64,000 nucleotides of DNA. Origin: an uncultured Pirellula sp. GTDB lineage: Bacteria; Planctomycetota; Planctomycetia; Pirellulales; Pirellulaceae. Where the stretch lies: assembly GCA_903858115.1 (NCBI GenBank), contig CAIOHR010000073.1:62001-126000 (forward strand), written 5' to 3'. Within the stretch, counting starts at the first letter, position 1; each line of letters begins with the position of its first letter. The notes under the pieces are model-generated. The model searched no databases. It saw only the letters and a list, made by a program, of their open reading frames with translations, and had not been told where the DNA came from. The position numbers and the translations under genes are program-made. Of the stretch, positions 1 to 64,000 are shown in pieces.

Positions 1-769
1 TCACGGCCACTACGATGTTGGAGGAACCACCTGGGTTCATATCCCAAGCTTCGAATAAATCGGAATCGGCGTCGATCAACCCACCCCCTTGACCTGAGTT
101 GTTCAAGTGCCATTGAGAAGCGATGAGCGGATCATTCGGCTGATAGAATTTTTGCCAGTTTTGATAGAAATTTGGCTCAACCCACTCCAGTCTCGGGTCA
201 GCCAGCAGACGATTCGCTTCCTGTAGCGTTTGCAATCCAACGCTGTTTCCAACCTTTAGAACAAACTGGTTGTCCACTCCGAACATGCTCGAGTATGAAA
301 CGAATTGTGGTCGATCCGCAAGTACTTGTTGAATCGTGACATTGGGCTTAAGCGATACGATCACTTCGTCAAGAAGCACCATCTCCGTATTGGTTTTATC
401 CGCTATCAATACCGGTGTAGTATACGATACGCTTTCGAGAGCCTTAATCTGCGAAAGAATGCTAGCATCTATGATGCTAGACGATTCATAAACCTGAACA
501 CCAGGCGTTACCCCGCGCGAATATAGAAGTGCATTGTTGAGCAGACTTGCTACCGATTCATTTTTGAAGCCAACTGCGACTTTCGTCGGATGCACTCGCA
601 ATTGAATGAAATCTTGACCCGCCATATAAAAGATCGGGCTGTCTTCACCTTCCGCCTGAATCGTCGAACTAGAATTCCACGGAAGATCCGCAGCCAACAA
701 TTGACGAAGCTCCAGTCTTTCTATCATCGGGCTTAGACGTGCGGATTTTCTATTGCGATATCTAGTCAT
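1..769 (-). CDS. Subtilisin-like S8 serine protease with LEPR-XLL N-terminus (partial)
   Basis: Not in the ORF track because it runs off the left edge. Translated from ATG at 769 on the minus strand, it stays open for 256 codons to the edge. Residues 15-27 read like the planctomycete LEPR-XLL motif (LELRQLLAAD), which marks large exported proteins of this phylum. A prodomain-like region follows, and near the edge comes NDPLIASQWHLNNSGQ, the usual entry to the S8 subtilase domain, then an N-IVVAV strand where the catalytic Asp would follow. The catalytic domain and C-terminus lie outside the window. Probably a secreted or surface protease. Family call is from motif memory; the active-site triad cannot be seen. 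Confidence 0.8.
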   Translation of the reverse strand, partial: MTRYRNRKSARLSPMIERLELRQLLAADLPWNSSSTIQAEGEDSPIFYMAGQDFIQLRVHPTKVAVGFKNESVASLLNNALLYSRGVTPGVQVYESSSIIDASILSQIKALESVSYTTPVLIADKTNTEMVLLDEVIVSLKPNVTIQQVLADRPQFVSYSSMFGVDNQFVLKVGNSVGLQTLQEANRLLADPRLEWVEPNFYQNWQKFYQPNDPLIASQWHLNNSGQGGGLIDADSDLFEAWDMNPGGSSNIVVAV

Positions 770-1001
770 CAGTCAATTACCTCAGCGCGGATGTGTAGTG
801 TGTTGGACGAAGCTCACGACCGATCAAGACGATTGTGCCAATCCTGACGGTTACAAGCCCCTCCCATATTAAGAAACGGAGAAGTCTGCGTCCCGTGATT
901 TTGAGGAAAATAGTAACTTTTCTCAGGGGAAATCGTTCAGTCGGCAAATGCTAAATCATGAGGTGTCGCGCGAACCGAAAGAAATCTCAGCGTTCCAGGG
1001 A

Positions 1002-3341
1002 TCACTGAGAGAGACTAAAAAGAATCATGTTCACGGCAATCGCAAAAGCGTCCTTACGGACGTATCCCCGGCATTGAAGCGAGTGTTTGGATTCCATGGC
1101 GCAGCTGAGGTCGTTTGGAGAGAAGAGCATGACGATGCGGCCATTCCACTCCAACGCCTCGATTTCCGGAGGTCCGGGGCGCTTGGAGCGGACTAGATCG
1201 CCCGAGGCCAAATTCGGATCTACCAGGACGACACTGCGGATATCAAACTTGTCGAAACCGTTCCCATCATTCGTCATGAACGAATGCCCTGCATCTAGCG
1301 TTCGCCATTTCGCATCTGGAATCGCTTTGAGAAACTCGTCGCGAACCGCATTCGAGAAGTCTTTTGAAGCACAGATCGAATCTCCGATCACAAAACCGCC
1401 ATTCTCAAAGTGCTTTCGTAAACCAGCACGTTCCGATTCACTAAAGACAAACTTGCTACGCCCATGAATGTACAACAATGGAAACTTCTCGATCTCTTCG
1501 CTATTCATTGATAACAACGGTACATCTCGGTCGATCAACGCTCTGGTTTTCTGGCTATAAAAATCGAGCAAATTCACGACTGCCCGCGATGCCTCATCGG
1601 CGCCTCCGGCGTGTTGAATCTTTGGCAACTTTAGTGCCCCTCGTTCAAGCGATTGATAGTTCTTCGGAGCTTGTAACATCTCTACCGCGTCTAGTTTGTT
1701 CTTGAGCTCGCGACCTGTCGCATAAGCTGCGACGTTCACTCCGATCTTGACCGCATTATCAATGTCCGCTTTAATCGCTTCGTTGTTTTTGGAAAGATTG
1801 CCCCACGGTCGTGCCAGTTCCCAACGGCATGACAAACTGATGGGCGAGTAGATCACACTCGTTTTGCAACAAGCGTCGATACCGTATAGCCAAAAGCCCT
1901 CTGGCATTGCATTCGGATCAATCTTTGCCTCGGCCGCCCAAACCACATGCGCCGGTGAGAGTTTGGTAAGGGGCTTTTCAAAGATCTGTTCCATTTCGAC
2001 GCGAAACGACCTGTCGAAAGTATCCCCTTTGCAACCGTCCCCATTGCAGGCCTCCGCAAAGATAAGATTCCCATTCTCAACATACTCCTTGAGCATCTTG
2101 CGTTGCTCAGGGGTCAAGCGAAACTCCTGTGAACCGCTGATGAACAATATGGGTGTTTCTAGCAAGGCTTCCAACGTTGCATCCTTGAGCCGAACCGATT
2201 GCCACGAAAGTTCTCGCTTCCATACTTTCTCGATCTGTCCAGTCAAATTTTGAACCGCTCGGCGATGAATTTGCCAATCTTCTCCATTGCCATGCTGCAA
2301 GTGCCCGATCACCACCTGGCGTTTTCCCTTGCTCAAAAACAAAAGACTCATCGCGGTCGCTAATGTGGGATCTTCCTGGCTCCCACCGCGAATCGCATCC
2401 AATGTTTGGGATGCAACAATGTGGGTGGCACCTTCTCGGTACCAATCGTGCGTGCCGATATATCGCTGGCCGGTCAATCGACCGACACGCTCTAGTGCGT
2501 ACAAGTAGTAGAAACCCCAACTAGCAGAGCCAGGATTGGCCTGGACCGAAAAATTGGCTGCGAGCCAGTTCAAGCCTCGAGACACTCGATCCTCACGATT
2601 CGAATCGACCGAACCGCAGCATCGCAACTGTCCGTTCTGTATTTGAGCGTCCAGATTTTCGAAAGAGTCCATGAGGATAAGCATCGACGCAATTCCAGCA
2701 CATGTCATACTGCCGGTCGTATTTCTGCTTGACTCGCGATATCCCCAGCCTGCTCCATTATGCGCCCCAGCCCAATATCGGTAAGCTTTTTTCAAACACT
2801 CTTCGGGCACAGGAATGCCGAGTTTGCTGGCTTCCCATAGAGCCAATACGGCGAATTGCGCGTTGGATTCGTCTGGTGTTCTGTCGTCTTTGGAGTACCC
2901 CCAACCACCGGACTCCGACTGGGATTCGACAAGCATATCAACATCTTTTCGAATCGTAGCCAAATCTCGGATTGGCTCGGCCATGCACAATACCATGCAA
3001 TGCAATGAAATGTCATACGTTTGCGTAGGCACTGTTCTTCGTATCAAATCGAGAGCCTTTTTGACGCGAACGTCGGACGGTTTCTCACCTGCACTCAACA
3101 ATGCTAACGTCACCAACGCAGTATTTCCGCAACCATATCCTAGATGGCCGTTCCAACCACCTTTGACGGGCCCGTTTTCAGCTTGCTCGGAATACAAGTA
3201 CGCAACACAACGCTTGATGGAAGCGTCCACCTGGGCTGCCGTCACTGCCCTTTGTTGAGCGACGGCATTCCCTCCCTGCGTCACGACAGTCGCGCATAAT
3301 AGGGCTGTCGAAAAAACTCTAGCGATGGTTGAGGCGTACAT
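1002..3341 (-). CDS. Secreted toroid-repeat protein with two DUF4159-like domains
   Basis: 779 aa with a Sec signal peptide (about residues 1-28). Residues 30-340 form squalene cyclase/prenyltransferase-like alpha/alpha toroid repeats, seen as recurring GGWGY, GWGYR and SWGFYY turns. Two DUF4159-like halves follow (about 394-590 and 620-779), each starting with a 'PLLYIHG'/'PILFISG' strand and a 'GG/NG-FIxxxx' turn. DUF4159 proteins are common in planctomycetes and their biochemical role is unknown; no cyclase DxDD motif is obvious, so the toroid is probably not a terpene cyclase. Start at 3341 is supported by AAAGGA 8 nt upstream. It lies 12 nt after the esterase gene upstream, so the two are probably co-transcribed. 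Confidence 0.85.
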   Translation of the reverse strand: MYASTIARVFSTALLCATVVTQGGNAVAQQRAVTAAQVDASIKRCVAYLYSEQAENGPVKGGWNGHLGYGCGNTALVTLALLSAGEKPSDVRVKKALDLIRRTVPTQTYDISLHCMVLCMAEPIRDLATIRKDVDMLVESQSESGGWGYSKDDRTPDESNAQFAVLALWEASKLGIPVPEECLKKAYRYWAGAHNGAGWGYRESSRNTTGSMTCAGIASMLILMDSFENLDAQIQNGQLRCCGSVDSNREDRVSRGLNWLAANFSVQANPGSASWGFYYLYALERVGRLTGQRYIGTHDWYREGATHIVASQTLDAIRGGSQEDPTLATAMSLLFLSKGKRQVVIGHLQHGNGEDWQIHRRAVQNLTGQIEKVWKRELSWQSVRLKDATLEALLETPILFISGSQEFRLTPEQRKMLKEYVENGNLIFAEACNGDGCKGDTFDRSFRVEMEQIFEKPLTKLSPAHVVWAAEAKIDPNAMPEGFWLYGIDACCKTSVIYSPISLSCRWELARPWGNLSKNNEAIKADIDNAVKIGVNVAAYATGRELKNKLDAVEMLQAPKNYQSLERGALKLPKIQHAGGADEASRAVVNLLDFYSQKTRALIDRDVPLLSMNSEEIEKFPLLYIHGRSKFVFSESERAGLRKHFENGGFVIGDSICASKDFSNAVRDEFLKAIPDAKWRTLDAGHSFMTNDGNGFDKFDIRSVVLVDPNLASGDLVRSKRPGPPEIEALEWNGRIVMLFSPNDLSCAMESKHSLQCRGYVRKDAFAIAVNMILFSLSQ

Positions 3342-3353
3342 GGAACGATTCCT

Positions 3354-4928
3354 TTACTTCAAATGGTCGATAAGAAAGGAACTTGTCGACTGGTGCTTTG
3401 TACCTGGATTACCTGGGAATACCAACTCACACGGTACACCGATCTCCTTGCATTTGGCTTGGAATTGGATTCCATAGATCGCCGAATGCGTGGGATCTTT
3501 TTCTTCACCACCAAGGATTGGCTTCGTCTTTTGGTTCGGATACTCCAGAAATATGGGAGGATCGTCATTCGAAACAAGTTCGATCGGTGAGTACTCCTTA
3601 ATCCATGGCAAGACCTTTTGGTAATTCGCCAGCAACAGATCAAACTCTTGGGGACGACTTCGCCCCTTCTCGGCAAATCCAAAAGCATGTCCCCCATAGA
3701 TCGAATTCGAGATCCATTTTCGAAGCTGAAGGGGATCCAGCGAAGTCTGTGCTCCAGTCACTGCAATACAACTCGGTCGAGAGGATTGACGCGCGATAGG
3801 ATCGGCACTCTTGGGGTCTGCCAAATCGTCATGCAATGCCAGCCACAGAGAAGTACACGCACCAGCGGAACTACCGGTTGCACCGATGCGGTTCGGATCG
3901 ATGTTCCATTCTGATGCTTTGGACCGAATCGTTTGCAATGCTCTCGCTGCATCGTGGACGCAGGCTTTCACGGGTGGTTCAACTTTCTGTTCCATCGCTT
4001 GTGCAATAAAACGATAATTGATAGCCGCAACCGAAATACCAGCATCGAGATACGCCTGAAATGACTTGTCACCGTAGCCCGTTTTGTCGCCATTGACCCA
4101 TCCACCACCATGGATCAATACAACCACGGGAGTTGGTTTGTCTGATTTGGCCTTCCAAAAGTCCAATTTCTGGCGAGGTGAGTCCGTGCCATACGCATAA
4201 TCTGCAACCGTTGGCGTTTGCCTTGCTGGGGGCGCTGCTTTCGCAGTTTGCTTATCACGAGAATACAAACGAACGTCATCGAATTGGTTCATGTCATCAA
4301 ACGATCCAATTCCAACGCGTCCTTTTCCAAAAGTCTTGTCGGTCACCGACAAATGCGGTGTCGACATGTCATCAAAATAGACATCGATCGTCCCTGTGCT
4401 ACTTTTGCGAACAACCTTGACCGTGTGCCATTGGTCGTCCCACGGTACGTTCTTCTTGTTGTCCGTTAAGGGACGCCGAGGTTCGCCGTTGACGATCATG
4501 ATCTGCCCACTTGCAGGATCTGGTTTCGCTCCTAGGTGAACATAGTAGAAATGCTCGGCATCTTGATGGCAGAAGAACGCGCAGCAATCGCGATGGTTGC
4601 CCGTGTCTTTCGTACTCTTGACTCGAAACGTTAAAGCGAAATCGCTAACGTCGATATTGCGAAGCAGTGCAATATTGTGCGGGCTTCGAACTTTCGGCGT
4701 ATAGTTGCTGATTCGCTTGTTAAGCCCGAAGGACGCATTGCCATCGTTTGCCTCGAGAACCCACGAAGCATCGTCCGTCGTTTCCCAGTTGCCTCGCCCC
4801 TTTTCAAAATCATCGGAAAATAACAACGGCATCCCGTCGCTGGACTCCTGCGCTCGCGCTGTCGTGAACAAACTCGTGGAGAACGAAGTGACAATCAATA
4901 AAACAATCGCAAGGATCTGAAATTTCAT
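3354..4928 (-). CDS. Secreted LamG-like / alpha-beta hydrolase (esterase) fusion
   Basis: The ORF extends to 5051, but the internal ATG at 4928 begins a clear signal peptide (MKFQILAIVLL...TTARAQ), so that start is preferred (524 aa). Residues about 40-225 look like a concanavalin A/LamG-type or DUF1080-like sugar-binding jelly roll. The C-terminal half is an acetyl-esterase/BD-FAE-type alpha/beta hydrolase with the oxyanion motif HGGGW and nucleophile elbow GSSAG; DPTHSAIYG near the end supplies a likely catalytic His. It probably de-esterifies an extracellular carbohydrate outside the cytoplasm. It is immediately upstream of, and co-directional with, the DUF4159 protein. Confidence 0.85.
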   Translation of the reverse strand: MKFQILAIVLLIVTSFSTSLFTTARAQESSDGMPLLFSDDFEKGRGNWETTDDASWVLEANDGNASFGLNKRISNYTPKVRSPHNIALLRNIDVSDFALTFRVKSTKDTGNHRDCCAFFCHQDAEHFYYVHLGAKPDPASGQIMIVNGEPRRPLTDNKKNVPWDDQWHTVKVVRKSSTGTIDVYFDDMSTPHLSVTDKTFGKGRVGIGSFDDMNQFDDVRLYSRDKQTAKAAPPARQTPTVADYAYGTDSPRQKLDFWKAKSDKPTPVVVLIHGGGWVNGDKTGYGDKSFQAYLDAGISVAAINYRFIAQAMEQKVEPPVKACVHDAARALQTIRSKASEWNIDPNRIGATGSSAGACTSLWLALHDDLADPKSADPIARQSSRPSCIAVTGAQTSLDPLQLRKWISNSIYGGHAFGFAEKGRSRPQEFDLLLANYQKVLPWIKEYSPIELVSNDDPPIFLEYPNQKTKPILGGEEKDPTHSAIYGIQFQAKCKEIGVPCELVFPGNPGTKHQSTSSFLIDHLK

Positions 4929-4985
4929 AGTATCGATTGGGATGGGAGGGAGGGAAGGAAACGCTCGCTCGTTTCTGCTCGCGAC

Positions 4986-5121
4986 TTGACACAGCCGACA
5001 AAAGTCAAGGTTTGACTGTTCTTGGGACCATTGCCACGTGCTAGTGAACATTGCAAGGAGTTAGCGACGCCCCGGACAACAGTCCCAGCCAGCTTCGATC
5101 ATTGTCAGCTCTGTGTCATTC
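4986..5121 (+). repeat. Dispersed intergenic repeat, copy A
   Basis: About 136 bp that align by eye with 53056-53193: both begin TTGACACAGCCG-CAAAA, share a middle block TTGCAA(g/a)GAGTTAG(c/t)GACG, then CCCAGCC, and end TCAGCT-TGTC-ATTCT. Here it fills the gap between the esterase start and the DUF2752 gene end. No coding capacity is apparent. A 13-bp piece (CGACAAAAGTCAA) recurs at 14474-14486. Confidence 0.6.
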
Positions 5122-5134
5122 TAACCCAAATTGC

Positions 5135-5557
5135 TCACAGGATGATACGGAGCGCCCATTGGATCAATGCCAAAAGAAACGCGCTAACCAGCAAAACTGG
5201 TACGAGAAAACGCAAGCCGCACCATGGCAATCTTCCACGAATCGATGTCGCCAACAATAGGGGGACGCTAACCGCCGTGATCAGGAAAAGAACAAAACCA
5301 CCCGAATTCGCTTGAATCGATGACTGCCAATCTCCGCGAACGGCCAATGCCCAAGAAGTTGTCATTCCACACGAGGGACAAGGAATGTTCAAGAGAAACT
5401 TGAACGTGCAGGGAGGCAGCCCTAACTGTTGGTGTGTCCCAGACCCTCGACCATCCGGCTGAAGCCACAAAGCCACCAACAACCCAAACCCAAGAAGCAA
5501 CGAGCCGATTAAACTCGCAATCCTATGTGGTTTTGATAATTGCTCGATGCTAGACAT
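5135..5557 (-). CDS. DUF2752 family membrane protein
   Basis: 140 aa with three predicted membrane segments (about residues 12-32, 75-97 and 110-135). The signature CPSCGMTTSWA around residue 60 is the conserved CPxCGxTR/T motif of DUF2752, a small membrane protein family of unknown role found in many bacteria. It stands alone, with dispersed repeat A on its downstream side. The family call is solid; the function is unknown. Confidence 0.85.
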   Translation of the reverse strand: MSSIEQLSKPHRIASLIGSLLLGFGLLVALWLQPDGRGSGTHQQLGLPPCTFKFLLNIPCPSCGMTTSWALAVRGDWQSSIQANSGGFVLFLITAVSVPLLLATSIRGRLPWCGLRFLVPVLLVSAFLLALIQWALRIIL

Positions 5558-5862
5558 GCTTCATTTCACCGAGGTAAGGATCTTTTCATTTGGATCAGCT
5601 ATGCGGAGATCCAGTGCCGGAGACGTCGGCCGGCGAACGCCACCGGCTGACGATGTGTCGGGCCTCAGCCCTTGCAAAATACGCAACTTCAAAACGCACG
5701 CTTCGGGTTGTGAACACCCCTTGGACAAGCAGAAAATCCGGTTCAATCGTTATTCTCGATTCTACTCGCCCGTAAAAACTTTGTCCCTGGATTGTTAGAA
5801 GAAGTATTACTGTTCGTAAGGAGAATTTGTGAACTACGTTCCCTTTACTAGTCCATTTCGCA
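5558..5862. repeat. Intergenic region with a palindromic GC-rich repeat unit
   Basis: No convincing gene. An imperfect stem lies at 5625-5651 (GTCGGCCGG...CCACCGGCTGAC), followed by GTCGGGCCTCAGCCC at 5657-5671. I associate this motif with dispersed intergenic repeats in planctomycete genomes (from memory, not checked). Minus-strand ORFs over it (5561-5746, 5595-5900) read through the palindrome and look like artefacts. AAGGAG at 5818 precedes a GTG at 5829, discussed under the next gene. Confidence 0.4.
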
Positions 5863-6414
5863 TTGGGTTCAATTCGTGTTGGATTGTTCGAGGAAATCAC
5901 ACTGGACTTTATTCCAATACGATACGAAGCAACTCGCTCTCACTTATTGTTCACCGACCGTATGCAACTTCTCAAAAACACGCAGCGAGCCAGAGTAACG
6001 CGTTCCTCGAACGGTTCCATTAGCAAATGCTTTTCGGGCCCGAACAAAGAAGAACGATTCGCAAATGAGGTCAAGGTACTCCAGCACCTGAACCAATCCG
6101 GTTGTGATTTTGTCCCCAAGCTTCTTTCCTACGATGAAGAGACGTTGTGCATCGTCACAACCACGGTTGGCGAACACGTACAACATATTTCCGAACGAAA
6201 GCTAGAGTCGGTTTTTCAAGAACTGGAAGCATACGGTGTGATTCACGGCGATCGCGCCTCTCGCAACGTCCTATACCATCACGGGTTGGGCCGTTTTTCT
6301 GTCATCGATTTCGAGTTTGCGGAACTTGTCGAACCTGAATCGGCACTTCGCAAAGAGACTCAGATACTGCAGGAACTCGATGATCTACAAAATAGCCTTG
6401 AGACCGAACTGTAA
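5863..6414 (+). CDS. Small RIO/lipopolysaccharide-kinase-like protein
   Basis: 183 aa as annotated. A protein-kinase-like C-lobe is visible: HGD-x4-N (VIHGDRASRNV, catalytic loop) and IDFEF in place of the DFG motif, as in RIO, BUD32 and WaaP-type small kinases. The N-lobe is short, with a candidate ATP lysine in ISKCF. TTG at 5863 is the first start in frame after TGA at 5830; ATG at 5962 (MQLLKNTQ) is also possible. A good AAGGAG site at 5818 serves a GTG at 5829, but in another reading frame. The substrate could be a lipid, sugar or protein; unknown. Confidence 0.7.
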   Translation: MGSIRVGLFEEITLDFIPIRYEATRSHLLFTDRMQLLKNTQRARVTRSSNGSISKCFSGPNKEERFANEVKVLQHLNQSGCDFVPKLLSYDEETLCIVTTTVGEHVQHISERKLESVFQELEAYGVIHGDRASRNVLYHHGLGRFSVIDFEFAELVEPESALRKETQILQELDDLQNSLETEL

Positions 6415-6476
6415 TTTGTTGACGACGGTTTTTTCCCTGTGCAGCAAACCAAACCGTCCTGCACTGCCGCGGAAGG

Positions 6477-7040
6477 CTATCTTCGCGGCTTTCGGTTGCG
6501 ATAAAGTGCAGTTCCTTCGCGAACATCAAACGTAAGCAACAATGCACGGTCGGCGGCGTGATGTTTCATGATGTCGCGAAAGACATGGTGCTCATCTGGC
6601 CACGGATAAGCATAGACGACATCAAAATCCTGAAGATTCATCCCAAGTTCATCGTAGCCATCCGATGCGTCGAAATCGGTACGCAGGCCGTCTTCACCCA
6701 TTTCTGGATCCCAAACGTATCCGTTCGGCACGAAACTACCGGTAGCGAATATCGCATCGGGCGCATAGCGTTTCGCAAGTCGTTCAGCATGCTCTACCAA
6801 CTCCGGTGCGACTTCTAGTCCATAGGCTTCGAATCCAAGTGCACTCGCCATAAGCGTCACTACACCTAGTCCCGAGCCCCACTCGAGAAAAGTCGACGCT
6901 TTCCCCTGCAGTTCTTTGAGACTTTGCAATACCAACGGATAGTCGGCAGGCACGTATGCTTCAAATCCACGGGCTCGCTCCAACTGATCCCAAATCGCAG
7001 ATGCTTCTCCCCAAAGTTCCGAAAAATCTGGTGTTGCCAA
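6477..7040 (-). CDS. Class I SAM-dependent methyltransferase
   Basis: 187 aa. Residues about 48-75 carry a Rossmann-type SAM site: FLEWGSGLG (motif I) and the acidic end of strand beta2 (YGLEVAPELV). DFDVVYAYPWPDE near residue 140 corresponds to motif post-II. No recognition domain identifies the substrate. The only in-frame start after an upstream TGA is TTG at 7040. It lies 56 nt downstream of the M32 carboxypeptidase on the same strand, so it may be the last gene of the lptD-like operon. Confidence 0.8.
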   Translation of the reverse strand: MATPDFSELWGEASAIWDQLERARGFEAYVPADYPLVLQSLKELQGKASTFLEWGSGLGVVTLMASALGFEAYGLEVAPELVEHAERLAKRYAPDAIFATGSFVPNGYVWDPEMGEDGLRTDFDASDGYDELGMNLQDFDVVYAYPWPDEHHVFRDIMKHHAADRALLLTFDVREGTALYRNRKPRR

Positions 7041-7096
7041 TCGAAGTACTCATGATCTTTCAGAACTTGGTAAGGAGCCTTGCAGAACGCAGGTTG

Positions 7097-8599
7097 CTAT
7101 TTGCTTAACAATTTTTTCTGAAGGTAACTCAAGAACGGTTTTGCGTCGAGTGGAGCTCCGTTCACGTGCAACATGAGTTCATGAGGCAACAAAGATCGTC
7201 CCTGGGTATGTACGTTAGTCTTCAACCACTCGAGCAATGGACCAAACTCCCCTCGGGCAAACATTGGATCGAGATCACCGAGCTGGCGCGACGCTGTTTC
7301 CATGAGTTGTGCCGCATATAGATTTCCCAACGTATAGGTTGGAAAATAGCCGATGAGCCCTGCCGACCAATGCACGTCTTGCAGCACACCCATCGTATCG
7401 GTTTCTGGTGCGATCCCCAAGTACTCTTGATAGCGTGACCTCCAAAGTTCTGGTAAATCAGAGACCTTGAGGTCCCCATCGATCAGTTCTTTCTCGATCT
7501 CGAATCGGACGAAAATATGGAGATTGTATGTGGCTTCGTCAGCTTCGATCCGGATCAAACTTTGTTCCACTCGATTGAGATCGGCAACGATTTGCTCCAC
7601 CGAGAGCCCAACGAGTGCAGGTAGGTGCATTTGGGCAATGGGCAATAGCCACTTCCAGAACCCTATTGACCTGCCAACCATGTTTTCCCACAACCTCGAC
7701 TGCGACTCATGGACTCCCAAAGATGCGGCGGAACCTGCTGGCAACCCATGCATGTCCACTGGAGTGCCTTGTTCGTAAAGTCCATGTCCCGCTTCGTGAA
7801 GAACACCGTAAAGTCCGCTGCTATAGGAGTCCTCAAAATAGCGAGTTAGGATGCGATGATCATGTGGGCCTAATGTTGTGCAAAACGGATGCTCTGTTTC
7901 GTCCAACCGTCCTCGTTCGAAATCGAATCCGATCTTCTCTGCGACCCATCGAGACAACCTTCGTTGCGATTCGAGTGGAAAGGCCTTTCCTAAGGACAAC
8001 TTCGTGGGTTTGACTTTTTCGCGTGCTATCGAATCGCGAACGATCGGGATAAGATCGCGACGTAGAGCCTCGAAAACGACTCGGATCTGCTCTGAATCCG
8101 CTCCTTCTTCATACTGATCGATCAAGCTATCGTACTTCGTGCGCCCAGGAGTTTGTAGGATAGAAGCCTCTTCACGCCGTAATCGAATGATCTCTTCGAG
8201 GCATGGCTTGAACATGGAAAAATCATTTTTCCTTTTCGCTTCGACCCAAACTTGTTGCCCAATCGAAGTGGCCAACGCAGCCGCCTTGACCAACGATTCG
8301 GGTAGCTTGACGTTATTCTCGTAGTCGCGGAGCAATCCGCGTACGTTCGCTTCCGCAGGACTGCGCGCTGGTTGGTCAGCCAGCCCACGTTGCAATTCGC
8401 GAAGGGACTCTCCGTATGCCGAATCTGTCTGGCGTTGATGAATCAGTCCACTTAGCCAAGTGATCTGCTGGGAGCGAAACTCGCCCGCGCGTTCAGGTAT
8501 GTAGGTATGTTGATCCCATTCTAATAATGCCAACGTCCCAGAGAGAACACTGATCTCTTTCGCATGCTCAAGAACGCTATTCAATAAATCTGTTTTCAT
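7097..8599 (-). CDS. Carboxypeptidase Taq (M32 family metallocarboxypeptidase)
   Basis: 500 aa, the normal length for M32. The zinc motif HEAGH (VLHEAGHGLYEQG, about residue 268) and the M32-specific HESQSRLWEN shortly after (third zinc ligand Glu) are intact, as is the C-terminal YFPTYTLGN block. A cytoplasmic enzyme removing C-terminal residues from peptides. Its ATG overlaps the stop of the lptD-like gene by one base (TAATG), so translation is probably coupled. Confidence 0.95.
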   Translation of the reverse strand: MKTDLLNSVLEHAKEISVLSGTLALLEWDQHTYIPERAGEFRSQQITWLSGLIHQRQTDSAYGESLRELQRGLADQPARSPAEANVRGLLRDYENNVKLPESLVKAAALATSIGQQVWVEAKRKNDFSMFKPCLEEIIRLRREEASILQTPGRTKYDSLIDQYEEGADSEQIRVVFEALRRDLIPIVRDSIAREKVKPTKLSLGKAFPLESQRRLSRWVAEKIGFDFERGRLDETEHPFCTTLGPHDHRILTRYFEDSYSSGLYGVLHEAGHGLYEQGTPVDMHGLPAGSAASLGVHESQSRLWENMVGRSIGFWKWLLPIAQMHLPALVGLSVEQIVADLNRVEQSLIRIEADEATYNLHIFVRFEIEKELIDGDLKVSDLPELWRSRYQEYLGIAPETDTMGVLQDVHWSAGLIGYFPTYTLGNLYAAQLMETASRQLGDLDPMFARGEFGPLLEWLKTNVHTQGRSLLPHELMLHVNGAPLDAKPFLSYLQKKLLSK

Positions 8600-11500
8600 T
8601 ATTCAAAACTGTTGGTACCCGCGAGGGCGACCGCTTGCCCGCCAGCAACACCAAGACCTCTTCGTTGGAAGAAGCGAGGCTCGATGGCGAAATTGAAGGA
8701 GGTGTTGTTGCGACCGTAATCAAAGGTGGTACCAAGACGAACCAAGAAAGATTCACCGATACGCGTAAAGGAGATGGACTGTCCGATGTTCCCAATGGCT
8801 GAAAAATCATACGACATTCCACCAACAGCGAGCCATTTCTCGTTCATCCGATAATTCATCGTAGCGACCAGCAAAGTAGAACTGATCGGACCTTCAAGGC
8901 TCGTGAGTCCGAGATACGCATCTCCACGCCCCGGACGGGATAGAAATCCACCGATCGTCGTCGCCCGGAGTCCATTTTCAAACATATCGTAGTAACCGTC
9001 GCTTACAATCGTTACGCGGTCGCCGATATGATAGCGAAAATCGTAATTGATGCCGCCAACGAGTTCACCAAAGTTATCTTCGTCTTTCCTTCCAAAGAAG
9101 ATCGCATCCACATCAAACTCAAGAAGATCTGCGATCCGCTCGCGTCCAGGTACGCCTCGCTTTGTTTGCCACCGCTGATGGATACCAGTCCTCGATTGAA
9201 GTTGATCGGTGACCACTTCATTGCTGGTCGCAGTCACGTAACGCTGCATACTTTGACGAGCAGCGTAACTCGTGGCGTCGAATTGGTCTGGCAGAACACC
9301 ACCAAAGGTGTTGAAAACGAGACGTCGCCGAAAGTGCTCTTGAGCATTGTCATCAATCGGGTTGTACAATGGCAACTGGTCTAGTTCTTTATTTGTATCC
9401 GCATAAAGAAATTGGCTCTCGAAAGTCAATTTGTGAGCGAGCCCATTCAAATTGAGCAACGAGCTCTGTACGTTTGGAAAGACCTTCCAGATTGGAGTCG
9501 AGGATCGATATCCTGCCTGGCCCGTCAACCGTGTCAAGCTGTTACCTTGTACGTCTTCGCCCCAATAGGCTGCTTCTCCGGACACGAAAGGCACAATTTT
9601 TGAGAAGCCTGTATCGATCGGCAAATTGATCTCTTGGCGAGTGTACGCCGCGATTCCATCCGCATTGACTTCATGCGGTTGCAATTGGAATTTGGCGGCC
9701 TCGGCGGGGTTTAAAGGAGTACTTGCCACACGTTGCCGTGCGTATCCGATATCGGAGTGTCCATAGTACGTGAAGTGCTGGCCGAGCGATTGACCTAACC
9801 AATAGTATTCGAGTCGAGGCAGCCAATCGGATTCAGTATGGAAATCATTGAGCCTGGTCTGAGCCCACAGGTCCAGCATTTGGTTCCCCATGTACTGCCT
9901 CAAACGCAACGCAGTAACCATGTCTTTTTGTGTATCCCATTCTTGCTCGAAGTATTGTTCGAGGAAGTTTCGGTCGCTCACCCAACCTGCCTCTGCCCAA
10001 AACTCAGTGTCTGGTGTCAGATATTGACGATGTCGAAAAAGGAGTCGACCGCGAGTCGTTTCTTCTGGGATGAGGTTGGTCCGATCTGCACCCAGCACAT
10101 CGAGACCTTCGTCGCGGATTCCCCAGAAATCGACGAAGCCATTGGACGGTCCACCGAGCAATGCTTGCGGAACGTTGTAATCGAACTGCGTCCCGATCCC
10201 AATGCCACGATTCTGCAAATAATCCGTCGACAGTGTCCATCGTGTCCCATCGAATCCTGGGATGCCAAGAATCTGGTAGAGATCCCAATTCGCCATCACT
10301 TGGTTGCCGAAGATATCATCATTTTTGTAGTTCAGGCCCGTAATGTAGTAACTCGACGTATCAATATTCGAATTGAGCACGGGCCAATAAAAGATCGGAA
10401 GCCCTTCTAGGTAGACAAAATTATGGCGAGCGTTCGCCTTCATACCCGTTTGGTTGCCGGTGTTGCCTTGAATGGGCACCCCAAATAGCGTACTCTTGGT
10501 CTCCGTGCTACGATCCTTCAACTCGACTTTATCCGCTTGCAACCAATATCGGGGCACTCCTAATTGACTGCTAGTCAGCGCCGCTTGATACGCTAAAAAA
10601 TTCTCACGTGATCGTTGCTGAATAACATCCGCTTTGAGTCGCAGGATGCCTTCGTATTGAGGAGCATCGGTGAGCATCTCGGCGCTGAGAATCATGCCAT
10701 ACTCGGACTGAACGTTGTAGTACATCCGCTCGGCGTAGACACGGCGGGCCCCTTGCAGGAAAACGATGTTCCCTTCCACGTAAACCTCGACCGGGAGACC
10801 GCTGACATTTCCGCTCAGCAAACGGGTCATATCGGACGTCCATATGACCGCGCGATCCGCTTCAATGAACACGTTTCCTAAATCGACAACTCCGTCGGAT
10901 GTCGCCACAGAAGCGTCCCCAAACCGGAGTCGCATACCATTGGAAATAGTGACGATGGAAACACCACGCTCCGGTTGGTTGGTGATTTCAACTTTCGGTT
11001 CTACGCCACCACGACCGATGAACTGAAAGGTCTTCGCCCCAACGCTGCGCGGTGTGGCTGGCGATGAGCCACTCATCGCTAGCGGTGTAGAGATAGGTGC
11101 CGGTGCCAATATCGCGTTCGGTGGCGCATTGCTCATCGGGGCTCCTGGTCCAGGCGATCCTACGGATGGTACACCCAACTGAAAAGCCTGAACGGATTCA
11201 GGGGGCGGGGGATTGGACTGCGGATTAGGCAGGTTCGGATCCGACCAAGGCATGGTACCGGCGTCGATCACGGTGCCACCCATAGACGGATTCCCAATGA
11301 TGAGCCCCGGTTGATTGCGGTCGTTGTTCAACGCGCTCGAGGGCGTACTCGATTGCGGCAATGGCATTAGTTGATGTACCAATCGCAAATGCTCTGCGTC
11401 GTCGCGCGCCGTCCAAGCGACCGCAGTCTGGACGTCGCCTTGTGTACCTTGTGCTCGTACCGTGCCCTCCGTATTTTGATTTTTCTTCCACGTTAGCGTG

Positions 11501-12060
11501 GGAGGTGGGCCGATGGGTTCCGCCCAAATGTCCGCTTGAATGGTTGGTTCACTATGGCTGAACAACCGACCCATCCACTGGTCGTCTTTCAAGACTTGGC
11601 CTTCACCGAAGCTGACTTCGCATTTTCCTTTCAGTTCGACAATCGTCTTTCGAGCTTGCTGTTCGTAGACGCTTTCTGGGAGCGATCGATCGATCCACAA
11701 CACGGCTTCATCTGCGGTAGCACTGACGCTGCCCTGGTAGATTTTGACGCCACCAACCAATGTGATGGTTTCGTAGATACCTTGTTTCTGTTTGGTCCCT
11801 TGGCGGGCATAGACGTTCACATTGAACTTCGGATCGCTGAGCGGTAATCCGATCTCGGTAGCAAATGCGTTGTTCGAGAAAAAAATAAGATTGGAATGGA
11901 ATAGCGCATAAACGACCGCGCACACAAGCACGAAGCGTGGGAAACACGCGTGCGGTTGAGTTGATAGCGAACACTTCTTCAGGCAAGAAAAAGCGGTTCG
12001 CAAATGGTGCGCTAAAGGAATTGGAATCCGTTCCACTCCGAGTGAAAGTTGGTTTGTCAC
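8599..12060 (-). CDS. OstA/LptD-like outer-membrane assembly protein
   Basis: 1153 aa. A hydrophobic export segment lies unusually far in (about residues 42-66), so the true start may be later. Residues about 70-160 and 375-470 are LptA/OstA-like beta-jellyroll stretches (VGGVKIYQG; FIEADRAVIW). A Pro/Asn-rich linker joins them, and the C-terminal ~650 residues read as alternating beta-strands of a large barrel ending in aromatic F. LptD inserts LPS into the outer leaflet; planctomycete versions are divergent. Followed by the M32 gene with TAATG overlap. Family confident; LPS as the cargo is inferred. Confidence 0.8.
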   Translation of the reverse strand: MTNQLSLGVERIPIPLAHHLRTAFSCLKKCSLSTQPHACFPRFVLVCAVVYALFHSNLIFFSNNAFATEIGLPLSDPKFNVNVYARQGTKQKQGIYETITLVGGVKIYQGSVSATADEAVLWIDRSLPESVYEQQARKTIVELKGKCEVSFGEGQVLKDDQWMGRLFSHSEPTIQADIWAEPIGPPPTLTWKKNQNTEGTVRAQGTQGDVQTAVAWTARDDAEHLRLVHQLMPLPQSSTPSSALNNDRNQPGLIIGNPSMGGTVIDAGTMPWSDPNLPNPQSNPPPPESVQAFQLGVPSVGSPGPGAPMSNAPPNAILAPAPISTPLAMSGSSPATPRSVGAKTFQFIGRGGVEPKVEITNQPERGVSIVTISNGMRLRFGDASVATSDGVVDLGNVFIEADRAVIWTSDMTRLLSGNVSGLPVEVYVEGNIVFLQGARRVYAERMYYNVQSEYGMILSAEMLTDAPQYEGILRLKADVIQQRSRENFLAYQAALTSSQLGVPRYWLQADKVELKDRSTETKSTLFGVPIQGNTGNQTGMKANARHNFVYLEGLPIFYWPVLNSNIDTSSYYITGLNYKNDDIFGNQVMANWDLYQILGIPGFDGTRWTLSTDYLQNRGIGIGTQFDYNVPQALLGGPSNGFVDFWGIRDEGLDVLGADRTNLIPEETTRGRLLFRHRQYLTPDTEFWAEAGWVSDRNFLEQYFEQEWDTQKDMVTALRLRQYMGNQMLDLWAQTRLNDFHTESDWLPRLEYYWLGQSLGQHFTYYGHSDIGYARQRVASTPLNPAEAAKFQLQPHEVNADGIAAYTRQEINLPIDTGFSKIVPFVSGEAAYWGEDVQGNSLTRLTGQAGYRSSTPIWKVFPNVQSSLLNLNGLAHKLTFESQFLYADTNKELDQLPLYNPIDDNAQEHFRRRLVFNTFGGVLPDQFDATSYAARQSMQRYVTATSNEVVTDQLQSRTGIHQRWQTKRGVPGRERIADLLEFDVDAIFFGRKDEDNFGELVGGINYDFRYHIGDRVTIVSDGYYDMFENGLRATTIGGFLSRPGRGDAYLGLTSLEGPISSTLLVATMNYRMNEKWLAVGGMSYDFSAIGNIGQSISFTRIGESFLVRLGTTFDYGRNNTSFNFAIEPRFFQRRGLGVAGGQAVALAGTNSFE

Positions 12061-12259
12061 GCCATGCTAGCGTTGGTGCAATCGGAGCGGAGTATAGAAT
12101 TCTCAAAAAAGCGACTCAAGACGAAGGTTTGACTAAAGATGCAGAATCCCATCGTCCGATAACAACTAATCCTCGATTCGACACCCAGAGAAGTTTTCTC
12201 AGTTAGCCTGGATCACCGAAATCCCCTAGACTAACGACTCAAATTGTATCGTTCCCAAT

Positions 12260-12493
12260 ATGTCAAATCTGGATTCACTCGCCGTCCATCTTCTTCGCGA
12301 AGGACAATTTGAGGAGGCTGTGTGCCTCTACCGCGACGAACTGGGCCTCACCATCCCGCAAGCGGAACTACTCGTTCAACGCCTTGCGGAAGAGTACGAA
12401 CTGCATTGTCCGAATCGCCTGATCACATGGCTATGGATCGCCTTGGCAGGTTTCACCATGTTCTTCCTAGGATCGTTCCTTAGCCAAATCTAG
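12260..12493 (+). CDS. Small single-pass membrane protein
   Basis: 77 aa. The N-terminal ~50 residues form two amphipathic helices (LLREGQFEEAVCLYRDELG resembles half a TPR), followed by one C-terminal membrane span (WLWIALAGFTMFFLGSFL). No recognised family. Codon use and a sensible helix-TM architecture support a real gene, although no clear ribosome site precedes it. Divergent from the lptD-like gene. Confidence 0.6.
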   Translation: MSNLDSLAVHLLREGQFEEAVCLYRDELGLTIPQAELLVQRLAEEYELHCPNRLITWLWIALAGFTMFFLGSFLSQI

Positions 12494-12520
12494 GTGGACG
12501 GCACCGATAGTCGAAGAGGA

Positions 12521-13222
12521 CTATGAACCAGTCCGACCCTTTCTCAATCGTCGCAAAGCAAAGCCGCCAATCCCGACGAGAGAAAGCAAAGCGATAGAGG
12601 ACGGTTCAGGAACAGCGGTTGGTGCAATCCCGAAGCCCGAAAGTCCTGCAGGTAATGTTGATGGCGTCGAGGAAACTGTCAAGAATCGAGTTGACGGATC
12701 GGTAAATCCAACTGAGTTACCAGCCAAAATGCCCTCTCGCAATGCAATGTTTTGATTTGCAGTGGAAACGCCGTTTGCTGTCCACGCGGTTCCAGGATCG
12801 GAATTTGGGGTCCCAAATGTGTCTACAGCAGTACCTCCCAATCGAAGTTGTAGTGCGTCGTTGCCATTAAAACTAAATCCAAATTCGACGAAACGAACTG
12901 CGCCTAGACCCTGTCCACTAAGATAAGTACCGATGTCTGTCGTGCCTATCACCAGTACATTGCCAGAACTTAATGAGCCACTGTTAATGAGTGTTCCGTT
13001 CAGGGCTGATAAATTTCCCCCGTTTGTCCCTTGAAAAATTTGTAAATTCGTTATCGAAAAGTCGATCGCGGATGCACCACTGTTCCAAATCTCCACTCCC
13101 TTCGGAGTGGTACCAGAATTGGTCTCGACATACTGACTGAAAATCAAATCAGCTGATAAAGTATCTGTCGAAACTACGAGAAAGTAGATGAAAGCAAACG
13201 TCAACCAGTGAAAATTTTTCAT
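12521..13222 (-). CDS. PEP-CTERM sorted protein with lamin-tail-like domain
   Basis: The ORF opens at 13321, but ATG at 13222 has GGAG 7 nt upstream and begins a signal peptide (MKNFHWLTFAFIYFLVVS), so it is preferred (233 aa). Residues 25-150 (LIFSQYVETNSG...KGVEIWN) match the lamin-tail-domain pattern common in secreted bacterial proteins. The C-terminus is a complete PEP-CTERM signal: VPEPSS, a membrane helix and an RRLRKGR basic tail, for exosortase-dependent sorting. The exosortase is not in this window. Confidence 0.9.
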   Translation of the reverse strand: MKNFHWLTFAFIYFLVVSTDTLSADLIFSQYVETNSGTTPKGVEIWNSGASAIDFSITNLQIFQGTNGGNLSALNGTLINSGSLSSGNVLVIGTTDIGTYLSGQGLGAVRFVEFGFSFNGNDALQLRLGGTAVDTFGTPNSDPGTAWTANGVSTANQNIALREGILAGNSVGFTDPSTRFLTVSSTPSTLPAGLSGFGIAPTAVPEPSSIALLSLVGIGGFALRRLRKGRTGS

Positions 13223-13821
13223 GATGAATCTCCAAGAGACAAAACAACAGCAATCGCAATCCGATCTAATTCGAACTAGCCGAATGACGCTAAAGCATAA
13301 GGATTCGATTTCAATTCTCAAGAAATGAAGAAGCTTTTTTCATGCATTTCAAGTCAGCTTCCATCGAACGATGAATGTTGACGCGTCACCTTTTCACCGG
13401 TGAGTTTGTTTGGTTTTGTGTGTACACACGACAAATCCCACACGAAGCAAAAGGATTTGCATCAGGGCAAAAAATAGCATCGCTTCAGGATGCACCTTTG
13501 TCCGTTCTCGGTTACCCGTGGTGTAGCTCTTGCCTCTCGCAACCACCGGCCAAGCGATATAATCGCTCCGCGATATTTTTCAAGGCTTTCCTCGCAACAA
13601 ACACCCCGTTTGGGGGGCTACCAAGAGACAGTAGAGCGCATGGGCAACACCTCGCACTAAGCATTAAGCACTAAGCACTAAGCACTGCACTTTTGCAGTG
13701 ACAGGCTGGAAGCCTATCCCACTTTTGTAGTGTGACCAATGCCCCGCACAACGGAGGAACGATTTCTTCTCGGTTCACAAAAGGCAAACCGGGGCTTCGG
13801 CTCATGGGGGCAACTGAAAAC
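13223..13821. repeat. Repeat-rich intergenic region
   Basis: About 600 bp without a convincing gene (the ORF 13375-13674 has no family features). From left to right: CCGTGGTG...CAACCACCGG with an adjacent GCGATATAATCGC / CCGCGATA palindrome (about 13517-13580); a 7-bp array (13654-13688); GCAGTG flanked by CACTTTTG-AGTG direct repeats (13687-13699, 13720-13732); and an AGGCTggaAGCCT hairpin (13702-13715). The arrangement suggests several repeat types piled together. Confidence 0.5.
13654..13688 (-). repeat. Short heptamer array (GCACTAA units)
   Basis: Four consecutive 7-bp units GCACTAA, GCATTAA, GCACTAA, GCACTAA plus a partial GCACTGC. Read on the minus strand this is TTAGTGC, the same unit as the 14381 array in inverse orientation. 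It lies downstream of the NPYE membrane-protein gene, which is thus bracketed by inverted copies. Confidence 0.75.
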
Positions 13822-14376
13822 TTATTCTTCGTACGTTATCGGGTCAGGGCCCATCGCTAGGGCGAAAATGGCAAATAGAACTGCCCAAACGATTCCCAAG
13901 ACGACGTTCAGTACGGCTCCCTGCGCGACTGTCCAAAGATAGACGGCACCAATAGAAAGATCATGTTTCGGTACATCCAATCCTATCGGATAAAGAACGA
14001 TCGAGGATACCATCCCGCACATCATATCTACAATGAACGCGATGGGAAAAATGACGGAGATCACCATCCGAATCACATAGGTTGTGATCAACGCATAGCG
14101 TACCGGCTTGCGCTGTCGAAACTTCCAGCGGCTGGTGCGGTAATCGGCAAAGATGAAACCGGCAACAAACGTCAATACCCCTGCGACCAACGCGGGCCAT
14201 TGCTGAACGTTGACTACCCCGATCGCCAAGAAAAAACTTGGTGCTGCACTAATCCAGCACACGACCAACCAAACCAGGATGGATTTCCACCAAACGAAGA
14301 CTCGCTCTTCTTGGGAATATTCGCTTCGAATCGGTGGAGCGATTGCCACCGCTTCGTAGGGGTTAAGATCGCTCAT
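13822..14376 (-). CDS. NPYE-type multi-pass membrane protein
   Basis: 184 aa. It begins SDLNPYEAVA, the N-P-Y-E/xSP opening seen on many planctomycete inner-membrane proteins, then four hydrophobic spans (about residues 30-52, 60-78, 92-120 and 142-172). No catalytic motifs; function unknown. The start codon at 14376 sits only 4 bp from a 10-unit heptamer array, so its leader is repeat DNA with no recognisable ribosome site. Confidence 0.75.
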   Translation of the reverse strand: MSDLNPYEAVAIAPPIRSEYSQEERVFVWWKSILVWLVVCWISAAPSFFLAIGVVNVQQWPALVAGVLTFVAGFIFADYRTSRWKFRQRKPVRYALITTYVIRMVISVIFPIAFIVDMMCGMVSSIVLYPIGLDVPKHDLSIGAVYLWTVAQGAVLNVVLGIVWAVLFAIFALAMGPDPITYEE

Positions 14377-14380
14377 GGGA

Positions 14381-14453
14381 TGCTAGGTGCTAGGTGCTTG
14401 GTGCTTGGTGCTTGGTGCTTGGTGCTTGGTGCTTAGTGCTTGGTGCTTAGTGC
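14381..14453 (+). repeat. Heptamer tandem array (TGCTTGG/TGCTAGG units, 10 copies)
   Basis: Seventy bases of uninterrupted 7-bp units: two TGCTAGG, five TGCTTGG, then TGCTTAG, TGCTTGG, TGCTTAG and a trailing TGC. It ends 4 bp before the start codon of the minus-strand NPYE membrane protein, so it forms that gene's immediate 5' leader. Copy-number change could alter expression; this is inference. Confidence 0.9.
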
Positions 14454-14473
14454 CCGCTTGACTTAGGCACGGT

Positions 14474-14590
14474 CGACAAAAGTCAAAGTAGTAGGCACAT
14501 TCCATGTGCCGTCCACCAAAAATCCCACCCCAACCAAGAATCCCACCCCATGGCGATGAGCGGACGGCACGACGGAGCCGTGCCCGCTAG
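14474..14590. repeat. Intergenic hairpins and partial dispersed repeat
   Basis: CGACAAAAGTCAA (14474-14486) matches the start of dispersed repeat A. A hairpin GGCAC-attccat-GTGCC follows (14492-14508), then the direct repeat AATCCCACCCCA twice (about 14520-14550) and an imperfect GGCACG...CGTGCC stem (about 14563-14583). No gene is apparent between the heptamer array and the DUF4254 stop. Confidence 0.45.
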
Positions 14591-14604
14591 CTTTGGCAGC
14601 GGTG

Positions 14605-15231
14605 TCAACTTGGCGAGGCAGCTTTTGCTCGGTTGTAAAGATAAGGGTTGAGTGTCGGATCGTTGTACATTTTGAACTGTCGATACGTTCGGTGTTTTTT
14701 GACGCCAGCATACATGTCTTCCAAAAGCTCCTTCAATGAATCACTAAGTTCGGCATGTTGAAGACGACAGATCGCGATGCGTTGACTAACCTTTTCGATG
14801 TGCGCATCGTTGATGTCCGTTCGTTGCAACTGTTCATCCAAATGATAGATCCGAAGCGAAATGATCGAGAGCCGATCGATCGTACTACCCGGTGTTTCCG
14901 TGTTGAGTTTGGCGTCCGGTCTACACTGCACAAATCGTGATTGTAGATCATCGCTGAGCCAATCATCTACTTTTTCTATCCAATCGTTTCGAAGCTGATT
15001 GTATCGGTCAATATTTCGTTTCACATTTGCAATCTGCGCATCTGTGACGTCGGGACTCCTGGCGATGTCCTCTTCGTGCCATAACAAATAGTTGTACTGG
15101 TGTTGTTGGCACGCGATCGCAAGCACCGAACGAGTTTCTCCTTGTTCGACGAAGGGATTCGTTACTGGTTCTCGATGCCACAACTCGATGGTTCGAATCT
15201 GCATGGCAAGTATTTCGTCTATATGCAACAC
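14605..15231 (-). CDS. DUF4254 family protein
   Basis: 208 aa, nearly all alpha-helical, with the N-terminal pattern of DUF4254 (LWHxE-NP, ACQQHQYNYLLWHEEDIAR). Function unknown. The GTG start at 15231 is supported by GAGGAG 9 nt upstream. It lies 34 nt downstream of the coiled-coil/DUF4332 gene on the same strand, suggesting an operon. Confidence 0.8.
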   Translation of the reverse strand: MLHIDEILAMQIRTIELWHREPVTNPFVEQGETRSVLAIACQQHQYNYLLWHEEDIARSPDVTDAQIANVKRNIDRYNQLRNDWIEKVDDWLSDDLQSRFVQCRPDAKLNTETPGSTIDRLSIISLRIYHLDEQLQRTDINDAHIEKVSQRIAICRLQHAELSDSLKELLEDMYAGVKKHRTYRQFKMYNDPTLNPYLYNRAKAASPS

Positions 15232-15265
15232 CGCTTCTATCTCCTCAAATCATGCGAAAATCTAG

Positions 15266-18247
15266 TTAAGCGGCGCGAACCGCACGGCAGTTCTGAGCCC
15301 AGTGAATCCATTCGCTCACTTCCTTACGATCGGGTGGTACAGCTCCGCGCAGGATTCGCAAGCCAGCTTTGCTACTCGCGTACTGCATCACCTTCTCGTA
15401 GAACGCCTCGGGGTTTGATTTGGCAAGCTCTTCCGCAGTTGATAGTCCGGTTCCCACAATAATCTGTGCGTCATGCCCACGAAGGTTCGGAACTCGGCAA
15501 ACCAAGAGCGATTGTTTCTGCCAATCCGCAATCATTTCGGATGTGACATTACGTTCGGCAAGGCGATCCGCGGCTGATTCCGCATGACAGTTGATCAAGT
15601 CTGCAATGCTGTGAATGTCGATCTCCGCGAGCTTGGTCGCCATCTTCGGACCGATGCTCGGCGCGTCTACCACGGGACTATCGATATCCAAATAGAACTT
15701 CCATTGCGATGTTCCATTGCTTGCAGCGATCGTACTCAACGGATGCGAGGAAGTTGTGGCTGCCGCGTTGCGATCGGTCGAGCGAAAATCTCTTGTCACT
15801 CGAGGTTCCCGTTCACGATTATCTCGTGGTCTCGGATCGTAGGCGCGGATGCTAGCTCCCGATGTTGATCGTCGTTCGCTATTCGATCGATCGTATTCCG
15901 TTCGATCACTATAGGAATTGCGACTGGTTCTCCCCACCGTAGCTACCCATTCACGAATTCGATTGGCTTCGAAAGGACTGGTGGTCTGGAGCAGGTCCTG
16001 CCCTTCGGCACTTCGTAGATAGGTCGCAACGCGATCGACCAACTGCTTGGGTGTTAGATCATGAAGCATATGCGAACGCGTGATACCGCACCCGACCAAC
16101 ACGCGTGCATCGAATGGTCTCAATTGAGGTGTCGACGTCATCAATTCGGCGACGCACTGCAAGTAGTGTACGAGATCGGATTCGACTCGCATGCATTCCC
16201 CCAAAGAATCTGGCGTCGAGCGTACCAGATCGCCCACGCGATGAACTCCTGCCATGCGAAATCGCTCCGCCAATGTCGCGTCAACCGTCGGAACTTCCTG
16301 AATAGGACTGTCCAAATGGAGTTGAAATTTGTGCTGTCGATGAACAACGGGCGCTGTTCGCACGGCGGCCGGTCTAGTCGTTCCCTGCGTGTGAGGCAAA
16401 GGGCTCCACCAGGACGACGATTCCATTTCGTTCGCGAGCCCACTTAATTGTCGATTGATGTCGTTCAGATCGGTTAGGCCGTAAGTAGCGGAGCCTGTAG
16501 CGAGGTAAGGGTTTTCGACATACCCGATCGTTGGTTGCGATTGAATGCTAGGATGTATTCCGAGATTCGAGGTGCCATCCATCACATAACCCGGCCTCGC
16601 GTATCGCAAGATCTCGTGCATACGGGAAACGGTTCCACCATGGGCAGCGATTCTCCGTGCGACGAATTCGTCATTCGTGGCAAGCAAGATTTGACGACCA
16701 TCGCGGGCGAAACCCGCGAGAACATGCAACACTTGTTCGAGTGCTTCACCTCGAAATAGCTCGATCGAATTGTCAAAGAGGAATGGAATCCTACCAATGC
16801 TTGGTATGGCAGCTTCCGCGATGGCCAATCGTATCGCGAGATCCACCAGCCGGCGTTGACGCGAATCGCCTGTGGGCAATCGACGATCGTAATGAACATC
16901 TTGTTGACCATGCTCTCGGTAGCCGTATTCGGGTTGGCCATCGAAATCGATCAGCATGCCGTGGTCTCGCAAATACGACGTCTCGACTGCCCATGGCGGA
17001 AGCTGCCGAGCAGCACCGGCCGTCAGCTCGCGAAGATATTTCTCTACCAACGGAATGAGTGAACCCTCAGAAGTACGACGGTAGGGAGAGCGGGTCTTCA
17101 AATGAGACTGGACTTCCTTCAATCGACGGTGCCATTGCGTTCGGCGATCCCATCGTTTGAGCATTTCTTCGGCATGGGTCAATTGTTGTCGCAGTTGGGC
17201 ATCATCCCAGCGATGTGTTGTAGCGACTTTAGGTACGACATGGATGTTTTGAAGTTGGATTTCAATATCCGCTTGTTCCGCTACCAGCAATTCCATTCGG
17301 CTCTTGGTCCGTTGGATTTCGCTGCTCCAATCCGACTTTGCATAGCGATCGGGTCGGCCTCTTCCCAAGGTCACATGATTCAACGTTCCATTGTGAAACG
17401 CGTCCAAGTCGCCTGGGGACGATTCTCTCGCAATGTCGAGTTTGGCATTGGCTTCGGCAACCAGCAGATCCTGATGCGTGCTGCGCAAGTTGTTCAACTC
17501 GATCTGAACCATGGCGAGTCGTTCGCGCAGACCAGCAACGACCGCTTGATTCGTGCGCTCGGTCGGTTGTGCCGGTGCGTGGTTGGTGTGTGCGACGTGA
17601 CTGATTTCGGCCAAGAGTCGATCACGTTCCAACGCCCACCAGGCGCGATCATGATCGACCGCATCGGCATTGCGAAGTTGATCCAGTAAATCTTGTTCTT
17701 CGCCTTTGAGTCGTTGATACCCTTCGTCCAACTCATTGCGTGCAGGAGAATGGACTCCGAGACGGCTTGCCGACCACCAGAGTTTTTCCGGAGAGACGCT
17801 ACCGAGCGAGCTACAAAAAATCATTCCGAGGATGTCGCCACGCAATTCGTCCCAGCGTGCGTCGCCAGCGTCACCTTCCCAGAAAATGTTGCCGAGGCCG
17901 TGAACGCGATCTTTGTCGTGTATGTGAAGTGTGTGCTGAGACGGATGAAGCGGCGAGTTAACGAACCCGCCGGGCAGCATCGCAGAACCGCCAGCGAACG
18001 ACATCATGCGTACATGGCCCGTCGAGTCGACCCATTGCATGGCGCCGTCAATCGATTCCCCTTCTTCGGTTTCGAAGACTTCGTTGACGTAGCTGCCGCG
18101 AAAAAGGATGCTTCGAACAAAGCGTGACATGGTCGCACTGCCGCCTTGATGTGGGGCGAACACCGCGTTGAGTCCCCCTCCGAACGGTCCAACCTGCAGA
18201 TGAGCGGCTGAGTTCTTGCGATCGATATCCAGTCGAATTAAGTGCAT
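15266..18247 (-). CDS. SMC/YhaN-like coiled-coil protein with eroded ATPase motifs and two DUF4332 domains
   Basis: Start at 18247 has GGGAGGA 8 nt upstream and removes 19 codons from the ORF (993 aa). Residues about 24-50 align with the Walker A region of SMC/YhaN-type ATPases (GLNAVFxP...), but GPNxSGKST reads APHQGGSAT, losing the P-loop lysine. Coiled coil spans about 190-420. The C-terminal ABC half has LPTGDSRQR for the signature and PFLFDNSIE where Walker B would have D-D/E. Two DUF4332 helix-hairpin-helix-like domains follow (about 645-785 and 850-990). Likely a DNA-associated scaffold without ATPase activity; inferred. In an operon with DUF4254. Confidence 0.75.
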   Translation of the reverse strand: MHLIRLDIDRKNSAAHLQVGPFGGGLNAVFAPHQGGSATMSRFVRSILFRGSYVNEVFETEEGESIDGAMQWVDSTGHVRMMSFAGGSAMLPGGFVNSPLHPSQHTLHIHDKDRVHGLGNIFWEGDAGDARWDELRGDILGMIFCSSLGSVSPEKLWWSASRLGVHSPARNELDEGYQRLKGEEQDLLDQLRNADAVDHDRAWWALERDRLLAEISHVAHTNHAPAQPTERTNQAVVAGLRERLAMVQIELNNLRSTHQDLLVAEANAKLDIARESSPGDLDAFHNGTLNHVTLGRGRPDRYAKSDWSSEIQRTKSRMELLVAEQADIEIQLQNIHVVPKVATTHRWDDAQLRQQLTHAEEMLKRWDRRTQWHRRLKEVQSHLKTRSPYRRTSEGSLIPLVEKYLRELTAGAARQLPPWAVETSYLRDHGMLIDFDGQPEYGYREHGQQDVHYDRRLPTGDSRQRRLVDLAIRLAIAEAAIPSIGRIPFLFDNSIELFRGEALEQVLHVLAGFARDGRQILLATNDEFVARRIAAHGGTVSRMHEILRYARPGYVMDGTSNLGIHPSIQSQPTIGYVENPYLATGSATYGLTDLNDINRQLSGLANEMESSSWWSPLPHTQGTTRPAAVRTAPVVHRQHKFQLHLDSPIQEVPTVDATLAERFRMAGVHRVGDLVRSTPDSLGECMRVESDLVHYLQCVAELMTSTPQLRPFDARVLVGCGITRSHMLHDLTPKQLVDRVATYLRSAEGQDLLQTTSPFEANRIREWVATVGRTSRNSYSDRTEYDRSNSERRSTSGASIRAYDPRPRDNREREPRVTRDFRSTDRNAAATTSSHPLSTIAASNGTSQWKFYLDIDSPVVDAPSIGPKMATKLAEIDIHSIADLINCHAESAADRLAERNVTSEMIADWQKQSLLVCRVPNLRGHDAQIIVGTGLSTAEELAKSNPEAFYEKVMQYASSKAGLRILRGAVPPDRKEVSEWIHWAQNCRAVRAA

Positions 18248-18473
18248 TGCAGGGTTCCTCCCTCTTCTATTTCCAAATGACAAAACGCCTATCCTCAGGC
18301 GCATTCTGGGTCCTTGAGCACCCTAGCAGAATCGGGCAGACTGGGTAAATAGCAATTCGTTGAGGCAATCCACAGAGAGCTGAGAGGTTACGGAACTTAA
18401 GGGGATTGGTATACTCTGTGCCGTTGTTCATGATGGCTAAGGCGCTTTGCCGTTGTTCGTTTTTTACTCGTGC

Positions 18474-19610
18474 ATGGTCCACTCACTTTTCTCTTCAATG
18501 CTTCCATCGGAAATCGCGACGTCAGATTCGCATGCGGCTTTGCCAAACCATCCCCACACCGATTCCACTGTGAGCGCTAGTGGCCGAGGCAGAATCGGGG
18601 TCTGCCCAGGGATCCGAGTCGCCGGCACGGGATCTTACGTTCCTGAGCAGATTGTGACGAACGATGATCTCGTTTCGTTGGGCTGCGATAGCGACTGGAT
18701 CGTCCAAAGGACCGGAATACTAGAACGCAGGAAAGCTAGCGAAAGCGAAGCGGCGAGCGATTTGGCGTATGCGGCTGCTCTTTCCTGTTTGGCGGACGCA
18801 AACGTGCAGGCCAAGGATGTCGACCTATTGATCTGCGCCACGATAACCCCGGATTATATCACGCCCAGCACGGCGTGTTTGCTTCAGCGTAAATTAGCTT
18901 GCATTGCACCCGCATTCGACATCAACGCGGCGTGTTCAGGATTCATGGTCGGGCTCGTGACAGCCGCTCAGTACGTTCGATGCGGAATGGCTCGTAATGC
19001 GTTAGTGATCGGCAGTGAAGTGATGAGCCGAACGATCAACGCATCGGATGTGCGGACGTATCCCTTGTTTGGTGATGGAGCGGGGGCAGCATTGTTGCAA
19101 CCCTGCGAAGAGTCATCGCGCGATGGCCTGTCTAGTCATGGCCAAACGAGCAGTGGCTTATTGAGCTTTACGTTGGGTGCTGAGGGTGAGTCGGAGGCGT
19201 TGTGTATTCCTGGCGGTGGATCGCGAGAGCCGTTGACGTCGGATTCGCTATCGGTTGGGCGTCAGTATTTGCAGATGGATGGCAGAACGGTTTTCAAATG
19301 GGCGGTTCGTGTTGTCGAGGATAGCGTCAACGATGTTTTGGTTGCATCGGGAGTGCGGCCGGAAGATGTGGATTTGGTAATCCTTCATCAAGCAAATATT
19401 CGGATCCTCGATGCGGCGATCAAGCATTTCTCAATACCGCGCGAGCGAATGGTTGTGAATGTGGATCGTTACGGAAATACATCCGCAGCGAGTATCCCGT
19501 TGGCGTTGGATCAAGCGAACCGGGAGGGGCGACTGCAACGCGGTGATTTGGTCCTTCTATGCGGATTTGGAGCCGGTCTTTCCTGGGGCACATGTTTGCT
19601 GCGTTGGTGA
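18474..19610 (+). CDS. fabH: 3-oxoacyl-ACP synthase III (KAS III, FabH-type)
   Basis: 378 aa from this ATG; TTG 18447 and ATG 18498 are alternatives, and no ribosome site discriminates. The first ~45 residues are a Ser/Pro-rich extension that usual FabH lacks. The triad is complete: Cys in DINAACSGF, His in ILHQANIRI and Asn in RYGNTSAAS. FabH condenses acetyl-CoA (or another starter) with malonyl-ACP to begin fatty acid synthesis in the cytoplasm. It stands alone; fatty acid, rather than specialised ketosynthase, use is inferred from the conserved sequence. Confidence 0.9.
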   Translation: MVHSLFSSMLPSEIATSDSHAALPNHPHTDSTVSASGRGRIGVCPGIRVAGTGSYVPEQIVTNDDLVSLGCDSDWIVQRTGILERRKASESEAASDLAYAAALSCLADANVQAKDVDLLICATITPDYITPSTACLLQRKLACIAPAFDINAACSGFMVGLVTAAQYVRCGMARNALVIGSEVMSRTINASDVRTYPLFGDGAGAALLQPCEESSRDGLSSHGQTSSGLLSFTLGAEGESEALCIPGGGSREPLTSDSLSVGRQYLQMDGRTVFKWAVRVVEDSVNDVLVASGVRPEDVDLVILHQANIRILDAAIKHFSIPRERMVVNVDRYGNTSAASIPLALDQANREGRLQRGDLVLLCGFGAGLSWGTCLLRW

Positions 19611-19621
19611 TCGGTCGCAGT

Positions 19622-19773
19622 CACGGATGAACACGGATCTTCACGGATGGAGGAGAGGTCCTCACTCGGATTCATTGTTTATCCGCATTTGTTGTATCGC
19701 AATAATGCGGTAGCAGCCACTGCAACGTTGAAATTGATTCACATCCGTGTTTCATCTGTGCAAATCAGTGGCT
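19622..19773. repeat. Intergenic element with imperfect inverted ends
   Basis: The left end CACGGATGAACACGGATC (19622-) and right end ACATCCGTGTTTCATCTGTG (19741-) are imperfect inverted copies about 25 bp long, separated by ~95 bp of non-coding sequence. The unit 'CACGGATG' occurs three times in the left arm. It sits between the convergent fabH and msbA-like genes. The pattern resembles short dispersed repeats seen in many planctomycete genomes (memory, not verified); it might also act as a terminator. Confidence 0.55.
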
Positions 19774-19802
19774 GAAGGGTTTTGCAGCAGTGTGTCTCTT
19801 TC

Positions 19803-21713
19803 CTATGCGGCAGCGAGTTTGTGTTGTGAGGGGATGAGTCGACCGTTTTGGATGGTATAGACTTCGTCGGCGAGCGCCGTGAGAGCTTCGCGGTGGGTGA
19901 TGATGATGATGGTCATCGAGCCCTTCATTTCTTGGAGTGTTTCTCGAATTTGGAGTTCACTTTCCATATCGATTTGGCTGGTGGATTCATCGAGGATGAG
20001 GATCTCCGGCTTTCGAAGAATAGCTCGAGCCAGTGCAATCCGCTGCCGTTGCCCTCCACTCAGTTTCTGTCCCCCTTGTCCGACGACAGTATCATAGCCA
20101 GCATGAAGTGATCGGGTGATAAAGTCATGCGCGTGCGCGAGCTTCGCTGCATCTTCCACTTCTTGCCGGGAAGCCTCGGGTGAGCCGTATTGGATGTTCT
20201 CAAAGACCGTACGATTGAACAACTCGGTACTTTGGCTGACAATAGCCATCCGCCGGCGTAGGTCGTGAAGCGAGAGTTCGCGAGTATTCACCCCGCCCAA
20301 GGCAATTTGACCGGCGACCGGATCGTAGAAGCGCGATAGCAAATTGATAAGTGTAGATTTCCCGCTACCGTTTGGCCCGAGCAATACAACGGTGCGTCCA
20401 AAAGGAATTTCGAGATCGATTTGGTCCAAGACTGGGTGGGAGGGATCGTAATGAAATGAGACGTTCTTTATGGAGAGCTTGTGAGTGTTTCCTGCTAAGT
20501 CTGTGGGCTTCGCTGTTTCGGCAACGGCCGGCATAGATTCAAGAATTCCGTAGAGTAAATTTGCCGAAATCGAGGCATTGTAGATGGTAACGCTTACGCC
20601 CGATAACTTGCGAAGTGGATCACTAGCGCCGACAAGAAGCCCGAAGAAGATAAGTAACTCGGATACGCTTAAGGGTGTCTCGCGGATTTGAATGAAGAAG
20701 ATATGGGTCTCCTTATTGACAACCAAGTAGGCTCCAGCGCAAACAGTGATCGCTACCATTCCAATGCCAACGAGTTCCATGAAAGGTTTGCTCAAACCTG
20801 TGTAGAAAGTCATTTTCATGCTTAGTTTTTGCATGTGCTTCGTACACTCTGCAAAACGAGAACGCTCATGATTCTCCATAGTGAATGCCTGAACAGTAAA
20901 AACGTTTCCTAAGGCTTCGAGGAGTACTTCGTGAAATCCTGCATTTCGACCCAGGATTGATGTAGCAACAGAACGTATCTTTCTATTGAAGTAAACGACA
21001 GTTGCGACCAAGAGCGGTGCGAGAACAACCGAAAGAAACAAAAGACGCCACGAGATACAACATGCCAATGCAAGACATGCGATGACTCGGAGAGGCTCAC
21101 GAATAGCAATCCCAAACATCGCAATCAATCCAGCCGCTAGTCCATCCGCTGCGTAAGTAATCGAGGATAGAAGACCGCTTGTACCGAAAGCTTGATATTG
21201 TACCTTATCCATACGCATCGCCTTATCAAAGATACGTCTACGCAGTTCGCGAACTGTCGTCGTGGATGCATATGCGAGAAGCAGATCACTGCTAAGCATC
21301 AAGAGATGCTTGACCAAGGTACTAAGGACAAGCAGTCCCATAATGAAACAAATGGTTCGAAAAGGGTCACTCGGCAGAATCGCGTTTGCCCAACTCAACT
21401 GCCATCGTCTCCACCCGAGGGACTGTTCAGCAGCATTCAGTTTTTCGTTGATTTCGGAAAGAGTTGTTTTATCGTCGTTGGGGGTTTCCAGCCGCTGAGC
21501 CTCTAGAGTTTCGATCTCGCGATTGAGTTCTTCCTTTTTCTTTTCCACCCAGCTCTGAATGGATTGGTTTGAAAGCGTGATTTCAATGACGGGTGCGAGA
21601 GCGGTAATGTTTCCACCCCAAAGCAAAGCAATGCCGATCGAACATAATGTCGCCAAAGCCACCACAGGGGCAAGGTAAAGCGATTCTCGAATAGCTTTGA
21701 AAAAATTACTCAT
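19803..21713 (-). CDS. MsbA-like ABC exporter (permease-ATPase fusion)
   Basis: The ORF begins at 21749; ATG 21713 (MSNFFKAIRESL) is the more natural start (636 aa). N-terminal exporter domain with about six spans; a ~70-residue charged helix-rich insert (KKKEELNREIETLEAQ) between TM1 and TM2 is longer than in typical MsbA. The C-terminal ATPase has Walker A GPNGSGKST, LSGGQRQR signature, Walker B ILILDEST and an H-loop (ITHRE). It flips lipids or glycolipids across the inner membrane. It lies downstream of the glycan island on the same strand, so lipid-linked glycan is a possible cargo. Confidence 0.9.
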   Translation of the reverse strand: MSNFFKAIRESLYLAPVVALATLCSIGIALLWGGNITALAPVIEITLSNQSIQSWVEKKKEELNREIETLEAQRLETPNDDKTTLSEINEKLNAAEQSLGWRRWQLSWANAILPSDPFRTICFIMGLLVLSTLVKHLLMLSSDLLLAYASTTTVRELRRRIFDKAMRMDKVQYQAFGTSGLLSSITYAADGLAAGLIAMFGIAIREPLRVIACLALACCISWRLLFLSVVLAPLLVATVVYFNRKIRSVATSILGRNAGFHEVLLEALGNVFTVQAFTMENHERSRFAECTKHMQKLSMKMTFYTGLSKPFMELVGIGMVAITVCAGAYLVVNKETHIFFIQIRETPLSVSELLIFFGLLVGASDPLRKLSGVSVTIYNASISANLLYGILESMPAVAETAKPTDLAGNTHKLSIKNVSFHYDPSHPVLDQIDLEIPFGRTVVLLGPNGSGKSTLINLLSRFYDPVAGQIALGGVNTRELSLHDLRRRMAIVSQSTELFNRTVFENIQYGSPEASRQEVEDAAKLAHAHDFITRSLHAGYDTVVGQGGQKLSGGQRQRIALARAILRKPEILILDESTSQIDMESELQIRETLQEMKGSMTIIIITHREALTALADEVYTIQNGRLIPSQHKLAAA

Positions 21714-21961
21714 GCGACATTTGTTCGAGGCGAGTATTAAAGTTTGCACTCAGGAATGAAAACTAGGTGATTTACTGGAAAATGTGGATTGGCGAAAGAT
21801 CGATTCGAACCCTTTGCTCCAAATCGTTTCGCCTTTGAGTGTAGGCTCCCTCGTGAATGACCGACCGAAAGTTGATCTTCAGGATGCTAACGAACAAATC
21901 GTTTTATCTAGGAGCCAATCAATCTACTGCCCATTTGCGTCTCCACTCTCTCCGCTCACCT

Positions 21962-22530
21962 TCACTGCAAATAGTGTCGAAACCAGGAGTTCATTTCCAC
22001 TTGTTCAAGCACGGAGTCACTTAATCCGAAGTTCAATAAGTAATTCGAATAAAAATAGTCTTCATTAACTCGCTCCTTTCGAAGCTTAAACGCAGGAGCA
22101 ATAGCCTCTTGAATGTAGTCTACCCATGGATGGCACGATTCCCAATTAGGAATGAATGAGTCACTTAGTTAACATCTAAGGCTTAGCTGAATTGTCCAGC
22201 CAAACTTAGGTACCAGGTTAACGGGTCACGATAGCCAAAGAAATTGTCAACAGTTCTCTCATTCTCGGCAATCCTCGCCTTGGGCAGCTTTTCCATTCCT
22301 ATGCCATGTTCTCGGAGAATATCACCCTTAGGCAAGGCTGAGAATGTCGAGGTATTGGTATGGACAGGAGTAACGAATCGACCAAGACGTTTCAGGCCTC
22401 TCTGTAGGGCAGATGTACCGTATTTTGGAATTGAAACGATGGAACGTCGATTTCCAGGAATTGATGAATAAGCTCAAGTGACATTTTTGCTTCTTCGTGA
22501 AAGCAGAGTGCGTCGCGAAAGCCAACAGCC
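21962..22530 (-). pseudogene. Frameshifted sulfotransferase-like gene remnant
   Basis: The gap between the msbA-like gene and the GT/methyltransferase fusion contains minus-strand protein-like segments in different frames. One (about 22475 to 22183) reads VSIPKYGTSALQR, a PAPS-site-like P-loop, and ends in GYRDPLTWYLSLAGQF before a stop. After a frame change, a second (about 22168 to 21962) reads ESCHPWVDYIQEAIAP through NSWFRHYLQ and a stop. A third fragment upstream (FRDALCFHEEAKMS) is in yet another frame. Together they look like a decayed sulfotransferase of surface-glycan clusters. The family is an inference; the broken frames are directly visible. Confidence 0.55.
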
Positions 22531-22581
22531 TCGATCTAGATGGAAATAATAGATAAAAACAATATTTGGCGGTCTCGATCA

Positions 22582-24609
22582 TCAGGCGAACGGATTGGTA
22601 GAAGCCTTGATAAACTGCTTCTTGAGTCGGCGAACTTCACGACCGATTCGTTTTCGAATCGAGATCTTAACTTTCGGAACTGATACGGCAGCCTGTGGTA
22701 GGGCTGAAGCGGAGGTGTCAACTGAAGCTTGGTTTCTTGTGCAATCGAACACCGTCGTAGCCATCGCACTTCCTTGTCCATAGCTGTTTAATGATGCATG
22801 GACGGTTGCTTGGAGGTCACGTAACTCGGATGGAATCCACAAGAAGTCAGCGACGTCCGAACTTTTGCTTCGATTGCTGATTGCAGTCGACTTTGCCAAA
22901 ATCAACTTCCTTTCCCTCGCGAGCAGCTTGGCGGCTAGCATAGGGCCCAGTCGCTCATCACGGCTTTGAAACGCGATGGAGCAAAAACCATAGTCGCAAC
23001 CGTCGAAATGAAAGTATGGTGCGATAGCTTGCCAATCAGGTGGATCCAGCCATACATTTTCTGGTAGTAGCTGTTTCAGCATAGCGAGTCGCTGCAGGGA
23101 GTAGAGCCTTGCATCCGCTGCAGGTTTGTCAAGACCAACGGCCCAGTTGTGACGAAAATCAGTGGTCAACAGCGCAGTTCCATTCGTTTTCAGCAGCGCC
23201 AGGATACCTTCCAAGAACTCGAGGTCGTCCTCGACATGTTCCAGTACGGAGCATGAAATCACGAGATCGAAGCGACAGTTGTTTTCGTACGTATGAGCCA
23301 GCACATCCAATAGAGAACGTCCATCCAGAACGGGATCGGTAATGGTGACATCCCAGCCTTGTCTGGCCAGAGCAGGCCCAATCGGGTCCTCATATCCGCC
23401 GATGAGGACAATCCGATCTCCAGGCCTCGCAATCGATTTGGCTTGCTCGTAAATAAATGCATTCTGGAAGACAGCCTCAGGCAGTTTACGACTCATAATG
23501 TGTGGACACAGTTCGTACAATTCAGCTATGGATTGTCCCAAACGTGTCCTATCGCTCGGAGTGAGTACTCGGTTGGACTTCAAATTGATGGTTGGCTTTC
23601 GAAGAGCTTGTTCAACGGCGGTATCAAATCGCTTCACTAACTCCTGATCGTTCCATCGATCCAGTAGAGGTGAAAGGTGCCCAACCCCATTACTCATTAT
23701 TTCTCGGATGGTCGACCGTTCAATCAGAATCGTGGGATGAACGTCACGAATGTGTCGAAACATATAGGAATCACTGATTGCAATGGGGCTCCTAGCCGCC
23801 AATGCCAAATCGATAACGCTTGATATTCCACGACCGAGATACTCATCATAGAAAAAGCAATTGATGCTATTTTCGGATAGCCATCGAACAAGCTCGCGAT
23901 TCGTTTTGTAATCAGACGTTACTTGCACTTGAATACCCGGTTTCGCAATGACTCGGCATCGCTCAGCGATCTCGTTATTCAAAGCCCCAGCGTTATCGCA
24001 GAATTCGGACGAAGGAACATGAATTCGAACCAAAGCTTTCTCAAATTCCGAATTCACAGCCTGGATAACTCGCTCAAAGCCTTTACCTGGTAGCCCGAAA
24101 CCGAACGAACCTATCGTGATCTGGTTTGGGCCAGAAGAATCGGCGATGGGTATTGTGTCCTCGACGTTTTTCGGACCAAGTTCTGATGGGATTCGTCGCC
24201 CTACGGTGAACTCGCATGGTCCAGCACTGTAGGTTGGGTCCAGGGACAAATGCGAATCGATCCAATGCCAAGGTGCTGGTTCGTCATGAACCAAGCTTAG
24301 AAATCGAAGTTTCTCGTTGAGTCGCTTGATTTCTCCAAGTACCTTATCTGTTAGCCAGGGCATCGTGATCGGATGCCAGTTAAAAACAATTGCACATGGA
24401 TCGTGTCGAACAACCTGGTCGATAAGGATTGAGTCGCTGGCGCTCGAGTGGACGCTGCAATAGACATACCGAAATTTCGACGACTGTTGAAGTGCTTGGT
24501 AGGTTGATTTGCCAAACTCATATACACCACATCTACTTGCCTGATGTGTCACGAACAAAACGACAGGCTGAGTGCACGCAGGGTTTTGTTCAATATCTTG
24601 GCCAATCAT
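22582..24609 (-). CDS. Glycosyltransferase-methyltransferase fusion
   Basis: ATG 24609, with AAGGA about 8 nt upstream, is chosen over the ORF start 24690, which would overlap gmd (675 aa). Residues about 15-370 are a GT-B-like domain (GVYEFGKS, IGSFGFGLPGKGFERVI, then FFYDEYLGRGISS and SPIAISDS near the donor site). Residues about 410-560 form a class I methyltransferase (IVLIGGYEDPIG for motif I; DLVISCSVLEHVEDD for motif IV). The tail (620-675) is low-complexity and basic. It likely adds and then methylates a sugar of a surface polysaccharide. Part of a gmd-containing minus-strand cluster. Confidence 0.85.
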   Translation of the reverse strand: MIGQDIEQNPACTQPVVLFVTHQASRCGVYEFGKSTYQALQQSSKFRYVYCSVHSSASDSILIDQVVRHDPCAIVFNWHPITMPWLTDKVLGEIKRLNEKLRFLSLVHDEPAPWHWIDSHLSLDPTYSAGPCEFTVGRRIPSELGPKNVEDTIPIADSSGPNQITIGSFGFGLPGKGFERVIQAVNSEFEKALVRIHVPSSEFCDNAGALNNEIAERCRVIAKPGIQVQVTSDYKTNRELVRWLSENSINCFFYDEYLGRGISSVIDLALAARSPIAISDSYMFRHIRDVHPTILIERSTIREIMSNGVGHLSPLLDRWNDQELVKRFDTAVEQALRKPTINLKSNRVLTPSDRTRLGQSIAELYELCPHIMSRKLPEAVFQNAFIYEQAKSIARPGDRIVLIGGYEDPIGPALARQGWDVTITDPVLDGRSLLDVLAHTYENNCRFDLVISCSVLEHVEDDLEFLEGILALLKTNGTALLTTDFRHNWAVGLDKPAADARLYSLQRLAMLKQLLPENVWLDPPDWQAIAPYFHFDGCDYGFCSIAFQSRDERLGPMLAAKLLARERKLILAKSTAISNRSKSSDVADFLWIPSELRDLQATVHASLNSYGQGSAMATTVFDCTRNQASVDTSASALPQAAVSVPKVKISIRKRIGREVRRLKKQFIKASTNPFA

Positions 24610-24643
24610 AGCAAGTATCCTTCTGGGTTTGAGCAAGTAATAT

Positions 24644-25612
24644 CTAGGCAGCGATTCGGTTTTGGTGAGTTTCCGACATGTCAAAATCAACCATGATGCT
24701 CATCAGTTCTTCGATCGTCGTGATAGCATTCCAACCTAGTAAATGACTAGCTTTGGTGCAGTCCGCTACCAAAGTTCGCTGGTCATTCGGCCTCGAAAAT
24801 CGCGGATCGATCACAACATAGTGTCGCCAATTTAGCCCCACTCGATTGAAAGCGATCTCTACCAATTTCTCTAGGGTGGTTAAGCGGCCAGAACCAATAA
24901 CGAAATCTTCGGGTGTGTCTGCTTGGAGAATTCGATGCATGCAATTGACGTAATCACCAGCGTAACCCCAGTCTCTGTGGACACCCAAATGTCCGAGGAC
25001 TAGTTCTGGCTGTCGACCTTGAGCAATAGCTGCAACTCCCATCGAGATTTTTCGAGTCACAAATGTCGGATCACGTCTTGGAGACTCGTGGTTGTATAGT
25101 ATTCCAGCGGTTGCAAATAAACCGTATCGAGATCGGTAGCAATCAATTAGACCTAACGAAGCTGCCTTGGTAACGCCATAAGGATTGATCGGACGAAAAG
25201 GGGTGTTTTCGTTTTGGCTCGGAGTGTCTGTTTGACCAAACACCTCACTTGAGCATGCATAGAACAATCGAGGGGGGGTAGAGGCGGTTCGCATCGCTTC
25301 AAGAATCTGCGCAGTTATCTGAATATTCGCATTGATCGTTTCAGAAGGAGATGACCAACTCGTTGGAACGAAGCTTACGCCTGCCAGGTGATAAACTTCG
25401 TCAATACCATGGACATCAAACATTGTTTTCCAAGCGATGGACGACGTCAGGTCGAAAGAGACGAGTTGCACCTCTAGATTACGAAGATCGAAACTTGCAT
25501 TCCTCGGATTTCTTGTCTGCCCGAAAACTTGGTAGCCTTGGGACCTTAAGTATTGAGAGAGGTAGTAGCCATCTTGCCCAGTGACTCCAGTAATTAGGGC
25601 ATGCTTTGCCAT
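24644..25612 (-). CDS. gmd: GDP-mannose 4,6-dehydratase
   Basis: 322 aa, short-chain dehydrogenase fold. NAD(P) site TGVTGQDGYYL at the N-terminus; catalytic SSEVFG and Y-x3-K (YGVTK); the Gmd-typical NHESPRRDPTFVTRKI and WGYAGDYV follow. It converts GDP-mannose to GDP-4-keto-6-deoxymannose, the precursor of fucose, rhamnose and perosamine derivatives. ATG 25612 has AAGGA at ideal spacing, whereas ATG 25621 is only 3 nt from it. Later pathway enzymes (fcl, rmd) are not in the window. Confidence 0.93.
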   Translation of the reverse strand: MAKHALITGVTGQDGYYLSQYLRSQGYQVFGQTRNPRNASFDLRNLEVQLVSFDLTSSIAWKTMFDVHGIDEVYHLAGVSFVPTSWSSPSETINANIQITAQILEAMRTASTPPRLFYACSSEVFGQTDTPSQNENTPFRPINPYGVTKAASLGLIDCYRSRYGLFATAGILYNHESPRRDPTFVTRKISMGVAAIAQGRQPELVLGHLGVHRDWGYAGDYVNCMHRILQADTPEDFVIGSGRLTTLEKLVEIAFNRVGLNWRHYVVIDPRFSRPNDQRTLVADCTKASHLLGWNAITTIEELMSIMVDFDMSETHQNRIAA

Positions 25613-25617
25613 ATCAT

Positions 25618-25806
25618 TCATCCTTGTCCGTTTGTCGATTCATACCAGAAGTTCTTCCTAGCTCCTGAATGCCTACGCCGCAACGGCGCAAGCTCTCCGC
25701 TTTCCTGATCAAGCGTTCGGCCTGACAATTCGTTGTAAACCCTTACTTGCTTTTGAAAATACTCTTCGCTGAAGGGATCGAGACTTTCGTCTATTTTTCT
25801 ATTTTT
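25618..25806 (-). pseudogene. Truncated gene fragment, methyltransferase-like N-terminus
   Basis: Between the sugar methyltransferase stop and gmd, one minus-strand frame is open for about 62 codons after a TGA, with no start codon. It reads DPFSEEYFQKQVRVYNELSGR, then LDQESGELAPL, and ends at a TGA overlapping the gmd start region (TGAATG). The 'YxExSGRxxDxxxGEL' pattern resembles the N-terminus of methyltransferases found in polysaccharide clusters (from memory). It is too short to be a complete protein and has no start, so it is called a remnant left by a deletion. Confidence 0.5.
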
Positions 25807-25948
25807 GTGTCAAACAACACCTGAAAATGCGAGAGAAATTTTCGCGTCTCCTCAGTATTGAGACCACCCCTCCGATCGCAATCTGACACAAAAAGCATCC
25901 AATTTTGAGGAAGGATAGTTCGACATGTTGATATGGCCTTTCGAAGAA

Positions 25949-27214
25949 TTATGCTGCCACTCGAGATGCTGCTTTTCCAGAAACAACTTCTAGGTGAGGA
26001 AGTGGAAAGATTAAGTTGCCACCGCTCGCGAGATAGTCTTTTTCCCTCTCCAAGATATTGGATCGGAAATGCCATGGTAAGACAACAAAGTAGTCTACAC
26101 CTGCAGACTTGACATCTTCTTCCGACGCGATCGGAATAAGATTATGAGGGGTAAACGCCCCATATTTATCTTGATTGACCTCTGCGATACCGCGCATTTG
26201 CTTGTTATTGACGCCACAAAACTGCAGTACCACATTTCCTTTCGTGGAAGCTCCGTAACCGTAAACACGCTGACCGGAGGCGTTCAATCTAGCCAATAGT
26301 GAACGAAACTCATCGCGTGAATCGAACACCCTCTCACGAAATTCTTCGTATATCGCAAGTTCATTGTAGCCATCCAACTCCTCTTGCTCCAAAAGCTTCC
26401 TTACCCTGGCGCATTTTGCGACATGAGAGGAGCCACGCTTTGCAACCGTGCAACAAAAACTACCTCCATTGATGTCATTCAGTTCTACATCGAGAATCGT
26501 GAAGCCGACCCTATCCGCCATCCACTGGATCTGGCGCATTGCGTAATAGCTGACATGTTCGTGGCAGATTGTGTCGTACGCGTTTCGCTCAATCATCAAT
26601 GGCAAGTAACTTTGCTCAAATACCCATATGCCATTGTCGTCCAAGCAGTCGTACACATCTCTCATGAACTGTGTCGGGTCTTCCAGATCGTAGAACATCG
26701 CAATCGAAGTAACGATTTTTGCTTTCTCTTCTCCAAAAACCTTTTGAAAGTTCTTGCGATTGAAGAAATCTGGAACGAGGTCTATGTACTCAGGATAGTA
26801 TTGAGAGAACTTTGACGCGGAGGGGTCAATACCTAAAAGCCGGAAACCGTTGTTTCCATAACTTTGAAGAGTTGTCGAGTCGTTGCTTCCAATGTCTAGA
26901 ACAATGTCACCAGTTTTGAGCGAAACCCATTCTCTGGCCTCGGCTACCCTGTTTCGAAGATGCTTCACCATTGAGGCATTGAGGCCTGATCGATAGCCAT
27001 AGTTGTCTCCATACATATCGTCGGGACTATAAGAGTGCTTCAATTGCACCAAACCGCAGCCATCGCCACACTTTACAAGCTGTAATGGTCCAACAGAAAC
27101 ATCTTGATCCGTTGACTTTGGGAATACTCCCGTAAGCGCCTGATCCCCTAAATCCAGCAAGTCAACCAATTCTTTCGATCCACAAATGCGGCAGCAGTTT
27201 ATTTCTGGATGCAC
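25949..27214 (-). CDS. Sugar C-methyltransferase-like SAM enzyme (Methyltransf_13/14 architecture)
   Basis: 421 aa. An N-terminal zinc ribbon-like Cys cluster (CRICGS, then a later C-x4-C) is followed by the SAM domain (VLDIGSNDSTTL, motif I) and a C-terminal Methyltransf_14 domain with GYGASTKGN. This is the layout of NDP-sugar C-methyltransferases such as TylC3 and NovU. AAGGAGG abuts the ATG at 27220 directly, whereas GTG 27214 has ideal 6-nt spacing, so GTG is taken as the start. It probably methylates a deoxy-hexose from the adjacent gmd pathway; the sugar is not identified. Confidence 0.88.
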   Translation of the reverse strand: MHPEINCCRICGSKELVDLLDLGDQALTGVFPKSTDQDVSVGPLQLVKCGDGCGLVQLKHSYSPDDMYGDNYGYRSGLNASMVKHLRNRVAEAREWVSLKTGDIVLDIGSNDSTTLQSYGNNGFRLLGIDPSASKFSQYYPEYIDLVPDFFNRKNFQKVFGEEKAKIVTSIAMFYDLEDPTQFMRDVYDCLDDNGIWVFEQSYLPLMIERNAYDTICHEHVSYYAMRQIQWMADRVGFTILDVELNDINGGSFCCTVAKRGSSHVAKCARVRKLLEQEELDGYNELAIYEEFRERVFDSRDEFRSLLARLNASGQRVYGYGASTKGNVVLQFCGVNNKQMRGIAEVNQDKYGAFTPHNLIPIASEEDVKSAGVDYFVVLPWHFRSNILEREKDYLASGGNLIFPLPHLEVVSGKAASRVAA

Positions 27215-27508
27215 GATCATCCTCCTTGATTTCGTGGTCTACCCTCTATCTCATAGAGGACTGACACTCTCCTCCAAATCCCGTGGGAGGTTGTAGAAAC
27301 AGTGCTGATTCGGTGTCAAGTCCAGTAAGACCGTGGAAATTACGTAGATACCGCAAGTCCACTGGTTGATCCGATCGTAGTATATCTTCTTGCTCTTGGT
27401 ATCCGTTTGGCCCGATTTAAAGTCAATTTGGTGAATGACAAACACAATTGCCATTGAACTCGGCAAGATTACTGTGCTATCCTCCGCACAGTTAAAGAGG
27501 AAAGTCGG

Positions 27509-28930
27509 ATGATAAAGAGTTCAATTGCTTCGCCAATCAAAAACACCCGGGAAAACTGGGATGTGAGTCGAGGAAAAGCTATCAATGGTACAATAGAAAC
27601 GAGCTTAGAGTGGGCTTCCTTGATTGTCGATCTTTCGCAAACCGCACTCACGTCTAGAAACACAGGAATCGAACGGGTTGTCCGGTGTTTAGTCTCTCAA
27701 CTCCCAGGCTGTATTGACGAAGGTAAACTAGTCTGTGGGCTTCATCTGAACGGCGACTTTTTCGCGTTGGACGATGAATTGCAGATGGCAATGAAGAGTC
27801 TCGGGGAGTTCGAGCAAAAGGCGACTCAAAGCTATCCGGTTCCTCTGCGAAAACTACTTGCGACCGTTACAAAGAATCGTCCTTTCCATAAACTTCAGAA
27901 AGTACTTTTGCCAGCACCGAGCCATCTCGGTATCTTTAAACTGCCTCATTCCTTTTTGGTCTACTTAGCAAAACAGTCTCGTAGACGCAGAGGAGGTGAG
28001 ATTGTCCCGAACGAGAAAACGATTTTGTTGTTGCCAGATGCCTACTGGACAAAAATGGACGTTTGGCCAACTGTGGCTCGGTACCGCGACAATGGATGCT
28101 TCGTTTGCACAGTTGTCTACGATTTGATCCCCATCAGCCACCCAGAGTTCGTTGGTGAGCGCAGGGTCGAGAAATTCAGAAAGTACATCGACTCCGTTAT
28201 TCGAAACTCGGACTTGATCATTGCAATATCCGACACCGTGAAGCAAGACATTGCGCACTATGTCCAAGAGAACTATCACGCGAACGAGGCTGTTTGTCGA
28301 CGGATTTCTTCCTTCCAATTAGGGGCAGACGTCCCCGCGATTTCAGGCTTTGTGAGAGAGAAAACGGCTTCCCTATTTGTGGATCGAACAGGCAATTCAC
28401 CATACCTTGTTGTGGGGTCGTTCGACCCGCGTAAGAACCATCACCACGTTCTCGACGCCTTCGAGCGTCTTTGGGCCAGCGGATCCAACGCTCAACTTTG
28501 CTTTGCAGGGCGAGTGGGCGGACTCTCCGAGAATCTAGTCCAGCGTATCAACGCACATCCTGAATTGGGCAAACGTTTTCATATCTTCTACGATATGAAC
28601 GACGCCGAACTACAGCATGCCTATAAGAATTGCTCAGGCGTTATCCTTGCTTCTACCGTAGAAGGCTTCGGACTGCCCATCGTAGAGTCTCTCTGGCACG
28701 GTACGAAAACTTTCGTCAGCGATATTCCGATTCATCGTGAGGTGGGCGGAGACAATTGTACTTTTTTCCCGTTGAGCGATCCGCAACTTCTTGGCAATGC
28801 CATTAGCGAATGGGATTCTATCAAAGAATCCGCTGTGGCCAACACACCCATTCAACCCATCTCTTGGGCGGAGAGCGCACGGGAACTCCATTCGATTTGC
28901 ATGAAGGCATATCGCGAACGCAACTCTTAG
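27509..28930 (+). CDS. GT4-family glycosyltransferase
   Basis: 473 aa; start supported by GAGGA about 6 nt upstream. GT-B fold: the N-terminal acceptor half contains VYDLIPISHPEF, typical of mannosyltransferase-like GT4 enzymes; the donor half has VGSFDPRKNHH, then the E-x7-E motif in EGFGLPIVE. It transfers a nucleotide-activated sugar to a growing surface glycan in the cytoplasm. Divergent from the sugar methyltransferase gene, with which it shares a 290-bp upstream region. Confidence 0.9.
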   Translation: MIKSSIASPIKNTRENWDVSRGKAINGTIETSLEWASLIVDLSQTALTSRNTGIERVVRCLVSQLPGCIDEGKLVCGLHLNGDFFALDDELQMAMKSLGEFEQKATQSYPVPLRKLLATVTKNRPFHKLQKVLLPAPSHLGIFKLPHSFLVYLAKQSRRRRGGEIVPNEKTILLLPDAYWTKMDVWPTVARYRDNGCFVCTVVYDLIPISHPEFVGERRVEKFRKYIDSVIRNSDLIIAISDTVKQDIAHYVQENYHANEAVCRRISSFQLGADVPAISGFVREKTASLFVDRTGNSPYLVVGSFDPRKNHHHVLDAFERLWASGSNAQLCFAGRVGGLSENLVQRINAHPELGKRFHIFYDMNDAELQHAYKNCSGVILASTVEGFGLPIVESLWHGTKTFVSDIPIHREVGGDNCTFFPLSDPQLLGNAISEWDSIKESAVANTPIQPISWAESARELHSICMKAYRERNS

Positions 28931-30319
28931 TCACTTCGTTTCCGTCCCGCTCTCGTCGGTGTACCGTGGGCGGATTAATAAAACCAATGCGACAGAGACC
29001 AAACAGATAACTGCGAAAACGCCAAAAATGGTCGCTGTCGGGACTTCTTGATCCTTCAAAACCCCAAATATCTTGTCCGCAAACCCTCCACAGGAAATGC
29101 TGACCATGTTCATCAATCCATAACCTGTCGCACGCAAGTCAGGACGTACGATTTGACATAGGATGGGCATGTTGTTGCAATCAAAAACCCCCCAACCTAT
29201 CCCAAACAAAATCAATGCGCCAATCGCCATGGTCAAAGTCCCACCATTGGTCGCATATCCAACCAATACTAGCGCTGGGATAATCAAAGACATGCCAAAT
29301 GCGCTCACATAAATTCGCCCTCGCGGATTATGTTTCATCCAAACATCGGCCCATGCGCCTCCTCCCAAAGCTGCTACGATTGCTGCCAATTGCCAGTAAA
29401 GCGTGGCTGAGACTCCCGCTTTACCCTGCCCAATCTGAAAACTATCCTTAAGAATGGATGGCATCCAATCGCGAATGACCCAGCCAGCTAAGGCCGGCAA
29501 CGTAAAGTAAGCTACCAACAACAGGAACGATACGTTCGTTATCAATAGCAACAGGGACTTGAGCAGTCGCAACAAGGATGCAAGAAATCCAGTTGCGGCC
29601 GAATCTGAGCCTGATGGATCCGCTTCGTGCCTTACGTCACGCAGCAATGCAAAAAGTGGTATCGCGTAAACAATGCCAAATATCCCTATCCAACGAAACG
29701 ATCCTCTCCATCCCAAATCAGGCCAATCAGCCGCATACCCCGCGAATCCACCCAAGATCACTCCGCAGTATATTCCCATTTGGTGAATGCCAATCGCTCG
29801 AGATCGCGTACTCCCCGTGTGATAATCCGTGATCATGGCCAGCGCAGCCGGAATATAGAATGCTTCACTGACCCCCATAAAGGTTCGTGTCCACAGCAAA
29901 CCTTCGTATGTGGTCACCGTGCCAGTAATGAAAGTGATCAGTGACCAAACGGCCAAACTACAACATATCGTGATTCTGCGACTGAACCTATCAGCAATCA
30001 ATCCGCCGATCGGACTGAAGAAGGCGTAGACCCACTTGAACTGCCCGAGCATGTGCCCCCAATTCGTGTTCTCATACTTTTTTTTCAAGTCCTCCGAGGA
30101 CTTTGCGGTTTCGCCATTGGCATTATTGGCATTATTGGCCGATTGTTGCTCTGCCGATCCTCGCTCGGCTGACATGGGAATATCAGCGATCACCGAAGAC
30201 TTCATCGAGGAGATCATTTGCCGATCCATGTAGTTCAGCAACGCTACAGGAAATAGCAATGCAACGACGAGCCAAGCGGTGGATACTGGCCTAGAAGATT
30301 CGCTTTTGGAGAAATGCAT
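28931..30319 (-). CDS. MFS transporter (ACS-like sugar-acid family)
   Basis: 462 aa, 12 predicted membrane spans. The signature between TM2 and TM3 (GGLIADRFSRR) matches the MFS motif G-x3-D-R-x-G-R-R. TM1 reads NYMDRQMISS, as in ACS-family hexuronate/anion carriers. The loop between TM1 and TM2 contains an Asn/Ala-rich insertion (NNANNAN) encoded by a 9-bp tandem repeat. The substrate is probably an organic anion or sugar acid; not determined. Convergent with the GT4 gene, adjoining it end to end. Confidence 0.88.
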   Translation of the reverse strand: MHFSKSESSRPVSTAWLVVALLFPVALLNYMDRQMISSMKSSVIADIPMSAERGSAEQQSANNANNANGETAKSSEDLKKKYENTNWGHMLGQFKWVYAFFSPIGGLIADRFSRRITICCSLAVWSLITFITGTVTTYEGLLWTRTFMGVSEAFYIPAALAMITDYHTGSTRSRAIGIHQMGIYCGVILGGFAGYAADWPDLGWRGSFRWIGIFGIVYAIPLFALLRDVRHEADPSGSDSAATGFLASLLRLLKSLLLLITNVSFLLLVAYFTLPALAGWVIRDWMPSILKDSFQIGQGKAGVSATLYWQLAAIVAALGGGAWADVWMKHNPRGRIYVSAFGMSLIIPALVLVGYATNGGTLTMAIGALILFGIGWGVFDCNNMPILCQIVRPDLRATGYGLMNMVSISCGGFADKIFGVLKDQEVPTATIFGVFAVICLVSVALVLLIRPRYTDESGTETK

Positions 30320-30466
30320 TTCAAATGATCGTGGAGAGGAGGGAGACGAAAGATCTGTAGCTGCAAACGAATAAATTCACAACAAAAATAGCAGGGCATC
30401 ACTTTAGCAGACGACACCTGAGGATGCGCAGCACCAGTAAAGAAAACGGCATTTCTTCAGTCCAAA

Positions 30467-31132
30467 CTAAACCGTCTTCTTGGGACGTCCACGTGGTCGA
30501 ATGGTCGATTCTAACTTTAACTTTGCGACTATCTTTTGAACCCACGATGCATCTCCGTAGGGACAGCCTCTTTCAACGCAGTTTTCCAGTCGATCCAAAA
30601 TTTCTTGGCTCAACGGCGACTGGACATGCTTCAACCAATCGACGGGAATCGCGATCGGAGGTGAAGCCATCCAGTCCGGTAGTCTTTGCTGCGAACGATC
30701 ATGATGACTCGACCAACGGTACGCCCCTGCTATCGACGATTTCTTGCTGTTCCCCAAACTTTCGACAAACTGGATCGCTTCCAGCAATCGTTCATTATCT
30801 TGAATCGGGTACGATCGGAACCGACGTTCGTAGAGCCCCCCGACGGCTTTTCCCTTCGAGACAGCTTTACGGCGCATCGAGTGGACCGAGGTTAACCAAC
30901 CCACCCACCGGGATAGGTCTCCATCGCGACGTGGAACGAGAATCGCAGACCATCTCTTGGGTTGCAGACAATACGCGAGCAGCCGCGGCTCGAGTTTTTC
31001 CACCGACTCTTTGAAGAGCCCCTTGAACGCTTCGAAGTCTTCGTCGTTGCGAAAAAGAACTTTGCCGCACAAACCTCGGCAATCGACAGCGTAAACGAAG
31101 CCGCCTTCACTAATTCGAGGGGAGCGTCCCAT
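30467..31132 (-). CDS. RAYT-like (REP-associated tyrosine transposase) protein, catalytically degenerate
   Basis: 221 aa from ATG 31132, which lies one base after the yqgE stop (TAG-C-ATG). The whole Y1_Tnp/RAYT framework is recognisable: GGFVYAVDCRG, RNDEDFEAFKGL, ILVPRRDGDLSRWVGWLT, LYERRFRSYPIQD, and the C-terminal ESTIRPRGRPKK. But the HUH segment, normally MPNHWHLV, reads LQPKRWSAI, with both histidines gone, and the expected YVERNP reads FVESLGN, losing the tyrosine. It cannot act as a canonical HUH nuclease. The uninterrupted frame and operon position suggest a retained, possibly repurposed protein. Confidence 0.8.
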   Translation of the reverse strand: MGRSPRISEGGFVYAVDCRGLCGKVLFRNDEDFEAFKGLFKESVEKLEPRLLAYCLQPKRWSAILVPRRDGDLSRWVGWLTSVHSMRRKAVSKGKAVGGLYERRFRSYPIQDNERLLEAIQFVESLGNSKKSSIAGAYRWSSHHDRSQQRLPDWMASPPIAIPVDWLKHVQSPLSQEILDRLENCVERGCPYGDASWVQKIVAKLKLESTIRPRGRPKKTV

Positions 31133-31133
31133 G

Positions 31134-31679
31134 CTAGTTCCAACTCGGATCCACGGGGCAAGTGTCTGTACTCGATTCGACAATCGCATTCCCGATCCGC
31201 TTCACCATCGACTCCCAGCAATCTTCATCGGCCAATATCTCTAACGAGCTAATCTCGGAAACCAGCCAACCACCGGCTTCCAATTCCGATTCCAATTGCC
31301 CTGGTCCCCAACCTGCGAAACCATCAAACAGTTTGAACTTCACGTTCGGCTCCGAAAAAAGCTTTTTGAGCTCTTCTTGGTCGGAAGTTACAAACAATTC
31401 GTCGTTGAATCGATGCCCGCCGAAGTTATCGCTGTCGTGGATTGCAATCAACGGTCCATCCACGGGACCGCCACAATAGAGCGGTGCATTGTGGACGCAA
31501 TCGCACTCGCAAACCATCGTAACAACTTTGTCGAGCCGAAAATCGGTAGGACGATTGAGTATGAGTCCGAAGGTCTCTTCCTCGGAATGTTGAAGTAACA
31601 AAACGACCGATCGAAAAAAGTTGCTATCGTCCATGAAAGGCGATGCCAACAGACATTTACCAGCGAGTGACTCTGACAT
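31134..31679 (-). CDS. YqgE/AlgH family protein
   Basis: 181 aa, the usual length. The N-terminal LLASPFMDDSNFFRSVVLLLQH and GLILNRPT, plus CGGPVDG in the middle, are diagnostic of the UPF0301/YqgE family. Cytoplasmic; AlgH was linked to alginate regulation in Pseudomonas but the biochemical role is unclear. It sits 14 nt after an ABC exporter gene and 1 nt before the RAYT-like gene, forming a three-gene operon. Confidence 0.93.
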   Translation of the reverse strand: MSESLAGKCLLASPFMDDSNFFRSVVLLLQHSEEETFGLILNRPTDFRLDKVVTMVCECDCVHNAPLYCGGPVDGPLIAIHDSDNFGGHRFNDELFVTSDQEELKKLFSEPNVKFKLFDGFAGWGPGQLESELEAGGWLVSEISSLEILADEDCWESMVKRIGNAIVESSTDTCPVDPSWN

Positions 31680-31693
31680 GGTTTTAGCTTTTC

Positions 31694-33652
31694 CTAATCG
31701 TGCACGGTCTCCTGGACGATCGGGTTCTCGACTTGTAGTCGAACCATCTGGTTGTAGATTCCCGACTGTGCCACGAGTTCGTTATGCGTACCTTGCTGAA
31801 CAATCTCCCCTTGATCCAAGACGAGAATTTGGTCGGCATTCATAATCGTACTCAATCGATGAGCGATGACAAACGACGTCCGGTTTTTTAAAAGATCCGC
31901 CAAGCTTTTTTGAATAGCTTTTTCGCTTTCACTGTCTAAATTGCTGGTCGCTTCGTCCAAAATGAGGATCTTCGGGTCTGCCAAAATCGCACGAGCGATT
32001 GCCAGCCGTTGTCGTTGCCCACCACTCAGCTTAAAGCCTCGTTCCCCGATCCGAGTCTCATACCCCTTGGGCGATTGCCGAATGAAATCATCGGCTGCCG
32101 CCGCTTTGGCCGCCGCAATGATCGACTCCTCGGACGCTCGCCGTTTCCCATAAGCGATGTTCTCGGCAATTGTTCCATCGAACAAGAAAACATCTTGCTC
32201 TACGACTCCCAGCAGCCGCCGATAGGAATGCAATTGCAAATCGGTCAAATCGACACCATCCAGTTGGATGCCTCCACGGTCTGGGTCGAAAAACCGAGCG
32301 ACTAAATTGCAGAGTGTGGTCTTTCCCGCACCGCTTCTACCAACGATGGCAACGGTGGTGCCTGGCTCCGCGACAAAACTAATGTCTCGGAGGATCCACG
32401 ACTCGTTCTCAGGATAGCGAAACCAAACGTTGGAGAATCGAATCTGCCCCGAAGCCTCGCTCCGTTGTACTCGTTTGGCTCCCGAACGATTCTGCAATTC
32501 TCGAGGAGTTGCGAGCAAATCGAGAATTCGATCCAAGCCGGCCAGGTTGTTTTGAAACTGAACCGCGCTCCCTGTCAGTGTTGCAATGGGCCCCAACAAC
32601 ATCGTCAGATAGACCAAAAACATCATCAGATCTCCTAGCGTCAACTGATTTTGCAAGATCTGCCAACCGCCGTATACCAGCAGCGACGTCGATGCCAATG
32701 GAATGATCACTTCCCAGATGATCTCAATAAGTCGCGTTCGCCACCAAACCAGCAATTGCTGACGCACCAGAACGTGGCTCCACCAGGTAAATCGCTTGCT
32801 CTCGCTTCGCTGTCTCGCGAAGGTTCGAACCACGCGAATACCTCCAAACGTTTCGGTCGTATTCGAATCGACCATTTGTCGTCGTTGACGCACGTCCCGA
32901 TAGAGAGGGCGAATGGCATAGATCCATGTGCGATGACTAAAGTACACGGCAGGCAGCAACAATAGCCCAGCTGCCATCAATCTCCAATCCACGAGGACCA
33001 AGATGATAAAGCTGCCGATCAATTGCACGATCGCTTGCCATGGATTGTAGATCATGCTGAAGACCAACTCAGCAATCCCCCCCGCATCCTCGCGAATCAA
33101 GCTCGTCGCGCCACCCGATTTGAGCTGCTGAATTTTGTGCAACGGTAACTCGAGCATATGTTCGAACACGCGTCGCCGGATCGACATTTGAACGAGATTC
33201 ACGACTTTGGTGCAAAGCCAGCGACCGTACAAGTAAATGACCGTCCGCAACAATGTGACGATCGCTACCCCGACTGCGATCAAAACCAAGATCATCAGTG
33301 GTGTCGGCGATCCCAGCCAAGTTGTCAGCCAATCAGGCAAAGGGGCAGGGGGAGAAGTCAACGCAGAGTCGATAGCGATTTTGGTTCCAAAAGGCGGAAT
33401 GAGGGCCAAACCCGTCGATATTGTGAGGGTAACTAACCCGATGACGATCTGAAGATGGAAACCACGGAGCAATCCCCAGAACGCTTGAAACAATCGCCAA
33501 AAGGATCGATGCGAACGAGATACGAGCGCATCTTTCTCCTTGCCGCTCATCGTGGCGTGGTACGAATCTGTCTCTCGCGAATGCTTGCTTTCTTTGCGGC
33601 GTTCGGCGAGCGATTGGGTATAGGACTGGTATTCCGATTTGCTGGTCGGCAT
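31694..33652 (-). CDS. ABC exporter, MsbA-like (permease-ATPase fusion)
   Basis: 652 aa. About 45 cytoplasmic residues precede the six-span exporter domain. The ATPase half has Walker A GRSGAGKTT, signature LSGGQRQR, Walker B ILILDEATSNLD and the H-loop AHRLST, all intact. Start at 33652 is backed by GGAG 5 nt upstream. It belongs to the lipid/peptide exporter group; the substrate is unknown. First gene of the ABC -> yqgE -> RAYT operon. Confidence 0.92.
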   Translation of the reverse strand: MPTSKSEYQSYTQSLAERRKESKHSRETDSYHATMSGKEKDALVSRSHRSFWRLFQAFWGLLRGFHLQIVIGLVTLTISTGLALIPPFGTKIAIDSALTSPPAPLPDWLTTWLGSPTPLMILVLIAVGVAIVTLLRTVIYLYGRWLCTKVVNLVQMSIRRRVFEHMLELPLHKIQQLKSGGATSLIREDAGGIAELVFSMIYNPWQAIVQLIGSFIILVLVDWRLMAAGLLLLPAVYFSHRTWIYAIRPLYRDVRQRRQMVDSNTTETFGGIRVVRTFARQRSESKRFTWWSHVLVRQQLLVWWRTRLIEIIWEVIIPLASTSLLVYGGWQILQNQLTLGDLMMFLVYLTMLLGPIATLTGSAVQFQNNLAGLDRILDLLATPRELQNRSGAKRVQRSEASGQIRFSNVWFRYPENESWILRDISFVAEPGTTVAIVGRSGAGKTTLCNLVARFFDPDRGGIQLDGVDLTDLQLHSYRRLLGVVEQDVFLFDGTIAENIAYGKRRASEESIIAAAKAAAADDFIRQSPKGYETRIGERGFKLSGGQRQRLAIARAILADPKILILDEATSNLDSESEKAIQKSLADLLKNRTSFVIAHRLSTIMNADQILVLDQGEIVQQGTHNELVAQSGIYNQMVRLQVENPIVQETVHD

Positions 33653-33807
33653 TCGCGCTCCAAAATGGTAAATGGTTCGCTAGCGATGCTACACGGAATG
33701 CAATGAATGAGAAAGGGTCGAAACGAGGAAACAGACCCAGATGATTGGCACAAATCGTTAAGAATTCAGATCTCACAGACCCAAACGCCTTTGCGTCTCA
33801 TGGGCAG

Positions 33808-34368
33808 TCAAGTCACAGAGAATAGATCCGCTAAATCTAGCTTGGCATTTGGCAAGCACGACGGTGCGAGGAAATGAGGAGCGACAGCGATTTCGATTTT
33901 GCGATACGATTTGCCATCGCTATTCGAGAGGACATGAATTCGAGACGACGGGATGTCGACAACCCAATACTCTTGAACCCCCGCTTCCGCGTAGATATCG
34001 GCCTTCAACTGTAAATCCGACGATAGGCTACTATCCGAAACTTCGATAAGCAGCATCACCTCTTGGGCTGTTGGACGCGTTCGGCCGTAGCGGCGTGGCA
34101 GAAGCCAAAGAATATCTGGCTCGGGACGATTGTCATCGCACACGAAACCACATTGGACTCGAATGTTGGCTATTGTCTGCGTCGTCGAATTGTGCGACCA
34201 TCGCGTGAGATAATCGATATGATCGTCATGAATCGGACCCGCTGGATTCATGAATCGCAATTCTCCTCGAATCAATTCTACTTTTTTGCCTTCAATACAA
34301 TCGAATGCACCGCGATCGACCATCGCATCGAACTCAGAACCAGTTAGTTTTGCGAAAATCGTACTCAT
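33808..34368 (-). CDS. Uma2 family (DUF820) PD-(D/E)xK nuclease-like protein
   Basis: 186 aa. Uma2 features: N-terminal E-L-I-R-G-E (VELIRGELRFM), PEPDILWLLP (catalytic Asp), LLIEVSDSSL (E-x-S/K part), LKADIYAEAGVQEYWVVD. A restriction-endonuclease-like fold; members are multiplied in cyanobacteria and planctomycetes and their role is unknown. GAGGGA lies just before the ATG. It stands alone. Confidence 0.92.
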   Translation of the reverse strand: MSTIFAKLTGSEFDAMVDRGAFDCIEGKKVELIRGELRFMNPAGPIHDDHIDYLTRWSHNSTTQTIANIRVQCGFVCDDNRPEPDILWLLPRRYGRTRPTAQEVMLLIEVSDSSLSSDLQLKADIYAEAGVQEYWVVDIPSSRIHVLSNSDGKSYRKIEIAVAPHFLAPSCLPNAKLDLADLFSVT

Positions 34369-34702
34369 GGGTCCCTCACAGATATCTTTACAAGCGGAGT
34401 TCGGTTAGGCGATCGGCAGATGAAGACTTACCCGGTGTAGTGGAATTCGCAAGAATTCCCCGCGTGAAATTGGAATTTTGGCGAATCCTACTGAGGTAAA
34501 TCCAATTCTGCCGCTCGCCTTTTTGAATGGAGGCTCTCTTGATCCTCAATCACTTCTGTACTGTACGCTCGTCTTCCGAATGGTCTTCTTTAGTATAGCC
34601 AACCTCACCACCATTTGCGACCGACGATGTAGCGAAAGCCCTTTGCGGTCATCTGAACTCCCTACGTTCAATCGGAATCGTCGTTGGTCGATAGCGCTAA
34701 GG
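34369..34702. repeat. Intergenic region with a perfect tetraloop hairpin
   Basis: No gene recognised. It contains GGAATTC-GCAA-GAATTCC at 34442-34459, a perfect 7-bp stem with a GNRA-type loop, and just after it a related GGAATTTTGGCGAATCC block and AATCCAATTC. The hairpin lies upstream of the Uma2 gene and downstream of the GlmU-like gene. It may be a dispersed repeat or an RNA structure; there is no U-run, so a classic terminator is unlikely. Confidence 0.5.
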
Positions 34703-36022
34703 TTACAGCGCCATTGCGTCCCCTTGGCGGTCGCGTTCCATTTGCGTCAACCGATGCATATCGTAAATCAATTGCACGTCGCATCCTCGCTGCTGAACGT
34801 TGCGGCGTGCGAACATCCGTTGTTGTGTACTGACCATGACCTCGGGCGGGAGACTTGCCATTTGTCCGAAAAGTCGTGCATAGTTCACAAAACTGGGCAC
34901 ATTGCTGGTGACGAAACCATACATCATACTGCAAACACCGATGATTTTTCCGGTAAAGATTCCGGTGTTGATCGCGGTCTTGGAGTAGTCACCCATGATG
35001 CAACCTAGAAACTGCATGTTGGTCTGAGCTTTGCCGAACCCATATTCCATGTTCACGGTGCCGTACGTGTTCTTCAAATCGCTATTGCATGTTCCTGCAC
35101 CTAGGTTGATCCAGCTACCAAGATAACTGTGGCCGAGAAAGCCATGGTGCTGCTTGTTCGAGTAAGGCTCGATAATGGAGGCTTCGACTTCGCCACCGGT
35201 CTTCGTCGTATGCGAAAGTGAAACCGCATCTTTGATTGCCGCATGCTCCAATATCTTGGCTTTTGGGCCAATGTAGATCGGGCCACGTAACAGCGTATAA
35301 GGGCCTACTTCGGCGCCTCGATCGACAATGATAGGCCCCTTCCGTGTGTCACTCAGTACATAGTCGCCGATCACAGCACCCTCGGCTAAAAACAATCCGT
35401 CGGATGCTTCACGCAGTGGATTGACCAGCGTCTGCTCCATAGATGATAGAGACAATCGCAATTCCATGTTGCTGCGAAAACATTCCATGTTGCAGGCAAT
35501 CAACTCATGTGGCATTTCAATGGTTTGGAGTTTTGCATCCAATGGCTCCAGCTGTTTTGCTTTACCTAGCCAATCTTCCGTGCCTAGGTAGCCCGATGCG
35601 AAGATGTCGTGCAATGACCATCTCGGATTCAGTACGGCTGCAACACTATTGCGATCCATGACGACTGTTGGAGGGGCGTCTGGAGCAGCCTGACTCGCCA
35701 TCAACTGAAGGGATCGGATGGTTTCAAAATTTTTAGCCGTTGGCGCTACACGGGCATTTAAGAGAATTTGAACAGAACGGTCACGGGGGATGTCTACCGC
35801 GTTGCTTGTCTCCAACGTCTTCAGAGAAGGGAAATCGATCCGTTGGATCGACTGAAGATGTGGTCGAGCGATTCCGAACAAATCCACTTCGATCAACGAC
35901 AGAAGATCCACCAAACGGAAACTTCCACACGTTATGGTAGCCGCTAACCTGGCCAAGGTGATGGGAGCCAGCATTTCACATTGCGGGTCTTCGAAGACAA
36001 CAATCGTCATCGCATTATCCAT
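34703..36022 (-). CDS. GlmU-like sugar nucleotidyl/acyl transferase (alternative GlmU family)
   Basis: 439 aa. The N-terminal half resembles a diverged nucleotidyltransferase (TIVVFEDPQCEMLAPITLAR) in which a canonical GxGTRxxP loop is not seen. The C-terminal half is a left-handed beta-helix with hexapeptide repeats (IVDRGAEVGPYTLLRGP, IYIGPKAKI, INLGAGTCNSDLKN). This is the layout of the alternative GlmU family found in Bacteroidetes and planctomycetes, proposed to make UDP-GlcNAc or a related sugar nucleotide. MTIVVFED at 36010 is an alternative start. Confidence 0.85.
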   Translation of the reverse strand: MDNAMTIVVFEDPQCEMLAPITLARLAATITCGSFRLVDLLSLIEVDLFGIARPHLQSIQRIDFPSLKTLETSNAVDIPRDRSVQILLNARVAPTAKNFETIRSLQLMASQAAPDAPPTVVMDRNSVAAVLNPRWSLHDIFASGYLGTEDWLGKAKQLEPLDAKLQTIEMPHELIACNMECFRSNMELRLSLSSMEQTLVNPLREASDGLFLAEGAVIGDYVLSDTRKGPIIVDRGAEVGPYTLLRGPIYIGPKAKILEHAAIKDAVSLSHTTKTGGEVEASIIEPYSNKQHHGFLGHSYLGSWINLGAGTCNSDLKNTYGTVNMEYGFGKAQTNMQFLGCIMGDYSKTAINTGIFTGKIIGVCSMMYGFVTSNVPSFVNYARLFGQMASLPPEVMVSTQQRMFARRNVQQRGCDVQLIYDMHRLTQMERDRQGDAMAL

Positions 36023-36202
36023 ATTGCATTAGAAGTGGGCCGTCGGAACAACAGCGTACCAAGTTCGCGATTTCCGGTCTGACAGATTCTGACAATAGTG
36101 ATCGTTCAGAAAAATTGGAACATCAACTCTTCATATTGACTTCTGCACCTTCGTTCGCATATTCCATCCTCTGGAATTGGTGAGTTTAGTTCGAATATCG
36201 AT

Positions 36203-36232
36203 TTGACAAAATTTGCCGATTGTATTGATTAT
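36203..36232 (+). promoter_or_regulatory. Possible sigma-70 promoter for the lipoprotein gene
   Basis: TTGACA (36203-36208), an 18-bp spacer, then GATTAT (36227-36232, 4/6 to TATAAT) in the 346-bp gap before the lipoprotein gene. The -35 is consensus; the -10 is weak. Planctomycete promoter rules are uncertain. Confidence 0.35.
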
Positions 36233-36368
36233 TCGCCCCGGTATCGCCGATGAACGATACTGATAAACAAATGGATCAATTCGCGTGGATGGATCAAAAG
36301 GCAATCCGTTGCCCAAAACGCCACCGCCATGCACTCGGTACAAATGCTGCCAAAGGGAATTGCAAGCT

Positions 36369-37301
36369 ATGCGGACACATATCACAAAATGGACTAAGTT
36401 GGCACTAGTGATAGCTGCCGTGGCTGGAACACAAACAGGTTGCAAGAGCGGCTGGAAAATGCCTGGCAAGGACATGTTTTCTTGGTCCAAAAAGCCAACA
36501 GAATCAAGCCTCGCTGGTAGCAACCCAAGCCTAACGGTTTCTGGAAGCTCAACTGGCTCAGGACTTGCCTCCAACGGTTCTGGCCTAGCGACGAGTGGGT
36601 CGCCGTTGAGTCCCGCACTCAAAAACTCACCAACTTCCATAACCAATAATTCAAAGAGTCCCTACGGAGCATCATCGCCAGCCGCCAATGTCAACGGCCC
36701 TCAGGGACTGGCCTCGAATGCTAACGGATACCAAACCGGTCCTTACATGATGAGTTCTGCAGGTCGCCCAACCGGCTACACAGCGCCGACGGGATATGGA
36801 AATGCACAGCCGATGGGGCAGCCAAATGGCCTCGCCATGAACGCTACTGCACCCAACAACAATCAACCTATGGGTATGACGGGCAACGTTCCACCCTACT
36901 CGATGCCAAACGGAACTGTCTACCCACAGCCTGGCCAAGCACCGTCGGTTGCACAATCAGGATTCAGTGCTCCAAACTTTGCCGGGCCTTCAGGAGTACC
37001 TGTGTTGCCTGCCGGCATGAGCTCGACGAACATGGCGAGTTTGCCCCAACCAAGCTCGATGCCCAATGTAGTCTCGCCAGGATTCGCATCGAACCAGCCA
37101 AATATGAATGCCCCGACGATGACTGTTCCTGCCTATGGTGGAGCAGCCCCCTACCGTCCAGGCAGCACTGGGAGATCCACTGCTTACAACTTTGGAGCCC
37201 CGCAACCGCGTGCGTCGGGCGGACAATCACTACCTAACTCCAGTGTTCCGCACACTGCGAATGGTGGTTTGCCAGCTCCACAGCCAAACCTGTACCGCTA
37301 A
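36369..37301 (+). CDS. Pro/Ser/Asn-rich secreted lipoprotein
   Basis: ATG 36369 (310 aa) is chosen because it starts a signal peptide ending in a lipobox-like AGTQTGC; AAGGGA lies ~11 nt upstream. After the Cys come KSGWKMPGKDMFSW, then low-complexity Ser/Gly/Asn and repeated MPNG/QPNG stretches without predicted structure. The WKMP-MF-W block also occurs in the secreted protein at 62272. No enzyme motif; likely an envelope-anchored disordered protein. Confidence 0.75.
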   Translation: MRTHITKWTKLALVIAAVAGTQTGCKSGWKMPGKDMFSWSKKPTESSLAGSNPSLTVSGSSTGSGLASNGSGLATSGSPLSPALKNSPTSITNNSKSPYGASSPAANVNGPQGLASNANGYQTGPYMMSSAGRPTGYTAPTGYGNAQPMGQPNGLAMNATAPNNNQPMGMTGNVPPYSMPNGTVYPQPGQAPSVAQSGFSAPNFAGPSGVPVLPAGMSSTNMASLPQPSSMPNVVSPGFASNQPNMNAPTMTVPAYGGAAPYRPGSTGRSTAYNFGAPQPRASGGQSLPNSSVPHTANGGLPAPQPNLYR

Positions 37302-37338
37302 GCTAACGAACTAGTAGGCAGTCCAGAAACGAGAACAC

Positions 37339-37372
37339 AAATCAGGGGATTACGAAGGTACGCCCCTGATTT
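37339..37372 (+). terminator. Inverted repeat, possible terminator
   Basis: AAATCAGGGG at 37339 and CCCCTGATTT at 37363 form a perfect 10-bp stem around a ~14-nt loop, about 40 nt after the lipoprotein stop. No U-run follows, so factor-independent termination is uncertain. The rest of 37302-37654 shows nothing recognisable. Confidence 0.4.
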
Positions 37373-37654
37373 CGTTATCCCTCAGCGAATGCTCGTCTCC
37401 TTTGAGTGGCAACCAATTGTGAGCAAGTCTAACGGTTGGTTTCAATTGCCGCCACTTCTTTGCCTCGGTCGCGTATTCCGTTGTTGGTAGCTCTTTGATC
37501 ACGCTCTCGAGTTATTCCTTGTAAATCGTTTAGACAAGACATTGGCTAGTGTTTCGTTCCAAGCTTCCGAATCTTGGAATGGATGGTTTTTTTGAGCCGG
37601 ATGGAATGAGGTCGAAGTCGTCGTAAGAAAGCAATGTTCTTCAGTCGCGGCCTG

Positions 37655-38971
37655 CTACTCGTGCCTCAATGCATCGATTGGATTCATAGCCGCCGCTCGT
37701 CTGGCTGGATAGAGACCAAACAGAAGCCCGACCCCAAGAGAAATTCCGACCGACATCAATACGGACCACAATGCGATGCGAGGCTCTAGAGACATCACAA
37801 TAGGAGGTATGGAATCGGGCGCGATACTCACGACCAGCATACGCACTCCTCGAAAAATAGGACCGCACATCATCCCGCAACACACACCCAATACACCTCC
37901 GCTCCCTGTCAGTACCAAGGTTTCGACAAGGAACTGTTGAATGATATGGCCTCGTTTGGCCCCCAAAGCGCGACGAATTCCAATTTCTCGAGTCCGCTCG
38001 GTGACAGTCGCAAGCATGATGTTCATGATGCCTATCCCACCAACGAGCAACGATATACCAGCGATGACCACGAGCATGGCATTGAACATGGAGCGTGTAC
38101 GCTCCGCTTGTCGAAGCAGTTCTTTCGGGACAACCACGGCATAATCTTCCTGATCGTGGTATTTTTTCAGCAGTCGCTCAATAATCGAAACACTTTCGTC
38201 CACGCTTTCGACACGGTCAATCGTAAGCGTAATCTGCGTGAGTTCGATGATCTCGCCCTTAAAATTGAACCCTTCCCCCGTTCGCACCATGATCTGATCA
38301 CCGACCCGGTCGCGGAATGTCGTCAACGGGATGTAGCCATCAAACGCAAAGTCTCTCGCCTCCAAGCTACCACCAATCGCCGCTGATGCACCGCGCGGTT
38401 TCATCTGCCCTATGACGGTGTAGATGTCACTTTCGATTCGAACTTTCTTTCCGACGGCGTTTTCGCCCGGGAACAAACGCGAAGCAAGTCCATCCGCCAA
38501 CACGATCACATTCTGTCTATGATCGACAGGTTGAAGCCAGCGACCTCTGGCGACTTCGAGACGATTCAATTCGCGATAATCCTCCACACATCCGATCAAG
38601 GTCGCGCTTAGGATCCGGCCTCCAGCCGCAAACTCTCGCCGCAACTCCCGTATAGGTACCGATCGCACGATGGTTGGTATATTGGTGAGAAATCGTTCGT
38701 AGTCGGAACGAAGCAGACCGTATCGTTTGATGCGATTGTTGTCACCACTCGTGATCAATTTCGGCTCAACACTTCGAACGATGACATTGGTGGCACCTAG
38801 CTCCAAAATCTGCTGCTGCGCCTGATAACTAACCCCTTCCCCCATCGCCACGAGCCAAATGACGGTCGTCGTGCCAATAAAGATCCCTAGAGCGGCAAGC
38901 GACGATCGCATTTTCTGCAACAGCAAGCTCTTGAGACCTAGTCGAATGGTTTGGCCCCATGTACCAAACAT
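37655..38971 (-). CDS. MacB-like ABC transporter permease (FtsX type, no ATPase domain)
   Basis: 438 aa from ATG 38971, which overlaps the adaptor stop (TGATG). TM1 lies at about residues 20-42 (IFIGTTTVIWLVAM), then a large periplasmic MacB_PCD domain, and three C-terminal FtsX spans with RTREIGIRRALGAKRGHI, the typical cytoplasmic loop. It partners the adjacent MacA-like adaptor. The LolD/MacB-type ATPase expected next to it is absent here. Confidence 0.9.
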   Translation of the reverse strand: MFGTWGQTIRLGLKSLLLQKMRSSLAALGIFIGTTTVIWLVAMGEGVSYQAQQQILELGATNVIVRSVEPKLITSGDNNRIKRYGLLRSDYERFLTNIPTIVRSVPIRELRREFAAGGRILSATLIGCVEDYRELNRLEVARGRWLQPVDHRQNVIVLADGLASRLFPGENAVGKKVRIESDIYTVIGQMKPRGASAAIGGSLEARDFAFDGYIPLTTFRDRVGDQIMVRTGEGFNFKGEIIELTQITLTIDRVESVDESVSIIERLLKKYHDQEDYAVVVPKELLRQAERTRSMFNAMLVVIAGISLLVGGIGIMNIMLATVTERTREIGIRRALGAKRGHIIQQFLVETLVLTGSGGVLGVCCGMMCGPIFRGVRMLVVSIAPDSIPPIVMSLEPRIALWSVLMSVGISLGVGLLFGLYPARRAAAMNPIDALRHE

Positions 38972-40482
38972 CAATGTGCAGCCTTTTTCGTGTTGACTGC
39001 TTTGGTGTTTGTAAGTGTCTTGGTTTCCGTTGAGGCTGACTTTCCTTTGACGGAGCCTTTGTCGTCGTTTTCACCCTTACCATTCGAAGGGTTAGCATTT
39101 GGTAACAACGCCATTTGCTGCGCTTCGTCGGCTTCAGCAAGTGGGTTTAACAACACTTCCTCACCCTCCATCAGCCCGTCAAGAACAACCGTAAATTGGT
39201 CATTTGTGTCCCCCAAACGCAGCGGCCTTTTCTGCGTGCCATCACTTGTCTTTACCCAACAGGCTACTCCATCCACACTTTCCACGATCGCTGCGACGGG
39301 AATCGTCAAGACATCTTGGTGCTCCGTCAGAACGATATCCACGACAGCACTCATGCCCGGCTTGAGACCATCGCACGGCTTCAACTTGATGATGGTGTCG
39401 TACTTGACGAGGTTTCCGGTCCACCATCCAGCAGGTCGAGTCACTTCGGCTATCTCGCTAACCGTTCCGTCCAGTGTGAGATCCTGTAACTGAACTTTGG
39501 CTGGCATGCCAATTTTTAGTCTCTCTATTTTAGACTCGTGAACTCCAACCTTAACCTGCATTTGGGATACGTCAGGAATCATCAACAATGTTTGCTGCTC
39601 GCGAACTATGGCACCCTCCGCAATGTCGGGAGTTTCCTTCCAGGCAGCCATCGATGGGAAAATCACCATCCCTGCTGTATCGGCACGAATAACGCAATTT
39701 TCAAGCTGCAGCTTTTCTCGATCCAAGCGGGTTTTCTCGAGTTCAAGAGAAGCTTCAAAGGATGCCAGCTTCGCTTGTGCTGCTCGCAATTTACTTCGAA
39801 GCTCCTGAGTGGTTTTCTCCTTGTTGTACTTCTCCAGGGATGACAATCGCGTCTGCTTCAAAAGCAAGTCTTTCTTGGCGGAGTTCACGGAGAATCTTTC
39901 ACCTTCAAGTTGTAGCTCTTTGATGACTCCTTTCGCAGACAAACGAAGGGCTGACTCGTATGCCAATTCAGATTTTCGAAGGGCCTGCTCGGATTCGAAA
40001 ATCTCCTTCTCGACATTGCTCTTGTCTTCCTCGTACGTTCCTTCGAGGTACTCTTTGAAGCTGATCTCTGCAACCGAGACGTCACTCTCAGCCGTTATCT
40101 TGTTAGCCAATGCGTTCTCATACACAATCTTCTGTTGCAGGATCTTATCTTCGATCTGAGACTGGTCGAGCCGAACGAGTTCATCTCCAATCTTCACCAA
40201 GGTTCCTGTTTCGATCACCCACAGGACAGTACTACCGCCCTTGACCATGCACTTGATCTCTTTGTTGTTTCCGCTCTCCACGGCTCCGTTCTCGGTAACG
40301 ACAATGGAGAGATTTCCACGTCCGATTCGGTGGGTTAGATAGGACTTCACCGCACTAGGTTGAATCCATCGCAGACCATAGTATCCTGCAACCACGACGC
40401 TCGATACAATTATAATTCCCCAAAGGAAGGGAGTAAGCGATCGCTTGGTGGGATAGGAATCGGAGAAGTCGGTTGACGACAT
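38971..40482 (-). CDS. MacA/HlyD-like periplasmic adaptor
   Basis: 503 aa. One N-terminal membrane anchor (about residues 18-40), a biotinyl-lipoyl-like half-motif (AVESGNNKEIKCMVKGG), a long alpha-helical hairpin (about 115-270), then the beta-barrel and membrane-proximal domains (QVKVGVHESKIERLK; PAGWWTGNLVKYD). The C-terminal tail is Lys/Thr-rich. It links the inner-membrane MacB-like permease to an outer-membrane channel for efflux. The first gene of the pair; no clear ribosome site. Confidence 0.9.
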   Translation of the reverse strand: MSSTDFSDSYPTKRSLTPFLWGIIIVSSVVVAGYYGLRWIQPSAVKSYLTHRIGRGNLSIVVTENGAVESGNNKEIKCMVKGGSTVLWVIETGTLVKIGDELVRLDQSQIEDKILQQKIVYENALANKITAESDVSVAEISFKEYLEGTYEEDKSNVEKEIFESEQALRKSELAYESALRLSAKGVIKELQLEGERFSVNSAKKDLLLKQTRLSSLEKYNKEKTTQELRSKLRAAQAKLASFEASLELEKTRLDREKLQLENCVIRADTAGMVIFPSMAAWKETPDIAEGAIVREQQTLLMIPDVSQMQVKVGVHESKIERLKIGMPAKVQLQDLTLDGTVSEIAEVTRPAGWWTGNLVKYDTIIKLKPCDGLKPGMSAVVDIVLTEHQDVLTIPVAAIVESVDGVACWVKTSDGTQKRPLRLGDTNDQFTVVLDGLMEGEEVLLNPLAEADEAQQMALLPNANPSNGKGENDDKGSVKGKSASTETKTLTNTKAVNTKKAAH

Positions 40483-40620
40483 TGGAAGGACTTGCGACGG
40501 CGGGAACTGGAAATCGGACGACTAGTATACACCAATCTGTTGTTCGTCCCTGGCCATTATAGTTTGGTTTAATCAATAAACGAGAAATATCGAATTGTAG
40601 ATGGTCGACCTATTTCAGAG

Positions 40621-40800
40621 ATGCGAAACTTAGCCCCCACATGTCAATCGGATCTTCATACCGCTGGAATACTTTCGGCTCAGGATCTTGTTGACCTTGG
40701 CCCCGAAGTAAAGTGGACAGGGAGTAGCCAGGTCGGTTTTCCTCCCGAACTTTATGGAGTCACGGGACTTGATGATGTGAACGCACCGGGGAGAAGTTAA
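40621..40800 (+). CDS. Possible short TfoX C-terminal-like protein
   Basis: A 59-codon ORF just under the ORF track cutoff. The first half, MRNLAPTCQSDLHTAGI then AQDLVDLGPE, follows the pattern of the TfoX/Sxy C-terminal helix-hairpin-helix domain (RNLGP-x-SxxxL-xxxGIxTxxDLxxLG). The second half (PPELYGVTGL) is shorter than in the family. In the otherwise empty 331-bp gap between the adaptor and ABC-2 genes. It could be a truncated remnant; ribosome site weak. Confidence 0.35.
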   Translation: MRNLAPTCQSDLHTAGILSAQDLVDLGPEVKWTGSSQVGFPPELYGVTGLDDVNAPGRS

Positions 40801-40813
40801 CGAAATTGTCAGA

Positions 40814-41740
40814 CTAAGCGACTAGGCCTTTGGTCACTAGCATAAAGACATCTTCCAACGAGGGCTCTTTGTCGCTGAAGGATCGCATCTTGACACCCCC
40901 AGCTACCAGTCGCTGCATCAGATCCGACAAGCCAGTGTCGTCGGTCTCGAGTTCGGCTGTTACGCGGTCGCCATCGACATCGATTCCTCGAAGAGTAGGG
41001 TCGCTTCGCAAAATCGATACGCCCGCATCTTGGTTCCCAAGGAACCGCACCTCCACAATCCGGTTGCGTCGAATCTTGCGATAAACCGTATCGATCGGTC
41101 CATGCATTAATAATTGACCTCGCTCAATGATCCCGATCGATGTACAGCAATCTGCTAACTCACTCAATATGTGACTGCTTATCAAAATCGTCTTACCCAT
41201 CTTTCGAAGTTCCTTCAGCAGTGCTTTCACTTCGATACGCGCTCGAGGATCCAATCCGCTCGTTGGTTCGTCCAGGATCAAAACGGGTGGATCGTGCACC
41301 AGCGTTTTGGCAAGACATAGCCGTTGCTTCATCCCTCGCGATAGACCGTTCACATAGTCGTCGCGTTTGTGTGTTAAGTCCAACAGTTCAAGGACATCAC
41401 CAATCACTTGTTTGCGTTGCGATCGACCGATTTTGTAAGCCACTGCGAAGAAGTCGAGAAACTCCCAAACTTTCATTCCGTCATATACACCGAAGTCATC
41501 GGGCATATACCCAATACTGCGGCGAACGTCCATCGGCTGCTTGTTCACGCTGTAGCCATTGACGGAACCGTCGCCTCGTGTGGATTTCAAAAGTGTCGCT
41601 AAAAAGCGAATCGAGGTGCTCTTGCCAGCTCCGTTTGGACCGATGAATCCGAACAATTCACCTGCCTCGATCTTCATCGAGACGGTCTGTACCGCGGTGA
41701 ATTCTCCGTAGTCTTTTCCAAATTCGTTTAACTCTATCAT
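40814..41740 (-). CDS. ABC-2-type transporter ATP-binding protein
   Basis: 308 aa. Walker A GPNGAGKST (about residue 37), signature LSRGMKQR (S-R-G instead of S-G-G), Walker B VLILDEPTSGLD, H-loop SSHIL, and an ~80-residue C-terminal domain typical of CcmA/DrrA-like ATPases. It powers export through an ABC-2 permease, but no permease gene is adjacent in the window. It is not of the LolD/MacB class, so it is an unlikely partner for the MacB-like gene. Confidence 0.9.
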   Translation of the reverse strand: MIELNEFGKDYGEFTAVQTVSMKIEAGELFGFIGPNGAGKSTSIRFLATLLKSTRGDGSVNGYSVNKQPMDVRRSIGYMPDDFGVYDGMKVWEFLDFFAVAYKIGRSQRKQVIGDVLELLDLTHKRDDYVNGLSRGMKQRLCLAKTLVHDPPVLILDEPTSGLDPRARIEVKALLKELRKMGKTILISSHILSELADCCTSIGIIERGQLLMHGPIDTVYRKIRRNRIVEVRFLGNQDAGVSILRSDPTLRGIDVDGDRVTAELETDDTGLSDLMQRLVAGGVKMRSFSDKEPSLEDVFMLVTKGLVA

Positions 41741-41854
41741 CGACGACTCCGTGGCTCCCTATTGCAATAGTGCAGCTCGATTGTACACGATTTCTCATCG
41801 TCAAGCGTTAAGTGGAGTGGGATCATTCCATGAAAAGCGGGTGAGGTGGGTTAT

Positions 41855-42814
41855 CTAACGCGTTCCAACGCGGAACCCCATAGACTGCGATCGATAGTAC
41901 TGGAGATAGTCGTCTCGCCAATTGCTACGAGACTTGGCAGGAAGTCGCCGACTCAACAGTCCGGCCGCAGCGCCCGTTCGCAAGTCCTCGATGTACGCCT
42001 GAAGCGCCTGCTTGTATTCGTCGTTGTGGTTGAGCAAAAATGCAACGATGCTCCACGCGTCGCGATACTCTTTCGGACTTAGGGAAGTTGCGTTTTGGCT
42101 CTGTTCGAAGTCTTCGATTTGGACCACTTGGCCATATCGAAGTTGGGATGCAACCGCATATCTGTGTATTGGATGCGATCCCTTTTCTGTGCTCTCCACT
42201 TCAAAGTACTCGGCGAGTCCTTCATCGAGCCACAGTGGAAGCTTGATTCCGCTGGCATGCAACAACGCATGGGTGCATTCGTGACGGGCGTCGGTCAACC
42301 AGTCTGAGTGCATATAGGTTAGGACAAGGCCTGGCCCTCGATTCTGAACAAACAACGCACGTCGCTTCGGCAGTCCTGGAAAATTCTTCTTCAAGTAGTG
42401 ATCAAACTCCGTTTCATTGGCCAACACCACCAATCGAATGTTGGCGTTTGCGAGTTTGATCGCTAATGCCTGTTCGATCTCGATGGGAAGCGTTGTGAGT
42501 CGATGGGTCCATTCTGGCAATTGACTGTCGGTCGTCGTGGTGTGGACTTGAAGCCAACCATCGGACCAGGAGGCGGGCCATGAAGAAACCAACTTCGCGG
42601 GTGTGGTGAAAGTGAAAGATTGAACCAACGTGGCGCGATCCACAACGGCCAACTCTTGCCCCGATACGTGTGAAGAACACACGATCATGAAGAGTACGAA
42701 TCCGTTCAGGACTGTCGAATAAAGAACCGGAATGGGAGTCTCTCTACATTCGGCCGCATGCACACATCTCGTCGCATGCACACATAGCCGAGGGGTCGTA
42801 TCGTGCTCCGGCAT
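41855..42814 (-). CDS. DUF1570-type secreted metallopeptidase-like protein
   Basis: 319 aa. A hydrophobic segment at about residues 30-48 probably serves as a signal. The gluzincin zinc motif is present: HECTH (ARHECTHALLHA) and LDEGLAEYFE about 20 residues later supplies the third ligand Glu, as in DUF1570 of planctomycetes. The first ~25 residues (CVHAT, CVHAA) come from an 18-bp direct repeat and may not be translated. The start lies 4 nt after the stop of the upstream gene. Confidence 0.8.
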   Translation of the reverse strand: MPEHDTTPRLCVHATRCVHAAECRETPIPVLYSTVLNGFVLFMIVCSSHVSGQELAVVDRATLVQSFTFTTPAKLVSSWPASWSDGWLQVHTTTTDSQLPEWTHRLTTLPIEIEQALAIKLANANIRLVVLANETEFDHYLKKNFPGLPKRRALFVQNRGPGLVLTYMHSDWLTDARHECTHALLHASGIKLPLWLDEGLAEYFEVESTEKGSHPIHRYAVASQLRYGQVVQIEDFEQSQNATSLSPKEYRDAWSIVAFLLNHNDEYKQALQAYIEDLRTGAAAGLLSRRLPAKSRSNWRDDYLQYYRSQSMGFRVGTR

Positions 42815-42818
42815 CCAT

Positions 42819-43607
42819 CTACTTTCTGGCGAAGAACTCTTTGGCCGCGACTACCTTGTAGTCGTTTACCATGCCAGCGACGCGGACGATTTCTTTGTTG
42901 TCATCGATGCTTAACGAGTAGTTGACGATAAGCTTGGAAACGATTTCTTGGGTTCCAGATTTTGATCGGGTGGTTCGTTTGATTTCTAATGGCAAAAGCT
43001 TTTCGTTCTTCAACTGCTCATTGAGCTTCAGTCGCAACTGGGGTGGTTTGTAAGGGGGGAAGACGGCAGACAGTTTGGTTGTCCAATCGGCAAATTCAAT
43101 GTAACGAACGGCGACGATCGGCACTTGAGGCGACTGTGTCTTCGATCGGTACTGAACAACTGCGTCGCCGGCTACGAGATTTCCTTCCTCTGTTGTTATC
43201 TTTGGAGGTTGCTCGGAAGGGGATTGAGCCAACGTTGCTTGAAGCATGGACTCGATCTTCGATAGCTCGATCTCTGTCATGACCCTTCGTGAAGAACTGA
43301 AAGCCTGGATCACACCTAGGCTGGAGTCAACAACCACGACATCACCGGATGCGACATCGATCTCAATCGATTTATTGCCTGTAAACAACGTCTTGAATTG
43401 AGCAATCGGCGGTTTCGATTCGTCCGCATAGATGTCTGCGTCAACTCGAAATCCAATATCGTTGGCGGTTGCGTTTCGTGTGACGCTCGCTAATTGCAGT
43501 TCTTGCCCCGAAAGTGGATTGCGCTCCTGCCAAGGGATCATAACAATAACGATAGTAAAAGCCGTTTGCCAAAAATCGATAGACCGCGAGTTCATGATGA
43601 GGCTCAA
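42819..43607 (-). CDS. Secreted protein of unknown function
   Basis: 262 aa with an N-terminal hydrophobic export segment (FWQTAFTIVIVMI). The body is beta-rich with no motif I recognise; FKTLFTGNKSIEIDVASGDVVVVDSS is suggestive of a small beta-sandwich reporting on a stored value. It lies in a minus-strand trio with a lipoprotein gene upstream (12-nt gap) and the DUF1570 peptidase downstream (4-nt gap), so the three probably form one operon. Confidence 0.75.
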   Translation of the reverse strand: MSLIMNSRSIDFWQTAFTIVIVMIPWQERNPLSGQELQLASVTRNATANDIGFRVDADIYADESKPPIAQFKTLFTGNKSIEIDVASGDVVVVDSSLGVIQAFSSSRRVMTEIELSKIESMLQATLAQSPSEQPPKITTEEGNLVAGDAVVQYRSKTQSPQVPIVAVRYIEFADWTTKLSAVFPPYKPPQLRLKLNEQLKNEKLLPLEIKRTTRSKSGTQEIVSKLIVNYSLSIDDNKEIVRVAGMVNDYKVVAAKEFFARK

Positions 43608-43619
43608 AGAAAAAACGGA

Positions 43620-44309
43620 CTAAAAGGACCCAACGGAGGAGATTGCGGCGTCAATAGCAACGTCCGTGCTGGGGTCGTACGGATAGAAAATTCTGGCGAT
43701 GCGATTCGCAAGCGTTGTCAGATAAATGCGTTGGAACGTCGCCTCGTCATAGTCCGTGACCGGTGCACCCGTCTGCGGGTAAACGAACTCGGGAAGCGAT
43801 TTGCGGAAAACCGGACCTTTGCCTTCGCCTGATTTGTAGACCGTAACGGTCGACGAGCTTCGTCCTTTGTACAACGTTTTGCCTTCCTTCAATTTGAGAT
43901 CCGATACGTCCACATTGACGACGTAATCTGCACCGGAACGCGAGCCGATGACCGCCGGATCCACTTGGCCGAGTTGTACGTCCTGAACGAGTCGATCCAC
44001 TTCGTCAGGCGAAACCACTTTGATCTTTTTTACTTTACCGCTCAGGAGCATCGTAATGTTTCTGGCCATCAGTAAGCACGTCGCATCGGAGGCGTGAACT
44101 CCGTTGGTGCTCACGAGGACAGCGACCTTCTTTTCCTCCAGTTCCTTGAACTCGGCAGGAGCGTCATTCCCTTTGATCATGTAGATCATATTTGCCATCA
44201 TGCGAACGCAACCCGTGTTGGCCGCGAGCATCAGAATTGCAACGCAACCGAGCAGAAGCCTTGGGGTGTACGTGGTGAAAAGGGCCGATTGATCCGTGAT
44301 CTTGTTCAT
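43620..44309 (-). CDS. Envelope lipoprotein of unknown function (CsgG/FlgO-like fold possible)
   Basis: ATG 44309 is preferred over the ORF start 44387 because it begins a lipoprotein signal (lipobox LAANTGC near residue 33 of 229). After the Cys, KKVAVLVSTNG..., helix ARNITMLLSG and ADYVVNVDVSDL recall the alpha/beta fold of CsgG/FlgO/TolB-N-like lipoproteins, but without a specific motif. First gene of a three-gene set. A heptamer array (44403-44437) lies ~95 bp upstream. Confidence 0.7.
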   Translation of the reverse strand: MNKITDQSALFTTYTPRLLLGCVAILMLAANTGCVRMMANMIYMIKGNDAPAEFKELEEKKVAVLVSTNGVHASDATCLLMARNITMLLSGKVKKIKVVSPDEVDRLVQDVQLGQVDPAVIGSRSGADYVVNVDVSDLKLKEGKTLYKGRSSSTVTVYKSGEGKGPVFRKSLPEFVYPQTGAPVTDYDEATFQRIYLTTLANRIARIFYPYDPSTDVAIDAAISSVGSF

Positions 44310-44402
44310 GCAGGCATCCGGTCCTGTCGAAGTTTGGTGGGTTTGTCTAGCAATGACGCGTCGCTTATAGAAAGTTTGCATTCCCATGGCTAGATGGATT
44401 AG

Positions 44403-44437
44403 TTCCTAGTTCCTAGTTCTTGGTGCTTAGTGCTTGT
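44403..44437 (+). repeat. Degenerate heptamer array (TTCCTAG/TGCTTAG units)
   Basis: Consecutive 7-mers TTCCTAG, TTCCTAG, TTCTTGG, TGCTTAG, TGCTTGT: the same family as the 14381 array with more divergence. Located in the divergence-free gap between the lipoprotein start and the hydrolase stop. Confidence 0.7.
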
Positions 44438-44498
44438 GGCTGGTTGGGAGAATGCAAACTAGCATCCTCTTAAGAATGCCAGCAAACAAATTCTAGTT

Positions 44499-44526
44499 TT
44501 CCTAATTCTCAATGCCTAATTCTTGA
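44499..44526 (+). repeat. Degenerate heptamer array overlapping the hydrolase stop codon
   Basis: Four 7-mers TTCCTAA, TTCTCAA, TGCCTAA, TTCTTGA. The last two span the final codons and TAG stop of the hydrolase gene (KVKN*), so the array contributes its C-terminus. Confidence 0.55.
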
Positions 44527-46576
44527 CCTTCCATGTTTCGTCGAAGAAGTTTGCGGCTGCGACTTTGCCTGCCCAACGTGTGCCGGCTGGGGTGCGGATA
44601 TCGATGATCGCCCAGTCGGGTAATTTGGGAACTTGTCTCGCATTGTTCAAATAGTCGTATTCCCGATAAGTGAACGAGCTATTCAGCACCACATACTTTT
44701 TCGAGTTCAGCGGGTTTGGGTAAATCAAGACGGGGATATGAGTCTCCGAACCAAAGCTCTGTCCTTGCATTGTGACTTTGCTGGCATCCCATTTCAGAGG
44801 GAGCCTGTTCAAGATCTCGGCAATCTTTGGATTGCTCTTCGGATCGCCCCATAACACGATATTGTTCGCTTCGATTTCGCTCTCTTGGAGTTGATCCGAG
44901 GAGATCACACGGACATCGCCACGCATTTGACGATGCCATTCGCGGACGGCTCGATCGAATTCAGATTGGACCCACTGATCGACTGCTGGATGTTGTCCTG
45001 CCCCCGATGGCTTGATGAACAAAAACGAAGACATAAAGGCATCATCGATGGGACCTTGAAGATCCTTTCGTTTCACAAGCCCCATCGGTGCAGCCAACGG
45101 AGATCGAACAGACCAAAGCTCGGACCGATCATTCACGGTGCGTTCGAAAGAAACGTGCCATGAACCGTCAGACCTTTTACTTACCGGATGTAAACCATGA
45201 AGATCTCCTTGGATCAAAACTTGGATGTGTTCATGGTTCCCCGGAATCTCTCCGATATCAAAATCGAGAGAAAATGCGTTCACACCGTGGGCTTCGATAT
45301 CAATCTTGGGAACGAACCCTTCTAAAGATAACGATGCAGTAACCGTCGCTTGTTTCCAGTGTTCCTCGAGTCGATCAATTGTGAGCCAATGGCAGCGATT
45401 GTATTTCAATGAGTAAGTTGCGAACCAAATATTCTTTCGAACATCATGGCTTTTCAGTTGGTAGATGCGATCGAGCCTGCGTTCGATTTCTTTACCGGCG
45501 ATAGGGTCTACTTTGTGGGCTGTCTTGGGGGCGACAATGTGTGCCAGTTCGAACGATTGGCTGACTGGCAGATTCCAACAGGCTTCCGCCATTACATCTG
45601 CCGCTTGTTTCTGCCGATCGATCTCACCGCTATAAGCAATGGTCGGAACATCGCGCAGATTCAAGGCCCAGTTGGGACAGTCATAGAGATTCCATAGAGT
45701 CTTTTCATAAGAAGCCGGAGCCAACGTCTCAGATTGAAAGACATTCAGGAATTTTGGCGTCTCTGAAAAACCGGCACCGGGATTGGCCGCAAACCATCGA
45801 TCGGGGTAATGGACGGCCAAATGCCACGCGGCTGCGCCACCCATCGAAAAGCCACGAATGGCGACTCCTTTGGGATCCATCTCATACTCGGCGATCGCGT
45901 GCTCCAACGCTTCGAGTGTATCGACTTCGCCAGCCAGTTTATTCGCATTGCAATAACGTCCAAAGGGATGAATCATGAGGACGCCAGGAGCAGGCTGCGG
46001 ATCTTTGCTCACAAGACGTTGGGCCAGGAACTGCATCTCCAGTCCCTTTTCACTGCGTCCTCGGCACCAAACATCCGTTCGGCCAGGATAGGTCGCGATC
46101 CTGCTATTCAATCGGACGACTCCATACGGTTGAACAGAGCCATCGATTCGGGATCGAAAACCTCGAACGGTGGTGATGTCTCGCTGGTCGGTCGGTTTCA
46201 ACCAATCGGGTTTCTCTTCCAACAAAAGTTGCATACGACGGCGCCCCTCTGCCAGGACACGTTTTGCACCTTCGAAGTCTTTGGGTTCAAAGAACCCATC
46301 CTCGGTCAATGCGATTCGTATCGCTTTCTCAAAGATCTCGACGTCGGGTAAATACTTGAGGGGCATCGCAGATTTGCTTTTCCGCAACACATCGAGTCTG
46401 GTCTGAAGATCACGCAGTCCGCTGGCGAGTTCTTCGCGAAGCTCGTCTGAGATGGCAATGCCTGGTGGTGGGACGGAACGGACTGCTTCTTCTTTATTGT
46501 CTGCTGGTCCATCTGCATACGTCATGAGATTCGACAGCAATAGAAATGCAACAACGATGGAGAGGGAGGGTCTCAT
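44516..46576 (-). CDS. Secreted alpha/beta hydrolase (prolyl-oligopeptidase-like)
   Basis: ATG 46576 with AAAGG 7 nt upstream starts a signal peptide (MRPSLSIVVAFLLL), giving 686 aa. The central domain is an alpha/beta hydrolase: VLMIHPFG strand, nucleophile elbow GFSMGG, acid in YSGEIDRQK, His in APKTAHKVDP. The C-terminal ~200 residues contain a second alpha/beta region (IVLWGDPKSNPKIAEI, TYREYDYLNNARQ) like a family of planctomycete peptidase/esterase-like proteins. The substrate is unknown; acts outside the cytoplasm. Confidence 0.85.
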   Translation of the reverse strand: MRPSLSIVVAFLLLSNLMTYADGPADNKEEAVRSVPPPGIAISDELREELASGLRDLQTRLDVLRKSKSAMPLKYLPDVEIFEKAIRIALTEDGFFEPKDFEGAKRVLAEGRRRMQLLLEEKPDWLKPTDQRDITTVRGFRSRIDGSVQPYGVVRLNSRIATYPGRTDVWCRGRSEKGLEMQFLAQRLVSKDPQPAPGVLMIHPFGRYCNANKLAGEVDTLEALEHAIAEYEMDPKGVAIRGFSMGGAAAWHLAVHYPDRWFAANPGAGFSETPKFLNVFQSETLAPASYEKTLWNLYDCPNWALNLRDVPTIAYSGEIDRQKQAADVMAEACWNLPVSQSFELAHIVAPKTAHKVDPIAGKEIERRLDRIYQLKSHDVRKNIWFATYSLKYNRCHWLTIDRLEEHWKQATVTASLSLEGFVPKIDIEAHGVNAFSLDFDIGEIPGNHEHIQVLIQGDLHGLHPVSKRSDGSWHVSFERTVNDRSELWSVRSPLAAPMGLVKRKDLQGPIDDAFMSSFLFIKPSGAGQHPAVDQWVQSEFDRAVREWHRQMRGDVRVISSDQLQESEIEANNIVLWGDPKSNPKIAEILNRLPLKWDASKVTMQGQSFGSETHIPVLIYPNPLNSKKYVVLNSSFTYREYDYLNNARQVPKLPDWAIIDIRTPAGTRWAGKVAAANFFDETWKVKN

Positions 46577-46676
46577 GACAGGGCCTTTACGGCTGAAGGA
46601 GAATGGAGGCAGATGGGGAGGAACACAACTCAATGAAGTTCCAGTCGATCGCGTTCATTATGGCTGGTAGAAATGA

Positions 46677-46701
46677 GAATCGCACCTAGTAGGTGCGATT
46701 C
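46677..46701 (-). terminator. Hairpin downstream of enolase
   Basis: GAATCGCACC-tagta-GGTGCGATTC is a perfect 10-bp stem with a 5-nt loop, about 90 nt after the eno stop. No strong U-run on either strand, so a Rho-independent role is likely but not certain. Confidence 0.5.
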
Positions 46702-46788
46702 TTTCAAGATCTGTTCAGAGGAACGCCAAGTTTTTCAGCTTGCATGCCATGCCGCCTGCACGCAATACTGCCTACACAGCGATTCCGA

Positions 46789-48069
<1,281 letters not shown>

Positions 48070-48232
48070 CTACCTGCTAAATGCTCAAAAAAAGAGGATC
48101 CAGAGGGGGTGATGCACGAACTCACCTCGAGCCAGCCACAACCCCACCTCACTAAAATGTTTTGCGAATTGTGGCCGAAAGGAGACGTTTTGAATACGTC
48201 AAAACTCGTGTAGCAATAGATGCAATTTAACC

Positions 48233-49462
48233 CTATTGAGGCAATTTGCCGGTTTCCACCTGTGGCAACGGACCTGTCAAGGATTTCATGAACTCCACAA
48301 GGTCGGCCTTGTCCTGAGCGGTGAGGTCCAGCTTCTTAATTTTGTCGCTCAGGTAGGGATTGGCGTGTCCACCCTTGGCATACCACTCGACGACTTCTTC
48401 TAATGTTTTCTGGCTACCATCGTGCATGTACGGACCGGATTGTGCGATGTTGCGAACGGTTGGCGTCTTGAAGGCCCCTTTGTCCTTCTCGACTTTCGTT
48501 TCAGCAAACCGCCCTAGATCCGGCTTGGCCGCATCCATGCCAACTCCGATATTGTGGTAAAGTTCATCCGTAAAATTCACGCCCACGTGGCAAGCGGAAC
48601 AATTCGATTTGGCACTGAAGAATAGGTCTCTTCCTCGTTTGGCGGAATCGCTCATCGGGTTGGCTGCGGATGCTTCCTTTGCTTTGGTAAACTTGCTCAA
48701 CAACTCTGGGTCGTCTTTCTTCAGAGCTTCGAGGTCTGAAAGCTCTTCGGGAAAGGCTGCCATCATTTGGCGAACGGGCTCGTAAAGATCGTAGGGGCTA
48801 GGGCCTGTGACGATCGCACGTTCGAAGGAAGCAATGGCTTTACCAATGTCGTCAATGTTCGGAGCTTTACCAAAAACCTTCTCGAATTGCATGCGGTATC
48901 CGCTGTTTGCGGTTACGAACTTGACGACAGCTTCGTGGGTGTTTCCCATTTCGATCGGGTTGGCGATCGGCCCGACCGCTTGGGCCTCGAGCGTACCAGC
49001 GCGACCGTCCCAAAACTGTCCTTTACTGAGGATTCGGTTGAAGGAAACTGGCGAGTTCCTGCCGCCAAGTTGACCACGGACGCCAACTCCGAATTGAGTG
49101 TTTGCGCCATAACCTGTCGCTGGACTATGACAATCGGCACAACTGACGGTGCTGTCTACCGAGAGGCGTTTGTCAAAATAAAGTTGTCGGCCCAATTCGA
49201 TTTTGGCCAGTGTCAGAGGATTGTCTTCAGGAACAAAGACGGCGCTAGAACCGGCCTTCAAATTGTCGGGTAGTGCTGGCGACAACGGTTTGTGGTTCGC
49301 GGGTTCGTCGAGGAACTTCTTTATTTCAGCGACGGTGAGTTTGCTTCCGCCCGGAATTCCCTTGGTGATTTCTGCTTTCCCAAGCTGGATTGAATCTGCC
49401 GCACGGCTGAAAGCACCGGTGGTGAAAAAGATAAACGTTCCAAAAAACCATTTTCGAAGCAT
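48233..49462 (-). CDS. Di-haem cytochrome c peroxidase / MauG-family protein
   Basis: ATG 49462 begins a signal peptide (MLRKWFFGTFIFFTTGAFSRA), giving 409 aa; the ORF start 49528 adds a non-signal leader. Two haem c sites are seen: CADCH (about residue 105) and CSACH (about 270), followed by the CCP-typical FKTPTVRNIA...PYMHDGS. A periplasmic enzyme reducing H2O2 or carrying out MauG-like oxidation. A spacer YxxGVGVDM-like segment and the C-terminal LVEFMKSLTG are also standard. Confidence 0.95.
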   Translation of the reverse strand: MLRKWFFGTFIFFTTGAFSRAADSIQLGKAEITKGIPGGSKLTVAEIKKFLDEPANHKPLSPALPDNLKAGSSAVFVPEDNPLTLAKIELGRQLYFDKRLSVDSTVSCADCHSPATGYGANTQFGVGVRGQLGGRNSPVSFNRILSKGQFWDGRAGTLEAQAVGPIANPIEMGNTHEAVVKFVTANSGYRMQFEKVFGKAPNIDDIGKAIASFERAIVTGPSPYDLYEPVRQMMAAFPEELSDLEALKKDDPELLSKFTKAKEASAANPMSDSAKRGRDLFFSAKSNCSACHVGVNFTDELYHNIGVGMDAAKPDLGRFAETKVEKDKGAFKTPTVRNIAQSGPYMHDGSQKTLEEVVEWYAKGGHANPYLSDKIKKLDLTAQDKADLVEFMKSLTGPLPQVETGKLPQ

Positions 49463-49552
49463 TGCTAATCTCTCAGATGGGAAGCTGGCGGGGACAGAAG
49501 TATGCGATGAAATCGCAGAAACAGCCATTTGACCGGAAATTGTATTGCAATG

Positions 49553-49942
49553 TCAACGGTTTTTTAATGAGATCTTCGTTAACTCCGATGGGCTGTTAGC
49601 CATCGTTTGCCCCATCAACAGTCTAGACGGGTTGTAGACCATACCGGATTCTGGGTTCAGGCGGTAATAGCCGCCGAAGGGGGTTGGATGAATTCTGCTT
49701 TTCGTGAGCCCTGCTCGATAGAGATCAATCAGGTGCAGATCCGGCCTTCTCCCTTGCGATTCGGCGTAAGTCCCTACGAGTTCGTTCAGACGGTCTAGAT
49801 GTTTTTGGTCTTGCAACAAGAGATACTGATTCCAGCTAATCAAAGCTGCCTGACCGGTAAAAAACAGTCCGACAACCACGGCCGTAATACAACGGAGTGT
49901 GCCAATGAATCGTCCGGCTCTTAGATGTGCGTTCTTTTCCAT
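49553..49942 (-). CDS. Small single-pass membrane protein, unknown
   Basis: ATG 49942 (129 aa) is preferred; the ORF start 50017 adds 25 unlikely residues. One membrane span at about residues 17-38, then a helix (LNELVGTYAESQGRRPDLHLIDLYRAGL) and PFGGYYRLNPESGMVYN. The tail recalls the end of type II pseudopilins (a DPxGxxY-like turn), but a prepilin cleavage motif is missing. Function unknown. Confidence 0.6.
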   Translation of the reverse strand: MEKNAHLRAGRFIGTLRCITAVVVGLFFTGQAALISWNQYLLLQDQKHLDRLNELVGTYAESQGRRPDLHLIDLYRAGLTKSRIHPTPFGGYYRLNPESGMVYNPSRLLMGQTMANSPSELTKISLKNR

Positions 49943-50249
49943 ATCTAATCTAGGTCGCGGTTTGCTTTGTTCGCGTGAATCGCCTCGTTGGATGCAAACG
50001 GGCCCCTCTAGTTCCAAAATTAGTCCGCATACTCACCGTTAGGTGAGGCACAAAGGAATTCGCTGCGACTTTCTTAGAACGTTTTTGAGAAACGAACGGT
50101 CGTGCCGGTTGTGTAGGCGGGAAGGAAGGGAGATATTCGGCTGATCCCGGTTGGGTTAGACTCCGCAGTTCGATTATGGAGCAGTCTGATTCGGACAATT
50201 GTCCATCGTTCGACCCGATCTCTATTCTCTCTAACGAAATCCCATTGCG

Positions 50250-51029
50250 ATGCGTGAATCTCCTACAGAACATTTGCCAAGTTTGACGGATTTGGACAAG
50301 TCCGTTTACGAATGGCAAATGTGGATTCACGATTTTGGGGATCTAGCGCAACGCAAACTGAAGGGCGCTTCCGTTTTGGTATCGCGAGTCGGCGGAGTCG
50401 GCGGTGCGGTCGCTTATGAACTGGCTGCCTCGGGAGTTGGCAAGCTGGTTCTTGCTCACGGCGGTAATCTGAAGCCGAGCGACCTGAATCGGCAGCTCTT
50501 GATGACCCACGACTGGATAGGAAAACCTCGCATCGAGAGTATTCAACGCCGACTGCTAGAGTTGAATCCGAGGCTAGAAATCGTCGCGATAGACACCAAC
50601 ATCAATACTGCTAACGCGGCTGAAATAGTGAGACAGGCCGACATTGTTGTCGACTGTGCACCGATGTTTGATGAGCGATTTGCCATGAATCAGCAAGCCG
50701 TCCTTCAAGGAAAGCCGCTCGTCGAGTGCTCGATGTACGAACTCGAAGCTCAGATATTCTCAGTGATTCCTGGAAGCTCTCCTTGTTTGCGATGTCTATT
50801 TCCTGATCCGCCACCGAACTGGAAGAGGCAGTTTCCCGTGCTTGGTGCTGTGTCTGGCATGGTCGGTTGTTTAGGGGCGACCGAAGCAATCAAGCTTATC
50901 ACAGGTATCGGCAAACCACTGATCGGTCGTTTGCTCAAGTGCGATTTACGCGACATGAGTTTTCGAACTTACTCGGCCAAACGCGCAGCGAATTGCAAAG
51001 ACTGCGGGCATTTGTCACCAGCGGATTAG
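50250..51029 (+). CDS. ThiF/MoeB/HesA-family adenylyltransferase
   Basis: 259 aa. E1-like fold: RVGGVGGAVAYELA nucleotide loop (S-R-V instead of the usual G-x-G start), DLNRQLL, the D of VVDCAP, and two CxxC pairs (CLRC, CKDC) for structural zinc. These enzymes adenylate the C-terminal Gly-Gly of a sulfur-carrier protein (ThiS, MoaD) for thiamin or molybdopterin synthesis. No carrier gene is adjacent, so the pathway is unknown. No thiosulfate sulfurtransferase domain is present. Confidence 0.9.
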   Translation: MRESPTEHLPSLTDLDKSVYEWQMWIHDFGDLAQRKLKGASVLVSRVGGVGGAVAYELAASGVGKLVLAHGGNLKPSDLNRQLLMTHDWIGKPRIESIQRRLLELNPRLEIVAIDTNINTANAAEIVRQADIVVDCAPMFDERFAMNQQAVLQGKPLVECSMYELEAQIFSVIPGSSPCLRCLFPDPPPNWKRQFPVLGAVSGMVGCLGATEAIKLITGIGKPLIGRLLKCDLRDMSFRTYSAKRAANCKDCGHLSPAD

Positions 51030-51050
51030 CAGCCTCTACCTCAAGTAGAC

Positions 51051-51067
51051 AAGGGCTGCCAGCCTTT
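51051..51067. terminator. Small hairpin between convergent genes
   Basis: AAGGGCT-gcc-AGCCTTT, a 7-bp stem with one G-T pair between the convergent ThiF-like and UDP-glucuronate decarboxylase genes. Short, no U-run; a bidirectional terminator is plausible only. Confidence 0.3.
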
Positions 51068-51094
51068 GACTAGATCGGAACTGCCATGAATTCG

Positions 51095-52078
51095 CTAAAC
51101 AAAGTTAGGGGTCGGTGGTCGGTAGTGATCGAAGTCGATCGATCGGAACCAATCGATGGTTTGTTGAAGTCCTTGATTGAGCGGAATCTTTGGTTCCCAG
51201 TGGAGATGCTTCTTTGCCAACGTGATGTCAGGTTGGCGACGGGTTGGATCGTCTGGCGGTAGAGGGCGTTTCTCAAGCTTCACCTTCGCACCGGTAAGTT
51301 GTATGACCAACTCAGCGAGCTCCCGAATCGTAAACTCGCCTGGGTTGCCGATATTGACGGGGCCGATAAACCCATCTTCGTTGTTCATCAGTCGGAAAAT
51401 ACCCTCGACCAAATCATCTCGATAGCAAAACGATCGAGTTTGTTCCCCTTCGCCAAAGATAGTGATCGGCTGCCCCTGGATCGCTTGCCGGATAAAATTG
51501 GAAACGACTCGACCATCATATGGATGCATGCGAGGACCATAGGTGTTAAAGATACGAACGATGCGTACATCCACTTTGTTCATGCGGTGGTAGTCCATGA
51601 ACAGTGTCTCTGCAACTCGCTTTCCTTCGTCGTAACACGAACGAAGGCCAATGGTGTTCACGTTCCCCCAATACGATTCCGGCTGTGGGTGAATGAGAGG
51701 ATCGCCATATATCTCGCTTGTGCTAGCCAACAAAATTCTTGCACCACATCGTTTCGCCATGCCGAGCATATTGATCGATCCCATCACCGACGTCTTGATC
51801 GTCTTTATTGGGTTGAATTGGTAGTGCCCGGGCGCGGCAGGACAGGCCATGTGATAGATCTGATCCACTTCCAAAAAAATCGGAAGCGTAACATCGTGGC
51901 GGATCAACTCAAAATTCGGCCGCCCCAGCAAATGAGCGACATTTGACTTTTGAGCAGTGAAAAAATTATCGAGGCAAATAACGTCATGCCCCTCGTTCAC
52001 CAGCCGCTCGCACATGTGCGAACCAAGGAAACCGGCGCCACCTGTAACGAGAACTCTTCGTAATTTTGTCACTTGCAC
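51095..52078 (-). CDS. UDP-glucuronic acid decarboxylase (UXS-type)
   Basis: 327 aa. NAD-binding GGAGFLGSH at the N-terminus, STSEIYGDP, catalytic Y-x3-K ([13 protein letters not shown]) and the UXS-specific [19 protein letters not shown] with [12 protein letters not shown]. Converts UDP-glucuronate to UDP-xylose, a donor for surface polysaccharides. Whole family length. It lies far (~22 kb) from the glycan island, so its product may serve other glycans too. Confidence 0.93.
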
Positions 52079-52296
52079 CCCCCCTGAGAGGGACCTGTCT
52101 GGTCAAAACCCATGGTAATACTTTTATTGATTATTGACGCTGCTATTCGTACAATCGCCTTGTGAGTTGGATTACTCCCTTCGAATAATCCAATTCTCAT
52201 CCGAATGCGTAGATGATCGGATGTGTAGCGATGGTATAACCTGTATCAGAAACTCTGGTCGGGGTTGTTTCATGTCTTAAATTTGGAGAAGAGTGG

Positions 52297-52959
52297 ATGA
52301 AGTCACTGAAGATTGGCTTGGTAGCGATGGCGCTGGTTTCGGGCAGCTACTATGTGTCCGTTGATAACTTTGTGTCCGCAGAAGAAAAATGTGATGGCAA
52401 ATGTGCTGCCTCGGCTGCCAAATGCCCAGTCACGGAAGGATTGGCCAAACTGCCAAAGCTAGCTTACACAGTTGGAGACGAGTCTCTGTGCTGTGAAGAA
52501 TCCGCCAAAGCAATTGCATCGAGCTCGGGTAAGAAGCTTGTTTACATGGTCGGCAAGGAAAAGTTCGAGTGCCCCACGGCAGCATTTACAAGCTTGGTAG
52601 AGCAAACAGAGAAGTTTGTTGCAGACTTCAGCACCCCGCACACATGCAGTGTTTCGGGAACGACAACAGTCGCTGGCGAATCCATGACTTGCTCTGTCAA
52701 GGCTGGCGAAGTTGCTGCAAAGATGAAGAAGGCGATGGACTCTGTTGCGGTTTCCTACAAGGTTGGGGATAAGTCTTGCCAATGTCCAACAGAAGCAAAG
52801 ACAATTGCTGCTGAAAAGAAACTGAAGACCGTTTTCGTTGTGGACAAAGAAGAAACCGAGTGCGAGCAAACCGCTCGATTGAACTTGGCTCGTGCGAAAT
52901 ACAAAGCTGCACTTGTCGCGATGAATCCACCGGCAAAAGCAGAATCCAAAACGAACTAG
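52297..52959 (+). CDS. Secreted cysteine-repeat protein
   Basis: 220 aa; GGAG ~8 nt before ATG. Signal peptide MKSLKIGLVAMALVSGS followed by a mature part with 12 cysteines. Two repeats start YTVGD and YKVGD, then C-x-C/CC, then 'EAK-IA', 'VVDK/MVGKE' and E-C; a central half-repeat carries CSV twice (STPHTCSV, MTCSV). The paired Cys suggest metal binding or disulfides. I know the pattern from no characterised family. Ends in a strong terminator. Confidence 0.75.
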   Translation: MKSLKIGLVAMALVSGSYYVSVDNFVSAEEKCDGKCAASAAKCPVTEGLAKLPKLAYTVGDESLCCEESAKAIASSSGKKLVYMVGKEKFECPTAAFTSLVEQTEKFVADFSTPHTCSVSGTTTVAGESMTCSVKAGEVAAKMKKAMDSVAVSYKVGDKSCQCPTEAKTIAAEKKLKTVFVVDKEETECEQTARLNLARAKYKAALVAMNPPAKAESKTN

Positions 52960-53018
52960 TTGGCATCGGATTCGGTTCGATTATCGAACGGTCCGATCGA
53001 TAAACTGCTGAAAATCAA

Positions 53019-53052
53019 AACGGCTGCGGAAATAATCTGCGGCCGTTTTTTA
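53019..53052 (+). terminator. Rho-independent terminator of the Cys-repeat gene
   Basis: AACGGCTGCGG-aaataat-CTGCGGCCGTT forms an 11-bp stem (two G-T pairs) followed by a T-rich tract (TTTTTTATT). It lies ~60 nt after the stop of the secreted Cys protein. Confidence 0.75.
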
Positions 53053-53055
53053 TTG

Positions 53056-53193
53056 TTGACACAGCCGCCAAAAATTCGCGGATTGTCTGTAGCATTGGAC
53101 AAACGTCCCGAGCTTATGGATTTTGCAAAGAGTTAGTGACGGCCTTACATAGGGCCCAGCCTACATCCTCTTTTTTCAGCTATGTCCTATTCT
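53056..53193 (+). repeat. Dispersed intergenic repeat, copy B
   Basis: Aligned with copy A at 4986-5121 over ~136 bp, with shared ends TTGACACAGCCG and TATTCT and shared core GCAA-GAGTTAG-GACG...CCCAGCC. It occupies most of the gap between the terminator and plsC. Confidence 0.6.
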
Positions 53194-53275
53194 CGCTGCA
53201 TTTCCAATGAGAACACGTAGAAAGCCGCATCCTCGATGCTAGAATGAGCTCGGTCTTCTAACACAGGAAATTACA

Positions 53276-53956
53276 TTGACTGCTATTCCGTCCGATTCTA
53301 GGGAGCATTTTCGCAACGCCCCGCCGGCTTCCGAACCAAGAACTGCATTATGCCGCGCCACAGGGCATACGATTGCGTTGGCAGCCAAATTGGTAAGTGG
53401 GTTTACGGTCCGATGGTTAGGCGCCGAACCCAATACTCGGCAGCGCGTCTACTTTGCAAACCATACGAGTCATTTGGATGCGGTCGTTTTGTGGTCCTGT
53501 TTGCCAAAGGAACTTCGACAAATTACTAGGCCTGTCGCGGCACAGGATTATTGGGGGAACTCCCCTTTTCGACGGTTTCTGGCCAGGTCATTCAATGCCA
53601 TCTTGATCGATCGAAAACAGATCAAAGTGCATCAAAGCCCGGTGGATGTGATGATGCGAGAGATTGGGGACATTTATTCGTTGATAGTATTCCCTGAGGG
53701 AGGGCGTGCTGCGGACGGAGAAATGGGAGAATTCAAGAGCGGACTCTACTACCTGGCGAAGAAGCGGCCTGATTTAGAGTTGATTCCGGTTTACATGGAC
53801 AATCTCAATCGAATCCTCCCGCGCGGCGAGGTGATGCCTGTGCCGCTATTGAGTTCGATCACGGTCGGTCACCCTGTCTTTTTGGAACCAGGCGAGCCCA
53901 AGACCGAGTTTCTATCGCGTGCATCGCGAGCCGTGAAAATCTTGAAAGAACGCTAA
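53276..53956 (+). CDS. 1-acyl-sn-glycerol-3-phosphate acyltransferase-like (PlsC family)
   Basis: 226 aa from TTG 53276, with AGGA 8 nt upstream. Acyltransferase motifs: NHTSHLDAVVLW (HxxxxD), VFPEGGRA (motif III, EGxR-like) and LIPVYMDN. Forms phosphatidic acid from lysophosphatidate, or acylates a related glycolipid. No membrane span is evident beyond an amphipathic start. Stand-alone between repeat B and the GYF_2 gene. Substrate inferred from family. Confidence 0.9.
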   Translation: MTAIPSDSREHFRNAPPASEPRTALCRATGHTIALAAKLVSGFTVRWLGAEPNTRQRVYFANHTSHLDAVVLWSCLPKELRQITRPVAAQDYWGNSPFRRFLARSFNAILIDRKQIKVHQSPVDVMMREIGDIYSLIVFPEGGRAADGEMGEFKSGLYYLAKKRPDLELIPVYMDNLNRILPRGEVMPVPLLSSITVGHPVFLEPGEPKTEFLSRASRAVKILKER

Positions 53957-54091
53957 GCCACAGGCTAGCTGCGATAGCTGCCCATGAATGTTGAATTTCC
54001 CTCTGGGATTTGAACAAACCGGACCTCAGCGTAGAGCCGAGTAGAAACGAGAATTTTCTTGAAAATGCAACCTTAATTCACCTTGTGGCGG

Positions 54092-54122
54092 CCTAATGCG
54101 TAAAATTACGTGTTTGATTAGG
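54092..54122. promoter_or_regulatory. Nested inverted repeat upstream of the GYF_2 gene
   Basis: CCTAAT ... ATTAGG (6-bp arms) enclose GCGTAAaaTTACG, itself an inverted pair. It lies 63-93 bp before the ATG at 54185 and could be an operator or RNA stem. No function can be shown. Confidence 0.3.
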
Positions 54123-54184
54123 TAGTTGCCCACGAGTCTTTTGGTGTGTGTATGTAGAAATGCGTAACATAGGGGAATTAGGCT

Positions 54185-54412
54185 ATGTCTGCAGACTGGT
54201 TCTTTATGAAGAAAGGTTTCTTTGGTAGCAAGACTGTAGGACCGATCGCGGAATCGGATTTCCTACATAACATCGAGAAAGGTTTGATTAAACCGGAAAC
54301 CCTTGTTTGTAGTACTACGAAAACGCATGGACATTGGATCCATTTGCGAGATATTCGAGCAGGGATGCAGGTTTGGGACAAGACGCATCCGACGGATAAG
54401 AAAGCGGTTTGA
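54185..54412 (+). CDS. GYF_2-domain mini-protein
   Basis: 75 aa, all of it a GYF_2-like fold: WFFMKKG near the start, VGPIAESDFLHNIEKGLIKPETLVC, and HGHWIHLRDI. GYF_2 domains are usually attached to membrane or secreted planctomycete proteins for protein-protein contact; here the domain stands free. It precedes the 1399-aa gene by 80 nt on the same strand and probably belongs to its operon. Confidence 0.8.
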   Translation: MSADWFFMKKGFFGSKTVGPIAESDFLHNIEKGLIKPETLVCSTTKTHGHWIHLRDIRAGMQVWDKTHPTDKKAV

Positions 54413-54492
54413 GAACGCGCGACCTACTTCCGAGAAATCTCCCTTCGATCTACCATTACGTGAATTAAGCACGCTTGGTGAGGGAGTAACGG

Positions 54493-57400
54493 GTGACTAA
54501 CGACGGTAATGCAGATCGACGAGACGAAGATCTTGTACAGGTACTCGGCTATCTCAATTTTTCGTCTGGCAAATCGGACCCGAAGTCGCTCGCTGCTCTC
54601 AATCGACTTTATGGCTGGGCACTTGCAGGGGCACCCAAACAGTTCAGCCCGTACACCGGCCTCCCTCCTTGGTTAACGCTGCAGCAGTGGTTGCAAGACC
54701 GTCTCGGTCGATTGCGCGACGAGAAAGAGATCTTTCGTGAAAGCGATCAGGCCAGCCAAGTCATACAGCTCGTTTGGCTCTATCTGCTACCAGAGTATCT
54801 GGATTTTCATAGCGACCTTCTGTTTCACCAAGAACCAGAAGGGCTATTCAATGGATTGTTTTTGGGGCGTGCGATCGAATGCATGTTGCAACAGGGTCCG
54901 CCATGGAACGAAGTCGACCGATTGGTTTCGAATTCTATCGAACAACTCAACGATTACGTAGGATTTCGTCCGGTTGCTGTTTTGGAAGGGCGACGACTAG
55001 AACCCTACTCCCGCGAGTGGCTCCGCCCTATTCCGCTCTACATTCGCGAAGTCGGGGTCGCATTCGGCCCGTACTATGACATTGTCTCGAGAACGTTGGA
55101 GATTCTGCGTAGTACATCCCCACAGATACTTCGCGATGCACAGTTCGATCCAGACAATCTGGACGAGATAGCGATGGATCCGCGGGCTTATGATTTTGAC
55201 CATCCCGTGAACAAGAGACCCAATTACTATTTTGGACAGTGGGATCCACACTTAATGGATTCCCAATCGAACTATCGACGGTTCGTATTGCAACAGGTAA
55301 CGGTGAACGCACTGCTAGCGAGAGTTAGTCAAGAGAAGGATTTGCCAAGAGACCAATTGTTGACGGAGGCGTCCGTCGTGTTGGCTGGTACCATGTTGAT
55401 GGCATCGGGAATTTCGGGTGGAAGCCCCAACGCGTTTTCTTCGACAACAACTCTTGTTCAGTTGCTTGCTCACATCGCAAACTATCGAGATCAATTTTAC
55501 TCAGACTTTCTGGAGAGAATTACGGGGCCGCATGCGGATCGGTTGAGGAGCGAGGCTGCTATTCGGCGCCAACCGCTGGGCGGTGCTCGACAACAACTCA
55601 ATACGAATCTTGCGCGTCTTCGAGCGTCACAAGTCGAACACGTGCAGTTGGCTCGTATCTTTGCTCGCATGGGGAGTGCGAACGCCGCCAAAGAAGAGTC
55701 TGATGACGTACAAGTACCATCCGCACGCATTCTTTGCCGCATCGATTGTTTGCTGACGATTGGCAACCAATTTCTCCGACGAGGAGAATTGGCGAAAGCG
55801 GTAGAGATTCCCGATCAAATCTTCGATTGGATCGAACGCGGAATTCAGTGTGGCGCGTTGGTCGATCCATGGAACATTCTAGGCTTCTCAGGGAATTTTC
55901 CACGGTTTGTAGGTTCCGATGCTACCGTCAGCGATGAAAGAATCGAAGAGCTTGTTCAAATCATGGAACAGTTGTTTGGTTTGATGTCGCGGCTTTGGCG
56001 CGAAGCGGCCGCGACCAATCAAGAGTTGCTTTGCGAGCGTACCGAACAGCGATTTCGAACCATTGCTAATTGGTGGAGAAAATACGCTCCTCACCAAGTC
56101 ACGGATGTTGCTGCGACGGACCCGCAAGACGTGTTGGACTCGTCGCAATTGGTGGCACGAGCGCTTCGATTGTGGCATCAGGGCGGAGCGGCAGCGGGTG
56201 ATATTCGATTCTGGACGCCGCACGCGGAACTGTTCGATTCCCCTAAGGCTTATGCACTCGTCATCGAAGCGTTGCTAGATCGCGCAGACTTTGTTGGAGC
56301 GATGGCCTTGATCGTTCATTGGCTTAGTCAAGCGGAACGTGTAGGCCTACAAAGTGGAAACACTTCCTACTCCGACCTGGCTCGCAATTGGCTCGAACAG
56401 CTTATCGAATCCCAAAGCGTTTCTAGCATCGACGAAACAGAGGGAGCTAATGGCAAATCCTGCTGGCCCACGATAGAGAAGTTCTTTGATTATCTGGAGG
56501 CCAATGGCGAATCCTATTGGGCGGTACCCGAATTTCGTCTGGGAGATTCGCGTTCACAGAAGAAGCCGAGAAAAGATGACCATCTATTCGTCGCTGGTTC
56601 CAACGATTCGGAGGATGAGGAGACACCTTCCTCAATCTACGGTGCGGCGTATGAAGATGTGACTTATGAAGACACCACCGACGATGGAAACGATGCGCCG
56701 ATTTTTGAACAGGATGAAGGAACGCCCGAAGAGTTGATCGCCGAATCGAAGCGACTCAACGAGCACCTAACGTTCTTGGTCGCGTTGGCGCAAATGTGGA
56801 AATTGGTCTCCCAGTCGCTTCACTCACTCAAACATCGCGATCCGCAAACGGCTTCGGCAGAGCAAGAACGGATGGTCGCGGCGCTTAAACGTTGGAGCGA
56901 ACAGTGCCTATCGAATCGCGATGGACTTATCCAATTACTTGATCAGATTCAAGCGTACAAAATCGCGAGGGGTGGCACCGACACCGACTCGATGGGCCGA
57001 TACGATCGCAAACGGGTGGTCAAAGAATCGCTAATGGAAAGGGTACTCTCCGCAGCGGTAGAAACAGCGGATGCTGGAAGACTTTTGATCGGCGCCGTGT
57101 TGGCGCTCGCCGATGATCGTGATCATTTCGGCGAGCGACTGAGCCATTTGCCAAAAGATGAGTTGTTGACCATCGAGTTGTTTGGCAATTTGATGGCCGG
57201 TCGACGAAGTCGCGTGGAGGATTCCTTTCCGGACTTTATCTCTGTCATTCGCGATCAGAAATTGCTTTATGTCTCACTGGCACGCGGGGGCGATCCTCGT
57301 GAAATATTGACGGCGCGCGTCCGTCGTCGGGCGTTGACGCATTTGCTGACATGGCTGCCGAGGCAAGGATTGTTTTACCAGGCATGTCGATTGGTCGATA

Positions 57401-58692
57401 CGGCTCGGCACATGGAGCATACGAATCCTGTGGGGCACGGGGCGGTAACGGAATTCGATGACTTGTTTCAAATCGCATTCAAGTCGATGGTGCGTTGCTT
57501 GGTTCGAAACGCGTACCATTGGCATACAGATCCTAAATCGAGCAGTAACAAAGAGGGCAAATCGAACAGAGATGGAAAGACGATCAAAGAAGGCAAAGGT
57601 AACAGGAAGAAAAAATTGCCTCCGCCGTCGCATTGGGACAAATTGGAGCTCGATGCCCTGGTCGATTTGAATCCCCCAGAGCCGGATCAAGAACAGCTAG
57701 TACCATTGCTGGAACAACTGACTGAGATTCTGTTGGGGAGTTGGCTATCTCATTCACGCACGCTTCGGTTGAGTGTGTTGGAGACCATCGACGGATCCGG
57801 TTCTTGGAAGAATCTGTGTGACTTTATTCAACAGTACGGCAAGGGGCTTCTAACACAAGGTTTCTTGAAGCTTTCAAATGTGCGGGCCATATTGCATCAG
57901 GGAGTTGGCAATTATCTCCAGCATGCGATGGAGAATCGCGATATCGAAGAATTGAGTCCACTGCTCGACGCACTCTCGGACGGCATCATCGCACCCGAAG
58001 AAGCACAACGCTGGCTCTCGGTCGTCTTTGAAGCAATCATCGATCATTACGGAGAGTACAAGGACTACAACAGTACGACGACGCAGTCCGACCGGGGGGA
58101 GATGCTGTTTATGTTCCTCGATTTCTTGCGATTGCGAGTTCGATACGATCGGGTTTGCTGGAATCTCAAACCGGTGTTTTGGGCGCATGAGGTATTGGTA
58201 CATTCCGGCTGCCAGAATTCGGCTCAACAGTGGAGAAGAGCATTGGCGGAACGCGTCGCCCGAGAATCGGACCAATACTTGGAACGGCTCTCCAAATTGC
58301 AAGAGATGTACGCGATGAAGATGCCGACCGTCGCGGACCGGCTCAACGAACGATTTGTCAAACCGATGACGATCGATAGAATGCGCGCACTCATTCGGCC
58401 TGCAATACGTCAGTTGCGAGCGAACGATGAGGAAGAAAGCCACGCTTTCGAATTGTTAGTCCAAGAAGCGCACTTGATGATGCGCGAGCCGACAGGTGTC
58501 GGACTCGACATTCCTGCTTGGTTGGTCATGCTCGAAGAAGAAGTGGATCGTGTATTGCAAAACAATCGAGTGATCCCACAAGTGCAACGTCTTGAAAGAT
58601 CCGTGCCAGCCATTGTGATTCCATTCACGCAAATACAATCCCAGCTCAACGCCGTCATGGCGCACAATCGAACTCTTCGTGGCCCAACATGA
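54493..58692 (+). CDS. 1399-residue protein of unknown function
   Basis: GTG start with GGGAG 7 nt upstream. No signal peptide or membrane span; helix-rich throughout, with tetratricopeptide/HEAT-like stretches (LTIGNQFLRRGELAKAVEIP, YALVIEALLDRADFVGAMALI) but no recognised catalytic motif. An acidic patch lies at about residues 695-760 (EDEETPSS, EDTTDDGND), a Lys/Gly low-complexity insert (KEGK-NR-DGK) at about 1016-1040. I recognise no family beyond 'large planctomycete unknown'. Likely a cytoplasmic scaffold; follows the GYF_2 gene. Confidence 0.85.
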   Translation: MTNDGNADRRDEDLVQVLGYLNFSSGKSDPKSLAALNRLYGWALAGAPKQFSPYTGLPPWLTLQQWLQDRLGRLRDEKEIFRESDQASQVIQLVWLYLLPEYLDFHSDLLFHQEPEGLFNGLFLGRAIECMLQQGPPWNEVDRLVSNSIEQLNDYVGFRPVAVLEGRRLEPYSREWLRPIPLYIREVGVAFGPYYDIVSRTLEILRSTSPQILRDAQFDPDNLDEIAMDPRAYDFDHPVNKRPNYYFGQWDPHLMDSQSNYRRFVLQQVTVNALLARVSQEKDLPRDQLLTEASVVLAGTMLMASGISGGSPNAFSSTTTLVQLLAHIANYRDQFYSDFLERITGPHADRLRSEAAIRRQPLGGARQQLNTNLARLRASQVEHVQLARIFARMGSANAAKEESDDVQVPSARILCRIDCLLTIGNQFLRRGELAKAVEIPDQIFDWIERGIQCGALVDPWNILGFSGNFPRFVGSDATVSDERIEELVQIMEQLFGLMSRLWREAAATNQELLCERTEQRFRTIANWWRKYAPHQVTDVAATDPQDVLDSSQLVARALRLWHQGGAAAGDIRFWTPHAELFDSPKAYALVIEALLDRADFVGAMALIVHWLSQAERVGLQSGNTSYSDLARNWLEQLIESQSVSSIDETEGANGKSCWPTIEKFFDYLEANGESYWAVPEFRLGDSRSQKKPRKDDHLFVAGSNDSEDEETPSSIYGAAYEDVTYEDTTDDGNDAPIFEQDEGTPEELIAESKRLNEHLTFLVALAQMWKLVSQSLHSLKHRDPQTASAEQERMVAALKRWSEQCLSNRDGLIQLLDQIQAYKIARGGTDTDSMGRYDRKRVVKESLMERVLSAAVETADAGRLLIGAVLALADDRDHFGERLSHLPKDELLTIELFGNLMAGRRSRVEDSFPDFISVIRDQKLLYVSLARGGDPREILTARVRRRALTHLLTWLPRQGLFYQACRLVDTARHMEHTNPVGHGAVTEFDDLFQIAFKSMVRCLVRNAYHWHTDPKSSSNKEGKSNRDGKTIKEGKGNRKKKLPPPSHWDKLELDALVDLNPPEPDQEQLVPLLEQLTEILLGSWLSHSRTLRLSVLETIDGSGSWKNLCDFIQQYGKGLLTQGFLKLSNVRAILHQGVGNYLQHAMENRDIEELSPLLDALSDGIIAPEEAQRWLSVVFEAIIDHYGEYKDYNSTTTQSDRGEMLFMFLDFLRLRVRYDRVCWNLKPVFWAHEVLVHSGCQNSAQQWRRALAERVARESDQYLERLSKLQEMYAMKMPTVADRLNERFVKPMTIDRMRALIRPAIRQLRANDEEESHAFELLVQEAHLMMREPTGVGLDIPAWLVMLEEEVDRVLQNNRVIPQVQRLERSVPAIVIPFTQIQSQLNAVMAHNRTLRGPT

Positions 58693-58756
58693 CACTGATG
58701 CGTATCGCTGATTGCATACGTCATCTATTCAAGATGCTACAGCTCCAGGAATGAGC

Positions 58757-59305
58757 ATGGAACCATTAGAAATTGAATGCAAGTTTCAGGTCGCGGATCG
58801 CGATATCCTCAAGAAAGGGATTCTGTCGTTGGGTGGAGTCTTTCTTCAGAATGAAACGCATTGCGACACCTATCTGCGACATCCATCGCGCGACTTTCGC
58901 GTTACCGATGAAGCGTTACGCATACGTGAACTCAATGGCAAACCGTTGATAACTTACAAAGGGCCGAGATTGCCCGGTCCGGTGAAGATACGACCCGAAA
59001 TCGAATTGCCATTGGTCCTCGATACAGTCGAATCGTGGCTCAGTATTTGGAAACATCTAGGTTTCGAGATTGTTGCCCGTGTATCCAAGGTTCGGTCGGT
59101 TTATAAAATCGCGACGCATGAGCGAGAACTCACCATTACGATGGATTGTGTCGAAGGGGTCGGCGAGTATGCCGAAATCGAGCGGGTCGTCGAAGACCCT
59201 TCGGCGATTGAGGAGGCAAAGAACGATATCCTCGAACTCGCATCGCAGTTAAGTTTGGGGCAAATGGAAAAACGGAGCTACCTGAGTCTTTTGTTGGGGC
59301 AGTAG
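58757..59305 (+). CDS. cyaB: CYTH-domain protein (class IV adenylate cyclase CyaB-like / triphosphatase)
   Basis: The ORF starts at 58712; ATG 58757 with AGGA 6 nt upstream is the natural start (182 aa). It shows the ExExK CYTH signature near the N-terminus (LEIECKF), alternating charged strands of a triphosphate tunnel (RDFRVTDEALRIREL, ITYKGPR, RPEIELPL) and a conserved E in EYAEIERV. Either cyclic AMP synthesis or triphosphate hydrolysis; which one is not resolvable by sequence alone. Directly upstream of the M50 gene. Confidence 0.88.
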   Translation: MEPLEIECKFQVADRDILKKGILSLGGVFLQNETHCDTYLRHPSRDFRVTDEALRIRELNGKPLITYKGPRLPGPVKIRPEIELPLVLDTVESWLSIWKHLGFEIVARVSKVRSVYKIATHERELTITMDCVEGVGEYAEIERVVEDPSAIEEAKNDILELASQLSLGQMEKRSYLSLLLGQ

Positions 59306-59352
59306 CTTCTCTTTCGTTTGCTTTCTCAATCGGGCCCCTCTAGAATCCAATC

Positions 59353-60183
59353 ATGTTTCAAACACTATATGTCGGGAAATTAGCGGGAATTCGGCTCTAC
59401 ATACACTGGACCTTTTGGTGGTTACTCATTTATGTTTTTCTAAGCCAAATCGGAGCCGGTCTGTCGCAAACATTGGGGCTGATCGGGTTCGTGTTGGCCG
59501 TTTTCGGATGTGTTTTCTTGCATGAACTAGGACATGCCTTCTCTGGAAGATGGTTCGGCGTGCAAACGCAGGATATAACGATGATGCCCATCGGTGGATT
59601 GGCGAGGATGGGCACTCCCCACACACCGTTAGCAGAATTGGTGATTGCTGCTTGCGGACCACTAGTCAATGTGGTGATCGCCATCGTCCTAGCATTGGGG
59701 TTCGCCGTGAAAGCCAATTGGGGAGGGCCAATCGAGCTCGGCAACTTGGGCTTCGTAGAGCAGCTTCTTGTCGCCAATGTTGGATTGGTTATCTTCAATC
59801 TGCTGCCCGTTTATCCGATGGATGGTGGCCGCATCGTCAGGGCAATCCTAAAGTTCTTTGTACCAAGCGAAAAGGCAGTTTATTGGACAGCGAGGCTTGG
59901 TCAAATCTTAGCGGCTGCATTCTTTCTTTACGGTCTCTTCTATTCCTGGCAGATAGCGTTTATCTTCGCGATCATGTTTGTGGTTTGCTCAGCCGAGATC
60001 TTTCAAGCGAAAGTGAAGAAGGCATTTATGGAGGGCCAATTCCCAAAGGGGTACTCGCCCAATACAACTGCCCAACCACAAAGCGGGCCGTTTGGAGGAT
60101 TCGGCGGCTTTGAGTCTCGAAACGCGTCAGAAGCAGATGACGGAGAAATCATCGACGCCGAAGAAGTTCGACGCGTTCAATAG
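59353..60183 (+). CDS. Site-2 protease-like M50 family membrane metalloprotease
   Basis: 276 aa with about six membrane spans. The zinc motif HELGH (FLHELGHAFSGRW, about residue 57) and PVYPMDGGR (DG motif, about 155) are intact; the spacing fits SpoIVFB/YwhC-type M50 proteins without PDZ or CBS domains. Cleaves membrane-embedded segments; target unknown. C-terminal ~40 residues are Gly/Phe-rich and acidic. The gene lies 47 nt after the CYTH gene. Confidence 0.92.
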   Translation: MFQTLYVGKLAGIRLYIHWTFWWLLIYVFLSQIGAGLSQTLGLIGFVLAVFGCVFLHELGHAFSGRWFGVQTQDITMMPIGGLARMGTPHTPLAELVIAACGPLVNVVIAIVLALGFAVKANWGGPIELGNLGFVEQLLVANVGLVIFNLLPVYPMDGGRIVRAILKFFVPSEKAVYWTARLGQILAAAFFLYGLFYSWQIAFIFAIMFVVCSAEIFQAKVKKAFMEGQFPKGYSPNTTAQPQSGPFGGFGGFESRNASEADDGEIIDAEEVRRVQ

Positions 60184-60189
60184 CGAGCA

Positions 60190-60864
60190 TTAGCTGTCGG
60201 CAAGAATGGCGATCGCAGATCGAGCGGGTTCCCAATCGGGATACACACGTGCCGCTTCAAGATAACACTCCATTGCTGCATTATCGTTCCCGAGATGCCA
60301 GTAGCACTGCCCGAGAGCGACGCATGTTTGATAGGAGTATCGATCGAGTTTCAAGGCACGTTTGCAGTCATGAACCGCCTGCTCGATCATGCCATTCGAA
60401 AATCGAATCCATGCGCGAAGATAAAACACGTCGCTGCGTCCATCGGTTTCGTCGATCAAATGGCTTGCTAGCTCCTCTGCTCGGCGATAATCGCCGTCCG
60501 CAAGGAATTGTTCGACGGCGTATGCTGTCTGACGATGCCAGGGACTTTGTGTTCGTGCCGCAATGGCGCGTCGCGCTTCGTCCGCGCTGGTTCGAACGGT
60601 TCGAGAATCGTCGCGTAGCAAGGCACCGAGTGGAAAATAATGGGTTTCATCACCCAAAAAACAAAGCGCCCAAGTTGCGGCTCGCCGCGTTTCTACATCA
60701 GACGACTTGAGCAATCGCGTCAAGGTAGACGGTGAATAGTTACGCCGGACTTCGTCAATCCAGATCATCGGATTCTTGCAATCGATGCTAGAAATTACAA
60801 TAGAATGAATATCACCATAGGTGTAGGACAGATAGTTTTCGTAAAATTGAACTAGCTTGGTCAT
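60190..60864 (-). CDS. HEAT/TPR repeat protein
   Basis: 224 aa. The N-terminal half has HEAT-like helices (DVETRRAATWALCFLGDE, RTVRTSADEARRAIAAR); the C-terminal half three TPR motifs (DGDYRRAEELASHLID, SNGMIEQAVHDCKRALKLD, GNDNAAMECYLEAARVYPD). A cytoplasmic protein-interaction scaffold. No partner is obvious. It converges with the M50 gene and diverges from the secreted STN-like gene. Confidence 0.82.
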   Translation of the reverse strand: MTKLVQFYENYLSYTYGDIHSIVISSIDCKNPMIWIDEVRRNYSPSTLTRLLKSSDVETRRAATWALCFLGDETHYFPLGALLRDDSRTVRTSADEARRAIAARTQSPWHRQTAYAVEQFLADGDYRRAEELASHLIDETDGRSDVFYLRAWIRFSNGMIEQAVHDCKRALKLDRYSYQTCVALGQCYWHLGNDNAAMECYLEAARVYPDWEPARSAIAILADS

Positions 60865-61029
60865 ACCATTCAGCCGAGTGTTCGGATATTGGTACTATCG
60901 CTCGTGGAGAGAACAGTACTCGTGCGTGAGGATCGTGAGCCGTGTAAACGAACGATTCAACGAATCCACAATTCCACTGTAGTTGGGTAGATCCCATTTC
61001 GCAATGTATAGGTTTCCTCAAAAAAGATT

Positions 61030-62178
61030 ATGAATCGAATCGAAAGTTCTTGCTTGACTTTCATATGGCGGTGGATCTTTGCTGCACTGATGTTGTTTCT
61101 CCATACACTCCGATGCGATCCGTGTTTGTCCCAGGAGCATCCTTATTTATCGAGTGCCATGGTAGCCACACATCAACGACTACAAAATCCGCTAGACGAT
61201 CAAGTGGACGGGGCATTTGGGTATGCAGTTGATACCCTATCTCGACTTTATGATTTGCCCATGTGGGTCGATCGCCAGATCGCCAAAGATGAGATGGTTG
61301 CAGTAGTACCGAATAAAGAATCGATCGAGTTTTGGCTAAAGCGAATGTCTGATCAAGTGGATGGGCAAGTCATCATCTTGGACAACCTGGTGTTTATCGC
61401 TCCAAAGTCTATGGCAGATTCGCTTACGCTGGCGTACTGGGAACTCAAGACGTCCAAGATTCCAGCGGAATGGAACAAAGTCGATAACCCCGGCTTGAGT
61501 TGGAGCCATGGAGCAAGTTCGATCGAAGTTTCCAATGCTCTTTGCCAATTCGCCAAACTCGACAACGCTTGGACATCGAGTGTCGAACATGATCATTGGT
61601 CCGAACGCTCCTTTTCGAAAGTGTCTCGGCTAGCCGTCGCCACAAGTGTATTGGGAAGTCTTGGCAAAAAGCTTCGCATGGTGGATGGCAAAGCTAGCGT
61701 TGTTCCTCTCGCTGTCGATGGAGACCAGCCGCAAACAGTATCATGGAAATATACTCCGTCTCAAATGACCCAAATCGGTAGGGAGCATTGGAACACTTGG
61801 AAGACCGAGAACCCAATGGCAACTTTCCAAAAGGAAGGAGATGGGTGGCTGATATCTGCGTCCCCAGAGGCGCATCGTGCATTGGTCCACCCGCTCATCC
61901 CTAACAAGAAGTGGATAAGGCCCAAATCGAAAGTACCATTGTATTCACTCAAGCTGCAGGGGAGCCTGGAGAAAATGCTTCCGGAACTAGCGATGAAACT
62001 GAAGCTCGACATCGCACCGCTTCCTTTGCCGGAGAAAATTGGCAAACGCGAAGTGATGATCGACGTCAAGGACGCGACCGTCGATGTCATGTTACGGGAG
62101 ATAGGAAAGGCTGGGGGAATCGAGTTCCGCAAAACATCGATGGATCGCTATGAGATTCAAATCCTGGAAACACCCTGA
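61030..62178 (+). CDS. Secreted protein with STN-like domains, unknown
   Basis: 382 aa. Signal peptide with a hydrophobic run IFAALMLFLHTL (about residues 15-28). The N-terminal half resembles the planctomycete pattern 'VDTLSRLYDLPMWVDRQIA' of secretin/STN-type domains (short helix-strand units), and the C-terminal half repeats it (MLPELAMKLKLDIAPLPL, VDVMLREIGKAGGIEF). Probably periplasmic or outer-membrane linked; no specific function. Confidence 0.7.
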   Translation: MNRIESSCLTFIWRWIFAALMLFLHTLRCDPCLSQEHPYLSSAMVATHQRLQNPLDDQVDGAFGYAVDTLSRLYDLPMWVDRQIAKDEMVAVVPNKESIEFWLKRMSDQVDGQVIILDNLVFIAPKSMADSLTLAYWELKTSKIPAEWNKVDNPGLSWSHGASSIEVSNALCQFAKLDNAWTSSVEHDHWSERSFSKVSRLAVATSVLGSLGKKLRMVDGKASVVPLAVDGDQPQTVSWKYTPSQMTQIGREHWNTWKTENPMATFQKEGDGWLISASPEAHRALVHPLIPNKKWIRPKSKVPLYSLKLQGSLEKMLPELAMKLKLDIAPLPLPEKIGKREVMIDVKDATVDVMLREIGKAGGIEFRKTSMDRYEIQILETP

Positions 62179-62271
62179 ACCACTGTTAGTCGTCTGGACG
62201 CGTCAAAGCAAATTGGCTATTTAGAAATCTGGTGTTCACAGAATTCATGGCCTGATATCGGGAATTAAGAA

Positions 62272-62694
62272 ATGACCAGCTCGATCAAGCGTCTCTCTGT
62301 CGGTTTGTTGGTATTGGCGATAGGCTGTCTACTCGCTTCCAATACTCACGCTGAAGAGTGGAATTGGAACCCATTCGCCAAGAGCGAAACTAAAAGCAAA
62401 CCCAGCCCGCTCTATACGAGCACCTCAAGTACGAACAAGAAGTCTTGGATGCCCGATTGGAAAATGCCGAGCATGTTCGGTACCAAAAAGACCAATGTAA
62501 ACTCGTATACGAGGAAAGAACCATCGACCTTTCAAAAGATGTCGAAGTCTACGTCGCAGTGGTTCAGCAAACTGAATCCATTCCCCAAATCCACGGGCTA
62601 TTCCGCAGAACCGAAAAAATCCTGGTTCTCGCCGAAACAAGACAACGAAGTCAAAACGGTCAACGATTTTCTAAGCCAAAAGATGGTTCAATAG
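62272..62694 (+). CDS. Small secreted basic Lys/Ser-rich protein
   Basis: 140 aa. Signal peptide SVGLLVLAIGCLLASNTHA; the rest is Lys/Ser/Pro-rich and probably disordered, with WNWNPFAK, WMPDWKMPSMFG and WFSKLNPFPK. The WKMP-MF segment matches the start of the lipoprotein at 36369. Likely an envelope protein; no known family. Between the STN-like gene and the response regulator. Confidence 0.7.
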   Translation: MTSSIKRLSVGLLVLAIGCLLASNTHAEEWNWNPFAKSETKSKPSPLYTSTSSTNKKSWMPDWKMPSMFGTKKTNVNSYTRKEPSTFQKMSKSTSQWFSKLNPFPKSTGYSAEPKKSWFSPKQDNEVKTVNDFLSQKMVQ

Positions 62695-62726
62695 CCATCC
62701 GCCTTCGGGCTGAGGCCGAATCGCGA

Positions 62727-63161
62727 TTACTTCGTTTCTTCCATTTCGCGAATGTAAGCACGTAGCCGCTCGAGTTCGTCTTCTGTCCCCTTCAATTTGA
62801 GCATGTTCTCGACTCGTTTCTGCAACTCGAACGAGTTCACGGGTTTCGACAGAAAATCGTCCGTCCCCGCTTCAACCGCGCGTTCGATGTCGCCAAGCTC
62901 GCTCAATGCGGTGACCATGAGAATCATAATCTTTGATGTGGCTTTGTCCGACTTTAGCTTTCTGCAAACCTCGAATCCGTTAAGCTTCGGCATCATCACA
63001 TCGAGTAAAATCAAGTCGGGCTTGAAGCTCTCGACCTTGTTCAATGTGTCTTGCCCATCGACTGCAAAAGCGGTATCGCACTCGATTCTGGCAAGGAATG
63101 CTTCAAGCAATTCGCGGTTCTGAGCGTTATCATCAGCGATCAATATTTTCGGAAGACTCAT
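62727..63161 (-). CDS. Stand-alone response regulator receiver protein
   Basis: 144 aa, a single CheY-like receiver domain followed by a short helix (ELERLRAYIREMEE). Acidic pair (IADDN), phospho-acceptor Asp in LLDVMMP, and the conserved Lys in FLSKPV are present. It relays phosphate from an unknown histidine kinase; no output domain and no kinase gene nearby. Its stop/start spacing to glyA is 15 nt, so it may be downstream in that operon. Confidence 0.95.
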   Translation of the reverse strand: MSLPKILIADDNAQNRELLEAFLARIECDTAFAVDGQDTLNKVESFKPDLILLDVMMPKLNGFEVCRKLKSDKATSKIMILMVTALSELGDIERAVEAGTDDFLSKPVNSFELQKRVENMLKLKGTEDELERLRAYIREMEETK

Positions 63162-63176
63162 ATAGCAACTTTCCCC

Positions 63177-64000
63177 TTAAACGGCCACGGCCAAGCCAGC
63201 CGCAGGAACGGGGAATTGGCTTGCCATGTGACGCACGTCTTCCCGAATCTGTGCAAGCATCGCTGCATCATCGTGCGACTTCAACGCCGTTGCAATCCAG
63301 GTCGCAATCGTCTTGAATTCGTCTGTCCCCATACCGCGTGTTGACAAAGCAGGGGCACCGATTCGAATACCGCTGGGGTCCATCGGTTTGCGAGTGTCAA
63401 ATGGAATCATGTTCATGTTCACTGTGATACCGCATTCGTCGAGCGCCTTTTCCGCGATCTTTCCGCCGATACCGAAGCTAGTCACGTCGACGAGGACCAA
63501 GTGATTGTCAGTACCACCACTGATCAGTCGTAATCCATGTGCCATCAACGAGTCGGCAAGCACTTTGGCATTGGCAACCACTTGTTTACCGTATTCCTTG
63601 AACGATGGCAGCAGAGCTTCTGCAAAGCAAACTGCTTTTCCTGCAACGACGTGCATCAATGGTCCTCCTTGAATGCCAGGGAAGACCGCGCTGTTGATCG
63701 GCTTCGCATACTCACTGCGGCACAAAATCAAACCGCTACGTGGTCCGCGAAGTGTCTTATGTGTGGTCGTTGTCACATAGTCGGCATACGGAACCGGCGA
63801 ATTGTGTACTCCTGCTGCGACAAGACCTGCATAGTGAGCCATGTCTACCAAAAGCTTCGCGCCAACCTCTCTAGCGATGTCTGCAAACTTGTCGTGGAAT
63901 ATCTCGCGTGGATAAGCACTTGCGCCTGCGACGATCATCTTGGGACGATGCTCGCGTGCCAATTTAGCTACTTGATCAAAATCGATTCGATGATTTACAG
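63177..64000 (-). CDS. glyA: Serine hydroxymethyltransferase (5' end outside window)
   Basis: The frame continues past the ORF-track start (63962) to the right edge, so the gene is truncated at its N-terminus here. The pyridoxal-phosphate lysine lies in [35 protein letters not shown] and the C-terminal [12 protein letters not shown] are typical of GlyA. It interconverts serine and glycine with tetrahydrofolate, a cytoplasmic housekeeping step. At least 273 residues are in the window. Confidence 0.97.

Follow-up and report, generated by a model that had tools for sequence, protein, structure and literature searches.

We analysed a window of 64,000 nucleotides from the genome of an uncultured Pirellula sp. 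(contig CAIOHR010000073.1, positions 62,001 to 126,000), in which the reverse strand carries, at positions 15266 to 18247, a gene for a 993-aa protein followed by a DUF4254 gene. The coordinates and start given in the preliminary description are correct, as the N-termini of the orthologues agree at 18247, where all of them open with MHLIRLDIDRKN. We read the protein as one of the YhaN/Rad50-like proteins, in a branch made up of pseudo-ATPases, and the locus is laid out as follows:

15266..18247 (-), gene of the YhaN-derived pseudo-ATPase with DUF4332 tail, 993 aa; start placed from orthologues; compared with the nearest orthologue, dN/dS is 0.08
17729..18247 (-), former ABC head, N-terminal lobe (aa 1-173); the hhalign alignment with Lys-containing orthologues starts at residue 1, and 38-56% of columns are invariant in most of the lobe
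18131..18157 (-), former Walker A, APHQGGSAT (aa 31-39), without Lys; varies freely within an otherwise fixed head
17090..17728 (-), shortened coiled-coil arms (aa 174-386); predicted helices, and spacing from P-loop to Walker B
16850..16879 (-), ABC signature position, LPTGDSRQRR (aa 457-466), motif lost; alignment with YhaN
16766..16786 (-), Walker B, PFLFDNS (aa 488-494), in which the Asp remains and Asn stands in for the catalytic acid; alignment
16670..16684 (-), H-loop position, LATND (aa 522-526), with Asp in place of His; alignment
15938..16327 (-), first DUF4332 domain (about aa 641-770); Pfam DUF4332, pLDDT about 80-90
15269..15712 (-), second DUF4332 domain (about aa 846-993) with the helix-hairpin-helix APSIGPKMA; Pfam DUF4332 at 863-985, HHH_5 at 2.2e-6, Foldseek
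14605..15231 (-), DUF4254 gene, accessory neighbour; Pfam 3.6e-51, 34 bp downstream of the pseudo-ATPase gene

Searched as a single sequence, the 993-aa protein gave no ATPase family, AAA_27 included, in the Pfam scan, no NCBIfam model near its cut-off, and no match in the PDB by phmmer. When the family of the window protein was compared by hhalign with orthologues that contain the Walker A Lys, the whole head aligned with 100% probability (E 8e-41), the P-loops falling together and APHQGGSAT sitting opposite GPNGSGKTT, and against an intact planctomycete YhaN the C-terminal lobe aligned with 97.5% probability (E 8e-12). Judged by these sequence profiles, the ancestor of the protein was an ABC ATPase of the YhaN/Rad50 type. 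The predicted order of elements fits a split ABC head, with a helix and strands in the region of the former P-loop, a meander of strands at residues 68-90, the arms at 175-386, a helix at 463-479, a strand at 489-492, a helix at 501-515 and a strand at 520-524. Two structure predictions of the head were of low confidence (mean pLDDT 53-56, with large parts below 50); with these models Foldseek returned Rad50 and SMC heads as its top matches, at an E value of 1.6e-3 at best. Because the head models are of low confidence, the ABC fold rests on the sequence profiles and the order of secondary structure, and is well supported by homology and weakly by prediction.

Next, we consider the ATP motifs of the head. 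The Walker A position reads GLNAVFAPHQGGSATMSRFVRSILFRG, where relatives have GLNAVxGPxGSGKTT. The pattern GxxxxGK[ST] is absent, and the loss of the Lys from APHQGGSAT, which had been recognised before, recurs in all 18 of the 18 Pirellula-clade proteins inspected. The ABC signature LSxG was earlier said to remain, but in the alignment its position reads PTGDSRQRR where YhaN reads LSRGTREA. Walker B, FLFDN, had been called eroded, which is true of its second acidic residue, now Asn, but not of D492, which is still present; part of the genus has D or E as the catalytic acid, and other Pirellula proteins read DD, DE, EN or EH. The alignment with YhaN additionally reveals two losses that had been overlooked, namely the H-loop His, replaced by Asp (LATND), and the D-loop Asp, replaced by Arg. 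Since motifs that define a YhaN ATPase were looked for and found missing, we do not classify the window protein as one. From the sequence we infer an absence of nucleotide binding, and ATP binding is probably gone in the window's genus; given that D492 and a glycine-containing loop are still present, weak nucleotide binding may be possible.

The helical arms agree with the coiled coil described previously; confidence in their prediction is fair (for residues 175-386, pLDDT is mostly 75-88), with an apex at residues 276-304 predicted to be unstructured. A zinc hook of the Rad50 type (CxxC) is absent, as there are zero Cys in residues 206-386, and the Pfam scan gave no match to a hinge of the SMC type, for which the arms are also too short. 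We used the spacing from P-loop to Walker B as a reflection of arm length; it is 921-957 residues in YhaN, with medians of 621 in the Lys-containing proteins, 552 in the other Lys-less proteins and 464 in the genus. In one Pirellula subclade (L015, L092 and L137-L139) the pseudo-ATPase is just 833-917 aa long and its arms are much shortened.

The presence of two DUF4332 domains is borne out by Pfam (PF14229; 85.7 bits against a cut-off of 23.2, 3.6e-24, in two stretches). The second stretch also carries an HHH_5 match (2.2e-6), the hairpin consensus is absent from the first copy, and Foldseek places the model of the tail with the helix-hairpin-helix (HhH) domains of RadA, RAD51C and Pol iota (rmsd 1.2-2.0). 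Sequence and fold resemblance together suggest that the tail may bind DNA. Its end is conserved as EVxDWIxWAxxxRxLxAA, and the double DUF4332 tail serves as a marker of orthologues. The window protein has these domains in common with other DUF4332 proteins (PF14229), but the other two of the same genome are short frames of 141 and 149 aa, whereas the window copy is joined to a dead ABC head. In other Planctomycetia the same DUF4332 tail is also fused to a Zn-dependent phospholipase C-like domain (L157:5-1945, L159:43-2160 and L162:61-1725), which bears a weak likeness to S1/P1 nucleases (0.0083).

The gene is present in 27 of 27 genomes of the Pirellula-like genus, and purifying selection acts on it. 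Between the window protein and its nearest orthologue, L004, dN/dS is 0.08 overall, with 0.046 in the N-terminal head, 0.054 in the C-terminal head and 0.111 in the tail region; the N-terminal head of the pair L008-L009 gives 0.015, and for L011-L017, a closer pair, the range is 0.10-0.27. In two pairs, window protein-L004 and L008-L009, conservation is higher in the head than in the tail. Within the head, the former P-loop (columns 31-39) has zero invariant positions and is one of the most variable parts, whereas the strand before it, the helix after it and residues 111-210 are 38-56% invariant. Low dN/dS across the head combined with a variable P-loop indicates that the head is maintained for a role independent of the P-loop sequence.

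Upon widening the survey, we observed that the tail profile (threshold E <= 1e-15) matches 205 of the 241 genomes of Pirellulaceae as well as other families of Planctomycetia, part of the matches being other architectures. We collected 86 proteins, 84 of them scorable for the Walker A Lys, which 47 have and 37 do not. Distant Planctomycetia orthologues, recognised by the DUF4332 tail, often keep GKS/T; the sister genus g242 retains GARGAGKST and ILDD, and L087 and L088, from another family, are complete (GPNETGKST, LSSGTREQ, LDDVLVNFD and FTCH, plus the tail). These two are the only proteins with all motifs intact and represent one lineage among those sampled. LSxG or the H-loop His is kept in none of the Lys-less proteins of the motif survey, whose rows are not independent, and this suggests an order of decay. 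A tree built from the tail only (74 proteins) requires at least 11 changes of the Lys state (bootstrap range 11-12), with 8 changes forced by well-supported branches, and a quick tree of 86 rows gives 12 changes, 6 of them forced. Such a count gives no direction, and most changes are taken as losses because YhaN, like ABC ATPases in general, has GKS/T. Orthologues with GKS/T and an acidic Walker B, which the preliminary description had regarded as evidence against its proposal, are found outside the genus; they show that the loss is derived and repeated, and the proposal is not overturned. In a separate lineage near a sister genus that keeps the Lys (L067:7038-10847), Walker A is lost (VPTAYNTSK) and LLIDD is kept.

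Among named systems, YhaN, an SbcC-like AAA_27 ABC ATPase, has in common with the window protein a bipartite head, coiled-coil arms and homology in both the N- and C-terminal lobes, whereas the window protein has lost Walker A, signature, D-loop and H-loop, has about half the motif spacing and has two DUF4332 domains added. The same genome encodes an intact YhaN (L085, 1277 aa) with all motifs, all 27 genomes of the genus contain YhaN relatives, and it is presumably this intact copy that does the ATP-dependent work of YhaN. Rad50/SbcC heads are the best, though weak, structural matches of the predicted head, but the window protein has no zinc hook, no ATP motifs and no recognised Mre11/SbcD neighbour. 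LmuB, the SMC-like protein of Lamassu, is another weak structural match of the head, and its PADLOC model is matched by the intact DUF4332 relative L087 (4.9e-16); the window protein, in contrast, occurs throughout its genus, with no defence context recognised. A defence system was rejected, as PADLOC gives no match for the window protein, and so was a phage origin, a phage match being absent.

The accepted picture of SMC, Rad50 and YhaN proteins is one of machines driven by ATP. For the window protein the reading that we favour, with moderate confidence, is a YhaN-derived pseudo-ATPase with HhH tails that would act as a static, ATP-independent scaffold. A YhaN/Rad50-type ABC ATPase would have acquired two DUF4332 (helix-hairpin-helix) domains at its C-terminus early in the history of Planctomycetia, and its ATP machinery would then have decayed in most lineages, in a rough order that present-day proteins suggest to be the H-loop first, signature and D-loop next and Walker A last, the arms shortening as well. 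The head and short arms may hold partners or a second copy by dimerisation, and the DUF4332 tails may hold nucleic acid, or protein. The preliminary description had likewise seen a YhaN/SMC-like pseudo-ATPase with HhH-type tails, and profile homology, conserved motif loss and purifying selection speak for it, while the retained signature and the DUF4254 operon as a family-wide link have to be dropped; the observation was real, its details were less exact, and its repetition across the class is more interesting than had been stated.

The strong constraint on the dead head is what would be expected of an interface, and the head could be the inactive partner of an intact YhaN, like the degenerate subunits in asymmetric ABC pairs, with the DUF4332 tail targeting the complex. 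A YhaN relative is at hand in every genome of the genus, and that of this genome has all motifs; however, the two genes are not linked, the signature on which a partner head would depend is also lost, and a spacing of 464 against about 950 would mismatch the usual paired arms, and we regard this arrangement as rather improbable. The head might instead be a sensor that binds nucleotide or another small ligand non-canonically, which would suit the persistence of D492 and the glycine remnants and the greater conservation of head over tail in the pairs window protein-L004 and L008-L009, but it is distinctly improbable given that the former P-loop is among the most variable head parts and that signature, D-loop and H-loop are gone too. 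Concerning the tail, the fusions seen elsewhere in Planctomycetia, with Zn-dependent phospholipase C-like proteins, raise the prospect that it serves protein or envelope contacts and not DNA, the protein being structural; we consider this unlikely, though worth keeping in view, as the tail resembles the HhH domains of RadA, RAD51C and Y-family polymerases, DNA contact is made by many of these domains, and the fused enzyme domain is also weakly S1/P1 nuclease-like (0.0083). Finally, motif loss and changing lengths could be signs of a decaying gene or an assembly error, but this is practically inconceivable with the gene present in every one of the 27 genomes of the genus, zero internal stops among the matches listed, dN/dS of 0.05-0.2 and the same loss in independent assemblies. 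A pseudogene is ruled out by dN/dS, and decay or assembly error is refuted by the data.

Beyond the static scaffold itself, we tentatively propose, at somewhat less than even confidence, that a widely conserved SMC/YhaN-like protein of Planctomycetia has independently become ATP-independent about ten times, contact with DNA passing to the HhH tail, and that these proteins may be static, motorless SMC-like DNA organisers. Planctomycetia are known for condensed nucleoids, and the family bears on why they tolerate or favour the loss of ATP motifs. Its present-day members include every step between a complete ATPase and a head that lacks ATP motifs, which lets an ATP-free role of the fold be tested. 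Full-text searches found no literature on the family, DUF4332 and DUF4254 being mentioned in passing only.

The gene context gave no functional clue, as neighbours differ between genera, and a conserved operon was rejected, since no neighbour recurs beside the orthologues of other genera. Scans for promoters and terminators yielded nothing above chance. The DUF4254 gene, previously described as forming an operon with the pseudo-ATPase gene, does lie close downstream on the same strand, but the pairing is confined to one Pirellula subclade; it is found in 26 of 27 genomes of the genus and adjoins the pseudo-ATPase gene in the window's subclade only. With a pairing so subclade-specific, DUF4254 is poor evidence on function. 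In the sister Pirellula subclade DUF4254 sits at another place, at two of the loci read beside a CNT-type nucleoside transporter gene (L167:3759-5747 and L168:1959-3981), and for a flavobacterial set a published survey (PMC9425974) links it to a heptosyltransferase. Downstream of DUF4254 in the window, positions 13822-14376 (-) encode a 184-aa protein that has a weak GtrA match (E 0.4), is probably membrane-embedded and is conserved (77%) in the nearest relative.
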